The notes under the pieces were generated by a model, which saw only the letters and a list, made by a program, of their open reading frames with translations, searched no databases and was not told the origin of the DNA. A stretch of DNA of 64,000 nt from Malania oleifera. Taxonomy: Eukaryota; Streptophyta; Magnoliopsida; Santalales; Ximeniaceae. Below are positions 1 through 64,000 of this stretch, one piece after another. Where the stretch lies: positions 14,425,562 to 14,489,561 of the forward strand of contig NC_080418.1 of NCBI RefSeq assembly GCF_029873635.1. Reading direction: 5' to 3'. Positions within the stretch are counted from its first letter, which is position 1, and the number at the start of each line of letters is the position of its first letter. The position numbers and the translations under genes are program-made.

Positions 1-1288
1 TTCCATTTAAATACTCTTTTGTTCTTCCTTTTGCCCTGTTGGGCGCTGCCCCTAGCCAACTCTCACTCTCTCCTCTCCTCTCTTTCTTCTTCTTCTTCTT
101 CTTCTTCTTCTTCTTCCCTGTTATGTTCTTTCTCTTGTCTTGTTTCTCTTCCTGTCCTTCCTTCCATTCTCTCTCTCTTTCTCTTTTCTCTATTCTCTGC
201 TTTCCATTCCCTTTTTTCTCTCCCCTCTCGGTATTCCTCTCCTCATTTTTCTCTACGAGTCCTCTCACTCAAGCTCTCCCAATCCCTCTGCTCTCTCTCC
301 CGCAAGATCTATCTCCGCGCCACATCATCAGCACAGCAGGAGTCCACTACCAGCAGCTACATAATTCGGCCATCACACCAGCAGCACCTGCAGACTCGAG
401 AACCCATTACAGCAAGCCAGCACAACCCCTGTTCCAGCCACAAGCCTCTACCCCAAGAACTAGCTACTGCAATTCTCGACTGCTCCAAAATTTCTCTACT
501 AGTATACAACACCCGAGACCTCCACAAACACAGCAGCGTTGTTGCCATGCCAGACAACACCCGAGAGGTCCATTGCAGCTGCTGCTCCTCCAAGCATTCT
601 CCAACTCCCATGGCTTTGTTTCTATCTCTCTCTCTCTTTCTCTCTCTTCCTTCCTTTTCTCTTTATTTACTCTTATTTTTAATTAGTTATTGTTAAATTT
701 TAGTAAAATTTCTATTCATGTTTTGAAGTTTTGAATCCTTGTTAGATGATTAGTATTAAATTATATTTATCTTCTTTCTCTTCTCAATTGATATTAGCAT
801 TAGATTTTTTTTTTATTTTTTTATTTTTTTATTTGTTCCAGTTATTGTTTAGTTGTTAGAGTTTTAATTTCTGTTCTAATTATTGATTGCGTAAAAAATA
901 GGTTGGTTCTTGAGTAAAAAGTTCATCTTTAGGTTTTCCTTGTTTGCATGTTTTAATTCTGGGTTCAAAGTTGTCATCTTTACTTAGCGTGTGTTTCAGT
1001 ATTTTCTTAAGTAGACTAAGGTTTCTATCCTTACTATTTAATTCCATGCATGCTAGGTTTAGGGTTTTAATTTGTTTGTTTGTTTAATTTATTGAAAGAA
1101 ATCTCAACAATCTTGAAAACCCCGAATCTGAACTGAGTTCAGTACATTTTTTTTCGATTGGAAAAACGTAAAATCTGAGATTAAAATGCATTCCCTAAGG
1201 AGACGATCTAACCCTTGGGCTGAATATTACACGACGTAATTCCTATATTTGGGATAACTTTCGAGTCGCTCATTTTTCGAGTGAGTCA
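1..1288 (+). repeat. 5' LTR of Athila-like element (left part outside window)
   Basis: Aligns along its length with 5218-6483, sharing the ATTTAAATACTC start region, the TTC microsatellite (longer here), the CT-rich tract and the terminal GAGTGAGTCA. The LTR promoter is probably the ATTTAAATA box near the window start, followed by a pyrimidine-rich leader. Confidence 0.85.
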
Positions 1289-1294
1289 AGTTTT

Positions 1295-1312
1295 TGGCGC
1301 CGTTGCCGGAGA
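1295..1312 (+). other. Primer-binding site, tRNA-Asp type
   Basis: TGGCGCCGTTGCCGG starts 6 bases after the LTR end. It is complementary to the 3' end of plant tRNA-Asp (...CCGGCAACGGCGCCA), the primer commonly used by Athila-group elements. Confidence 0.85.
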
Positions 1313-1420
1313 ATGTCGGTCTTAGTCTCAAATTTTCATTTTTCCCATCATTTTTGTTAGTTTTATGAAAAAGAAAAAAAAATAGAAAATAAAAATAGAA
1401 AAAATTTTGAGTTTTGAAAA

Positions 1421-2200
1421 ATGGCTACACTTGTACCGCGCACGATAATGGACTTTTTGCAGCTTGAATATACCACTGCATCCTTTTCCACTATTTTTCC
1501 TTATGACGAGCTTAATTTCATGATGCAGCGCGGGAGGACGTCATTGCTACTCGAGTTCTACGGGACGGAATCTGAGTGCCCCTATCAGCACTTAGTAGAG
1601 TTTGAGTACACTTGCAACATGTTTTTCTCTTATGCTAAAACTGATGAATCTAGTAGACTGAATTTATTTCTTGCTACTTTGCAAGATAGGGCACAGATCT
1701 GGTTTCATTCCTTGAGATCTCACTCTATCACTAATTGGTTTGATATGGAGCGTGAATTTCTGCATGCGTTTTGTCCCTCACAAAGAACTCAATTTTTGTA
1801 GGAATAGATTCTTAATTTTGTGCAGTAGGATGACGAGACATCTCAGGCTTGCTGGGAGCGATTCAAGGATCTGCTAAGTTCTTGTCCACATCACGGGTTT
1901 GAATCATGGAGGTTAGTTGATTGTTTTTATACTACTCTTACCCATGATTACAGGAACTTTGTCCAGACCATGTCTATTGAAGAGCTCGTCAGCGAGGATC
2001 CAGATCAGGTATTATCATTTTTTGATTACTTAGCTGACAATGTCCTACAGTGGAGCACACGATACACTCAGGCACCCATGACTGCACACCCTATCAGCAC
2101 AATTAGTGGTGGAGATGCATACGAGCCACCAAACCGCCCCAACAACCCTCCGCCTCAATATCAGCCACAACAGATCCCTTCGAGTTGTACGCCGTAAGAC
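1421..2200 (+). pseudogene. Athila-like gag region (decayed)
   Basis: The first 126 codons read as a retrotransposon gag (capsid) N-terminal half. They include the 'YQHLVEFEYTCNMF' and 'RAQIWFHSLRSHSITNW' blocks, which match the usual gag pattern (…HL.EF…, …A..W…L…SI..W….F…F). Gag-like similarity continues to about 2200 and ends in a Pro/Gln-rich stretch. The family normally forms the virus-like particle that packages element RNA. The region is a fossil. Confidence 0.65.
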
Positions 2201-2608
2201 CCTTTCGAGGATAGCATAACACAGATGGCGAACATGCTCCAGCAGTTCATGCAAACTCAAGTCGATCATAATAATGAATTGTGGGACACCATTAATGCGA
2301 TAAGCATGCAGTTGGACATCTTAGAAAATGAAGAATTGCCCGTGGAATCTCAACCTAGTCCTTAAAAGTACTAGCAACCACACCAACAAATACATGATGT
2401 TTCTCTTAAGATAGCAGAGACCGCCACTATTTCGAGACGAGAGAATGAATTTCCCCAATTTGAGATGCTCATAGCCGGGCAACCAGTTGTCCAAGAACCG
2501 GAAGTTACGACTGAAATAGATGAATTCAATGAAAAATCAGAGGAAACGGGGCCAGAAGCGGAGCAGTAAGTTGATGAGGAGACTGATACTTATACGGAGT
2601 ACCAACCT

Positions 2609-3004
2609 GTGGTACCTTATACTATGAGCTCAGAAACCATGGAACCATCACCCCCGCCTAAATCAGATGTTAAGGAGCCTAATATGAAGGCAGACTTTTA
2701 CAGTGGTGAGATAATATGTGCGCCCGATAAAGAGGATGACCAGTTTAGTGAGAACCTCATTTTCAAGGAACGAGGTAAAACTTTTAATGTTAATGCTTCT
2801 GAAGAACTACAGGTAATTGTTCCAATAATTTCCCATCACACGTTAGTTCGTAAAGAAGCAAATTTCTTAGACATGATGTTGAATAAAGACCCTTTCTTGT
2901 CAACACACGAGGGTCGACCTGCACACATATTGTTTGGTATTTTAATGTGTATTGATTTATTCGAGGTTGATTTTCGTGCAGGTATGAAGACTGATCGATT
3001 GTGA
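2609..3004 (+). other. Unrecognised 131-codon open stretch inside Athila-like element
   Basis: An acidic, Pro-rich stretch (MVPYTMSSETMEPSPPP…) of 131 codons. It lies between the gag region and the non-coding 3' part of the element. I recognise no domain; it is probably a leftover of the element's own downstream coding region and not a host gene. Confidence 0.3.
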
Positions 3005-4763
3005 CGGCTTAAATTTGGAGAACCGTCAATTCAATTTATAGACCTGCGGCCACCAGACGAAATTCCTCCTAAGCCTCCGCCAAATAATTGTGATGTTTTT
3101 CTTTGCCTTATTTTCCTTTTATTTTATCTCATTTTATTTTTAGATAGTTTTCAAGTCTATTTTCTTGTAATTCAGTATTTCTTTTCCATTAACCTGTCAC
3201 TCAGGTACACTTTACTTTTCCCGTGAGCAGTATTTTCTATTTCCCCTATGCTTTCACATTGAGGACAATGTTTCACTTTAGTTGGGGGGGATGAGCATTT
3301 GCATGTGACACTGTGCATGTACACGTACTGGGTTTTAAAAACAAAAAAACAAAAAAATAAAAAAAAATCAAAAAGAAAGAGAAAGAAAGGAGGAGCACTG
3401 AGGAATTACATTGCACTATGTCATGCTTAACACTGTGTATACCCTTCACATACTTGCTTATAACTTAAGAATGACACACTTGAGTCAATCATGTCTAGTT
3501 TCTCTTTATATGATCTTATGACTTCACGAAAAACTGATTGGTAGTACACTCGTGTTAATTTGGTTATATAATTTCTAGTATCTACATGCATCTCACGAGG
3601 CTAAATAAACCATTCACGTGATTCATTGCACTTAGGGTTTCCTGTGAGCACTGAGAGAACACTCGTGGAGACTATGACACCTTGTGAGATATCCTTGAGC
3701 TATTTATCGTCCTTTTGAGCATTAATATCAAATCAGAGTTCGTGGAACTCAATGCTCTTTTTCTAGATGATTCCTTTGTACACTAGTCTTTGTTTTTTAT
3801 TTTCTAGCTTAGAGGTGACACTTAGTGGGGAGATAGAAACCTAGGTCTTGTAGCCTACTCAAAATGTGAAGGCTGAGCCACCCCTAGAGATAGACTTAAT
3901 TCATGAACTCCTATTCGAGCTCAATTCCCATTAATGGTATGAAGATTACAAATGAAGTGTTATGATTGTCCTAATTGATCAAGAAAAGACAGAAAATGAA
4001 GAATGAATAAAATAAAGAATAAGCAATACACATGCGCATGAAATGAAATGTCAATGCTAGTCCAAATACATATTACAAGGACACGACACATATTTTCCAC
4101 GTATGAAGATTCTTCAACCGATTAATGCCTCATATGTATTCACGACAAGTTTATGAGTAAGTTGATCTAGGGTGGTTTTGGTTGGATATGGCGAGTATGT
4201 GAAAAGATGCTAAGGTGAAGGACCCGACACCTCATAGATAGGTTAGATCCTTTCCATACTAGTCCACTCCATATACTTAGCGTTTGTTCCTTCTAATATG
4301 TGGGATGTTTGATTGCGACACTCCTCCTCACATATGATGAGTGAACCCATTTTGTTTGAGTGTTCTTGAGCGTATATTAGTTAGGCTGAGTCAAAGCGAC
4401 CGTTCTGTAGGTGTCCACTGGCACCCTAGGTGTATTGAGTCATACACATCACACACACTTCGAGAGTTTACCTGTTTATACTCGAACTTATATGATTGCA
4501 TTAACTCTGAATGTGCCACTAATTAACTTCATGTGAGTATACTGCTCTCAAATCACATATAAACGATGAAACTTGCATGAGTGACGTTCTTTGGAGTCTT
4601 GTGCATTGAATATGAACGAGCTTGTGTGAAATTCAGTTATGATCTTGTATGTGAAGTGGTATAGTTATGTCGCATGTGCGTTGATTTCATGATCACCGGA
4701 ATATGTAGTTGTAGACACCACCCTAAGATTCATTCACGTCATTTGCTAGAGACTAGCAAAACG
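3005..4763 (+). other. Non-coding 3' internal region of Athila-like element
   Basis: There is no convincing reading frame. A polypurine-like tract (TTTAGTTGGGGGGG, 3277-3290) follows the words 'cattgaggacaatg', a sequence often seen near the 3' end of plant gypsy internal regions. An A-rich run follows at 3340-3390. A second purine tract at the LTR edge (4764-4775) is the one used here. Confidence 0.5.
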
Positions 4764-4775
4764 TTAGTTGGGGGG
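4764..4775 (+). other. Polypurine tract of Athila-like element
   Basis: TTAGTTGGGGGG directly precedes the TGTGATTACG start of the right LTR, the position expected for plus-strand priming. Confidence 0.75.
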
Positions 4776-6483
4776 TGTGATTACGCGTGAAAACTGCGTA
4801 ATTGAGCATTTTAACCCGGTATTTATGGCTTATATTTTTAATTAAATGTAAAAATTTGTCCAATATTTTAATAAAGTGCCAAAATTATCATTCTTGAGTT
4901 TTATTGCACAATTTATGAATTTTTGGTATTTTTTTGTCGCAGGAAAAATCCCAGGAACCAAAATCGACACCTATTCGTATTTCATGCATAACTTTTTTGT
5001 TCGAGCTTCGATCGAGACGATTAAAATTTACAGAGAAAGAGAAAAGGATTGTCTACAACTTTCATGTTTTGCATTTTGTGAGAAACGAGCTCCAAAAGGG
5101 TTAGATTTGCAATGAATAGAGAACGAAAAAAATAAAAAAAAAATAATAATAATAATTTGGGTTGGGTCGAGTTGCCGGGTCAAGTTGGTCTCGTGGGTCT
5201 AGGGCAAGACAATTTTTTCCCATTTAAATACTCTCTTGTTCTTCCTTTTGCCCTGTTGAGCGCTGCCTCCAGCCAACTCTCACTCTCTCCTCTCCTCTCT
5301 TTCTTCTTCTTCTTCTTCTTCCTTGTTATGTTCTTTCTCTTGTCTTGTTTCTCTTCCTGTCCTTCCTTCCATTCTCTCTCTCTCTTTCTCTTTTCTCTAT
5401 TCTCTGCTTTCCATTCCCTTTTTTCTCCCCCCTCTCGGTCTTCCTCTCCTTGTTTTTCTCTACAAGTCCTTTCACTTAAGCTCTCCCAATCCCTCTGTTC
5501 TCTCTCCCGCAAGATCCATCTCCGCACCACATCATCAGCACAGTAGGAGTCCACTACCAACAGCTACATCCTTCGGCCATCACATCAGCAGCACCTGCAG
5601 ACCCGAGAACCCATTACAGCAAGCCAGCACAGCCTCTGTTCCAGCCACAAGCCTCTACCCCAAGAACTAGCTGCTACAATTCTCGACTGCTCCAAAATTT
5701 CTCTACCAGCAGACAACACCCGAGACCTCCACAAACACAGCAGCGTTGCTGCCATGCCAGACAACACCTGAGAGGTCCATTGCAGCAGCTGCTCCTTCAA
5801 GCATTCTCCAGCTCCCATGGCTCTATTTCTATCTCTCTCTTTCTCTCTCTTCCTTCCTTTTCTCTTTATTTACTTTTGTTTTTAATTAGTTATTGTTAAA
5901 TTTTAGTAAAATTTCTATTCATGTTTTGAAGTTTTGAATCCTTGTTAGATGATTAGTATTAAATTATATTTATCTTCTTTCTCTTCTCAATTGATATTAG
6001 CATTATATTTTTTTTATTTTTTTATTTGTTCTCGTTATTGTTTAGTTGTTAGAGTTTTAATTTCTGTTCTAATTATTGATTGCGTAAAAAAAATAGGTTG
6101 GTTCTTGAGTAAAAAGTTCATCTTTAGGTTTTCCTTGTTTGCATGTTTTAATTCTGGGTTCAAAGTTGTCATCTTTACTTAGCGCGTGTTTCAGTATTTT
6201 CTTAAGTAGACTAGGGTTTCTATCCTTACTATTTAATTCAATGCATGCTAGGTTTAGGGTTTTAATTCATTTGTTTGTTTAATTTATTGAAAGAAATCTC
6301 AACAATCCTGAAAACCTCGAATCTGAACTGAGTTCAGTACATTTGTTTTCGATTGGAAAAAAGTAAAATCTGAGATTAAAACGCATTCCTTGAGGAGACG
6401 ATTTAACCCCAGGGCTAAATATTACATGACGTAACTCCTATACTTGGGATAGCTTTCGAGTTGCTCATTTTTCGAGTGAGTCA
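4776..6483 (+). repeat. 3' LTR of Athila-like element
   Basis: 1708 bp, starting TGTGATTACG after the purine tract and ending GAGTGAGTCA, the same ending as the 5' LTR at 1288. Serine/leucine-rich open frames inside it are translations of its CT-rich tract and not genes. Sequence right of 6483 belongs to the host element C. Confidence 0.85.
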
Positions 6484-7012
6484 AGTGACAGGTACCTTAT
6501 TATTACTTTCAAGTAAAGCTTTTGTTTTGTTTGATTCGGGTGCAACCCATTCTTTTATATCTGTGAATTTTGTGGGACGGTGTGGGGTTGAGACCCAAGT
6601 CATGAACGAGGTATTATCTGTTACTACGCCATCTGGGAGTGTATCTTTCTGTGGAAAGATGTTGGTAGACTACGCAGTGGTAATTCAGGGGCAGCTGCTA
6701 CCGGCGAATCTTGTGTATACGACATGTCGGGATTTGATGTTATTCTGGGAATGGATTGGTTGTTCTCTAGTTATGCTGTGATCGACTGTCGTAGGAAGGT
6801 AGTAGTTTTCAGACCTCCTGGTGAGCAGGAGTATGAATTTGTAGGATCGTGTGTGTGTCCAGCGCCACAGATTCTGTTGGCACAATAGGCGAGGAGGTTA
6901 CTCTTGGACGAATGTCAGGGGTACCTAGCTTGTATGCAGGAACCGCTACGGGATGAGTTAAGACTCGAGGAAATTCGGGTAGTTAGTGAGTTCCCGGATG
7001 TGTTTCTAGTTC
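6484..7012 (+). pseudogene. Protease region of Tekay-like element C (left piece)
   Basis: A gypsy protease with the aspartic active-site block 'VLFDSGATHSFIS'. It is followed by sequence parallel to the protease of element B at 9306-9894, including the RRL-Q-YLA--- and REFPD/SEFPD neighbourhoods. It is bounded on the left by the Athila-like 3' LTR and on the right by the partial left LTR of element B. I infer it belongs to the same element as the RT-to-LTR piece at 19194-23972, because B lies between them. The remaining left part of C is outside the window. Confidence 0.7.
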
Positions 7013-7821
7013 GGGGGTTGAAATAAACTCCTAGGGCTTGGTACCGATGCTGGCAGTGCAACCCATACATGTGTAAAATCAGTATGGGTATATTAGATGG
7101 TCTTCCTGCGAGGAGTTAGTAAGCTGTTGGTAAAAATAAAGCAAGGGACGGTCGGATCATAAAAGATGCTCAACTTTTGTCTGCACGAACAGGACATTGT
7201 CAGAGGCAATCAGTGCACAACCCGTGCCACAAGGTAAAATAGGCAAACTGTCATACCAAGCTGGAGTTGTTCTAATAATCATATGCATGATTTAAATACT
7301 TGATGTGTAGATATATGCTATATGTTACAGTATTATAAACAAATATTTCAAATGTATGAGTTTGTATGAAAACGTGCATCTATGCAGTCACACACTGTTG
7401 TAACTCTTTCTTCCTTACTGAGAGGTGTCTCACCCTATCATACAACCTTTGTTTTCAGGTCCATCAGTACGTCGGTCCTAGTAGCAAAAGGGACTGGGAG
7501 ATTATTTTTGGTTAGCTTACGTAAGTATTTGAATCTTGTATTAAGCCTAGATGAAAGTCCTTATTAGAGGGTTGTAATAATGAGATTTATTCAATGTTTG
7601 GTTTTATGTAAATTTGTGGATGTATTAGTAAACTTTGGTATAAGGCTAGTAGAAATCCCAATGGATGTTTATGTTTTTCCGCGACATTTACATCATGATT
7701 ATGTATGATTTATACCTGTATGTCCCTGTTTAGGGCGAGTTGTTTATGTATCTAGAACAGGTACAGGTATTTAGTATATGTGAGTGACACCTGGGTCCGT
7801 ATAAAGGGTCGGGTCGTTACA
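7013..7821 (+). repeat. Partial 5' LTR of element B
   Basis: Matches 18392-19193 nearly base for base, including the block CTGAGAGGTGTCTCACCC and the end GGGTCGTTACA. Only the 3' part of the LTR is present (809 of about 2010 bp). Confidence 0.8.
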
Positions 7822-7823
7822 GT

Positions 7824-7837
7824 TGGTATTAGAGCCC
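7824..7837 (+). other. Primer-binding site of element B, initiator-Met type
   Basis: TGGTATTAGAGCCC lies 2 bases after the LTR end. It matches the usual TGGTATCAGAGC complement of plant initiator tRNA-Met with one difference. Confidence 0.75.
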
Positions 7838-8228
7838 GTAGCCAATCGGAAGTATGATTTGATTCATGCTGCCTGGTTAGGGATATGTGCTAAACTAAGA
7901 AGTTACTAGTTGTGATAGTCTAGAATATACCAGAGTATAGGACAAGGATAAGACCTTGGATTTTGCTTTGTATATTTGGAGACGAAAATTCATTGATAGA
8001 CTTTTGTGTTTTTCTGGATCAGTCGAAAGGTTTAGAAAATCACGGCAATCCATTGACGATTTTGTTTCCTAGTAGAAGGGTAAAATTCGAGTTAGAATGA
8101 AGATGTCAAATTTACGGAGTATGTCAATGTTAAGAATGTGAACTTGGAAAATTAACCTTATATTGTGATAGTAGTAGCTGAGGGGTAGGTTATTACTTTT
8201 CTAATAGGTTCTCGAAAATGTTTTCAGG

Positions 8229-8991
8229 ATGGAATCCAGGGATATCACTGCCAATGTGGGTGGCAGTAGTAGTGAGGGTGCCGGTCCCGAGGCTGGTAAC
8301 AACTCTACTAGTGTGTTACGTGACTTCACACAGCAGCTTATGGCTGAGGTGGTGCATTCGAATAAGGGGGAGGATCATCCTACGACTGAGTTGGGTTGCT
8401 CCATTGAGCAGTTCACTAGACTGAAGCCCTCTGCTTTTGTTGGAAATACAGATCCAGTTCATCCTGAGAATTGGATCCAGGAGATTGAGAAGATCCTAGA
8501 TGTGTTGAATTGCATTGAAAGGTAGAAAGTCACCTTCGCCACATTCAAGTTGGCAGGGGAGGCTGAGAGATGGTGGGTGTCTGTAAAGCAGATGGAAGAG
8601 CACCAACTGATACCAATAGCTTTGACATGGGCCTGATTCAAAGAGCTCTTCTTTGAACGTTATTTTCCGGCCACAATTAGAAACGCGAAAAATGGAGGAA
8701 TTCATGAATTTGACGTCGGGATCATTAATAGTGCAGCAGTACGCTGCCAAATTCCAGGAGCTATCTCGATTTGCTCCATTTGTGATTCCTGATGAAGCGA
8801 AGAAGGCTTGGAAGTTTCAAAGGGGTCTGAGAAGCGAGATTCGTAAGCAGACAATGATCTTGCAGCTGCAGGACTTTGCTACGTTGGTTGATAAAGCCAC
8901 GGTAGCAGAGGAGTGTTTACTAGAGGATGCAGAGGTTCAAGTTATGAAGAAAAGGCCAGCACCTCCTAATTATTCGTCTAGGGCAGGATAG
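8229..8991 (+). pseudogene. gag region of element B
   Basis: Reads as a chromovirus gag. The 'FTRLKPSAFVGNTDPVHPENW' neighbourhood (capsid N-terminal) is followed by the capsid block around 8650-8930 with FPATIRNAK-, QQYAAKFQELSRFAP- and RGLRSEIRKQ-like words, all typical of Tekay-group gag. A zinc-knuckle-like stretch follows near 9045-9150. The family product forms the particle shell. Decayed. Confidence 0.75.
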
Positions 8992-9239
8992 GGTAAGTGG
9001 AAGAAGAACACTAGTGGTGGTATGTCTCAGAATGCCGCATAAGTTCCACGTTGCTCTTTATGTGGCAAGAAACACCAGGGGTAGTGTTGGTTGTCTATAG
9101 GAGCTTGTATGCAGTGTGGTAGATAAGGACATCAGATGAGAGATTTTCAAATGTAGAAGAATAATGGGGTCTCGCAGCAGCAATACCGAGGGAATGCTCT
9201 GACACAACGTGGCGGTCAGCAGGGGGTACTGCCCAGGCT

Positions 9240-9894
9240 AGGGTATATTTTTTTACTCCTGGTGACGCTGAGAACGCTGGTGACGTAGTCACAGGTATCA
9301 TTTACATGCTTCCTCATAAAGTTGTAGTATTATTTGATTTCGAGGCAACACACTCTTTTATTTCCCGAGGCTTTGTTAAATTGTGTGGATTAGAAATACA
9401 ATTGTTAGATGATGAACTAGCGGTGGCTACATCGTATGGATCTATGGTCGGGTGTAGCAAGGTAGTTTGGGACTTCCCGATTGAAATACAGGGGAGGATA
9501 CTACTAGTTAATTTTGTGGTATACAACATGTATGCCTTTGATATCATCTTAGGGATGGACTGGTTGTTTGTCAGTTATGCCAATATTGATTGCTGCAAGA
9601 GGGAGGTGTTGTTTAGACCGCCAGGAAAGCGGGAATTTCAGTTCCTTGGATCGTGTGTGCATTCTACACCACGTATCCTTTCGGCTATGCAAGCTAGAAG
9701 GCTACTCCTCAAAGGGTGTCAAGGATATCTAGCATTTGTAAAAGACACGCCAGCGGAAGAACAGGAATTGGAAATGATTGCTGTAGTGCGCGAGTTCCCT
9801 GACATGTTTCTAGAGGACATACTAGGATTACCTCCGAATCGTGAGTTAGAATTTGCCATAGAATTAGCTCCAGATACGGCGCCGATATTGAAAG
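9240..9894 (+). pseudogene. Protease region of element B
   Basis: Aspartic protease block 'VVLFDFEATHSFIS', followed by the 'NMYAFDIILGMDWL' block and the linker 'REFPDMFLEDILGLPPNREL' that normally leads into reverse transcriptase. The linker is interrupted at 9894 by the solo LTR 9895-12136 and resumes at 12142. Decayed. Confidence 0.75.
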
Positions 9895-10782
9895 TGTAGT
9901 GACCTCAATTTCTTAATAAGAATTATAACATAATAAATGGAGAAGTCAACCCGAACTTGTGGGTAACGAGGACACCTGTCAATCATAGCGGAAACCTAAG
10001 CAGCAGTAAAATAAAATCTCAATCATTCAACCATGAAACATAATACCAAAGTTATTTACATTCCCAAAATACTGTATTTATTTACAATTTTCCAAAAAGT
10101 CAAAATAACACTAGGATCGTACAACAAAAATCTCCTGATCCTAGTTCAACGTTTACCCTTTTAGTAGGGAAGCTAAACCCATTTAACGGCAGCCCTAACC
10201 CACTGGTCCCTCTGGGTTTCCTGAAAATCATTTAACATTCAGGAGTGAGACAATTCTCAGTAAGGGAAAATAAACTAAATACAGTTATGTGATAATATGA
10301 ATATATAAGGCACTTATACGTATACATTACATTTCATAACTCTGTAAACATTCATCATATCATACTGGATAATCATTTAATTTCATATTTGTTAATAAAT
10401 CATAACATACATAAAACATTTGTTATAACTGTAATACTGAAAATATACTCAGGATGAATAGCTAGCTGGTGTCATGTATTACCCCCCATGACGGGTTGTG
10501 CAGCCCGAAGGCGGGACTCAACAATGGCTGGCCAACCATTGCTGAGTCAAATATGTCTGTAAGTATGATGGGTCTGCCATACCCTGGTCCAAACTGCCAA
10601 GTGGACGTCCACACTCTACTGAAAGTCATATCGACTATCCATCTCCCACCCCCTCGTGGGGTGGTTAGCACTAATCTGATCATAAACATCTGATCTATAA
10701 GCTATGGTACCAAGCCCCTGAACTGAACTAAACTAACATCCGGGTTCTAATAACATATAATGCATGATCATATATAACATTG

Positions 10783-10972
10783 TTATGGCCTTGCGCCGAA
10801 CATATAGTAATTACGGCCTCGTGCCAAACATAACATAATTACGGCCTCGTGCCGACATAACATCATTACGGCCTCGTGCCGAACATAACATAATTACGAC
10901 CTCATGCCAACATAACATAATTAAGGCCTCGTGCCGACATAACATAATTACGTGACCTTGCGCCAGAATCAT
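10783..10972 (-). repeat. Minisatellite in solo LTR, about seven 27-29 bp units
   Basis: Units contain GGCCTCGTGCCG followed by AACATAACATAATTAC. A diverged parallel array occurs at 57511-57655 in the sister LTR. Confidence 0.8.
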
Positions 10973-11656
10973 TTCAGGTATATACATTCTAAAAATAAAT
11001 CAATTATCATGTATTCGTCAAAATTATCATAACATAACATATCTTTTTATAATACCTGAAAACGTACTTTGCTCATAAGATCTTTCATATCATAATACTT
11101 TCACGTAAAATAATATTCATGTCACACGTGCGCTGTATAAAATCATACTTCTTATTGTTCTAAAATCATAATTCTCTGGCATCTCATATATATACATATA
11201 CATTTCAACATAACAGTAGTATTTCCCAAACATACATTTCATCCATATTATACAAATATAACATATGTTTTTCTAAAAATAAATTTACTTATAAATAATA
11301 ATAATTTGCATGGAAAGTAACTTCTTTAGTTTATTCTCTTACCTAGCTACTAAGAAAGCCCCTAAAATATCTTAGCCTGACCCCTGTAAGATTTCCTGAT
11401 CAATACCCTGAAACTTAAAACTCCCAGTATTAAACTTCAGTATTTTCACATGTACATAATTTCCTATAACTATCGCAAGACCAAATTTGGCTTAGAAAGT
11501 CTTACCTCAACTCAAGGATGATTTCTAACTTCGTTTCCCAAACGATCCGCTCGGGCAAACTTGTAGAGAACTTCGCCAGGGGTGTCGTGGTAGCCTCAAA
11601 TCTTCGATCTGGCGACTGGCATGGCCAAAATCGAAGAGAGAAGTGAGAGAGAGACG

Positions 11657-11695
<39 letters not shown>

Positions 11696-11744
11696 TGTTA
11701 AAAGTGAATAAAAATCAGATTTTTAGCTATTTATAGGGCCAGAT

Positions 11745-12060
11745 TCGTCAACGAGACATGTCACCTCGTCGACGAGTCCTTTATTAAATTCATCGACGAG
11801 ACCCTGTATTCATCAACAAAATTCAGATCAGCCAAAAACCTCACTCGGTATTTTCTCGGCGACGAATCCCTGTATTCATCGATAAATTTTCTTCTACACT
11901 TGTAAAAACCTCGCTCGATATTTTCTTGGCAACGAATCCCTGTATTCGTCGATAAATTTTCTTCTACACTCGTCGACGAACCCCTGTATTCGTCGACGAA
12001 TCCAGGAAATCTCTTAAAATTTTTTTTTTATCCCCTAAATGCAATGTCATTGACGAAGTC
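11745..12060 (-). promoter_or_regulatory. Palindrome array in U3 of solo LTR
   Basis: About ten copies of words close to TTCGTCGACGAA, some within a duplicated segment of about 90 bp (11838-11970). Read on the minus strand the array precedes a TATA box (TATAAATA, near 11736) and a CT-rich leader (GA run 11660-11692 on plus). Confidence 0.65.
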
Positions 12061-12141
12061 TACGATCTCCTTCTGTTTTTGTTTCTATTTCTCTCCCTCT
12101 TAATATTCAAAGTCCATTTTTATTTGGGTTGTCATAGAAAG

Positions 12142-13400
12142 CCTCGTATCGTATGGCTCCAGTTGAGCTAAGAGAGTTAAAGGAACAGCTTCAAGAGTTG
12201 CTTGACAAGGGGTACATTAGACCTAGTGTTTCTCCTTGGGGAGCACCGGTGTTATTTGTGAAAAATAAGGATGGGTCGATGAGGATGTGCATCGACTATC
12301 GAGAACTGAATAAGGTAACGATAAAGAACAAGTATCCGCTACCCAGGATCGATGATTTGTTTGATCAACTTCAAGGCATGCAGGTCTTCTCTAAGTGACC
12401 TACGGTCGGGGTATCACCAGCTGAAGGTTAAAGCAGAGGGCATCTCGAAAACTGCATTTCGAACCCGGTACGACCATTTTGAATTTATGTTTATGCCTTT
12501 TGGTTTGACTAATGCACCTGCAGCATTTATGGATTTGATGAACAGGGTCTTCCACGAATATCTAGACCGGTTCATTGTGGTATTTATTGATGATATCCTA
12601 GTGTATTCTAGGAGTGCTGTAGAACATGAAGTTCATTTGAGGCTAGTATTGCAAATGCTTAGAGATAAGAGGTTATATGCTAAACTAAAGAAATGTGAGT
12701 TCTGGTTGGAACAAATTGTTTTTCTGGGGCACGTAGTGTCTAAAGAAGGTGTATCAGTAGACCCAAGTAAGATAGAAGCAGTAGTGGATTGGACGAGACC
12801 GAGGAATGTGCAAGAGGTCAGAAGTTTTTTAGGTCTTGCAGGTTACTACCGTCGGTTTGTTGAAGGGTTCTCCATTTTAGCAAGTCCTTTGACGAAACTA
12901 ACACTAAAGAACGAGAGATATGATTGGACGAATGAGTGCAAGCTGAGTTTCCAGGAGCTGAAATGGCGACTGTCACTGCTCCAGTTCTGACTCTTCCATC
13001 CAGTGATGGTGGTTTTGTTATATACAGTGATGCTTCAAAAAAGGGTCTTGGCTATGTTCTAATGCAGCAGGGCAAAGTAGTGGCTTATGCTTCTTGTCAA
13101 CTCAAGGAATACGAGAAGAATTACCTAACGCATGATTTAGAATTAGCAGTGGTAGTGTTTGCACTGAAAATTTGGAGGCACTACTTATACAGTGAAAGGT
13201 GTGAGATTTTCACCGACCATAAAAGTCTCAAATACTTTTTCACCCAGAAGGAGCTAAATATGAGACAGCGTAGGTGGCTGAAATTGATTAAAGACTACGA
13301 TTGTGTTATTAGCTATCACCTAAGAAAAGCTAATGTGGTAGCTGATGCTCTGAGTCGGAAGTTAGTTGATGCGATAGTCTCACCAGTTCAGGTTTAGCAT
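12142..13400 (+). pseudogene. Reverse transcriptase and RNase H regions of element B
   Basis: The RT palm blocks are clear: '[28 protein letters not shown]', '[18 protein letters not shown]' and the catalytic '[11 protein letters not shown]'. The RT-RNase H junction words '[17 protein letters not shown]' follow. The RNase H part (about 13010-13350) has '[17 protein letters not shown]', '[22 protein letters not shown]', '[10 protein letters not shown]' and '[10 protein letters not shown]'. This order and wording are those of Ty3/gypsy chromoviruses. Decayed. Confidence 0.85.
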
Positions 13401-13508
13401 CAAATCTGCATGGATCTTGAGAGATTGAGTTTGGAGGTAGTGGAAGGAAACCATCAAGTTGTCTTTGTTAGCTTGGTGGTACAACTGACTTTGTAGGAGA
13501 GGATCCGA

Positions 13509-14340
13509 GTGGCACAGAAGGAGGATCCCGAGTTGGTTGAGATTACAGCAGGAATCCATAAGGGGTTAAAGCCAGATTTCAGTATCTTTGGCAATGAGAT
13601 ATTGAGATTTCACAACAGAGTGTGTGTACTGAATGATGCTGTGATAAAACAGGTCATTCTAGATGAGGTACATCGTTCACTTTATACTGTACATCCTGGT
13701 AGTACGAAAATGTACCAGGATTTGAGGGAATCTTTCTGGTGGTCTAATATGAAAAGAGAGATTGCATGATTTGTAGAACAGTGCCTGACATGTCAACAGA
13801 TCAAAGCAGAGCATCAGAAGCCGGCAAGACCACTTCAACCACTTGACGTTCCTGAGTGGAAGTGGGAACATATCTCAATGGATTTTGTGACGGGTTTACT
13901 TGCGGCGGTGCATGGGCAAAATGTCATATGGGTTATAGTAGATCGGATGACAAAGACTGCACACTTCATTCCAATCAGAGTCAACTACTCTCTGAATAAG
14001 CTGGCAGAACTTTATGTACAGGAGGTGGCATAACTCCATGGTGTTCCTATATCTATCGTTTCAGATCGGGATCCACGTTTTACATATCGTTTCTGGAAGA
14101 GTTTGTAGGATGCCTTGGAATCGCGATTGACGTTCAATACGTCTTTTCACCCGCAGACAGTTGGACAGTCAGAGAGGACTATTCAGACGTTAGAGGATAT
14201 GTTGCGAGCTTGTATACTAGATTTTGGTAATTGAATTTGCATATAACAACAGTTACCAGGCGAGCATAGAGATGGCACCTTATGAGGCTTTGTATGGTCG
14301 TCGGTCTCGATCTACGTTGTACTGGGATTAGGTAGGTGAG
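13509..14340 (+). pseudogene. Integrase region of element B
   Basis: Contains the integrase zinc-binding region ('VHRSLYTVHPGSTKMYQDLRESFWW', then a CxxC pair in 'EQCLTCQQIKAEH'). The catalytic core follows, with 'WEHISMDFVTG', 'VIVDRMTKTAHFIP' and a weaker 'SDRDPRFTYRFW' block, then 'TSFHPQTVGQSERTIQ'. Decayed. Confidence 0.8.
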
Positions 14341-14349
14341 TGGCAGATA

Positions 14350-14836
14350 CTAGGTCCAGAAATGGTTCAGCAGACCTCTGCAAAGGTCGCATTGATCAGG
14401 GAAAGAATTAAAGTAGCTCAGAGTCGACATAAGAGTTATGTTGATACTCGTCGGCGAGAGTTGGAATTTGAAGTAGGAGATATGGTATTCTTGAGAATCG
14501 CTCCGATGAAAGGGGTGATGAGATAGGTTTAATTGCTTATCGAGTGGCCTTACCTCCAACATTATCCAGAGTCCATGACGTATTTCACGTGTCTGTACTG
14601 AGGAAGTACATACCAGATCCATCACATGTACTAAGTTACAAATCTCTAGAGATCAGTGATACCTTATCGTATGAGGAAGTACCAGTGTAGATATTAGATC
14701 GGAAAGTATAGCAGTTACGGACTAAGGAAATACCTCTTGTGAAGGTATTATGGCGTAACCATACAGTAGAACAAGCTTCATGGAAATTAGAATCTGAGAT
14801 ACGCCAGAAGCACCCACAGTTACTTGATAGTACATG
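14350..14836 (+). pseudogene. Integrase C-terminal and chromodomain-like region of element B
   Basis: Reads through the 'LGPEMVQQT' and 'SRHKSYVDTRRRELEFEVGD' words, then '[21 protein letters not shown]'. It ends with a chromodomain-like tail '[21 protein letters not shown]'. In chromoviruses this tail steers integration toward certain chromatin. Decayed. Confidence 0.7.
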
Positions 14837-15073
14837 AATGTGTAGTAGATGATATAGGTTAGATGGTATAACCTTTGGGAGAGTTTTGTTTATGTATGTA
14901 ATTTTATGATGTATCTCTTGTGTAACCATGGTATTCCTCTGCCATATGTGAGGGTATGTAATGAATTTAGGCCAAAGTCACTTTGTAGGTGATAGTTGAC
15001 TCTTTTGTAAGTGAAATTATAAGAAAAGATTATGTTAGCAATTTGTAGTAAATTTTGAGGACGAAATTCTTAT

Positions 15074-15085
15074 AAGGAGGGGAGA
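15074..15085 (+). other. Polypurine tract of element B
   Basis: AAGGAGGGGAGA, one base before the TGTAAAGACC start of the 3' LTR. The same tract occurs at 22132-22143 and at 63408-63419, before the LTRs of two other Tekay-like elements. Confidence 0.8.
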
Positions 15086-15086
15086 T

Positions 15087-15238
15087 TGTAAAGACCCAAA
15101 CCTTTTAAAACTGGATTTATCAACAAAGGATCACATTCGTCGACGAAGTCCTTCAGAGCCTTGTCAACGAGAGAATGCTAAGGGGTTTTGGGAGGTTCTC
15201 ACGAAATCCTCGTCGACGAAATTCAGGGCCTCGTCAAC
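15087..15238 (+). repeat. 3' LTR of element B, first part
   Basis: Starts TGTAAAGACCC and holds the first half of the palindrome array (copies near 15136, 15160, 15208, 15229) up to the copia-like solo LTR. Confidence 0.8.
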
Positions 15239-17333
15239 TGTTGGCCTTACAAGGCTTAAAATCTTGTTATCTTGTTTTGATGCTAACAAACAAGTGAAAT
15301 TTAATGTAATTGTGTGAGTAATGACATTTCAGGATTCATATATGTGAAAGTAAGGTCAAAGTGCCCACAAGGATCAAATATGATGGAAGCAAGGTTAAAG
15401 TGCTCACAAGGATCAAATGAAGCTTAAATGAGCCAAGACATGAATTACTTGTTGAAGAACATGAGGACATGAATAAGTTGTTGAAAGCCAAGGTATATCA
15501 AAGTCAAAAGATCCAAAGAAAGGAAAAGTAAGAAAGCTTAAAGAATATGGAAGTTTGAAGAAAAGATGGATTCAATCAAAGGACAAAGCATGAAGACGCA
15601 AGAACTTAGAATGTTAATATTTTAGAAGTCTCATGTAAGTGCTTTAATGTTTAAAATATCATTTGAAATATTTTGAAGCTCTTAGGTTAACTTCTTAGAC
15701 CTAGATACTTTTTAAAATACCTGAATAATATTTTTATAAGGGCAAAAATTATTTTAAAAAGGTTAAAATCATTTTTGGAATAAAGAGCACCAAAAAGAGT
15801 TTTTTCCCAAATGCTGTCAGTTTTTATACAGCCGCATTGAGGTGAATTTTTATCTATCAATAACTCATTATGTTAAATAGTGATAAACATGAAAGTTGTA
15901 GGATTTTCTCTTAGCTTTCGTTTGACACCAAGATCACCTAATTTGGAGTTATACAGAAAAAGTTATGGCCAAAACACTGAAACAAGGTCACTGCTATCAG
16001 ACATTTAAAAATTGTTCAACGGGCAAATTTTTAAAATTCGAATGTTTTAAATTATAGCCGTTTGAACCTTAAATATTCTAATAAATAGGGAAATTCTTTA
16101 AGGAAACTTTTGCAAGTTTGAAAGCCTATAAATACATGGTTTTGCAAAACAAATAAAAAAAACTAAGAATTGAAAAATCTGTTTTGAGAAGCTGAAAGTA
16201 TTCTTGTTCTTCCTAAGTTCTCTTGCTCACTCATTGGAAAATTCTTTTGCTGAGAACTCTGAAGTGTTGATCCTTCTTCCTTTGAATTCCTACTATTAAT
16301 CCTCTTCTAAGAAGGATATTGGTGAATTCTACACTTGAGCTTCATGCTATTTCCTATTGATATTTTACATTTAAGTATATAGTGCTGAAATTGTACTAAC
16401 TTGCTTTTTGAGAGAGTATACTTGTACGTAGATTTTATCTTATGTTTCTTGTAGTTCATTGACGTTCCAAGGTGTTTGGATCGTTGGCTAAGCAAGGGGA
16501 TATTGCTTAGAGAGGCAGACTCTAGCCTATGTAAGGAGTGACCGAACGAGGGAATATCGTTTGGAGAAGGCAGGCTCTAGCCTTAACTAAGGAGTGTTGT
16601 ATCGGTTTTGTTCCACCCGTCAACGGAACAGGTTTAGTGAATCCTTTGGTGGTTTGCCAAAGGCGAGGACGTAGGCTGGGTATAAGCCGAACCTCGTAAA
16701 AATCTCCGTCTCACTCTCTCTTTCCCTATTCTTTAATTTCAGTTCATATACAACTGCATGGATGATTTAAATATCTAAATTATACATACTATGCATATTT
16801 GGAAATCAAGTAAACTTAAAATTCAATTTTGATTTGGGTTGCGGAAACCGAAAGGGAGTACGTTGGTTACACCATATCTTGCGGAAACCATACGAGAGTA
16901 CGTTACTTGGTTAACACCCCAAAGATAAATTTACCAAGAGTTTATTTGAATTCTAAATATTTGGAAAGAGTGATTGGATTTATTTATACAGGGCTTTACT
17001 TCAGTAAGCATAAATTATAATTCATAATCATAGGGCTTATATAAACAAACAAACTATCTCAAGATCTTATATTACCAAAGTGCTGAATGCTTTATGTCTT
17101 GGTTTGGTTGTTTGTTGTTTGGCTTGTACTTGCCAAATAAATTGATTGTTTGGTTTGAAGATTGTGTTTAATTGATTGGATAAAAGAACTAAGTTCTTGA
17201 TTGATTAAGGAATTAAAAAAACAAGTCAAGAATTGGTTAAGTGTTTAAAGAAGTTAAGGATTCTTAAAAGAAGTCAAAAGAAATTTTTATAATCCAATTC
17301 ACCCCCCCTCTTGGGAAGCTATTCCTAATTTCA
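15239..17333 (+). mobile_element. Ty1/copia-like solo LTR inside the 3' LTR of element B
   Basis: About 2.1 kb starting TGTTGGCCTTACAAGGC and ending shortly after CCAATTCACCCCCCCTCTTGG (17294-17314). The words around 'GCCAAAGGCGAGGACGTAGGC' and 'CCGAACCTCGTAAAAATC' (16655-16705) are typical of copia LTRs. The start and end match, in reverse, those of the solo LTR at 48627-50668. No internal region is present. I could not see a clean 5-bp duplication, so the right edge is uncertain by a few bases. Confidence 0.7.
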
Positions 17334-19193
17334 TTGACGATTTGTGTGGTGGATTTGTCGATGAAGACGCCACCTCGTCGACGAATTGGACCGGGTCAAA
17401 GGCCCTATAAATATCCCATTTGAGTTGCTTAGGAGCTAAGTTTCTCCCAAAAGCTCTCTCTCTCTTTCTCTAACCTGCGAATCTCTCTCTCTCTCTAGCA
17501 TTCTTCACCGTTCATCATCCGTTTCCAAAAACGGAGGGTATTGCGTGGATTAGAAGAGAAAACTCTACAAGTTTAGTGGATCGGATCATCGTTTCGGAGA
17601 TTTTTGGGGTTTTCCCAAAAGTCATTGTAGGGATTTGATCTTAGTTTTGATTGGATATTTGGATAGCAGTAGAAAACATAGTAAGGTTATGTTATGTGGT
17701 TTTAGGTTTTCGGGATCCTGGGTTGTCAATTTGGACTGTGTTCGTACGAAGTTTCATTTCAAGTATAAGGTAAGGGGAATTTGATTACAACAACATTTTC
17801 TAAAAACTGAACCGCTAAAAAACTAGTTTATTTTTATATGTATATTTTAACTGCTTATTTTCTAAATTCTATCGAGTAGAAATGTCGGTTTTTACGATTT
17901 TACTGTTTTTGCTAAAAATGAAGATTTTGGCGTATGATCTCCAAATCTTACGAAAATCATTTATTTGCATTTATACTATAGTAGGAGATGCTCAAATCCT
18001 TTTACTTATTCATTTAAATGATGTTTACTTGATTTCTATCATTTAGCGAGTTTTTGGATTAAACTTGTGTGATATAGGTTGGAATGGAAATGAATGGATT
18101 TTCTATACTACTGATATAGAATATGGGAACGAAGTTCCAAATTTGTTATACTGAGAATGTGATAAACAGAGGCCGGTGATACACCGAGCTGAATCAGTAA
18201 GCAAAGAGGGGTAAACTGAGTGGAAAGGCACCGGTTTGAACCCAATGTGATTATCTGAAATTGTGAAAAATACTGGAATTGCACAGGTTACTGTTTTGTT
18301 ATAAATTGTATATATGATATTAGAACCACAACTTGTAACTAAAAGAGGTTGAAAGAAACTTCAGTGAAAGGGGTTGAAAAATACTCCAGTTTGGGGGTTG
18401 AAATAAACTTCTAGGGCTAGGTATCGATGCTGGTAGTGCAACCCATACATGTATAAAATCAGTATGGGTATATTAGATGGTCGACCTGCGAGGAGTTAGT
18501 AAGCTACTGGTAAAAATAAACCAGGGGGCGGTCGGATCATAAAAGATGCTCGACTTTTGTCTGCACGAACAGGACACTGTCAGAGGCAATCAGTGCACAA
18601 CCCGTGCCACAGGGTAAAATAGGCAAACTATCATACCAAGCTGGAGTTGTTCTAATAATCATATGTATGATTTAAATACTTGATGTGCTTATATGTTATA
18701 GTATTATAAACAAATGTTTCAAATGTATGAGTTTGTATGAAAACGTGCATATATGCAGTCACACACTATTATAACTCTTTCTTCCTTACTGAGAGGTGTC
18801 TCACCCTATCATACAACCTTTGTTTTCAGGTCCATCAGTACGTCGTTCCTAGTAGAAAAAGGGACTAGGGAGATTATTTTTGGTTAGCTTATGTAAGCAT
18901 TTGAATCTTGTATTAAACCTAGATGAAAGTCCTTATTGGAGGGTTGTAATAATAAGATTTATTTCATGTTTGGTTTTATGTAAATTTATGGATGTATTAG
19001 TAAACTCTGGTATAAGGCTAGTAGAAATCCCAATAGATGTTTATGTTTTTCTGTGACATTTACATCATGATTATGTATGATTTATACTCGTACGTCCCTG
19101 TTTAGGGCGAGTTGTTTATGTATCTGGAACAGGTACAAGTATTTAGTATATGTGAGTGACACCTGGGTTCATATAAAGGGTCGGGTTGTTATA
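17334..19193 (+). repeat. 3' LTR of element B, second part
   Basis: Continues the palindrome array (near 17334, 17356, 17372), then TATAAATA (17405), a CT-rich leader (17456-17500), and the long 3' part matching the 5' LTR remnant at 7013-7821. It ends GGTCGGGTTGTTATA. Element C resumes immediately. Confidence 0.8.
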
Positions 19194-20395
19194 GGTTTCA
19201 TTCGACCTAGTGTTTTGCCCTGGGCAGCTCCAGTATTATTTGTGAAAAAGAAGGACGGGTCGATGCGGATGTGCATTGATTACCGTGAGATTAACAAGGT
19301 GATTGTGAAGAATCGCTATCCTTTACCTCGTATCAATGATCTCTTTGACCGGTTACAGGGGACACGGGTCTTTTCGAAGATCGACTTGCGGTCAGGATAT
19401 CATCAGGTGAGGGTCAAATCTAAGGATGTAGCGAAGACTACTTTCCGAACTAGATATGACCACTACAAATTTTTAGTCATGCCTTTTGGGTTAACGAATG
19501 CTCCGGTGGTATTCATGGATCTGATGAACGGGGTTTTCCATGAGTACTTGGACCAATTTGTGGTGGTATTCATTGACGATATTTTGGTATGCTCGAGGAG
19601 TTCGAAAGAGCATGAGGACCACTTAAGGTTAGTATTACAGACTCTAAGGGAGAAGAAGTTGTATGCTAAACTGAAGAAGTGTGAATTATGGTTGAGTCAG
19701 ATTGCATTCTTAGGCCATATGGTGACTGGTGATGGTATATCAGTTGATTCTAGCAAGATTGAAGCTGTGGTCGACTGGGTGAGGCTGAAGAATATGCAGG
19801 AGGTTCGGAGTTTTCTAGGATTGGCGGGTTATTATCACCAGTTCGTGGAGGGGTTTTCTAAACTATCTGGGCATCTGACTTGATTGACCAAAAAGGGAGT
19901 GCAGTTTGAGTGGACGAGTGATTGCAAGCAGTGCTTTCACGAGTTGAAGCACCGGCTGGTTATTGCTCCAGTTTTGACCATTCCTTCCGGGAATGGTGGG
20001 TTTATGATTTATAGCGACGTGTCTCTGAAAGGTTTGGGATGTGTGTTTATGCAGTAGGGTAAGGTAGTAGCTTATGTTTCTCGGTAACTGAAGGAATATG
20101 AGAAAAATTACCCTACGCACAATTTGAAGTTGGCTGTTATTGTATATGCACTGAAGATCTGGCAACACTATCTATATAGTGTGCAGTGTGAGATCTTTAC
20201 TGACCACAAAAGCCTCAGATATTTCTTCATGCAGAAGGAGTTGAATATGAGGCAGATATGGTGGCTTTAGTTGATTAAGTACTACGATTGCACAATGAGT
20301 TATCACCCGCGGAAGACTAATGTGGTAGCTGATGCATTGAGTCGGAAGTCAGGACCTGCGGTTGTATCTGCCGTTGTAATTTAGTGTCACATCAG
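19194..20395 (+). pseudogene. Reverse transcriptase and RNase H regions of element C
   Basis: Begins within the RT at '[25 protein letters not shown]' and includes '[22 protein letters not shown]', '[19 protein letters not shown]' and the catalytic '[11 protein letters not shown]'. RNase H words follow (around 19970-20350, such as [10 protein letters not shown] and [11 protein letters not shown]). Very close to element B, so they belong to sister lineages. Decayed. Confidence 0.8.
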
Positions 20396-20459
20396 ACGAG
20401 ACTTGGAGAGCTCAACTATAGAGTTAGTGCGTGGTGATCATCATGCTTTCATTGCTAGC

Positions 20460-21390
20460 TTGGTGGTCCAGCCGACCTTGTTTGAGCGTATAAAAGTCAC
20501 ACAGGCTAGTGATGCAGAGTTGGTAGAGGTTATGGAAAAGGTGCAGTAGGGACTAGCTACAGAGTTTAACATCTCTGAGGGAGGTGTGCTGAGGTTTGGG
20601 CCCAAGTTATGTGTTCCAAACGATGATGAGATCAGAAGGACGATTATGGAGGAAGCACATCGCTCTTTGTATACGGTACATCTTGGTAGTACGAAGATGT
20701 ATCAGGACTTGTGCGAGACCTTGTGGTGGTCTGGTATAAAGAGGTAGATTGCTCAGTTCATGGAGTAGTGTCTAACGTGTCAGCAGGTGAAAGCTGAACA
20801 TCAGAGGCCGGTAGGGCCATTATCGCCTTTGCCTATTTCAGTGTGGAAATAAGAGCATATTTCTATAGATTTTGTGACCGGATTGCCACCAGCACTTCAC
20901 GAGCAGAATGTCATTTGGGTAATCGTGGATAGATTGACGAAATATGTTTATTTCATACCGATGAAGGTTGGCTATCCTCTGAGTAGGTTAGCAGATATGT
21001 ATGTGCATGAGATTGTGAGAATGCATAGGGTACCAGTGTCCGTTGTGTTAGATCGAGATCCGAGGTTTACTTCTCGTTTCTAGATGAGCTTGCAGGAGGC
21101 ATTGGGGACGAAGCTTACTTTTAGTACAACATTCCACCCCCAGAATGATGGACAGTCGAAGAGAACGATACAAATCTTGGAAGATATGTTGCAAGCTTGT
21201 GTGTTAGACTTTGGTGGTAGCTGGATACAATTTATGCCACTCATAGAGTTCGCGTATAACAATAGCTTCCAGGCTAGTATCGCGATGGCACCGTTTGAGG
21301 CTTTTTATGGTCGGAGCTGTCGATCTCCTTTGTATTGGGATGAGGATGATGAACGTCAGGTGTTAGGACCTGAACTTGTGCAGTAGGCTT
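20460..21390 (+). pseudogene. Integrase region of element C
   Basis: Parallels 13440-14340 of element B. It has the zinc-binding part near 20640-20800, the core with '[20 protein letters not shown]' and '[13 protein letters not shown]', and 'TTFHPQNDGQSKRTIQILED' with 'EFAYNNSFQASIAMAPFEA'. Decayed. Confidence 0.8.
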
Positions 21391-21459
21391 CTAAGAAGGT
21401 GGGTTTGATTCGGGAGAGGATTAGATCAGCTCAGAGTAGGCAAAAGAGTTAGAGTTTGA

Positions 21460-21880
21460 GGTGGGGGGTAAGGTATTTCTGTGTATCACTTCGATGAAAG
21501 GGGTGATGAAATTTGAGAGGAAGGGCAAGCTGAGCCCGAGGTATATCGGACCATTCAAGGTACTTGAGCGAGTGGGTCTGGTAGCCTACAGGATTGCACT
21601 ACCCCCAACACTCTCGAGGGTCCATGATGTGTTCCACGTATCCATGTTGAGAAGGTACGTGCTGGATCCATCACATGTTATTAGTTATGATGAGTTGGAA
21701 ATGGGAGATACTTTAGCGTATGGGGAGATACCTGTTCAGGTTCTGGACCGTAAAGTTCAGAAGCTTCATACTAAAAAGATACCGTTAGTGAAGGTATTGT
21801 GGCGGAACCACGAGATTGAGGAAGCTTTTTAGGAACTGAAAACGAAAATATGTTGGAAGTATCCACGATTGTTTTGAGTA
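21460..21880 (+). pseudogene. Integrase C-terminal and chromodomain-like region of element C
   Basis: Contains '[20 protein letters not shown]', '[20 protein letters not shown]' and the tail '[17 protein letters not shown]', the Tekay-group chromodomain-like ending. The spacer to the polypurine tract follows. Decayed. Confidence 0.75.
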
Positions 21881-22131
21881 CTTGTATGTTATCCTACTTT
21901 GGGTTGGGATAGGTGGTTAGTTGTCGGGAGTGTGTGTATTGTGAACTCCTAAGACGGTTGTATATGAACCACGGTATTCCTCTGCCATAAGTGAGGGCAT
22001 GTATGTGTATGTGTATGATGGGGCTACGCTGTAGTAGTCGCCAGTTTCTTTCTAGAGTTGTGTATATGTGTTTGATTGTATGAATGAGTTTGCAAACGAG
22101 AGATGGCAAATTTTGAGAACGAAATTTTTGT

Positions 22132-22143
22132 AAGGAGGGGAGA
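22132..22143 (+). other. Polypurine tract of element C
   Basis: AAGGAGGGGAGA next to the TGTAAGAACCC start of the LTR. Confidence 0.8.
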
Positions 22144-22144
22144 T

Positions 22145-23972
22145 TGTAAGAACCCGAACTGTGATATATGGGTTTAAAAAAATAATAATAAAAGAGGGGA
22201 AAATTGGGAATTTAGTAGGATTCGTCGACGAAGCTAGAGTTCGTCGACGAAGTCCATGTAAGTCTCGTCGACGAAGTTCAGAGGCTCGTCGACGAGGAGA
22301 AGATGAGAGATTTCTGGAAACGAGTGATATCAGGATTTGTTGACGAATCCATCATCTCGTCGACGAGCTGTCTATATGACCTCGTCAACGAGGACACCAT
22401 TTCGTCGATGAGGACGCCCGAGTCAAGGGCTATAAATATCAATTCTCTTTACTTCTCAACTAAGAAAATTAAATCCTATCTCTCTCTCTCTCTAGAACTC
22501 TCTCTACTCTCTATCTCTCTAGATTTCTTCACCGTTCGTTATGAGAATCGTAAATCTGAAGTTACCACGAGGATCATGGAAGGATTCTCTACAAGTTCTA
22601 CAGATCGGAATCCCGTTTCAGAGATTTTCGGGTTTTGGTGTAAAATTGAGGTAAGACTCGGTTTTCAATTTTGATCTGGTAGTTTAGTAGAGAATATTGT
22701 TGTGAGTATCTTCTGTATTGTTGATTGTAGGTTTTGGAACTCGGTTCGCTATTTAGGGACCTTAGAGTTCGAGATTTGCTATTCGGGAAAAAGGTAAGGG
22801 GAATTGTGTTTATATCGGTTATTTTTGAAATCGGACTTGGTAGAACTGTGGTTCACGGTCCTGTGTGTCTTTTGGTTACTCATTTAAGGGGATCTAACGG
22901 GGAAAACTATGAGTTTTTCATGATTATAGTTTTGGAAAAAAGGGGGCGAAGGGCTGCATCCCTGGTTTCGTTGAAAACCGAGCGTATATGTTGATTTATA
23001 CTGTGTTATGGGGATAACCATGTCTTGACTTGTTTAAACTGTATGTATTTGGAAAACCATGATTTTAGATTACCAAATGGGTGTGATTTGTTTGGTTATA
23101 TGAGCATGCATGTGTGTGTGATTGGTTAAATGGCTAGTAGGAACGAGGTTCCAAATTAGTTCCAAGTACTGAAAGTGTCCGGCTCTATATATGAGGGCGT
23201 GTTTTTATCGCCTACCACGTAGGTAAAAGTGTCCGGCTCTATATCCGAGGGTGTGAGCTTATCCCAGCTGATCACCGAAGGGTGTGGATCCACTAGTTTA
23301 GCGCCGGTACGATGCCATGGAGTCGGGGCATGTGCTGGTGGCGCCGTGTTATGCAGGTTGGTTACGAGTCAACGCCGTATGTCGAGGGCCGGCTTCGGGT
23401 CGAGGGGTGTGACGACACCGGGTAGATTATGGGCATGCGTATGCGTGTATGCACTGTGTAAAATAGTCTTGGACTGCATTTTACTGCGTGTATGTTGTAT
23501 CATGATAACACTCAAATGTCACACACCTATATAACCTGTATTCTTTCATACTGAGAGGCGTCTCACCCCTACTGTACGTATATTTTTATAGGTCCTTCGA
23601 GTAACCGGAGCTAGCGTCCTGGTGTAGGGAGCGTAGTGGCCGGTGTACTGTGGTTAGCACTTTGGTAAGTGCTAGGACTGTGTTTTGGTGGGTTGCCATT
23701 TTGAGATGTATTAGGCACCCGTTTGTACGTTTGTGATAAAGCCTTGTTTCTGCTCTTGTATAGACTCTGGTATGGTACTGCATATGTATATAGTAAGACC
23801 TTATTCCGCTGCATATATTCTGTTATGTTTGGATGTGTATATGGTGCCTAGGAACCCCACGGGATGGAACTCTCTTCCATTGTCCTGTATCTTTGGATGT
23901 TTTGTATGGTACAAGGACTGATTGATTTACATTTTCACCCCTGGGTCCCATTTCTGGGTTCGGGGCGTGACA
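22145..23972 (+). repeat. 3' LTR of element C
   Basis: About 1.83 kb, from TGTAAGAACCCG to GGGGCGTGACA. Eight palindrome copies (22219-22415) precede TATAAATA (22431) and a CT-rich leader (22478-22510). The shared block CTGAGAGGCGTCTCACCC is at 23550. The matching 5' LTR lies left of the window. Confidence 0.75.
22219..22415 (+). promoter_or_regulatory. Palindrome array upstream of LTR TATA box
   Basis: Eight copies of TTCGTCGACGAA-like words at about 22221, 22241, 22263, 22285, 22338, 22356, 22381 and 22402, ending about 15 bases before TATAAATA. I infer a transcription-factor array. Confidence 0.6.
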
Positions 23973-24761
23973 CACTCACCCACTCTTTTTGATTTCATTT
24001 TTTAGAGATATTCGTTGTGATCGTATCATAATGTTAAGTAAGAGGTAAGTAAATTTGATTATGTTAGATTTTTATTTGAAATTTATACCCGAATTTATTT
24101 GTAAGTAAATTTGATTATGTTAGTTATTTTCATAAAATTCTCTCAAATTTATTTTTACGTATATTTAAGAATACCAGTTTTATCTTTAATATACTTGCAT
24201 TTATTTTTGAGTTAAGAAATGTTCTAAACCTCTCGGGTATTTTATAACATTAATTTCTATTCAAGAAAATATTTTTAACACAAAAATTGTGTGGCCTGAG
24301 TTTATTTTTATGTAACATATTTCATTAAAATATGAGTAAAGATGACATGAGTTAATTTTTACATAACGTATTTCACGAAAATATGAGTAAAAATGAGATT
24401 TTAATGATATTATTTAAATTGTATAAATTATATAATAAAATGTTTTCAAAACCCCTTATGCCTCAGACAATATAAAAAATTATGAATGAATCAGAGTACA
24501 CTCATACTGTTTACAGAGTGTTTTATATGGTAGTAGATTTCTCTTGAGTACACATCTGGGTCGGACCAGGGTTTAAAATAGGGAAAATCTCACTTAATGA
24601 TTATATACGTTGATTTAGTTTGGCCGGCCAACCAGTTAAGTCCATTTTTCGGATTGCACAACTCAGTCATGGGAGTAAACATGACTTATAGCTAACAGAA
24701 ACATGATTTATGACTAACAGACCTAAGGGTGATTTTTACAATATATGTATGTGTGTGTGTA

Positions 24762-24815
<54 letters not shown>

Positions 24816-25440
24816 ATTATATGTATTGAGTTATTGATAATTTGAAGGAAAAATATATGTTTATGTGAACATGACCATTTTTGTGCCTAAATGATTATTT
24901 AAAGGAAACGTGTAAGGAAAAATTTAATTTAACAATTATAATATATGGTTATAAATTTTATTGTTGTAGTTGATGGTAAAAATTTTATGTAGAAATTTTT
25001 AAATTCACATTTATTTTAAAAATAATTTTGAAGTTATAATATTAAATATTATTTTACGGAAATATAATATTATGAAAGCTCATATTGACCACACACTAAT
25101 AATAATTTTATTTACTTATTGAGCGTCATCTCACCTCAATCGTTATTTTACATTTCAAATGATTTTGAAAAGTATACTAGAAATCTGGCGTAACAAGTGC
25201 ATGAGCGAGAATAGGAAGAGTAGAGTAAAATAAAAATTTTGTATAATACAATTTAGAATATGTTTGTGTATTTTAAAATTTTAAAAAAATTCATTTTAAT
25301 AGTTGAGACTTATATTTGTAATAAAGCTAATTACTACTCTAATAATAAAAATAATTTATATTTATGTGTGTCCAGTAAAAAAATTTATATGTAAGAAGTA
25401 AGAACCCACTTGGATTTGAGTCCTTACATTGTCAACTGTG
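23973..25440 (+). other. AT-rich stretch with a probable old LTR remnant
   Basis: No gene. The word TTACTTATTGAGCGTCATCTC (25111-25131) resembles the block CTGAGAGGTGTCTCACCC of the gypsy LTRs in this window. 'CACTCACCCACTC' at 23971 also looks LTR-like. Edges cannot be set. Confidence 0.35.
24766..24812 (+). repeat. (TA)n microsatellite
   Basis: Unbroken alternating TA, preceded by a short (TG)n run. Confidence 0.95.
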
Positions 25441-26518
25441 TTTGAACTTTTACATTCAAATGGACTTATAAAAAGACTCATGTGACTATGCCCTTTGAAT
25501 ATTTTTAGCCAATTCTTTTGAAATTCAACATTGATTTGCTGTATTGTCTGACTTAGTTGTTGATGTTCATAATTACAATATACACGATTATTGACGTTTT
25601 AATGATATGTCTTTTATAGATAATACTTGCTGCTGCGAAAAAAACCAAACCATTTTCATAAATCATCCTTAGATCACAACCACTTGAAAAGAATCAAACG
25701 AGAATAATTTGAAAGAATCAGGGCGTACTTCGAAAGATCACTCTGATGCCTAAGTTAGGGAATGAGAGTGATCCCCCGGAATACACTCCAAGTCATTCAA
25801 ACCATTATTATTTTATTCCTTTTAGGTGATCACAATCGAAGAACGATTTAACAAAAGTTGTACAATTTTTGGCAGCAACATTACTTATTTGAATACTAAA
25901 ATATCTATATTTAACTCATACGTTTGAAGAAAGAAGTTCGTTTAAATTCTTGTAAATTTTTTTTGTTATTTTGTGAAAAGTATAGACATTGACAAAATGA
26001 TTGTTCTTTTATTGTTGTAAGGTGATTAAAATGTTTCAAATTAATAAAATGGACCTGGGTCTTTTGTTGAGGGTAAATAAGGGTGGGTGATTTTGTAATA
26101 TTTTGAAAGAATCTTGTGGAATTAAATAATTAGATAAGAAAATTAAACTCTTATCTTGTAAAATAGTTAGAACTTTGAATCACTAGCTTTTAGAAGTTTT
26201 TTATTTAAGAAAAAATATTTACCAAAATTGTTTCACCCAACTTTTATTTTTTAAAGGAAAAGTTCATAAAAGAAAAAAAAAAAGTTCATCATTTGCACCC
26301 AACTTTTTCTTCTTTCACCGTTCGAAAGTTGAAAATATCATAAAAAATGGAAGCAAAATACAAAAGAATTCCCTTTTTTTTTTAATTTCATGTTAAGTTA
26401 TTAAAATAAAAATAAAATGTATTAGCAAGTCAATAAACAGGAAATTAATTTTATACTTGATTAATTTTGCTTCCTTTTTATTTTAATTTTATGAAAATAA
26501 AAGTTTATGATCAACAAC

Positions 26519-26584
<66 letters not shown>

Positions 26585-27036
26585 ATCCAACTCAATAAAA
26601 AAATCAATTTTCTACATTTTTTTTTTCTTTTTTGTCAAATAAATCTGTAGCCTAAAACTTTTGATCACCATTTAAACCAAGCCTTTACTTCTGTCATTCT
26701 CCTTTTATTGACAAAATTAGAGAAAACAAATAAAAAAATATTTTTTTTTTCACGTTTAGTTAGTAACAAAAATAAAAAAGAATATATATATATAAGTCAA
26801 TAAATAAAAAAATTGATTTACAAGTTATTAATCTTTAATTTCTTTTAATTTTAATTGTGTTAAAATAAATTTTTTATTATCAATACTATTAGCTGAAATG
26901 AGAAAAAAATATAATAAAAATTAAATTCCTACTTTGTATTTTTACTCAAAAAAGGTTTAAATTCAAAGCTTTTGAAAAGAAATTATTTAAAAAAGGGAGG
27001 GCATATTCAATTTTAAACACATCACGGAGCTCGGTG
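25441..27036 (+). other. AT-rich intergenic region
   Basis: No gene seen. The stretch 25735-25830 ('gatgcctaagttaggga…agtgatccccc') resembles 40320-40400 ('ttaggcatcagagtgaccca…'), so both may be remnants of one repeat family, possibly an LTR end. Many short A/T runs. Confidence 0.4.
26522..26581 (+). repeat. (GA)n microsatellite
   Basis: About 30 uninterrupted GA units. Confidence 0.95.
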
Positions 27037-27042
27037 AAAAAA
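27037..27042 (-). terminator. RNA polymerase III terminator of tRNA-Ser
   Basis: Six T residues on the minus strand, 15 bases after the tRNA 3' end. Confidence 0.75.
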
Positions 27043-27057
27043 CCAAGGAGCAGAAAG

Positions 27058-27139
27058 CGTGGGCGGCAGGATTCGAACCTGCGCGGGCAGAGCCCACATG
27101 ATTTCTAGTCATGCCCGATAACCACTCCGGCACGCCCAC
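27058..27139 (-). tRNA. tRNA-Ser (anticodon AGA)
   Basis: The 82-nt minus-strand sequence folds as a class II tRNA. The acceptor stem GTGGGCG pairs with CGCCCAC, with discriminator G at 27058. The anticodon stem is CATGA/TCATG with loop CTAGAAA, giving anticodon AGA. There is a long variable arm (GGGC TCT GCCC) and a T arm GCAGG/CCTGC around TTCGAAT. The D arm carries the GTGGTTATCGG box A region, and GGTTCGAATCC is box B. No intron. CCA is not encoded, as usual for nuclear genes. It reads UCU (and other UCN by wobble) serine codons. An oligo-T stop for RNA polymerase III lies just downstream, and a TATAT-like stretch about 30 bases upstream. Confidence 0.96.
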
Positions 27140-28512
27140 TTTGATATTTACGTCGGAAGAAAGTTTTATATAATGGTATATATTGCCCCACCAGCACCTT
27201 CATCATTTCAATCGTTCATTACGAACTTAATGGTCCAACAACAAAGATGATGTTGGACATTTCATTCATGAGAATTGTTTTATATTAAAAAATTAAGTGA
27301 AATTTGAAATAAACAATAGACATAATAGTTTAAGTTTTTGGGTCAATTTAATCCCATATCATCTATATTTGCCAAGATTGTTGATATCTTGATAAGATAT
27401 ATTTATAACCTCTAATTACGATTAGAGAAGACTTTATGTACCCATTATTTGATTGATAGTTTCAATTAGATTAAGTCCCGTGATTTTTCTTTCTCACACT
27501 GAAAAAGTTTTTCACGTAAAAAATTACTTGTATTCTTGTGGTATGGTGTGATTGATTATTATTTTTATTTTCAGCACGTATAAAAGTAGAAATACACTAT
27601 ATTTGTTTGCAGGAGAATAATTATTTCGCTGTAGTTATTTGTTGATATCTCTCCCAATAATAAAGTCATTTTGAAAAACAAATAAAAATTTAAAGTTAGG
27701 TAAATATTAAAATGGAAATGTTATTCTCACATATTCCAACATAAAAATATTTAGGGACACGTACTCAAGATAAGAGATATATTTAAAGTTAAAGTTATAT
27801 AGATAACAAATGTTGAAAAAAAAACAAGATTCTTTCCTTAAAATAATACTAACGAAACTTAAAAAATTCGGCTCTACCATTAGAGACTTGATCATGCCGA
27901 TAACGTGTTGTAAATGAAATAAAGAGAGAAATATAAAAAAAATTAAAGTAAAGAAATTTAAGAATAATAGAAATTCAGTCGCCTAGTTCTCCAATAATTA
28001 GATATTACTAATTATCTTTATATTTATTTTGGTTGTAAAACATGTCCTTATGTAGGCAAAAATTATATTGACATCCCAAAAATTAATTTCATAATGAACC
28101 ATTATGTGAGCATATAAAAAATTATAACTTATTTTCAAGATAATTATCTACATTTATAATATACACTTTTTATAATAAATATAATTAATTTTAAGGTCAT
28201 TTTAAACATTATTCTTTTTTAAAAAAAATATGACGTTGAATTTAATATTGCTTGTGGAGGGGCCATAGGCATACACCTGGCAAGTGCAATGCACCTACCA
28301 AGAAAATAATACTTGAAAGCCGGTTGTATGACGCTTCATCAAAAAGCTTGGAATTTTGACAACTGACATGACAAGAAGATCCGACTTTTATTAAGAAAGA
28401 AGGGTCTGCGGGTCAAATCACACTCCAAATTTGACGTCAATCAAATCCACTCACATTTAATTAATGCAGTTTGAACTTTCAACTTAATTTTAAAGAGTTG
28501 ACGCTGTTGGTA
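27140..28512 (+). other. AT-rich intergenic region
   Basis: No coding frame or RNA gene recognised. A slightly GC-richer patch at 28250-28450 ('ggggccataggcatacacctggc') has no assignment. Confidence 0.5.
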
Positions 28513-28985
28513 GGGGTGCCTGATTGGTTGGTTGGCCTAAGTTGATCAATTAATTGAATAAATCGAATTTTTTCGAGCTAAGCACTTTATCTGAATCATT
28601 CCGAACCGAATTATCGCGTAATTTAATTAAACAAATTTAATCGAATAAAATTTAAACTAATTATAGAAAAAAAATTTGAATGTATAATTTGTGAGTCGAA
28701 ATGGGAATGACTGAATGGGAAAGGAATTTGAGAATGGCCGAATGGAATATTGCAAGTTTGGAACCTTAGCCTAAAAACATATATTTTAATAATTTATATT
28801 TAATAATTAATTAATTAAAATTTGGGTAATTTGGTTAATCGAATTATATTTTTTTCATAACCGAACTGAAAACTAAATACCTAAATTTACTTCATCCTAA
28901 AATTGAACCGAACCTGAACTACAAATTAGCCAAACCGAACCGACCAAATTCAATTAGTTAACTCATTTAAAATCCCCCTAGTTGT
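28513..28985 (-). mobile_element. MITE-like element rich in ACCGAAC motifs
   Basis: Starts TAGGGGTGCC and ends with AATCCCCCTA, short inverted ends. In between are dispersed CCGAACCGAA/GGTTCGG-type words and AT-rich sequence, a pattern common in plant non-autonomous DNA elements. TTGTTAG-like words flank it, but the duplication is not clear. Orientation is arbitrary. Confidence 0.4.
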
Positions 28986-29868
28986 TAGTTGATTTTTTTT
29001 TTTTAATTTTAAAGATAACTTTTTCATGTTACTTGATACTAAATATATATCGTTAAGAAGACGTCAGGATTTGAAATCAGTCGTAAGTTATAATCATAAA
29101 TTTTTAAAAAAAATTAAAAATTTTTTTAAAAATAAAAATAGAAAAAATTCTACTTTTTTATATTTGATTATCAGAAATAAAAAGAAAATGATATATATAT
29201 ATATATATATATATATATCAATTGAGCAAAAGATTCACCCTACCATCATTAATATTTTTTTTTTTTAAAAAATCATCGAATCATTTTTCATTTTTAATAG
29301 TATTTGATATAAAAGAATACAATGAAAATGAATTTTATTCCTTCTTATTTTCTTCTCTTAAATTTTATTTTTCATTATATTTTATTTCTATTCAAATTCT
29401 ATTAAAAATAAAAAAAAATTATAATAATCTAGATTAAGAAAAATCAAATATAAATGAATGTCAAATCAATTTTTATTCATTGATTTGATATAGTATCTAT
29501 TTTCTTTATTACTTTTCTTAGTAACTAATTATGAAAAAGTAAAATTGGTCATATTTTTCTTTCCTTCTCTAATATTTAGCAAGTTCCAATGTCCCGGAAC
29601 TATTTAAATCAATAATTTTATAGGAAAAAAAGGAAAGGAAAAATAAGAAAAAAAAAATTCATTTTCCTTTATATTTTTTACTTAGATAAAAATGTGTTCT
29701 AATATGCAAATAAATAAATAAATATTAATGATGTATAAAATCAAAAATTTGGTTAACAATTTCATTTTTTTTCCTCACTAGTGAATTTATTCAAATTTAT
29801 TTTCTTTCTCTAATATTTCAAAGTTTCAAATTTGTAAGAGAAAATAATATAGGCTAAATCAAATAAAC
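28986..29868 (+). other. Very AT-rich stretch with a dispersed repeat copy
   Basis: No gene. The words TTTTTAATAGTATTTGATAT and AATGAAAATGAATTT (29293-29335) recur at 30042, 38546 and 52770, so this is one copy of a dispersed AT-rich family. A (TA)n run lies at 29190-29218. Confidence 0.45.
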
Positions 29869-30091
29869 CTTTAAGGTCCGGTTTGGGACTTAAAAAATAT
29901 AAGGTTAAGGAAAGGAAAAACATAGGAATCTAATTTTCCATGTGAAAATAAATATAAAATCAATGGTCAAAATTTCAATTTGTACACTATCAATATCTAA
30001 TTTTTTCTTAATTTTGAATCATTATTAGATTAATGTTTTATTTTTAATAGTATTTGATATAGAGAGAAAATATAATGAAAAATGAGTTTGT

Positions 30092-30152
<61 letters not shown>

Positions 30153-30187
30153 CCTTTTTCCCATTAAAACTCTTGATCCAAACAGAC

Positions 30188-30190
<3 letters not shown>
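29869..30190 (+). mobile_element. MITE with GGTCYGTTTGG ends
   Basis: Left end 'CTTTAAGGTCCGGTTTGGGA' and right end 'GATCCAAACAGACCCTTA' form an imperfect inverted repeat of about 18 bp. The wording resembles the GGGTCTGTTTGG ends of common plant MITEs. The inside is AT-rich and includes one AT-rich dispersed repeat copy and a (TA)n run. Confidence 0.5.

Positions 30191-30241
<51 letters not shown>
30098..30241 (+). repeat. Two long (TA)n microsatellites
   Basis: Runs at 30098-30149 and 30190-30241, separated by 40 bases that include the right end of the MITE. Confidence 0.9.
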
Positions 30242-30246
<5 letters not shown>

Positions 30247-31509
30247 GAAGTATATGACTAAATCACATTATTTTTTTTTGTCAAGTTGAAATGGAATTAA
30301 ATAGTTGTTCAACTGTGGATTCCTCAGACATGAACTCCAATACATGAGATTCACATGCACTTCCATCTGCGTGAAATCCAGATTTCTTAACTTCTTACTT
30401 CATTCTATTTATTATTTTTTTTTTGGGGTAACCTTCTAAGTCAAATGTCAATTGAATCAACATGAAAAACGAAGTGACTTTCCCCAGGAACCCAGTAAAT
30501 ATGTAACACATCCCAACCAACCCAAAAAACAAAAAGACAGGCATATGAAATTACAAAGTCCAAGCTTGATCAAAGATGTCCCAAGTGTAGGTAGCAACCG
30601 GGTAGATTAAATATGTGATTGGTTTGAATGAGATATAATATATTATTATATTAAAATTTATTTAAGTAAATGGTTCAAATCGTAACCTTAAATTTATGCT
30701 TCACGGTATGAGATTAAAAAAGAATAGTTTAAAACTGTTTGATCATTTAGAACACAGAGTTAGTCTTTGAGATAGAGAAGATTTAATATTTTTTAAATTA
30801 ACTGAGGAAAATGTTTTTGCAAAGAGGAGAAAAAATATTTATGTAGTCAGACCCTACCTACAAATACTAATTGAATTTAAATTTATATAAATTTGCACAA
30901 AATATAAAATCCATCCAAACCCAAACTTTTGAGAGTATGAAATTTATACCTCAAATTTAATGTCTGCAAATCCACACAAATCAAAATCTAAACTCTGCAA
31001 TCTAAGTTGCTAAACATTATATAAACTTGAGTTTAAAAATGTAAAATGTTTGATTGCAGGCCTCTGATTCAGAGTTATATTAATTTGTACAAAACTTAAT
31101 ACAATAAATATTAAATTAAATTTTACTCCAATCCACCCAAATTCAAATTCAAATCCAAACTCCCCATCATGGATCAGATTTAAGAGCCTCAACAAAATCA
31201 GGATATCCAAATTTTCATGAGGGGGAAAGGGCTAGAGGTAGTAATGAATTGCAGATATACCTTTAGAAGGGCTAGCAATGAACTAGGTAAGAAGGTTCAG
31301 TTGGACAAATAATAAAGGGAAAAAAATAATAATTAAAGAATTGGATTATCTGGATCTCCTCAACCAGTTAATTGCATCATTGTTCCAACAACAATATATG
31401 ACAGCAAAAGTACATAGAAAACAAAAGGTAAAAGTAGAGGATTATTGCAAGCCGCAATTTCTTAGCCGAAAAAACACTACTCTTTTTCCCATCTCTCCAA
31501 CCAACAGAC
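30242..31509 (+). other. Intergenic region and probable actin 3' UTR
   Basis: No gene. About 200-300 bases left of 31510 should be the actin 3' UTR (minus strand). I see no canonical AATAAA there, so the polyadenylation site is not set. Confidence 0.5.
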
Positions 31510-34543
<3,034 letters not shown>

Positions 34544-34556
34544 TTTCTATCACTGG

Positions 34557-36111
34557 CTGGAGAAAGTAAAATCAGCTTCAACTTAGAACAATAAAATAAA
34601 TAAGCATAAAAAATAACTGATTGAAATTAATTTCCTATCTATTCTAAAGTGCAGCTCTTAACCTAGTCAACAACTCCTCCTCCTATTATTATTATTATTA
34701 CTACTACTACTACTATTATTATTATTATTATTAATTGTTGTTGTCATTCTTGTTGCTGTTGTGACACGACAGAGTTTCGGATCCTATGGCACTCAAAAAA
34801 TTTAGGAGGATCCGAGGATAATGGGCTCCTGACCCCTATACCCATCTCTACTAAAGTACGTAAGTTTGATTTCAATTGGAAACCACAACCCCAAAACTCT
34901 AATCCTAGCAAATTTCTCATATTGATACTAACTAATAGGAACTAAACTATTAGGAACTTTCCATAAGATTCCATAACCTTCATAAAATGATGATGATGAA
35001 AATGATTCAAAATTCCAAATCAAGCAGAAATCTTTATAGTATACAGACAGGGCAACCAATTCTCTTAAAATTGAAATATTAAGGAACTCTCCATTAGAAA
35101 ATGCCAGTGTTAACAACCTTGTAATAATGCATATAGGCATACTTCTAGAGATGAAATAGAAAACAATATCCAGGCATAAAGACAAGAACCATCCAAAAAT
35201 TCTATAACAAACATTCTATCCCGTAAATTTAATGACAAAATGACTGAACTAGAAACTCAAATCGTCAAAATTGTTTGGTTTTAAACTCCATGTAGTTCAT
35301 TGCAACATTGACAAGGCTGCTTGGTTGACAGCACTCCGTTGCAAACACCATGTTTACAATCTGTTAGATACATAAAACCAAATTGGAAAAACAAAAGAAT
35401 TGAAAAAATATCCGTGAGACTGAGGGTAAGTTGGACTAACATAGGTTTTCCATACTTGCATTGGATATCACAATTGTCCGGTTCAGAAAGCAGTCCAGAC
35501 TCTCCAGATTCATTAATTCCATTCTACATGCTAATAAACCTTCCACTTAATCAATCGGAAATTTAATATCTAAATAAATCGATAACAAGTAAAATCAAAC
35601 CCCATCAGGTGTCTTGCGATTCATAAAAAGTAATCGCTAAAACGCAGAATCCCCATATATCGATCACAATGAGACAGTGCGATCAATTCAAGACCAACAG
35701 TCAGTTAAACGAAGATCCAGGTCGTTTACAGAAATGTACCTACGAGCCAATGCGGATCATCCACACCAACAACGACCACAAAGATTTAGAAAGATCCGCG
35801 AACCACTATTAATCAAATCACACATCACAACATCCATACGAAATCAACATTTCGAGAACCAAAACTCACCGCGTCGCGTTTCACGCAGGAATAAATTCAG
35901 ATCGGTAATGTTATAACATTCAACAGCTCATTTAAACAATCGGAAAAGAAATCAAAGCAACTAAATCAGACCTTTTGGCAGCTCGGAAACGGCAACGAAA
36001 AAAAATTAGAAAAAAAAAGGGGAAGATTACACCGTTCTCTTTCCTACGGTTTCTCGGCAACCAAACTGAGAAATTTGGAGAAAAAATTGATGAATGGAGG
36101 AGAAAAGTTAC
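34557..36111 (-). other. Leader intron of actin 5' UTR
   Basis: Plant actin genes usually carry a long intron just upstream of the ATG. Here an acceptor CTCCAG (34557-34562) lies 13 bases before the ATG. A strong donor GAG|GTAAC is at 36111, after a leader reading CTTAGGGTTTTGAG. The proposed intron is 1555 bp. It contains an ATT/ACT trinucleotide run (34681-34733) and no gene. Leader introns in this family raise expression; that role here is inferred. Confidence 0.6.
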
Positions 36112-36230
36112 CTCAAAACCCTAAGATTTGGCGTGGAAGAGAGAGTCTCGCGAACACGAGGCTCCGATCTCAGCTGCCCGCCCTTGGGTTCAAAACGAAA
36201 CAAGATGAAATCACAGAGAACTGAAATTCC
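36112..36230 (-). promoter_or_regulatory. Probable actin 5' UTR exon and core promoter
   Basis: The minus strand shows a CT-rich leader (GAGACTCTCTCTTCC) ending at the donor. A TATA-like TTTAAAAA lies at 36256-36263, about 30 bases above the proposed transcript start near 36230. The start site is inferred, not seen. Confidence 0.4.
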
Positions 36231-36299
36231 CAACCCAATTGAAAATGAAATTGCGTTTTTAAATTGGAGGTCCCATGGTCAAGAACGCAATCTTGGCCA

Positions 36300-37679
36300 T
36301 CCACTCATTTGTCTTGATTAAAGGCGATGGTGACGCGTGTTCGGTGCTGGGCATTTGTCTGTTCTGTCTGTGGAAGTACAAATATACCCCTTCACTTTCT
36401 TAAATATCCATCCCCCATGCAGCTATCTGGTGGGGTTGACTGGTTCATTCTAAGCCGTCAAAAGCTAAATTTTGTTGATCAAAAAAAGGTAAAACATGTT
36501 TATTATTATTTTTATTTCTTTGGGGTTGAATATTCATTTTTTATATTTGATTATTAAAAACACTAAAAAGAATATAAATTTATAATAAATTAATAAACAC
36601 GAACTTTTGTGTTTTTAGATTTTGAGTTTTGACTCTTGTTAATTTTAATTTTATTATAACAAATATTTATTTTTATTAATACTTGATATGTAAAATAAAT
36701 ATGATAGAAAATAAGTTCTTTTTTTGCTTTTTATTTTTCGTACTAAAACGAAACTTTAAATTTGAAGGGAGCCACCATTTCATGTTTGAGTCCACATAAA
36801 TGAAAAACATGTTTTGATATAACACTTAATAATGCCAGTCTTGCATTATTTTAAAGGTCTAAATATTAATATAATGTCCTATAATTAATAGTTTGTAGAT
36901 TATACGCGGAAGAATTAATACTCATATACTTCTGTAAGAAAAGTATCACATATATTTTTCACAAATTATGAAAAACTACTAAAGACGCGAATTATGAATA
37001 GGATATCATTAATTTTTAATATAAAAAAATTATTTGAAAACTTAAAGTTAATTATGTGTTTATCCTTAAATATGAAATTTTTTTTTTGTTATTAAATTGC
37101 TAAATGTAAATAATTGCATCAACTGAATAATCATCATTTGACTATTTTGTCAATTATGTTAATTAGTAAAGAAGTTTACATTTTTTTCAATTTAAAAGAG
37201 TTAATCCCTAAACAATTAATTAAAAAATAATCATTACATTATTTCCCCAACATATTCCTCTCTCACAACGTAATCTTCATTTCTCATTGCTTATTTCAAT
37301 TTTAATATAAAGAGAAAACATATATAGTGTAAAATATTAAAAACCCCTTATATTAAAAATAGTTGCACAATAAACCCTCAATTTAAAACAATTATTGTGT
37401 AACCATTTTTATTTATTCAAAGGAGTTATATCGTTAATAGTAGTTGGCAAAAAACTATCATAACTTTCGAAGTTGAAAGTAGACCAATTAAAATAAAATT
37501 ATTAATTAAATTAATCAAGAAAATATTATTAAAATTAATTAACTCTTATTATCTAGAATCATGCACCTATTTGCAGTTTTACCAAACACATTAAGTTCAA
37601 GTTACGCGTGCACTCTGCATAGCTGTATTTTTTAGTTTCCTTGAATGAGTTTATGGAGATGGATAATTTGTAGCTATTG
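36300..37679 (+). other. AT-rich region upstream of actin
   Basis: No further gene. The first few hundred bases would be the actin promoter. 36480-36740 includes a copy of the dispersed AT-rich repeat (TTATTAATACTTGATATG…). Confidence 0.45.
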
Positions 37680-38225
37680 ACTAAGACTGTTGAAGTATAT
37701 GACTCATATCGAGTGAAACACAACATGTATAGAGAAAGTAGGCCGAGGGAAACAAGAAAGCTGGACTAAAGAAAAAAGAAAATTGTCGACGATTTGCATA
37801 GTACATCAACGGTTATATCGATGGTTTCTTCTAGTAGCTAATTAGGAAGAAAACTATCAATGATTTCTTCTAGTATATCAATGGTTTCTTCTAATGAAGG
37901 AAAATCGTTGACGATTTGATGAAACCGTTGACGATTTTGTTCGGCGTTCTTTTTGAAATTTAAAGTGAGAAGATTAATGGATTGGGAATATGGAGGCAAA
38001 TCCTTCGCGGATTGATACATGCCGGGGTATTTGAGGGATTCTCTAATACCTTTGTGCGTCTACGAGTTAGTATAAATACAATATTGTAACCCTGGTTTTA
38101 GTCACCAATAGCATAATGCCACGATCATAGCTGCATTGAAGATGCAATCATGGCAGCCCAATTATGATCGGGTCATTATGTAGGGAGGTGCCCAACTGTC
38201 CATGGAAAAGGATCTATCTGTTAGT
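37680..38225 (+). repeat. Probable LTR remnant with GTTGACGATTT words
   Basis: Seven short near-palindromes (GTCGACGATTT, CGTTGACGATTT and relatives) lie between 37785 and 37940, followed by GTATAAATACAA (38070). This is the same layout as the LTR promoters elsewhere in the window. Ends and family are not clear. Confidence 0.35.
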
Positions 38226-39863
38226 GTCACCAACTCAGCCAAACAATGAAATTCAAATTTTTTGTTTAGTAATAATTAGGTTTTTTTTTTAATGATATTC
38301 CCACGAAAATTTTTTTCCATCTATATAATTAGCAAAAGGACATTTTTGAAATTAGAGACTTATTTATTAAAAATTCTAACGACTAATTAAACGAGATAGA
38401 AATATTGAGTATTATAAAATTGAAGGTGATTATGTGGCGAATGTTTTAGTTTAAGGGGAGGAGATATTGAACAACTAATTTTTAGTATAAGGAAATTTTA
38501 TGCATTTTAGTCTAATTGGTAATTATATTAGAACAAATGTATTTTTAATAGTATTTAATATAAAGAGAAAGTATAAACGAAAATGTGCTTTTCATTTTAT
38601 TTTATTTTCCTTTTCTTTTCTCAAATAAAATCTTAACTCAAAAACCCTTATTGAATAATTAGACAACAAGATTTTTTATTGATGTCTCAATTTTAACTTT
38701 CAAAATGGTAGAAGAGTTTATGGATCGAGGGGCACGTGAGGTCACCCCAATCTGTAACTTAGGTTCAATGGCTACTTAACAAATCAAAGAGGATTAGTTG
38801 AGTGTCCAATGAACCCGGGACACTATCATTTCCAATATGTATAAATATATACATTATTTATATAGTTTACGTAAATTTTTATGAGTTATTAACGTTTATG
38901 AAAGTTTAGGTTATTATTCTAGATAGTTTTTAACTTTTGACATGAATAAAATTTGATTATTAACTTAAATTAAAATTGACAAAAAAATAAAATAAAAATG
39001 TTAGCATGTCTAAAATTAGGTTTATATTCTTGGGGGGAAAAATGTAGCATGGTTGAGGAGGGCCACTCAAATAGTGTGAAGGAAATTGAACGTAAGCCCT
39101 TAGGATTACAAGTGATCTCAAAGCAAAGCAAAGCAAAGCAATTGGCTATGGAGCACTAGGAAATGTTTGGTAATGTGACCTCCCACCTAAAGCAGCACTC
39201 CAATGAATGATGATGATTGTGACAGTGACTCATAACAGTGTTATAATTTTTTCCTTGGAGTGTTTATATTTAAACATATGATTTTTTAATGATCTTCCTG
39301 CTTTGTAACTTGAAAGTAAATTTTGGAGACATCTTCTACTCTTAAAAAGCTTTTGTCATGAAGAAAGGTTTTTAATTATGCTTCCAAATTCTGTGATGGA
39401 GAATGGTGCATGAAGAAAGATTTAAATGGAGAGGATGAAAAAAAAAAAAAAAGAGTTAGTGATAAATTTGATTATATTTTGTCAAAATTATTCTATTTCT
39501 ATGCACCAAACATGGAATAAAGAAATTCATGAATCTGTTTTTATGGATTTCTAATCTCATAAAAGAGAAGAATGGAGACATTAAAAGATTGGTCTGGGCT
39601 TCTTCTATATATTTTGTTTGGAGAGTTCGGAATACTATATTGTGTGCCTGAAAGTTGAAGATGTGGCGCAAGAAATTGAGTTGGAGGTAAATTTTAAGTT
39701 GGGTTAGGCCTTTTGGGCTGGTTATTTGGTCTACTTTAAAATTCTCTTGAATTTATGATTAGGTTATTTATAATTGCGGAATTAATTAAGAGAAGAGTAT
39801 AAGTAGCTTAGAGGGATAATTTTGTAAGTACCTTTATCAACATATCAAACAACTCAATGTTAA

Positions 39864-39925
<62 letters not shown>

Positions 39926-40800
39926 AATATTATTTTGTATCTCCAATCTATTTTTTTCCATCCTCTTCTTGTCCTTTCTAATAAGGGTCTATTAACCTCC
40001 TTTGTTCCTCACTCCTATGAATTTTGATATGTCCTAAATATATGAGCTTATAAAAGGAAGTTAAAACCCAACAATCACTATCCAAGTCAAATCCTCTGAC
40101 AAGAGCAATTAGCTCTAATCCAATAATAAAGGGAGAGATTCACGCTGATGCCTTAAACGCTTAGAGTGATCCACGTTGACACTTTAAACCTCCGGAATGA
40201 TCCATGCCCTCATGTCATAATGATGGATCACCCCAAGAGTCAAACCTCGCCACTATAAAGAAGGGTGATGCAAACAAGTTAAGGTAACTAACTCTTAACC
40301 CAATCTTACTGTTGCATTCGACCTCTTGGAAACATTCCCTTACTTAGGCATCAGAGTGACCCACCGGAGTATACCTCGGGTCCTCCAAGCCTACTTTGTT
40401 TTCATCCTTTTTTGATCATTGGAAGAACCACTGTCAACACAACTACCATCACCCATGAAGCATTCAAAAGTGTGAAAATATTTTGGTGACAATGTTCTTT
40501 TTTATAGTTCCATGTCATGTATAGAATTATATGCACTCGTTTTTATAATACTTCATGCACTAAATGAAGTTTAAAAATATACAAAATTCCTTTGATTTAC
40601 ATAGCTTGGAGTTTTTTGGATTGAAAATTGCTATAAAAAAAAAAGAAAAAGAAAAAGAAAACTTTGGTCTTTATCTTCCAAGTCATTTTTTACCCAAAAA
40701 ATTAGAAAAGATGCTAAAATTGAAACTCCTTGATTTCCACACCATTTTCCACCCAAAATCTCAAGAAATTCCACAAAAAACTGATAGTGCACAAACTCAT
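38226..40800 (+). other. AT-rich intergenic region
   Basis: No gene. It holds a dispersed AT-rich repeat copy near 38540-38650 and a repeat remnant at 40130-40440 related to 25735-25830. 39867-39923 is a CT microsatellite. Confidence 0.45.
39867..39923 (+). repeat. (CT)n microsatellite
   Basis: About 28 CT units without interruption. Confidence 0.95.
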
Positions 40801-41208
40801 TTCCTCCCGATTTTTGATTTATAAAAAATGTGCATTGGTTTTCATCAAAATTTACTTTTAAGGAAGTAATGGGGTCCATTGGATTAATTTCCTCTATGGA
40901 TCCTACGAAAGCCTCCCTCAAATAATTAAATTCGTTTCCTCCCAATTTTTTATTTATAAAAAATGTGCACCTTTCTTCACCAAAATTTATTTTCAAGGAA
41001 GTAATGGGGCCCTGGGAGATTAATTTTCTCGCATGTGTGCACGAATGCCTCCTTCATATAATAAACACTCATTTCCTTCCAGTTTTGAAATTTAAAAAAT
41101 GAGTACATTTTTTTTATATAAAAAAATGTGAGGAAGTAATGGGTTCTTGTGGCACTAATTTCCCAGCATGGAACCCACAAAATCTTCCTTCAAAATAATT
41201 ATTTAGTT
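40801..41208 (+). repeat. Three tandem copies of a 135-137 bp unit
   Basis: Units start at 40801, 40936 and 41073. Each has TTCCTYCC, then TTTATAAAAAATGTGCA, GGAAGTAATGGGG, a TTAATTTYCTC word and GAATGCCTCCTTCA/GAAAGCCTCCCTCA. The third is the most diverged. The minus strand of units 1-2 can be read as protein, but the repeat is better explained as non-coding. Confidence 0.8.
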
Positions 41209-43193
41209 TTCCTCATTTGTGAAAATAAATTTCAGTTCTTATTTCTCAAAATTGGATTTTGTCTCAAAATGTTTTTTCAACCTTAAAAGCCTTTTGAATT
41301 CTACCAAATTGGATTTTCCTGAACTGTTTTGTTTCTCAAAACAAAATCATCTCTCTTTTCAAAATTAGAAACTGTTTCCCAGTTTTCCAAAAACCCGTTT
41401 TTGGGGTAAATGCCCAATACAAAAATTATGGATTCTCCTTATGTTCTCAAAAAATTGGAATATATTGTTTCCTTTTTCAAAACATTAACTCTTTTAGGGG
41501 AAATTCATTTCAAAAATACCCATATTCAAAACTTTTTGAACTACTTTTACTTGATCTCGACCTCAGGTATGTAGGTAGCTTACTCCAAAAGGGATAGATT
41601 AAGTTCAAAAAAATCTTCTTCTTTTTTTCATTTTTTTCTTCTTCCTATACAAATCTTCAACTAGTTTTCAATATAAAAGATGAATAGTGCAGGCTTCGTG
41701 GGGTTCAACCCCCCATATAGTTATTATGAAATGTCGATTTTTTTAGAAGCCATACTACACACGTAAGTGCGGTAACCATTCCCTAAATGGGTGCTAATAG
41801 GGCTGTTAGGAGGACAACATCATCTGAATGGTTGCTGGACTACCTTCCTTGTTCACAAATGAATTCTTGAGCCCTAAATCTCTCCTTGATTTTTTCTTTA
41901 TTTTTCACCCTTTTTCTTAAGAAAAGAATGGAAATAAAGTGGTGACTCCTTTTCTTTTTCACAACACTGATAGTACTGATAATTGTTCGATCTTTTGAAT
42001 GATTGGGAGTACAGATGATTGTTTAATCAGTTGAAAAAATAAATGTGAAAACGAAATACAAAAAATTAAATCAAAGGAACTTATTAGTTAAGGCATGCAC
42101 AACACTATCCTTATAGAAGATTTCACTCATCCAATACGGTGCAAATCAAAAACTCATTGACTATCCCTAAGATATAATAACCCTTTTGATTGACAGATGC
42201 TCGCTAATTGAGAGGCAAAAACAATACGACTTGGTTAATACAGATAGATAAACTGTAACAATAACCACAAAAAGGAAATCATGATCTAATCAATAATAAA
42301 AGAAATTTCAAAGAGAAGAATTTTGCGAGAAGGAAGAAAGCACTAGCAAGTACATACTTATAAAGCCAATCTTCAGATATATCTATATATGAAAACAATT
42401 ATTATTATACAGTTAGAAAATGATCATAAAACAGTCACAAAAATGGTCATAATTGTTTGGTAAAGGTTAATAAAATTAAGAAATTCTTTAATGTACCGTT
42501 AGGGAAAAGAAGTATTAAATTAAAATAGATTATTTTTATTTTTTAATTTTGTAAACTACATTAATTTCTTTTGAAAGTTTCCTTCTACTTTTTCTTAAAT
42601 AAAGAAGAGTAACGACTCTAGTCATTTTTCTAACCTCTTTTTGAAAGAGAATGCATCCAGATGTTGCAAATATATATCATGACAAAACATGGATTGTTCA
42701 TTTTTTTCCTTTGAACCTTACAAACACCACCATCTCGACTCTCCCACCAAAAAAACAAAAAAAAAAAAAACAAAAAAAAAAAAAATAAGTCTCTTTCTTT
42801 ATTTGGATTGTGAGCTTACTAGGCTTGAACACAAAGTGTAAATGTACTACTATTTTTTTATATATAGATATAGTAGCCGCCTAATCACATGTCACCAATT
42901 AGAAATACCTAATCAACCAACAACCACCAACTAGAGTACATGTTTTTCCTTCTTTCTTTTTTGTTTTCCCCTTTAGGGAAGTAACAAAGACATCTTTGAT
43001 CATTATTATTTTTGTTAGTAGAAAGATATTAATATTCCTTCTGCACTCAAAAGATTGCAAGATTAGAACCCTAAATAATAATACAAAGGATAAACTTTTG
43101 AACTTGCATCGCCGATAAGATAGAAAAAACCTTTTGTACTTGCACCGAAAATTTTCCCGCTCTTATCTAGGATGAATAAAGCAAACTCTAGGC
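41209..43193 (+). other. Intergenic region with possible LTR remnant
   Basis: No gene. The word CCTCAGGTATGTAGGTAGC (41560-41578) is of a kind often seen in plant gypsy LTRs. Together with the tandem units to its left it may be one old LTR. Confidence 0.3.
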
Positions 43194-43303
43194 CTATGTT
43201 AAGGCTCATAATTGATATATATAGTGATGATCAAGTTTGTTTAAACTCAAAGACTGTCTATGTTAAGGTTCATAATTGATATAGTGATGATCAAGTTTGT
43301 TTA
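43194..43303 (+). repeat. Tandem duplication of a unit of about 50 bp
   Basis: CTATGTTAAGG-TCATAATTG…GATGATCAAGTTTGTTTA occurs at 43194-43243 and 43258-43303. The copies differ by one base and a short TA length change. Confidence 0.85.
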
Positions 43304-43827
43304 TATGCAGAGCCTTTTGTCAATCATTTGACTTGCATATCCTATTAAAACAATGTATGTTCTCCAATTATCTCAGCTCTAACATGTAAATTATTATTGC
43401 TTGATTTTTTTAAAAAAAATTATAAAATGATGAAATTGTCAACAGAAATGTAATGATGAGTTTAGAGCCAAGATGAAATTGTAGAATTGTCCATTGTCTA
43501 TTGCACAATAAATAAAACTTCTAATGAGAGAGCTTATTTCATCAGGATCAAAGAAATCACACCACACCATCCTTTATTATTCCAAATCCATTAACTAGTC
43601 CTTCTTGATTGCTAAATTTACATTTATGTTTGCTCAAATTCATTTTCTTAAATTTTCCATCCATATTTCACAATTTGTTTAAAGATTAGACATTTTTTTT
43701 TTTAATTTTCAAATGTAGGATTTATTTGATTCTCCTTTCAATGTGCACTCGAATTTGATTTCTCTTATAAAATTAAGCATTCCCTCCTTCCCCCTCCTCC
43801 CACCTCATTGGATTTTAATAAAAAAAT

Positions 43828-44490
43828 TGTTAGGACCGGAGGAGTCCATGGGTGGGCTTGATTCACATAGGTACACCAATTTGACCCAAAAGTTTAAGCC
43901 TATTATGTCTTGGACCCAACCATGTATATAAGTACCCATCATCCACTCTAATTTTCCAATGTGGGACCAGCTCACAAGTGAAATTCTCAACAATCTCCCC
44001 CTCACTTGTGAGTTCCAACTACACCTCCTTAAACAGAAATCGTCTCCCTTTTGGGAGTAAGCTCAATTCTCCAACAGTTGCTTAACTAGGCCTTACCACT
44101 GGCGCCTTACGTGTGTCGGATTGCATTCCTCGTGCCTCCGAACTAATCCTACCTCTCACGTCTTGACTTTATTTAGATCCATCCGCAGCCTAGATAATCC
44201 TTATTGGCCTCAGCCACAGACTTGGTCCTCCAACTGTTTGCACGTTAGAAGAATTAGCTTCACTTCTCGACTTTTTACGATATCACTCACCCAGAGTTAC
44301 GAACCGTCAACTCTGATACCACTTGTTAGGACTAGAGGAGCCCATGGGTGGGCTTGATACACATGGGTGAACACCAACTTGACCCAAAAGTTTAAGACAA
44401 TTGGGTCTTGGGACCAACTATGTATATAAGCACCTATCATCCACTTTAATTTTTCAATTTGGGACAGGCTTACAAGTGGAATTCTCAACA
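43828..44490 (-). mobile_element. Complete TRIM retrotransposon (target duplication AAAAT)
   Basis: 663 bp with two LTRs of 165 and 167 bp (43828-43992, 44324-44490), both TGTTAGGACY…TTCTCAACA on the plus strand. AAAAT flanks both sides (43823-43827, 44491-44495). On the minus strand the right-hand LTR is followed by AGTGGTATCAGAGTT, an initiator-Met primer site (44311-44323). A GGGGGAGAT purine tract precedes the other LTR. It has no coding capacity, so it depended on other elements. The LTRs differ by a moderate number of bases, so it is not recent. Confidence 0.92.
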
Positions 44491-44495
44491 AAAAT

Positions 44496-47400
44496 AAATC
44501 TTTTAGTAGTTGATATGTGACAACACAACCACCAAACACATAAACGGGAGAAAGAAATAGCACAAGTAAGGGCTTGCTTAGTAATGGAAAATGAATATTA
44601 AATACCAAAGGGGTGCCTCAACTTAAAAAGATTATTCCTAAGAAGAAAGGGGAGAAGGGAAGGTAAGACATCTAAAACTTTCCTTTAATACTATGACTAC
44701 GTCATGCTACTTCTTCCACCCTAATATTCACTTTAGTGTCGGAGACTTCATAGACCATCGGAAGTCTCTGAAGCTCTTTATTGTTTTCTTGGTGGTAAAT
44801 GATTGTCATGATCTGTGAACATGAATAATAAGGTTTTATTTTTGGTATCAATACATCTCTTTCACAAATTCATCAAATTACAACAAATTGCAAAAGTGAA
44901 ATTTAAAATTAAACCTCAACCCATGAAAAGTTGAAGCTCAATTTCATTCTAACATCTAAAATTGCAACTCAATTTCTTTGTCTAATGCAAGATTGAAAGC
45001 CTATTTCTTTCCAACATGTAAAATCAAAACTCAACAAGCAAATTGAACCCAAATTCGCTCTCACACCCAATTTCAAACCTAAGTGTTGACTTTCATATGC
45101 AAATTGACACCTAATGCAAAACCTAATTTCAAAACCAACACAAAGATATTCATATCAATTCCCTTCTCCGACTCAACCCCAAATCTCAAATTTAATCCTA
45201 AATCAATCAAAATTGCAAATTCAAATGAGCATGGATTTGAGATCTTGAATTTGAATTTGGATGGATTTAGACAAATTTCACTACAATTTTGTATTATATC
45301 TCATCCAAATCTAAATCCAAACACTATCCATAGGGTACTTCTACATTTGGGAGCATGGAATTGAGATTTTGAATTTGAACTTGTATAAATTTAGAGAAAC
45401 ATACTACAAAAAATGTATCAAATTTGTTCAAAATTTCAAAGTCAAAATTTAAAATTTATACTCTCAAACATTTTCTAAACAAAAATAGTACTCTCCCTAG
45501 AGTTATAGGATTAGCTAGCCACATGCATCACCCCAGAGAATCTCCACATGATCCATCCCCTTTGTGTTGGTTTAATTAATTAATTATTAACAAGTTAGGA
45601 TCATATCACGCCACACCATCTTCTAATTGTCCTTTTTTTTTTGGGGCGACTTGTCTAAAAAATTTCTACGGTTCTTTAGCTTTTTTCTTTCTTTGCTTTA
45701 CCTGCAAACTAACATTGCTCGTATAGACTTAGTGGGCTGATAATAATTCTGCTCACTTGGGGCTCAACATTATATATATATATATGGTGCTGGTGCTGGT
45801 GCTGATGCGTGCATGCATGCTGGTTTTCTCTTTAATTAGGTCTTCCACCAGGAGGACAGCCTTAAATCTGTTTTTGCTGCATTAGCACATATTTTAATGG
45901 CATATATATATATATATATATGCATGCTTGGTGATCAGATAATGTTGTTTATATTAATTAATTACAACTCTAAGAATAGTTATGAGCTAAGAGCCTATGA
46001 TGATGATCCAAAGCTCCAGTTCTTGAGCAGTTCAACCACTGATCGATCAGAGGTCGACCTTTGAAGAAGCTAGCTTTTTAATTGATTATATATATATATT
46101 GATGGTAATAATTAACAACCACGAACCACCAAAATCAGATGACGAATTAATCATGATCAAGTTAGGAGTGGTGATCAACTTTACTCGTATAGGTTGGTAT
46201 AGGAATTAGGTTCATCACCCCTTTACAGTATATATATATATATGAAGCTCCTTTATTATTATTATTATTAAATATTTACCTAAAGTATCCAAAAATTAAT
46301 TTTATATTTTAAAAAGTATTCAAGTGTGTTTACCTGCAGGAGGTCCAAACTCGCTAATATATAGTAATTTAATTAACCCAAAAGATATTTTGGTCTCAGA
46401 TCCATTTACTCATGTTGGTGATTCTTCAATTACGTCTCCTATTCTTACCCGATCTCCTCATTCTTTTTCTTTTTTTAAAGGTAAAGCTGAATGATATTCT
46501 ATTAAAACTGAAGCTTGCGGAGGAAAGAAAGATAAAACAAGAAGTGAGAAGCCAAGAAAACAGAAGTCCTCGGCTGTCAACAACAGCAAACAAGCAGTAA
46601 TCTTGCAGTACAGCAGAGCAGCAAGAGCAAATTAAACAGATGTAGCAGGCAATCAAGATGCAGCAGGAGAGCACTGAATTCATCAACCTTCAAGAATTAG
46701 TCCCTGCTCACCCTTCCTGCCACCGAGTTTCAACTGGGCTACCAACTACCGGCATCACTAGAATTGAAACAGCAGTTGAGACCTCCCGCCCCTCGTCTGA
46801 AAATTGTACCAGCCACTGCTGCTAAACACCCCATAGATTCCGATCATGCTCTGGCTTGAATTACAACCTATAAAACGAAGCTTAGCCTAACAGCAATTCA
46901 TAACATCCAACTCTTCGATACATCAGCCAATTCAGGAGGCCACGACTACTACTTTCCAGTACAGCTGCTGCAAGTTGCTGGGCAGCTTCTCCAATTCTTC
47001 AAGTTGCTGGAGAACAATGTGCCCAAAAATTTGTATTTTTCAGTTTTTCAATATACATGTTGGAAAATTAAAATTTTAATTTTTTTTTAAAAAATTTAAT
47101 TAAAAATAGGTCCTTAGGTACCTAAAACTACCATACCCAACAATGCAATATAATCTCGAGTGTGATTGTATATTCTTTACATAATACGATTTTAATTTTT
47201 GGGACAGCCTTTATTAAAATTAAGTAGTATTATGTGTAATATATGATTGATGATGAATATGGATGGGAACATGATGATGGGAGATGGGAAGCAAAATCAT
47301 TATTGGCATGAGCCTCATCTGCAATTATTATTTTCCATCAGAGTGTGTGTTGTGTGTGATGATCATATTTTATTTTATTTATTTTTGAAGTATTTATTAT

Positions 47401-47855
47401 TTAATATACCCTCCCCCTCCCCCCCCCAAACCTTTTCATAATTACATTTTATTCCCTTTTAAATTTTAATCATACCACTCCCTAACAAATAAAGCCTATC
47501 ATTAATCAGAAGTAAATAACTAAAGTTACCAAAAAAAAAAAAAAGATATTGTATTTGTGCCCTTATATTATGCTTTATCTATCCTCTTTTTTTTTTTTTT
47601 CAATTTTTACCTTCTTTGGCGTGAAATCTTGAGTTTTGATTCATGTTAAAAGGATAGTTCTCTTGAAATTAGTAAGAGCTACAATTCGAGTGGCAAGCGA
47701 GGCAAAGAGGTCTAATGGGCCTTCTTGGAGACCGAAGTGTCCATGAAATATTATATAAGGATATTTTAAAAATTTTAGACATGAGTTATTTGATTTAATT
47801 AATATCACTAATTGAAATTTTCAAATAATTTTGTTTAGCATGGTACGGGGGATGT
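44496..47855 (+). other. Intergenic region
   Basis: No supported gene. The stretch 46480-47030 is distinctly less AT-rich, with CAGCAG- and GCTGCTGCAAGTTGCTGG-type words, and may be an old coding or element remnant. I cannot assign it. Short (TA)n runs lie near 45772, 45906, 46088 and 46233. Confidence 0.4.
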
Positions 47856-48626
47856 TGTGATGCCTCGATTTTCATACCAATTTTTTTTTTCATATAATCA
47901 ACATGTATATATAACCACATATCGGTCGCATCAACCATTGATACCATAATACTTAACCTGGCCCGAAAGTGGGTACCAGGTACACAATCATACTTATATA
48001 TATAATCTTAACAGCGGAAGTCATTCCATAAACATATACATACCATAGCGAACGCACATACCAGGGTACTACCATCCATATATACAAGTCTAATACAAAA
48101 CCTCTAGGGGAATCAAACCTCCCTAGTACAAAATACTCACCCTGACTACTCAGGGTATCTGCTTCCCTCTATCTTGGAGCTCTATCACCAGGTCTATCTC
48201 TATTCCCTAAAATATTTAAATGATTGGGTGAGATACATCTCAGTAAGACAGAATAAATTATTTACAGTGTGTGACAGTATGAGATTCATTATTTCATAAC
48301 ATATAAACATATAAGTGATAGTATCTTTTGAGAAAATATACCATTTCCAATTTTACAATCATATAGATATACAACTCAAGCTTTCCTAAGCTTTTACTTT
48401 CATTTCAAAAACCATTCCTTCGTAACCCGGGTTTACCGGCGAAGTTCCTGAGAATAGGGAAGCTTACCCACCCATACAAGTAGCTTCCATCTACCCTGAT
48501 ATCGTTTGTAGCCTAGCCCGATTAACTCGGGTTCAGCTACAACTGAAACTTGTAAGAACACTCACCTCACTTAGTAGGCCCTCAGGCGTTGTGTTTTACT
48601 TCGCTTTAATTATTTATTAACTCACG

Positions 48627-50668
48627 TGTTGACTTTGGTGTGATCCCAAGAGGGAGTGAATTGGGTTTTAAAAACTTTTCAACTAAATTAAACATTTACA
48701 CCAATTCACCATATATCATATCTCATTCAATATTAAACGCTTGTATGAAAAAGGATTAAGCTAATCAGTTCATGCATACATGCGTATCTCATGCAAAGTA
48801 AATGTGTGCATACAACTAAATAAAATAATAAATAAATAAATAGGCACACACATACTGAATTTAAAGTGCAGCAATTTAAATGAGATAGGGAGAGAGAGAG
48901 ACACAAGATTTGTTATCGAGGTTTAGTCAAGCCAGCCTATGTCCCAGCCTTGGGCATACCCCCCAAGGATTCCACTAACCCTGCTCACTTAACCAAATGG
49001 GAGCAGAAGCCATTTACATCTTCTCCTTACAGGGTGAGAAAAACCCCAATTCAATTACTAGGTTGGGCCAAACTAGTCTCACTTTTGGGGTTAAGACTCC
49101 CTAGTTCAATTTTCGGGCTGAACCTAACCGGTCTCATTTACGGGACTGAGACTCCCCAGTTCAATTTACGGGATGAACCCAACCATTATATGGAAAATAT
49201 TTGTGTACATGAAAATGCTTTTGAAAATACAATCTAAGATGCACACGTTTAAGTTCAAATAAATACACTCTAATATGATATGCAATAATGATCAGTAAAG
49301 TAAGGGTGCTTATCTTAATAATATTTTGCAATCTTTGAAAAAAAATGTATATAATAAAGATCTTCAAAGATTTAAACCCTACAAAAGATTTTATCCAAAT
49401 AATATTTTTCAAGAACGAACCGGAGAATCTAGGGTTTTAGTTTCAAATGATTTTGCACAACAAAACAAAATACAAGCATTTAAAAACTATATGTGCAAAT
49501 CAAAATGCATGCCCAAATTAAAATGTTCTCTTCAAAAATATTTTCAAAATAATGAGTGGAAGAGAACAGAGAGTATAAAATATAACCCCATAAAAGATTT
49601 TGCAATAAAAACAAGTTTTTGGGGAACTTTGATTAGGATAAAAACTAGAGAGAAAATGAGCTAATCAAAGTTGCTAATCTTGGATTATGAAGGGATATAT
49701 ATAGACTTAGGGAAATTTTTTACCATTGGGGACACGCTGGGAATTATTAAAAATATTTTAAATGAGTTTAGGAAATTAATCAGGTTTTAACCACAATTTA
49801 CCTTGGTAAAATTTAAGTGACCCGAGAGGATTCAAGGTGGTCGAACTTTAGTTCGGTCAGCCAAATAGACTCAGCCCAAAAATTATTCTCTAAAGGTTCG
49901 GGTGCCCAAAGTCAGGGTCGGTTGACTGAACAAAAGATAGAAACTTTCCGTCCGCGGTTCAGGTTCCCGAAGTTAAGTTCAGTTAATCGAACTAGACAAT
50001 TCGATCGCCCAAGGCATATTTGAACGTGGGGTTTGGGCGCCCGGGTTGGTGAAAAGGTATCTAACATGAGTTTGGTCACCTGAGGACGCTCAGTTCAAAT
50101 TGGTTTGGTCGCCCGAACCAAGTCACACTTTTGATAGGACAGCAGTTCGGTAGCCCGAGGCAGTTTGAACTACCAGGTTCGGTCGCCCGAAAGTCATCTG
50201 ATTTTTACGTAAGGTCATTTTATTTACACTAAAATTTTCCTAATAATATAAGAACTATGTTAGGGCTTTGTGCACTTAAGTGTGGGAACCTAAGGTATAT
50301 CTAAGGCCAAAAACTTGGCGTTGGTCGACCTTGGGTCGACCGAAGAGTCCCTAAGGTCATTTGGTTCCCTATGGTCAATCTATGGTCATCTGAGCATTCA
50401 AAACATATCATGTAAGATGTATGCATTATTACAGACCAAATAATAAAAATAATTGCAACACAAATTAAAATCAAATTGTCTTCTTCTCTAGCTCTTCATT
50501 TTCAATGGAATTCACTAGGAGTGTGTGAGTTTTATGTCCTTGTTGGCTTTCATTTTTCGATATCTTATGTTCGTGCTGAAATGATAACCTGTTCAAACAC
50601 TAGATACACACATAAGATACTGATGGTTTGTTAGTATCAAAATAGAGATTGGACTCAAAAAGCCAACA
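48627..50668 (-). mobile_element. Ty1/copia-like solo LTR (target duplication TCACG)
   Basis: 2042 bp flanked by TCACG at 48622-48626 and 50669-50673. The minus strand begins TGTTGGCTTTTTGAG and ends with a CACTCCCTCTTGGGATC word, matching the ends of 15239-17333. It carries its own array of palindromic TTCGGTCGCCCGAA-like words (49835-50345). Open frames inside it are not genes. Confidence 0.9.
49835..50345 (-). promoter_or_regulatory. Palindrome array in copia LTR
   Basis: About ten words close to TTCGGTCGCCCGAA, for example near 49850, 49898, 49965, 50000, 50105, 50145 and 50180, plus GGTCGACC near 50325. On the minus strand they lie upstream of a TATATATA word (49697). Confidence 0.55.
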
Positions 50669-51199
50669 TCACGCTATTTCATTTCTTATTTTCATTCTTG
50701 TTTCCATTTCCATTTTCATTTCATTTCCACTTCCTTTTCATTTCCGTTTTCATTTACTTTTCATTTCCATTTCCATATTTAGCTCATGAGTGTCACTACA
50801 ACAGATACATCCATGTTGTACTCATGATTGCCCTGAGGATAGAGCTCCACGTCATGCTTCCCCCTATGAATAGGGTTGTGTGGCCTGAAGGCTGGACCTA
50901 ACCTCGAATGGCTGACCCGGATAGGTCAAATATCATCATATATCTCATATCTGTAGTACGAATGGCAGGCCAAAAGCCCTAATCTAGACTCAGGGAGCAC
51001 ACCAACTCTACTATATAACTCAATCGACTGTCACGCCACACGCTCCATGAGTCTATGTGGTTGCACTAACACCACTAGCAATGGTATCGTGGTCTCAATA
51101 TCACAACCCATCATTAGGGTTTCCCTATCCATCCATCAGAGTTATCACTGCCATATACCAACAATCATTATGTGGTATTGACATTTTATCAATCACATG

Positions 51200-51500
51200 T
51201 TTGTATTCCCCTTTCTGAATTTCACATTTCATTTTTTACAATTTAATATTCATATTGCAGAATTAACGGTGCAATATTTTCATTTCACATATTCACATTT
51301 CCCATAATCATATTTCACACTTTCATATTGTAGAATTAACATTGCAATATTTTCATTTCACATATTCAGATTTCCCATAATCATATTTCTCATATTCACA
51401 TTTCAATATTAGTATTGCAAAATTTTACATTGCAATAATTCACATTTCTCATATTCACATTTCAATATCAGTATTCTCAACACATTTCATCATTTCAATG
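51200..51500 (-). repeat. Degenerate minisatellite in gypsy solo LTR
   Basis: Repeated words CATATTCACATTTC, AGAATTAACATTGCAATATT and CCCATAATCATATTTC in irregular order. It occupies the place held by the GGCCTCGTGCCG array in the related LTRs. Confidence 0.6.
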
Positions 51501-52228
51501 ATGATTCATCAGTTCAAAATTCATTTCATCTCGTAATAACATATATTTCATTTCATGTAATTTAGTGTTTCTCAATACACATTTCCCTGTTTCACTTTTC
51601 ATCATTTCTCAAAAGATACATATTCCAGTGTATTTCATTTTCATCATTTTTCCACATTTCAAATCTCATCAAAATAATTCTCATTTAACATTTCCTAAGT
51701 TTTGTATACTATAAATTAACTTAAAAACTCTAAAATACACCACTTACCCCGGTTTTGGGATGGTGCTTCAGATCCTCAACTTAAAAATCTGCTCCACGTA
51801 GGCTATAGAGAATCTTCTCAAAAATCCCGTGGCGGTTCTTGATCGTCAATCTGGTCTTAAATGAAGCCGGAATTGAAGAAAGAAAGAGAGGGGTTCGTAG
51901 GTTGCATGAGAGAGGGAGAGAGAGAAAGAGAGGGAGAGAGTGAATTTATGTGGTTAAATGAAAAAACACTCGCGGGACTTTGATATATGCCCACTGCAGA
52001 GAAAATTGTTGCCAGTTTTTTCTGACTCTCAGAAAACCGTCACCAGTTTTCTATTTAACCGGCCCAGAAATTACTGTTTACTCATAAGTGACCCGCGAAA
52101 AAACCTCAAAACCATCGCCGGTTTTCTCCTTCCTTAGCTAAAAATCCCTTTTTCCTAATTTTTTATTATTATTATTTCATTTTCCAGGTCTCTAAAGATG
52201 TTGTAGAAGTCTTGGGTAGGTCAGCACA

Positions 52229-55200
52229 TTACCGAAAAATATAAACATATTGTGCTCGCATTCATCTTTTTTTTTTTTTTTGCTTTGTTTTTTTTTTTAG
52301 CTTTGTGTGTATATAATCATACACGTCATATGTGTAACTTATGACTTAATTTCATTGTGTCCTTCTAAGGATCATCGTAATTGCAATATAATGTTGCTCA
52401 TTTAACCTTTTCAATCGAACAAATTTCTCTTAAAAGATTTCAACTTTGGCATCTCATAAGGGTCAAGAAGTAAAGCAATGCAATTAAGGCAAACATGTTC
52501 AGTTATGTGTAAGTAAATCCAACCCTAGATTTAAAATTAAGTACAGATTTAGAGGTCATCTTACTTATGAGTTGCCATTAATTTATTGCATTAAAAATTA
52601 TTTAAAATTCAAGAAACATTAAAAAAAAAATGAAGGACTTCACTTTCATTTTTGGCTATGGAAAAAAGTGCACGTTAAAGAATATAAAAAAATTATTAAA
52701 TCATGAATGAATATTTTATACAACCTTGGATTTTTTAAAAGGTAATCATTCTTGAATAAATTAATGCTTTTCATATAGTTTTTAATATAAAGATAAAATA
52801 AAATACATGAATAATTATTATTTTTTCTTTTCCTTTTTATCTCAATTAAATTCTTGATCACCCAAAAACTAAGCTTGGTGAGGTGCAAGGGCGTTTCTCA
52901 ATCGAAAAAGGAGACTGAAAATTAAACCTTCCATAATCTTTAGCTAGTTGTGATTCGAAGTGAATATCTATGTGCTTGTTTTAAAAATCTATATTCTTGG
53001 TAATTTTTATGAGAGAATAAAAAATGCAATCTAATTAACAACTAATTACTTAAATAATTGAGATTGATGTTCCTATAGTATAGCTTAAAAAAGATAAACT
53101 ACCATGACGATGAAAATCTAGGTCAAGTAACAAGACGGTGTGATGGATTGAAAAGGGAAATGCTTAGGGACTATATAGTGTCATTAATTTATGCCTTTTT
53201 TTGTATTTTTATTTCCTGAAGAAATATACAATGACAACACGTTCATTTATGCGGGTAGTTTTTTTATTTTTACTGTCAATTTTTTGTTGATTTCGAGAAA
53301 ATTGAAAATTAAAATTTATAATTTTCATTTATTTTGACAACTTATTGTTCTTAGATTAATATCCAATTTTTTTTTAAAAATAATTAAGTCACTTAAAAAT
53401 TATTTTTACTATTTATCAATTTTTATGTACTGTAAAATTATTGGTGTATCATTAAAAAGTGATTTTTGAAATATAATAATTTATTTAAATATTTATAATG
53501 ATTTTATTTTATTTTTAATTTGCATTTTTTTATATTTTTATTATTTTAATCATATTTTAGTTTGTAATTCTATTCAAAGACATAAATGAGCATGGCTCAA
53601 TCAAAATTTTAATTTATTTTACTTTTAAAAATATTAAACAAAAAGGTTTACTAGTTTTCAGCTTTTCGTTTTAATTCTTGTATGCCTTTTATTTTCATAT
53701 TTTTTTTATAACAATACCAAACCATCCCTTTGCTTTAGTCCTATAACAAATAATAATCATGATGTTGATACTGATGTCAAAAAAATTTACTTCCTGATGT
53801 AACTTAAGATGAAATTCATAACTTTACTATATAAATGAATAAAAACGAAATATTGTCAAATCTTCTATTTGATTATAAGAGTTCTTACATGAAATAATTT
53901 TTGACCCATTATTTTTTAAAAGGATGACTAATCTTATGTAGTTGTAACGATCGGTCAAGAACTCACTTTAATAATTAGATCTATTAGTAATACTTATAAT
54001 ATATTAACTTTTGATTATATTTAGAAGCATGGATTTTATGCTAGCTTTAGACCCAGACAAAATTTAGAATAATTTTATATTATATTTTATTCAAATTCTC
54101 ATAAAATTAAATCTAAATTTCAAATTATAAGCTTTTTGGGTACAAGCTTAAATAATAAAAATACGGAGGAGAAAAATAAATTATAGGCAAGATAAAAACT
54201 AAGAATGTGAATGACAAATTTTGCACATGGCTGAAAGTGATTCACAAAAATAGGGTCCATACTAGAAATACCTGAAAGATTTGAGGCTAAAGTGCAAAAC
54301 ACTGAAAAAAATGCGCCCACATTTTAATTGAACCGCATTCCCATAATGGTGAAATCCAAGCAATCGATCCAGTGGGATCTCACCTGCTTTGCGCTCGAGA
54401 AATTCAATTTCTCAATTCTCACCCGATGTGAAAAAAACGTGAGACGATAAGTAGACGAGATTTTATTTATTCATTCATTCATTATTTTATCTTGTTTATA
54501 CGGTTACAGATACATAATATTAGTTAATTAAAAGGGTCAAGGATATTAGAAAAGTCAAAGAACTTACCAAATCTGAACTCGGGTCATAAAAACTTACCAA
54601 ATCCGAAAGATACTCGGATCCTGAAAACTTACCAAATCTCAACTCCTCAGGAATCCTAAGCCAGCCAGCCAGCCAGCCTCACTATGTTGCGTGATACACA
54701 CTCCACCAACCACCTCAGATTTTCAGAATACTATTTTTTTTTTAAAAAAAAAAAAAATTAGCCCTGCATTAGAATTCACGTTAAGGGTAATGATACAATG
54801 TGAATGTGGCGCACCTTAATAATGTATGTGTGTGCAAATGATGAATACCATTTGGTGGGACCCACTCAATGGATCCAATATTTATAATTCTGAATCACGG
54901 CTATGATTCAATTTAATTGCTCAAATCTTTAATCTAATGATTTGTTAATGATCCACCACTATTGACTAATTAATGCAACACCCACCTTAATCTTACATTG
55001 AGTTGATGCTTCAATGTTTGACCAAGTTTAGTGGATTTGGTTTAATAAATACAAGTAAAGTTTTTTTTTTTTTTTATTTTTTTTTTTTTGGTGTCGTATA
55101 GATTTTTAAGAAAAACTAAATATAATGACATATAAAATTAAAATTTTATTTATGAATTTAGTGTTTTTTTTTTTTACTTTTCTCGATAGCCAAATATAAA

Positions 55201-55924
55201 AATGTGGATTCTTGATATTTTTCATTCCTTTCTTTTCTTTTCTTTTCTTTTCTTTTCTTTTTTTCAATATTTTCTGAGTTTGAAACAAAACCTTACGTAA
55301 CGTATCAAATGTAAAATTAAATATCCACCCCTCATTATCATCAATTTCAAAACTATTTTGAAATGTAAATTTTTTATTTTAAAAGAAAATAAATAACAAT
55401 TTGCAATTGATATCAACTATTAACTAGAGAAAGCTAGTAACTTTTATTCAATATTTTTCCTTTTATTATTCTTAAAATGCTATCCGTCTGCTGACAACTA
55501 GAAATGGAGAAAATGAATAGATTAGATTAGTAAATAATTGTACCCATATGAACAACACTAAATGTCTGCAATACATTATGATTTAGGTCAAATAATTCAT
55601 GATGGATTATGCAGATTATTAAATAAGAAAATGACAACCCATATCTAACTCAGTTAAGTAACAGATTAATGGTGGTTCAAATCAGATAATCAATGGTGGA
55701 TGACAGATAATCTGTCATTCCCATCTATAGTATAATTCTTTTTATCATAATATAGTAACTAAAGTTATTTTTTAAACTATAATTTGGTATATTATTAAAC
55801 ATTTAATAACTAATCAAAAAATTATAATTTTATTTTTATTTTTTAGATCATGAATTTTGGGTTTTAATTTAAATCATGAGAATTGAATATTTGGAGTTGA
55901 GTTTGAATGTGTCATCGAGTAGAT
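52229..55924 (+). other. AT-rich intergenic region
   Basis: No gene or RNA recognised. It has a dispersed AT-rich repeat copy at about 52765-52870 and a TTTCT microsatellite at 55226-55262. Homopolymer A and T runs lie at 54729-54757 and 55061-55090. Confidence 0.5.
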
Positions 55925-56201
55925 CTGGAGACACATATAGTAGTTAGCCCATTATTCACAGCCATCATGCAATGTATGCAGTTATTGATAGATAGAAGAA
56001 TCATTGTATACACTTTCGTGTACTATCTAAAGCCTTACCTATGTTTGGTAAGGATCATATTCATTCTGGTATTGTAATAGGTAAACTTGAAGGGGAAATA
56101 GATATCACTTCGGGTTTTGTTGATTTACTATGTGACGGTTTTATTGAAAAAGACCGAAGTTGCAATATTTATTTCACTCAATATTGGGTTTCGTTGTTAG
56201 G

Positions 56202-56399
56202 AAAAAATTAGGTCCTCCGGGAGGACGAACATGGTCCTCCCATCACACCCTACCATCCAATCAAAACATTCTAAATAATATATTGTACATGGTAGGATCC
56301 ATATACAATATGATGGAACCCATGATATGAAGTGTTTTCATTGGATGAAAAAGTTTGATGGGAGGATTATGCTTGTCCTCTCAGAGGACCAAATTTTTT
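56202..56399 (+). mobile_element. MITE copy 1 inside rbcL
   Basis: 198 bp with inverted ends AAAAAATTAGGTCCTCCGGG and AAAAAATTTGGTCCTCTGAG. Both ends also contain an internal hairpin (GGTCCTCCGGGAGGAC). The rbcL words GTTGTTAGG (left) and TTTGTCAGG (right) are an imperfect duplication of one rbcL site, so the element inserted after the transfer. Length and a duplication near 9 bp fit a Mutator-type MITE, but the superfamily is an inference. Confidence 0.8.
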
Positions 56400-56525
56400 C
56401 TCCTTTTTGTCAGGTGTTTTACTTGTAGCTTCGGGTAAAAAACTTAGGTCCTCCCTGTAACGACTCGAATTTTTAAATGAAATTTAAATAATAAAGAGAG
56501 AGGGAAATAGAAACAGAAACAGAAG

Positions 56526-56752
56526 GAGTTCGTTGACGACAATGCATTTGGGGAATAAAATAATTTTTAAGAGATTGCCTGAATGCGTCGACGAACACAG
56601 GGTTTCATCGACAAAGGCTTAAAGGATTTCGTCGACGAAGAAATACCGAGAGGGGGGTTTTGGAACTGACTGAATTTCGTCGACGAGGAGTGGATTTTGT
56701 TGACGAAATTTTTGAAGGACTTGTCGACGAAGGTCGGGCTCGTCGACGAATT
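56526..56752 (+). promoter_or_regulatory. Palindrome array upstream of LTR TATA box
   Basis: Eight TTCGTCGACGAA-like words near 56528, 56585, 56606, 56628, 56675, 56696, 56719 and 56738. Confidence 0.6.
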
Positions 56753-57510
56753 TTATTGTATATATATATATGAAAAATCAGATTTTTATTCATTTGAAGC
56801 TTCCTCTCCACTCACTCTCTCTCCTCTTCGGCTCTCTCACTCTCTCTCTTCGATTTTGGACTATATTTGCGCTGGATCGAAGATTTGAGGCTACCACGAC
56901 GCTCCTAGCGAAGTTCTCCACAAGTTTGTCGGAGCAGATCGTTGGGGAAATGAAGTTGAAACAGAGTTGAGGTAAGACTTTTTAAGACAAATTAGACTTT
57001 GTGGTAGTTATAGAAATCGATGTACGCATGAAAATACTGATGTTTAATACTGAAAATTTTGAGTTTCAGGGTATTGAGTAGGAAATCTTACGGGGATCAG
57101 GCTAGGAAATTTTAGAGGTTTTCTCAGTCACCAGGTAAGGGAATAAACTAAAGCAGTAATTTTTCTATGTGAATTATTATTAAATTGTGAGTAAATCTAT
57201 TTTCAGAAAAGCGTATGTTATATTGTTTATTATGAATGAAATGTATGATTGGGAAAATACTGCTATGATGATTAAAATGTATATGTATGTATGAGATGTC
57301 AGAAAATCATTATTTTAGAATATGAAGTATGACTTTTAACAGAGCATGTGTGGCATGAATATTATTTTACGTGAAATGGAGTATGATATGAATGCTTTTA
57401 CGAGTAAAACATATTTTCAGGTATTTTGGAAAGATGGGTTATGTTATATTGAGTTGACGAATATATGATAAACGGGTTATTTTCAAAATGTAAATACCTG
57501 AAACGTATCT

Positions 57511-57655
57511 GGCTCGAGGCCATATTTATGTTATTGGCACGAGGCCGTATCTACGATTTTGGCGCGAGGCCATATATTTATGTTATCGTCATAAGGCCGT
57601 ATTTACGATATTTGGCGCGAGGCCATATATTTATGTTATCGGCACGAGGCCGTGA
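57511..57655 (+). repeat. Minisatellite with GGCACGAGGCCGTA words
   Basis: Six alternating units of 25-32 bp, (G)GC-CGAGGCC(A/G)TAT with TATTTATGTTA or CTACGATTT spacers. It corresponds to 10783-10972. Confidence 0.8.
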
Positions 57656-58676
57656 TGATGTATGTATGTTCACGTATTATATGTTATTACAACCAGGATG
57701 TTAGTTTAGTTCAGTTCAGGGCTCGGTATCGTAGCTATATGTGTAGATCAGATATCTACTTCAGATTAGTGCTAACCGTCTCACGAGAGGATGGGAGATG
57801 GATAGTCGATGTGACTTTCAGTAGAGTGTGGATGTCCACCTGGCAGTCCGGACCAAGGTGTGGCGGCTCATTGTACTTACAGACATATTTGATTCGGCAG
57901 TGGTCGGCCAGCCATTGTCGGGTCCCACCTTCGAGCTGCACAACCTGTCATGGGGGGTAATACATGACATTAGCTAGCTATTCATTTTGGGTATATTTTC
58001 AGTACTACAGTTACAACAGATGTTTTTATGTATGTTATTACAGTGATAACAAATGCTTATGTATGTTATGATTTATTAATAAATATGAAAGTACATGATT
58101 ATCCAGTATGATATTATAATTATTTCTAAAGTTATGAAATGTACTATATTTGTATAAGCACTTTAAATGTTCATGTTGTCACACAACTGTATTTAGTTTA
58201 TTTTCCCTTACTGAAAAGTGTCTCACCCCCAACATTAATATATTTTTCAAGAAACCCAGATAAATCGGCGGGTCAAGGCCGCCGTTGAGTGAGTGGAGCT
58301 TCCCTACTAGAAGGGTAAGCGTTGAGCTAGAACTAGGAGATTTTGTTGCATAGTCCTAGAGTTATTTTGACTTTTGGAGGTTGTACATATAAACAATATA
58401 TTGATGTTAATAGAAAGCTCTAGTATTATGTTTTATAATTGGATGTTTGAGATTTTTATGTTTACTGCTGCTAGGTTCTCCGCTGTGTTTGACAGGTGTC
58501 CCCATTACCCACGAGTTCGGGTTGACCATTTGATCTATTATGTGACATTTTATATTAAGAAATTGAGGGACGTTACACTCCCACTACACCCTACCATATA
58601 ATAAAAACATTCCAAATAATAGATCTCACATGGTAGGAACGACATATAATCTTATGGGATCCAATATGTGACGACC

Positions 58677-60340
58677 CAAAAATTCCACTACTTTGATACC
58701 AATAAATATATAGCGGAAAATCTCCATAACTATTACTAGAATACTACAAAACATCCTTTATCACAATAAAAATCACAATATCGCAATGAAGTTCTGAACT
58801 CATAAAAAACATAAATAAAATAATAACAATTCTAACCAAGGGACCTTCTACCCCACCAACGCTAATGCTTCCACTACGCTACTCTGACTTCGGCTAATCT
58901 ACTCATGGCATCTAAAAAATGTTATATAATCATGGGGTGAGACATCTCTCAGTAAGAAGGAATAAATTATTATCAGTGTGTGGCAATATGAGTTTTAGTG
59001 TTCCAAATATATACATCCATTATTCAATTAAATTTAACTGACAAAACATGTAACTTGAACTCACACCTATATATATAACACATATTTCCTTTTTAAAACA
59101 CGTCGTATCGAACACATAATTCTCTGCAATAATTAAATCATCATACATATACATATACATAAGGAATTTTCCTCTGAATGGACGTCCATACATCATCATG
59201 TAATAACCCCACATGATCAAGTTGTGCGACTCAAAGGCGGGACTTAGCCATGGCTAGCCTACGACCAGGCTAAGTCAAATTGTACGCGTCTGTAGTATGA
59301 TTGGTCTACCGCAGCTTGGTCTGGACCTAGGGGCGGTCAACTCTCCGCAGGCCCAATCGACTGCCAATACCAACACCCTCCCCGAGTAGTGTGGTTGCAC
59401 TGACTATCATTATCATAGCTACGATACTGTGCTCCAAACATCAATGAAACAGTCCATCAGGGCTTTGCTACCATATAGTATAATTTATATAATATAGCTG
59501 TATAAAATCTGACATGTTCTCAATTTATTTTGTATAAAATCATATCATAGCATATGAGGCACACAACCATATGTACATCATATTTCGGCACACATCCATA
59601 TATATCATATCTCTATAATTTTTATACAACTTTTCTAAAAATCAGTATATACTCATGCCACACAATTTGAGTATTAAATCATAGTTTAATAATTGTCTGG
59701 AAGAATATACATACATTTCACTAAAAATAAAATGAATCATCTTCCTTTAGGGTTTAATCAACTCATAATAATAATAATAATAATAATCCAAAATATAATT
59801 TCCATATATCCAAATACCCCAAAAAAATATAAATCAATTTCTAAAACCACATGTTATAATTTAATCGATTAAATTTTAGAAAATACTGACATAATTTATT
59901 CCCCTTACCTTATCCCAGAGTGGTGCCTACGATGCCCAAACCACAAAATCTCCTCAATTAAAACATTGGTGATTGAAATTGGAACCTACTGATATTTTCC
60001 GTTCTTCAATTGACACACTTTTGCTAAGAAAATTGAAGAGAGAGAAAGAGATGGACGGAGGAGAGAAAGACAGAGAGTGATCGGCGAGAGAGAGAGAGAG
60101 AGAGAGAGCACGTTAGGGGGGTCTTCTGTGAATTCAATTGAAATTGAATTCCTGAAGGATCTTCAGGATCCTTCAAGTAACCTTTATATATATTATTATA
60201 ATATTATATTATATTATATTAATATGTTATATTATACTATTTAATTAATAATAATTTAATTATTTAAATTTTAATCAATTAATTCATTAATATATATTTA
60301 GGATCACACTTACGCACATATTATTTTTGGGGTCATTACA
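58677..60340 (-). mobile_element. Gypsy solo LTR in MITE copy 2 (target duplication CAATA)
   Basis: 1664 bp, plus-strand ends TGTGACGACCC and GGGGTCATTACA, flanked by CAATA (58672-58676 and 60341-60345). The minus strand carries the shared block (as GGGGTGAGACATCTCTCAG, 58935-58953) and a CT leader (GA run 60087-60108). It lacks the TTCGTCGACGAA array, so it is a different family from its neighbour. Confidence 0.9.
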
Positions 60341-60653
60341 CAATATATATGGAGTGTTTTCATTGGATGGAAAATGCCTGATAGGAGGACCACGTTGGTC
60401 CTCCCGGAGGATGTAATTTTTTCTTTTAACTTCAGGGGATATTCACATTTGGAATATGTCTGCTTTGACCGAGATCTTTGGAGATGATTCTGTACTATAG
60501 TTCGGTAGAGGAACTTTAGGACGCCCTTGGGGAGATGCGTCGGGTGTCATAGTTAATCGAGTAGCTCTAGAAGCATGTGTACAAGTAATGAGGGATGGGA
60601 TCTTGCTCGTGAGGGTAATGAAATTATTAGGGAGACTAGCAAGTGTGAGGACC

Positions 60654-61133
60654 GAAGGAGTCTATAGGCGTGCTTGATACATATGGGTGAACACCATTTT
60701 GACCCAAAAGCTTAAGCCTATTAGGTTTTAGACCCAACCATATATATAAGCACCCATTATCCACTCAAATTTTTCAATGTGGAACAAAATCACAAGTGAA
60801 ATTCTCAACAATCTCTCCCTCACTTGTGAGTTCCAACTACTCCCCCTTGAATAGAAATCGTCTTCCTTATGGGAGTAAGCTCAATTCTCCAATAGTTGCT
60901 TAAGTGGGCCTTACTAGTGCACCTTACATGCCTCAAATTGCATTTCACTTGCTTCCGAACCAATCCTACCTCCCACGTATTAACCATATTCAGATCCATC
61001 CTAGACCTAGATGATCCTTATTAGCCTTTGTCACACACTTGGTCCTCCAACTGTTGTCAGGAGAATTAACTTCACATCTCGACTTTATGATGTCAGTCAC
61101 CCAGAGTTACGAACCGTTGACTTTGGTACCACT
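60654..61133 (-). mobile_element. Partial TRIM, same family as 43828-44490
   Basis: One LTR (60654-60810, TGTGAGGACC…TTCTCAACA) and the internal region up to the minus-strand primer site (AGTGGTACCAAAGTC) are present. Where the second LTR would begin, the 326-bp tandem pair begins instead. It abuts the rbcL fragment at AGCAAG, so it probably inserted into it. Fossil. Confidence 0.8.
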
Positions 61134-61780
61134 TATTAGGAAACCTAGACAAAAACAGAGATAAAAGCACACACAAAAGAACATTGAGATATACATGGTT
61201 CGGCTAAATTTAGCCTATGTCCATGGGAGAGATAGCTAGTATTTTCCGAAAAATACAGAGAAGGAGGAGGAGAGAAATTCTCACTCAAAAACTCTCTCAA
61301 CTCTCACAGATCTCTCTACCTTCCCATGTACTTCCCATAACTCTATTATAATATGATGTTCTTTTACATTCACAACACACACACACACACATACACCCTT
61401 ATTTATACACCAAGGAGTATTAACTACTCAAGAAAACTCCCACAATCACATTTGAATCTTGTTGGGAAATCTGGACAAAAATAGAGATAAAAACACACAC
61501 AAAAGAACACTGAGATATACGTGGTTTGGCTAAATTCAGCCTACGTCCACGGGAGAGATAGCTAGTATTTTCTGAAAAATACAAGGGAGAAGGAGGAAGA
61601 GATAAATTCTCACTCAAAAACTCTCTTAACTCTTATAGCTCTCTCTGCCTTCCCACTTACTTCCCACAACTCTGCTATAATCTGATGTTCTTTTACATTC
61701 ACAACACACACACACACCTATTTATACACCAAGAAGTATTAACTACTCAAGAAAATTCCCTCAATCACATTTGAATAATT
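61134..61780 (+). repeat. Two tandem copies of a 326-bp unit
   Basis: Copies begin at 61134 (TATTAGGAAACCTAGAC) and 61460 (TGTTGGGAAATCTGGAC) and stay alike throughout. Shared parts are ATACGTGGTTTGGCTAAATT-, CCACGGGAGAGATAGCTAG, a (CA)n run and TTTATACACCAAG-AGTATTAAC. The wording resembles LTRs of small plant elements in reverse, perhaps two LTRs left side by side. A 23-bp ending (TTCC-CAATCACATTTGAATAA) is itself doubled at 61760-61800. Confidence 0.75.
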
Positions 61781-62566
61781 CCACAATCACATTTGAATAA
61801 TGCCTATTGGTTTTCAAGCTGGTACCAGTCAGGGTCCGTGGAGGAAAAATAGCAACAATGCGAGCCAGTGATAGGAAATGGGGCACCAAGTTCCTTAGGG
61901 AAATCCATCACGCCCTCCTTGTCCCAGGTGTTATCAGAAGCATTGGGGTGAATGCCGGGTTAAAATAATTGTTTGTTGCCGATGTGGTAGACCTGGCTAT
62001 ATAACAAGAGACTGTTGTGCACTGCCTAGTGATGCACCCACACCTAATTAATTTCGAGGACACAATCAGGCACCTTGAGGTGGCTACTAGAGGAACACCG
62101 CCCAGGTGCGGGTGTATTCGCTTACGCCAGGTGATGCGGAGGAAGGTTGTGATGTGGTGACAGGTACTATTTTAATACTGTCACATAAAGCTATTGTATT
62201 TTTTGATTCAAGGGCAACACATTCATTTATACCTCGGGAGTTTATCAAATCATGTGGAGTAGAAGCTCGGCTATTAGATGCCAATCTATTGGTGGCTACA
62301 CCGACAGGAACCGTAGTGGTATGTGTGAGAGAACTTAAAGATTATCCAATTAGTATTTAGGGAAGGACACTGCCTGCTAATTTGGTGGTCCTTGACATGC
62401 ATGGATTTGAGGTCATTTTGGGGATGGACTAGCTAGCTTCCAGTTATGCTAGTATATGCCGTTGGTTGAGTTCGCATATAATAATAGCTATCAGGACAGC
62501 ATCAAGATGACACCTTATGAGACATTGTATGGTAGGAGGTGTCGTTCTCCACTATACTGAGAGGAA

Positions 62567-63103
62567 ATGGGCGAGAGGCGAGTTTTGGGACAAGAATTAG
62601 TGCAGAAGGCATACGATAAAGTCCGAGTAATTAAAGACAAGATTAGTGCAGCTCAAGGTCGGCAGAAAAGCTATGCAGATACTCGCCACTGGAAGTTAGA
62701 GTATGATGTGAGAGATCAGGTGTTTTTGAAAGTGGCATCACTGAGAGGAATTGTGAGGTTTGAGAGGAAGGGTAAGCTGAGCCTTAAGTTTATTGGTTTA
62801 TTCGAGATGCTTGAGAGAGTGGGTTCAATTGCCTACAGGCTAGGGTCACCACTAGCACTATCTAGGATACACAAAATATTTCATGTTTCCATGTTGAGGA
62901 AATACATCTTAGATCCTTCCCATGTGATCAGTTACAAGGAAATAGAGCTCAGAGATACACTAGCATATGAGGAAACACCAGTACAAATTCTAGACAAAAA
63001 AGAACAAGAGTTACGTACTAAAAGAATTCCATTAGTAAAAATCCTGTGGAGGAATCACGCAGTGGAGGATGCCTCATGGGAGCTAGAGGAGGAGATACGA
63101 TAG
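62567..63103 (+). pseudogene. Integrase C-terminal and chromodomain-like region of relic D
   Basis: Reads MGERRVLGQELVQKAYDKVR-, then 'SYADTRHWKLEYDVRDQVFL', 'GSPLALSRIHKIFHVSMLRK' and the chromodomain-like end 'VKILWRNHAVEDASWELEEE'. It matches 14350-14836 and 21460-21880 of the other Tekay-like elements and is the longest unbroken of the three. This is a remnant of a larger integrase. Confidence 0.7.
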
Positions 63104-63407
63104 AAATACCCACAACTATTTGGTGGGGATCAGTAGTAGTCAGGGGTGATAATTCAGAGAAAATCAGTATTATTTATTTTAGTACAGAGTAATTAAAGTA
63201 TGAATGTATATTAGATTATAGGATAGATAGTGTTTTTGGTTATGGGAAAATTTTCTTTTTATGTATATATTTGTAATCTCCCAGAACCCTAGATGTAACC
63301 ATGGTATTCCTCTACCATAAGTGAGGGTATGCAATAAAATAAGTAGCCAATTTTCCTCAGAGGACAGTGTACAACACAGATAGCAAGTTTCAAGGACAAA
63401 ATTTTAT

Positions 63408-63419
63408 AAGGAGGGGAGA
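63408..63419 (+). other. Polypurine tract of relic D
   Basis: AAGGAGGGGAGA immediately before the TGTAAAGACTTG start of the LTR. Confidence 0.8.
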
Positions 63420-63420
63420 A

Positions 63421-64000
63421 TGTAAAGACTTGAAAAATAATAGTAATTAAATAAAGAGGAAAAGAAAAATTTAAAGAAGGTAAAGTAGGATTCGTCAACG
63501 AATGCCCTGACTTCGTTGACGAACTCTCTTATACGGTTCGTGGACAAAGTTCAGTGTTTCGTCGACAAAGAGATACTGAGAGGGGGTGTTTTGAACCCAG
63601 TGGTTCGTTGATGAGATTCTTACCTTCATTGATGAACTACCTTCTTCGACTCATCGACGAGTACATGTGGCTCGTCAACGAAGCCATGTGTCAAGTCACC
63701 TATATATCTGCAAAAACGGGGTTTCAGCGAGATAATCAAATCCTGTTTCCTTTCTCTCTCCAGAAAAATGAATGCTTTGACTTCTCTTTACAAATCCAGC
63801 TCCGTTTCTCCTCGGTTCAACGATCAGAAGCTACCACGATGATACTGGGGAGATTTTCTACAACTTAACCAGAGCAGAACTTTGATTTGAGAAGCTTGGG
63901 GACCATCCCAAAATCAGGACAAGTAGGTTATTTAAGGGTTATTTGGCTTGTACGTTTTTCTGAACCCAGATTTAGTTGTAGATGTTATTATACTGGTGTT
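63421..64000 (+). repeat. 3' LTR of relic D (cut by window end)
   Basis: Starts TGTAAAGACTTG. It holds eight TTCGTCGACGAA-like words (63489-63683), a CTATATATC TATA word (63699) and a CT-rich leader. The rest is outside the window. Confidence 0.75.

Follow-up and report, generated by a model that had tools for sequence, protein, structure and literature searches.

A split rbcL fragment in a Malania oleifera chromosome: a very probable NUPT with later MITE and solo-LTR layers and a putative TRIM

How did half a kilobase of rbcL come to lie in three parts in a plant chromosome, and in what order did the transposable elements (TEs) around and between those parts arrive? We addressed this question in a 64,000-nucleotide stretch of Malania oleifera DNA, here called the window, which covers 14.43–14.49 Mb on contig C2 of a 1.49-Gb, 510-contig assembly. 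The rbcL locus lies at 14.48 Mb of this contig (G000:C2) with dispersed repeats around it, and is thus plastid-homologous sequence in a nuclear chromosome, as expected of a NUPT. We consider it very probable that the locus is a NUPT overlain by later MITE and solo-LTR layers, with a putative TRIM at its right end, arranged as follows (coordinates are those of the window):

55573–55944, plus strand: left-hand dispersed repeat, partial and non-autonomous; DNA matches at other places (70–81%), ending where rbcL starts
55945–56200, plus strand: rbcL piece 1, residues about 289–372, pseudogene; translation, protein and DNA matches
56201–56404, plus strand: MITE 1, Mutator-like, with 79-nt TIR arms; 9-bp flanks CGTTGTTAG and TTTTGTCAG, 6/9 alike
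56405–56435, plus strand: rbcL piece 2, about residues 370–380; DNA match to other nuclear copies
56436–60427, plus strand: MITE 2, of the MITE 1 family, interrupted by two solo LTRs; 9-bp flanks AGCTTCGGG and AACTTCAGG, 7/9 alike
56456–58577, plus strand: solo LTR-A, Ty3/gypsy chromodomain lineage; target-site duplication (TSD) CTCCC
58667–60340, minus strand: solo LTR-B, probable distant relative of LTR-A, oppositely oriented; TSD CAATA
60428–60643, plus strand: rbcL piece 3, about residues 377–445, with a small frame-breaking deletion; translation, protein and DNA matches
60644–61131, plus strand: putative TRIM, 5' LTR and interior, 3' LTR not in place; 83% to the TRIM at 43841–44331 of the window

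Identity and edges of the rbcL pieces

An initial annotation had described three ordered rbcL pieces covering residues of about 300–450, and protein and DNA matches confirmed this description over residues ~289 to ~445. Both outer pieces, on which it depended, match Rubisco large chains: piece 1 over residues 289–370 (best E 9.8e-34; hits to 67 distinct PDB sequences with E <= 0.001) and piece 3 over residues 379–429 (best E 3.3e-22; 65 PDB sequences), the reach of the latter being extended to about residue 445 by DNA comparison with other nuclear rbcL copies. The middle piece of 31 bp is 79–86% like the expected rbcL stretch over 29–35 bp in other nuclear copies (best E 5e-4), with one further, weak match at 72%. 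Across each joint a 9-bp stretch of rbcL is repeated, as expected of a Mutator-type target duplication. The reading frame of piece 1 (55927–56201) contains two stops and that of piece 3 (from 60417) contains one.

The outer edges of the fragment needed small corrections. A query of 55600–55960, which included 16 bp of rbcL, matched the left-hand repeat at no fewer than 39 further places at 70–81% (best 40 of 515 candidates scored); 17 of these 39 matches end at 55943 or 55944 and none passes 55944, which moves the left edge of rbcL from the annotated 55925 to 55945. When the left junction itself was used as query (55925–56201), the junction was found once in the genome, and seven other places start at query base 28 or later. 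Five copies of the left-hand repeat match one another over 621–751 columns, and ends like TAGACCT...AGGTCTA were read in four of the five; we take the repeat to be a non-autonomous element, putatively of hAT type. No further part of it was found between 53000 and 64000 of the window. We also considered 55914–55944, which is similar to a later part of rbcL, as a rearranged second plastid piece, and rejected this candidate because the left-hand repeat copies have similar letters there.

On the right, the putative TRIM adjoins the end of rbcL as described, and its LTR begins TGTGAGGACC at 60644, which places the last rbcL base at 60643 instead of 60653; under permissive scoring, some rbcL alignments drift past this edge to 60656–60711. 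The 129 bases of rbcL expected after piece 3 had no match in the window except an 18-bp one (E 0.97), and with them the insertion has lost its original right edge. What looks like a complete copy of the same TRIM family lies at 43828–44490, having an LTR of about 165 bp at either end and AAAAT on both flanks as judged by eye. The copy at 60644 consists of the 5' LTR and interior only, followed by two tandem repeats at the place expected for the 3' LTR. These tandem copies (61132–61776) are about 325 bp long and 87% alike, start TATTAGGAAACC and TGTTGGGAAATC, and may be the LTRs of a different TRIM subtype that were joined through recombination. Further along, positions 62091–63100 hold decayed Ty3/gypsy fragments, a retropepsin-like RVP_2 frame (62091–62357) and an integrase-end SH3 frame (62561–63100), which are too close together to belong to an intact element.

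Decay of the fragment and rbcL elsewhere in the genome

A search with PF00016 returned 34 rows, 33 of them over the cut-off, which fell into 29 places once rows within 20 kb had been merged by hand. DNA searches added six places, which brings the total to at least 35 rbcL places, differing in extent. No intact rbcL was seen among these 35, no PF00016 row spanned the whole model without stops, and the plastome is apparently absent from the assembly. The present locus is the only one of the 35 for which a split of more than 1 kb was seen. Stop-free rbcL fragments occur at L012 (G000:C12:83216762-83217091) and L011 (G000:C8:84904017-84904322), with open frames of 282 and 190 aa, and are perhaps much younger transfers than the rbcL of the window.

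As a proxy for the plastid sequence we used, in place of a plastome, the majority over 20 other decayed nuclear rbcL loci (L009 and 19 more, many partial), which form part of the rbcL-bearing loci fetched and give a mean depth of 7.1 and a minimum of 1. The three pieces differ from this majority of nuclear copies at 58 of 467 sites (Jukes-Cantor 0.136), and the 19 other sufficiently long loci differ from it by 2.0% to 20.3%. With the same reference, 33 of the 58 changes are C>T or G>A, and transitions affect 12 of 42 CpG positions versus 21 of 166 other C/G positions (p 0.017). Across codon positions, change in pieces 1 and 3 is flat (52 changes in 441 sites; p 0.48). Neutral decay with an excess of C-to-T and G-to-A change is what a NUPT should display, and the pattern is that expected of unselected, methylated nuclear DNA. 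We rejected a functional or intron-split nuclear rbcL on account of the stops, the frame break and the flat codon-position change.

Substitution rates are in the region of 7e-9 per site per year, at which the Jukes-Cantor distance of 0.136 would correspond to roughly 19 million years, as an order of magnitude only. In the accessible text of a survey of 30 angiosperms, NUPT K values were below 0.38 in all cases (PMC12572781), so the divergence of the present locus is not extreme.

MITEs and solo LTRs within the fragment

Two MITEs interrupt rbcL, as the initial annotation had it, MITE 1 between pieces 1 and 2 and MITE 2 between pieces 2 and 3. The 79-nt arms of MITE 1 are 77% complementary, and the two elements are 78–79% alike over two longer blocks, some 20 bp of the terminal hairpin being present in MITE 1 and missing from MITE 2. 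The family is dispersed genome-wide, with at least 64 match rows (best 40 of 103 candidates scored), including 2 rows of the element itself. Mutator-type MITEs have long arms and 9-bp duplications. The long TIRs, small size and dispersed family found here accord with a Mutator-like MITE, and a 9-bp target-site duplication was found both in the rbcL overlaps of the two MITEs and in the flanks of sister copies.

For the sister copies, 30 loci gave 17 lines past the filter, from which 14 near-complete copies were left after removal of 2 self matches and 1 repeat place. With 0–4 and 0–3 bp of slack allowed in the scoring, the 9-bp flanks were alike at 7/9 or more in 7 of the 14 copies versus 5 of 180 mismatched flank pairs, and at 8/9 in 3 of 14 versus 0 of 180. 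The flanks of the other 7 of 14 copies fell below 7/9, and two of the seven positive copies (L055 and L060) are probably duplicates. The flanks of MITE 1 agree at only 6/9, which has a chance of 1.9% for a random pair, and the corresponding chance for MITE 2 (7/9) is 0.3%. The 3' ends of the MITEs were placed with 2–4 bp of freedom.

MITE 2 was said to hold two solo LTRs, and it does: LTR-A and LTR-B each start with TG and end with CA, carry an identical 5-bp TSD on both sides and have no interior. For the LTR-A family we obtained 21,357 first-look candidates; among the 40 scored, the best full-span matches reach 85% and partial matches up to 87% over 1.5 kb or more. Four same-strand pairs of LTRs of this family, about 7 kb apart, occur among the matches listed. 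Upstream of one sister LTR (L079) lie two frames; the first contains SH3_Tf2-1 and chromo domains, by which we assign LTR-A to the chromodomain Ty3/gypsy lineage, and the other had no Pfam match. Another copy of the LTR-A family, about 77–79% like the solo LTR, lies on the minus strand at 9903–12119 of the window. Over 603 nt, LTR-B in reverse complement is 59% similar to LTR-A (E 5e-16), and it is probably a relative of LTR-A in the opposite direction.

Two comparisons touch on the timing of these insertions. LTR-A differs by 13–15% from its nearest long matches among the 40 scored, a divergence split between two branches, which fits an arrival later than that of rbcL. Mismatches between duplication copies are found at 5 of 18 sites for the MITEs and 0 of 10 for the LTRs, a difference that agrees with the insertion order set out below and is not significant (p 0.13).

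Origin, insertion order and precedents

We propose that a ~0.5-kb rbcL piece (residues ~289–445) came to lie in the chromosome joined to an older-looking dispersed repeat and that it has no function and decayed neutrally, mainly through methylation-type C-to-T change. Two related Mutator-type MITEs then inserted into rbcL about 30 bp apart, each duplicating 9 bp of it, and two Ty3/gypsy-type retrotransposons inserted into MITE 2 in opposite directions. Recombination between the two LTRs of each retrotransposon would later have removed its interior and left behind a solo LTR with matching 5-bp flanks; it is because these flanks match that we infer recombination within one element. The TRIM at the right end may have inserted there or have been placed by a rearrangement, the remaining plastid DNA on the right having gone from the window. 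The annotated order of plastid transfer, then MITEs, then collapsed gypsy LTRs stood in its main part: rbcL preceded both MITEs, MITE 2 preceded both LTRs, as their nesting dictates, and both LTRs are solo, their 5-bp duplications being intact. The gypsy label is firm for LTR-A, but LTR-B would bear it only through its distant likeness to LTR-A.

The rbcL piece might instead have reached the nucleus within mitochondrial DNA that carried earlier plastid DNA, in which case it would be a NUMT with the later TE history unchanged. In plants, rbcL commonly passes from plastids to mitochondria, and such a route would suit the shortness of the fragment and its neighbours, which are repeats and not other plastid genes. 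However, the 35 or more rbcL places, which differ in extent, are what repeated plastid transfer would produce, and we consider the detour through the mitochondrion unlikely. Capture of rbcL by the left-hand repeat, as a transduplicate that spread with the repeat, is very improbable. The repeat does directly adjoin the start of rbcL at 55944/55945, but none of its 39 other matches crosses this point (the query included just 16 bp of rbcL), and in each of the five copies that were read the repeat's own sequence continues. Moreover, the seven other rbcL places start too far into the junction query for the junction to be common to any of them, and with the repeat's further part missing no element encloses rbcL. 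We give practically no credence to independent arrivals of the three pieces from the plastid or to a nuclear rbcL gene with introns, which the 4 kb between pieces 2 and 3 might suggest: the pieces are ordered on one strand with 9-bp overlaps at both joints, unexpected for independent transfers, and the stops and flat codon-position change argue against a gene.

We therefore favour a NUPT, with a presumably direct plastid origin and later insertions. Two of these insertions are MITEs with different target duplications, separated by 31 bp within a half-kilobase segment of plastid DNA in a 1.49-Gb genome, and this pairing of sister MITEs in so short a NUPT is a detail worth a wider look. Newly arrived, unmethylated plastid DNA might be a preferred landing ground for this Mutator-type MITE family, an idea that we regard as a long shot; if true, NUPTs would be traps datable by their inserts. 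More generally, the locus is a base-level example of the break-up of plastid DNA in the large nuclear genome of a plant; its four later insertions can be recognized by their duplications and, in part, put in order by nesting. Should relatives have some of the layers and not others, it could serve as a single locus for a comparative timing study; on its own it changes no understanding. The relative clock claimed for this stack of insertions is real but weak, since the solo LTRs have no partner LTR for dating, and its principle is not new, retrotransposons having already served as an age clue for a maize NUMT in the accessible text of PMC4632043.

No paper joining rbcL, NUPT and solo LTR was found in the open-licence library searched, and wider searches of it gave PMC7037861 and PMC4632043, as far as their accessible text goes, as the closest precedents. 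That TEs interrupt organelle DNA and that such insertions hint at its age have both been published before, and the locus is ordinary in kind and clean. TE insertion plays a significant part in fragmenting NUPTs and NUMTs according to the accessible part of PMC7037861, and the present locus resembles the split NUPTs described there in its co-linear plastid pieces parted by transposons; what differs here is that the steps can be read at base level from target duplications and that the inserts include two MITEs from a single family. The maize chromosome 9L NUMT, in the portion of PMC4632043 available, carries four Ty3/gypsy insertions with 5–6 bp duplications of mitochondrial DNA, and these insertions give some indication of its age. 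The likeness lies in gypsy elements flanked by short duplications of organelle DNA that offer an age clue; however, the maize elements are recent insertions whose two LTRs are identical, whereas our locus has solo LTRs that lie within a MITE, and its host DNA is short and derived from the plastid. In rice, a 190-kb mitochondrial fragment is reported to have been followed by the integration of four retrotransposons (title of Ueda et al., 2005, in the reference list of PMC4632043). That case shares with ours nuclear organelle DNA bearing four later insertions, but it is mitochondrial and large and its insertions are all retrotransposons, unlike those described here.
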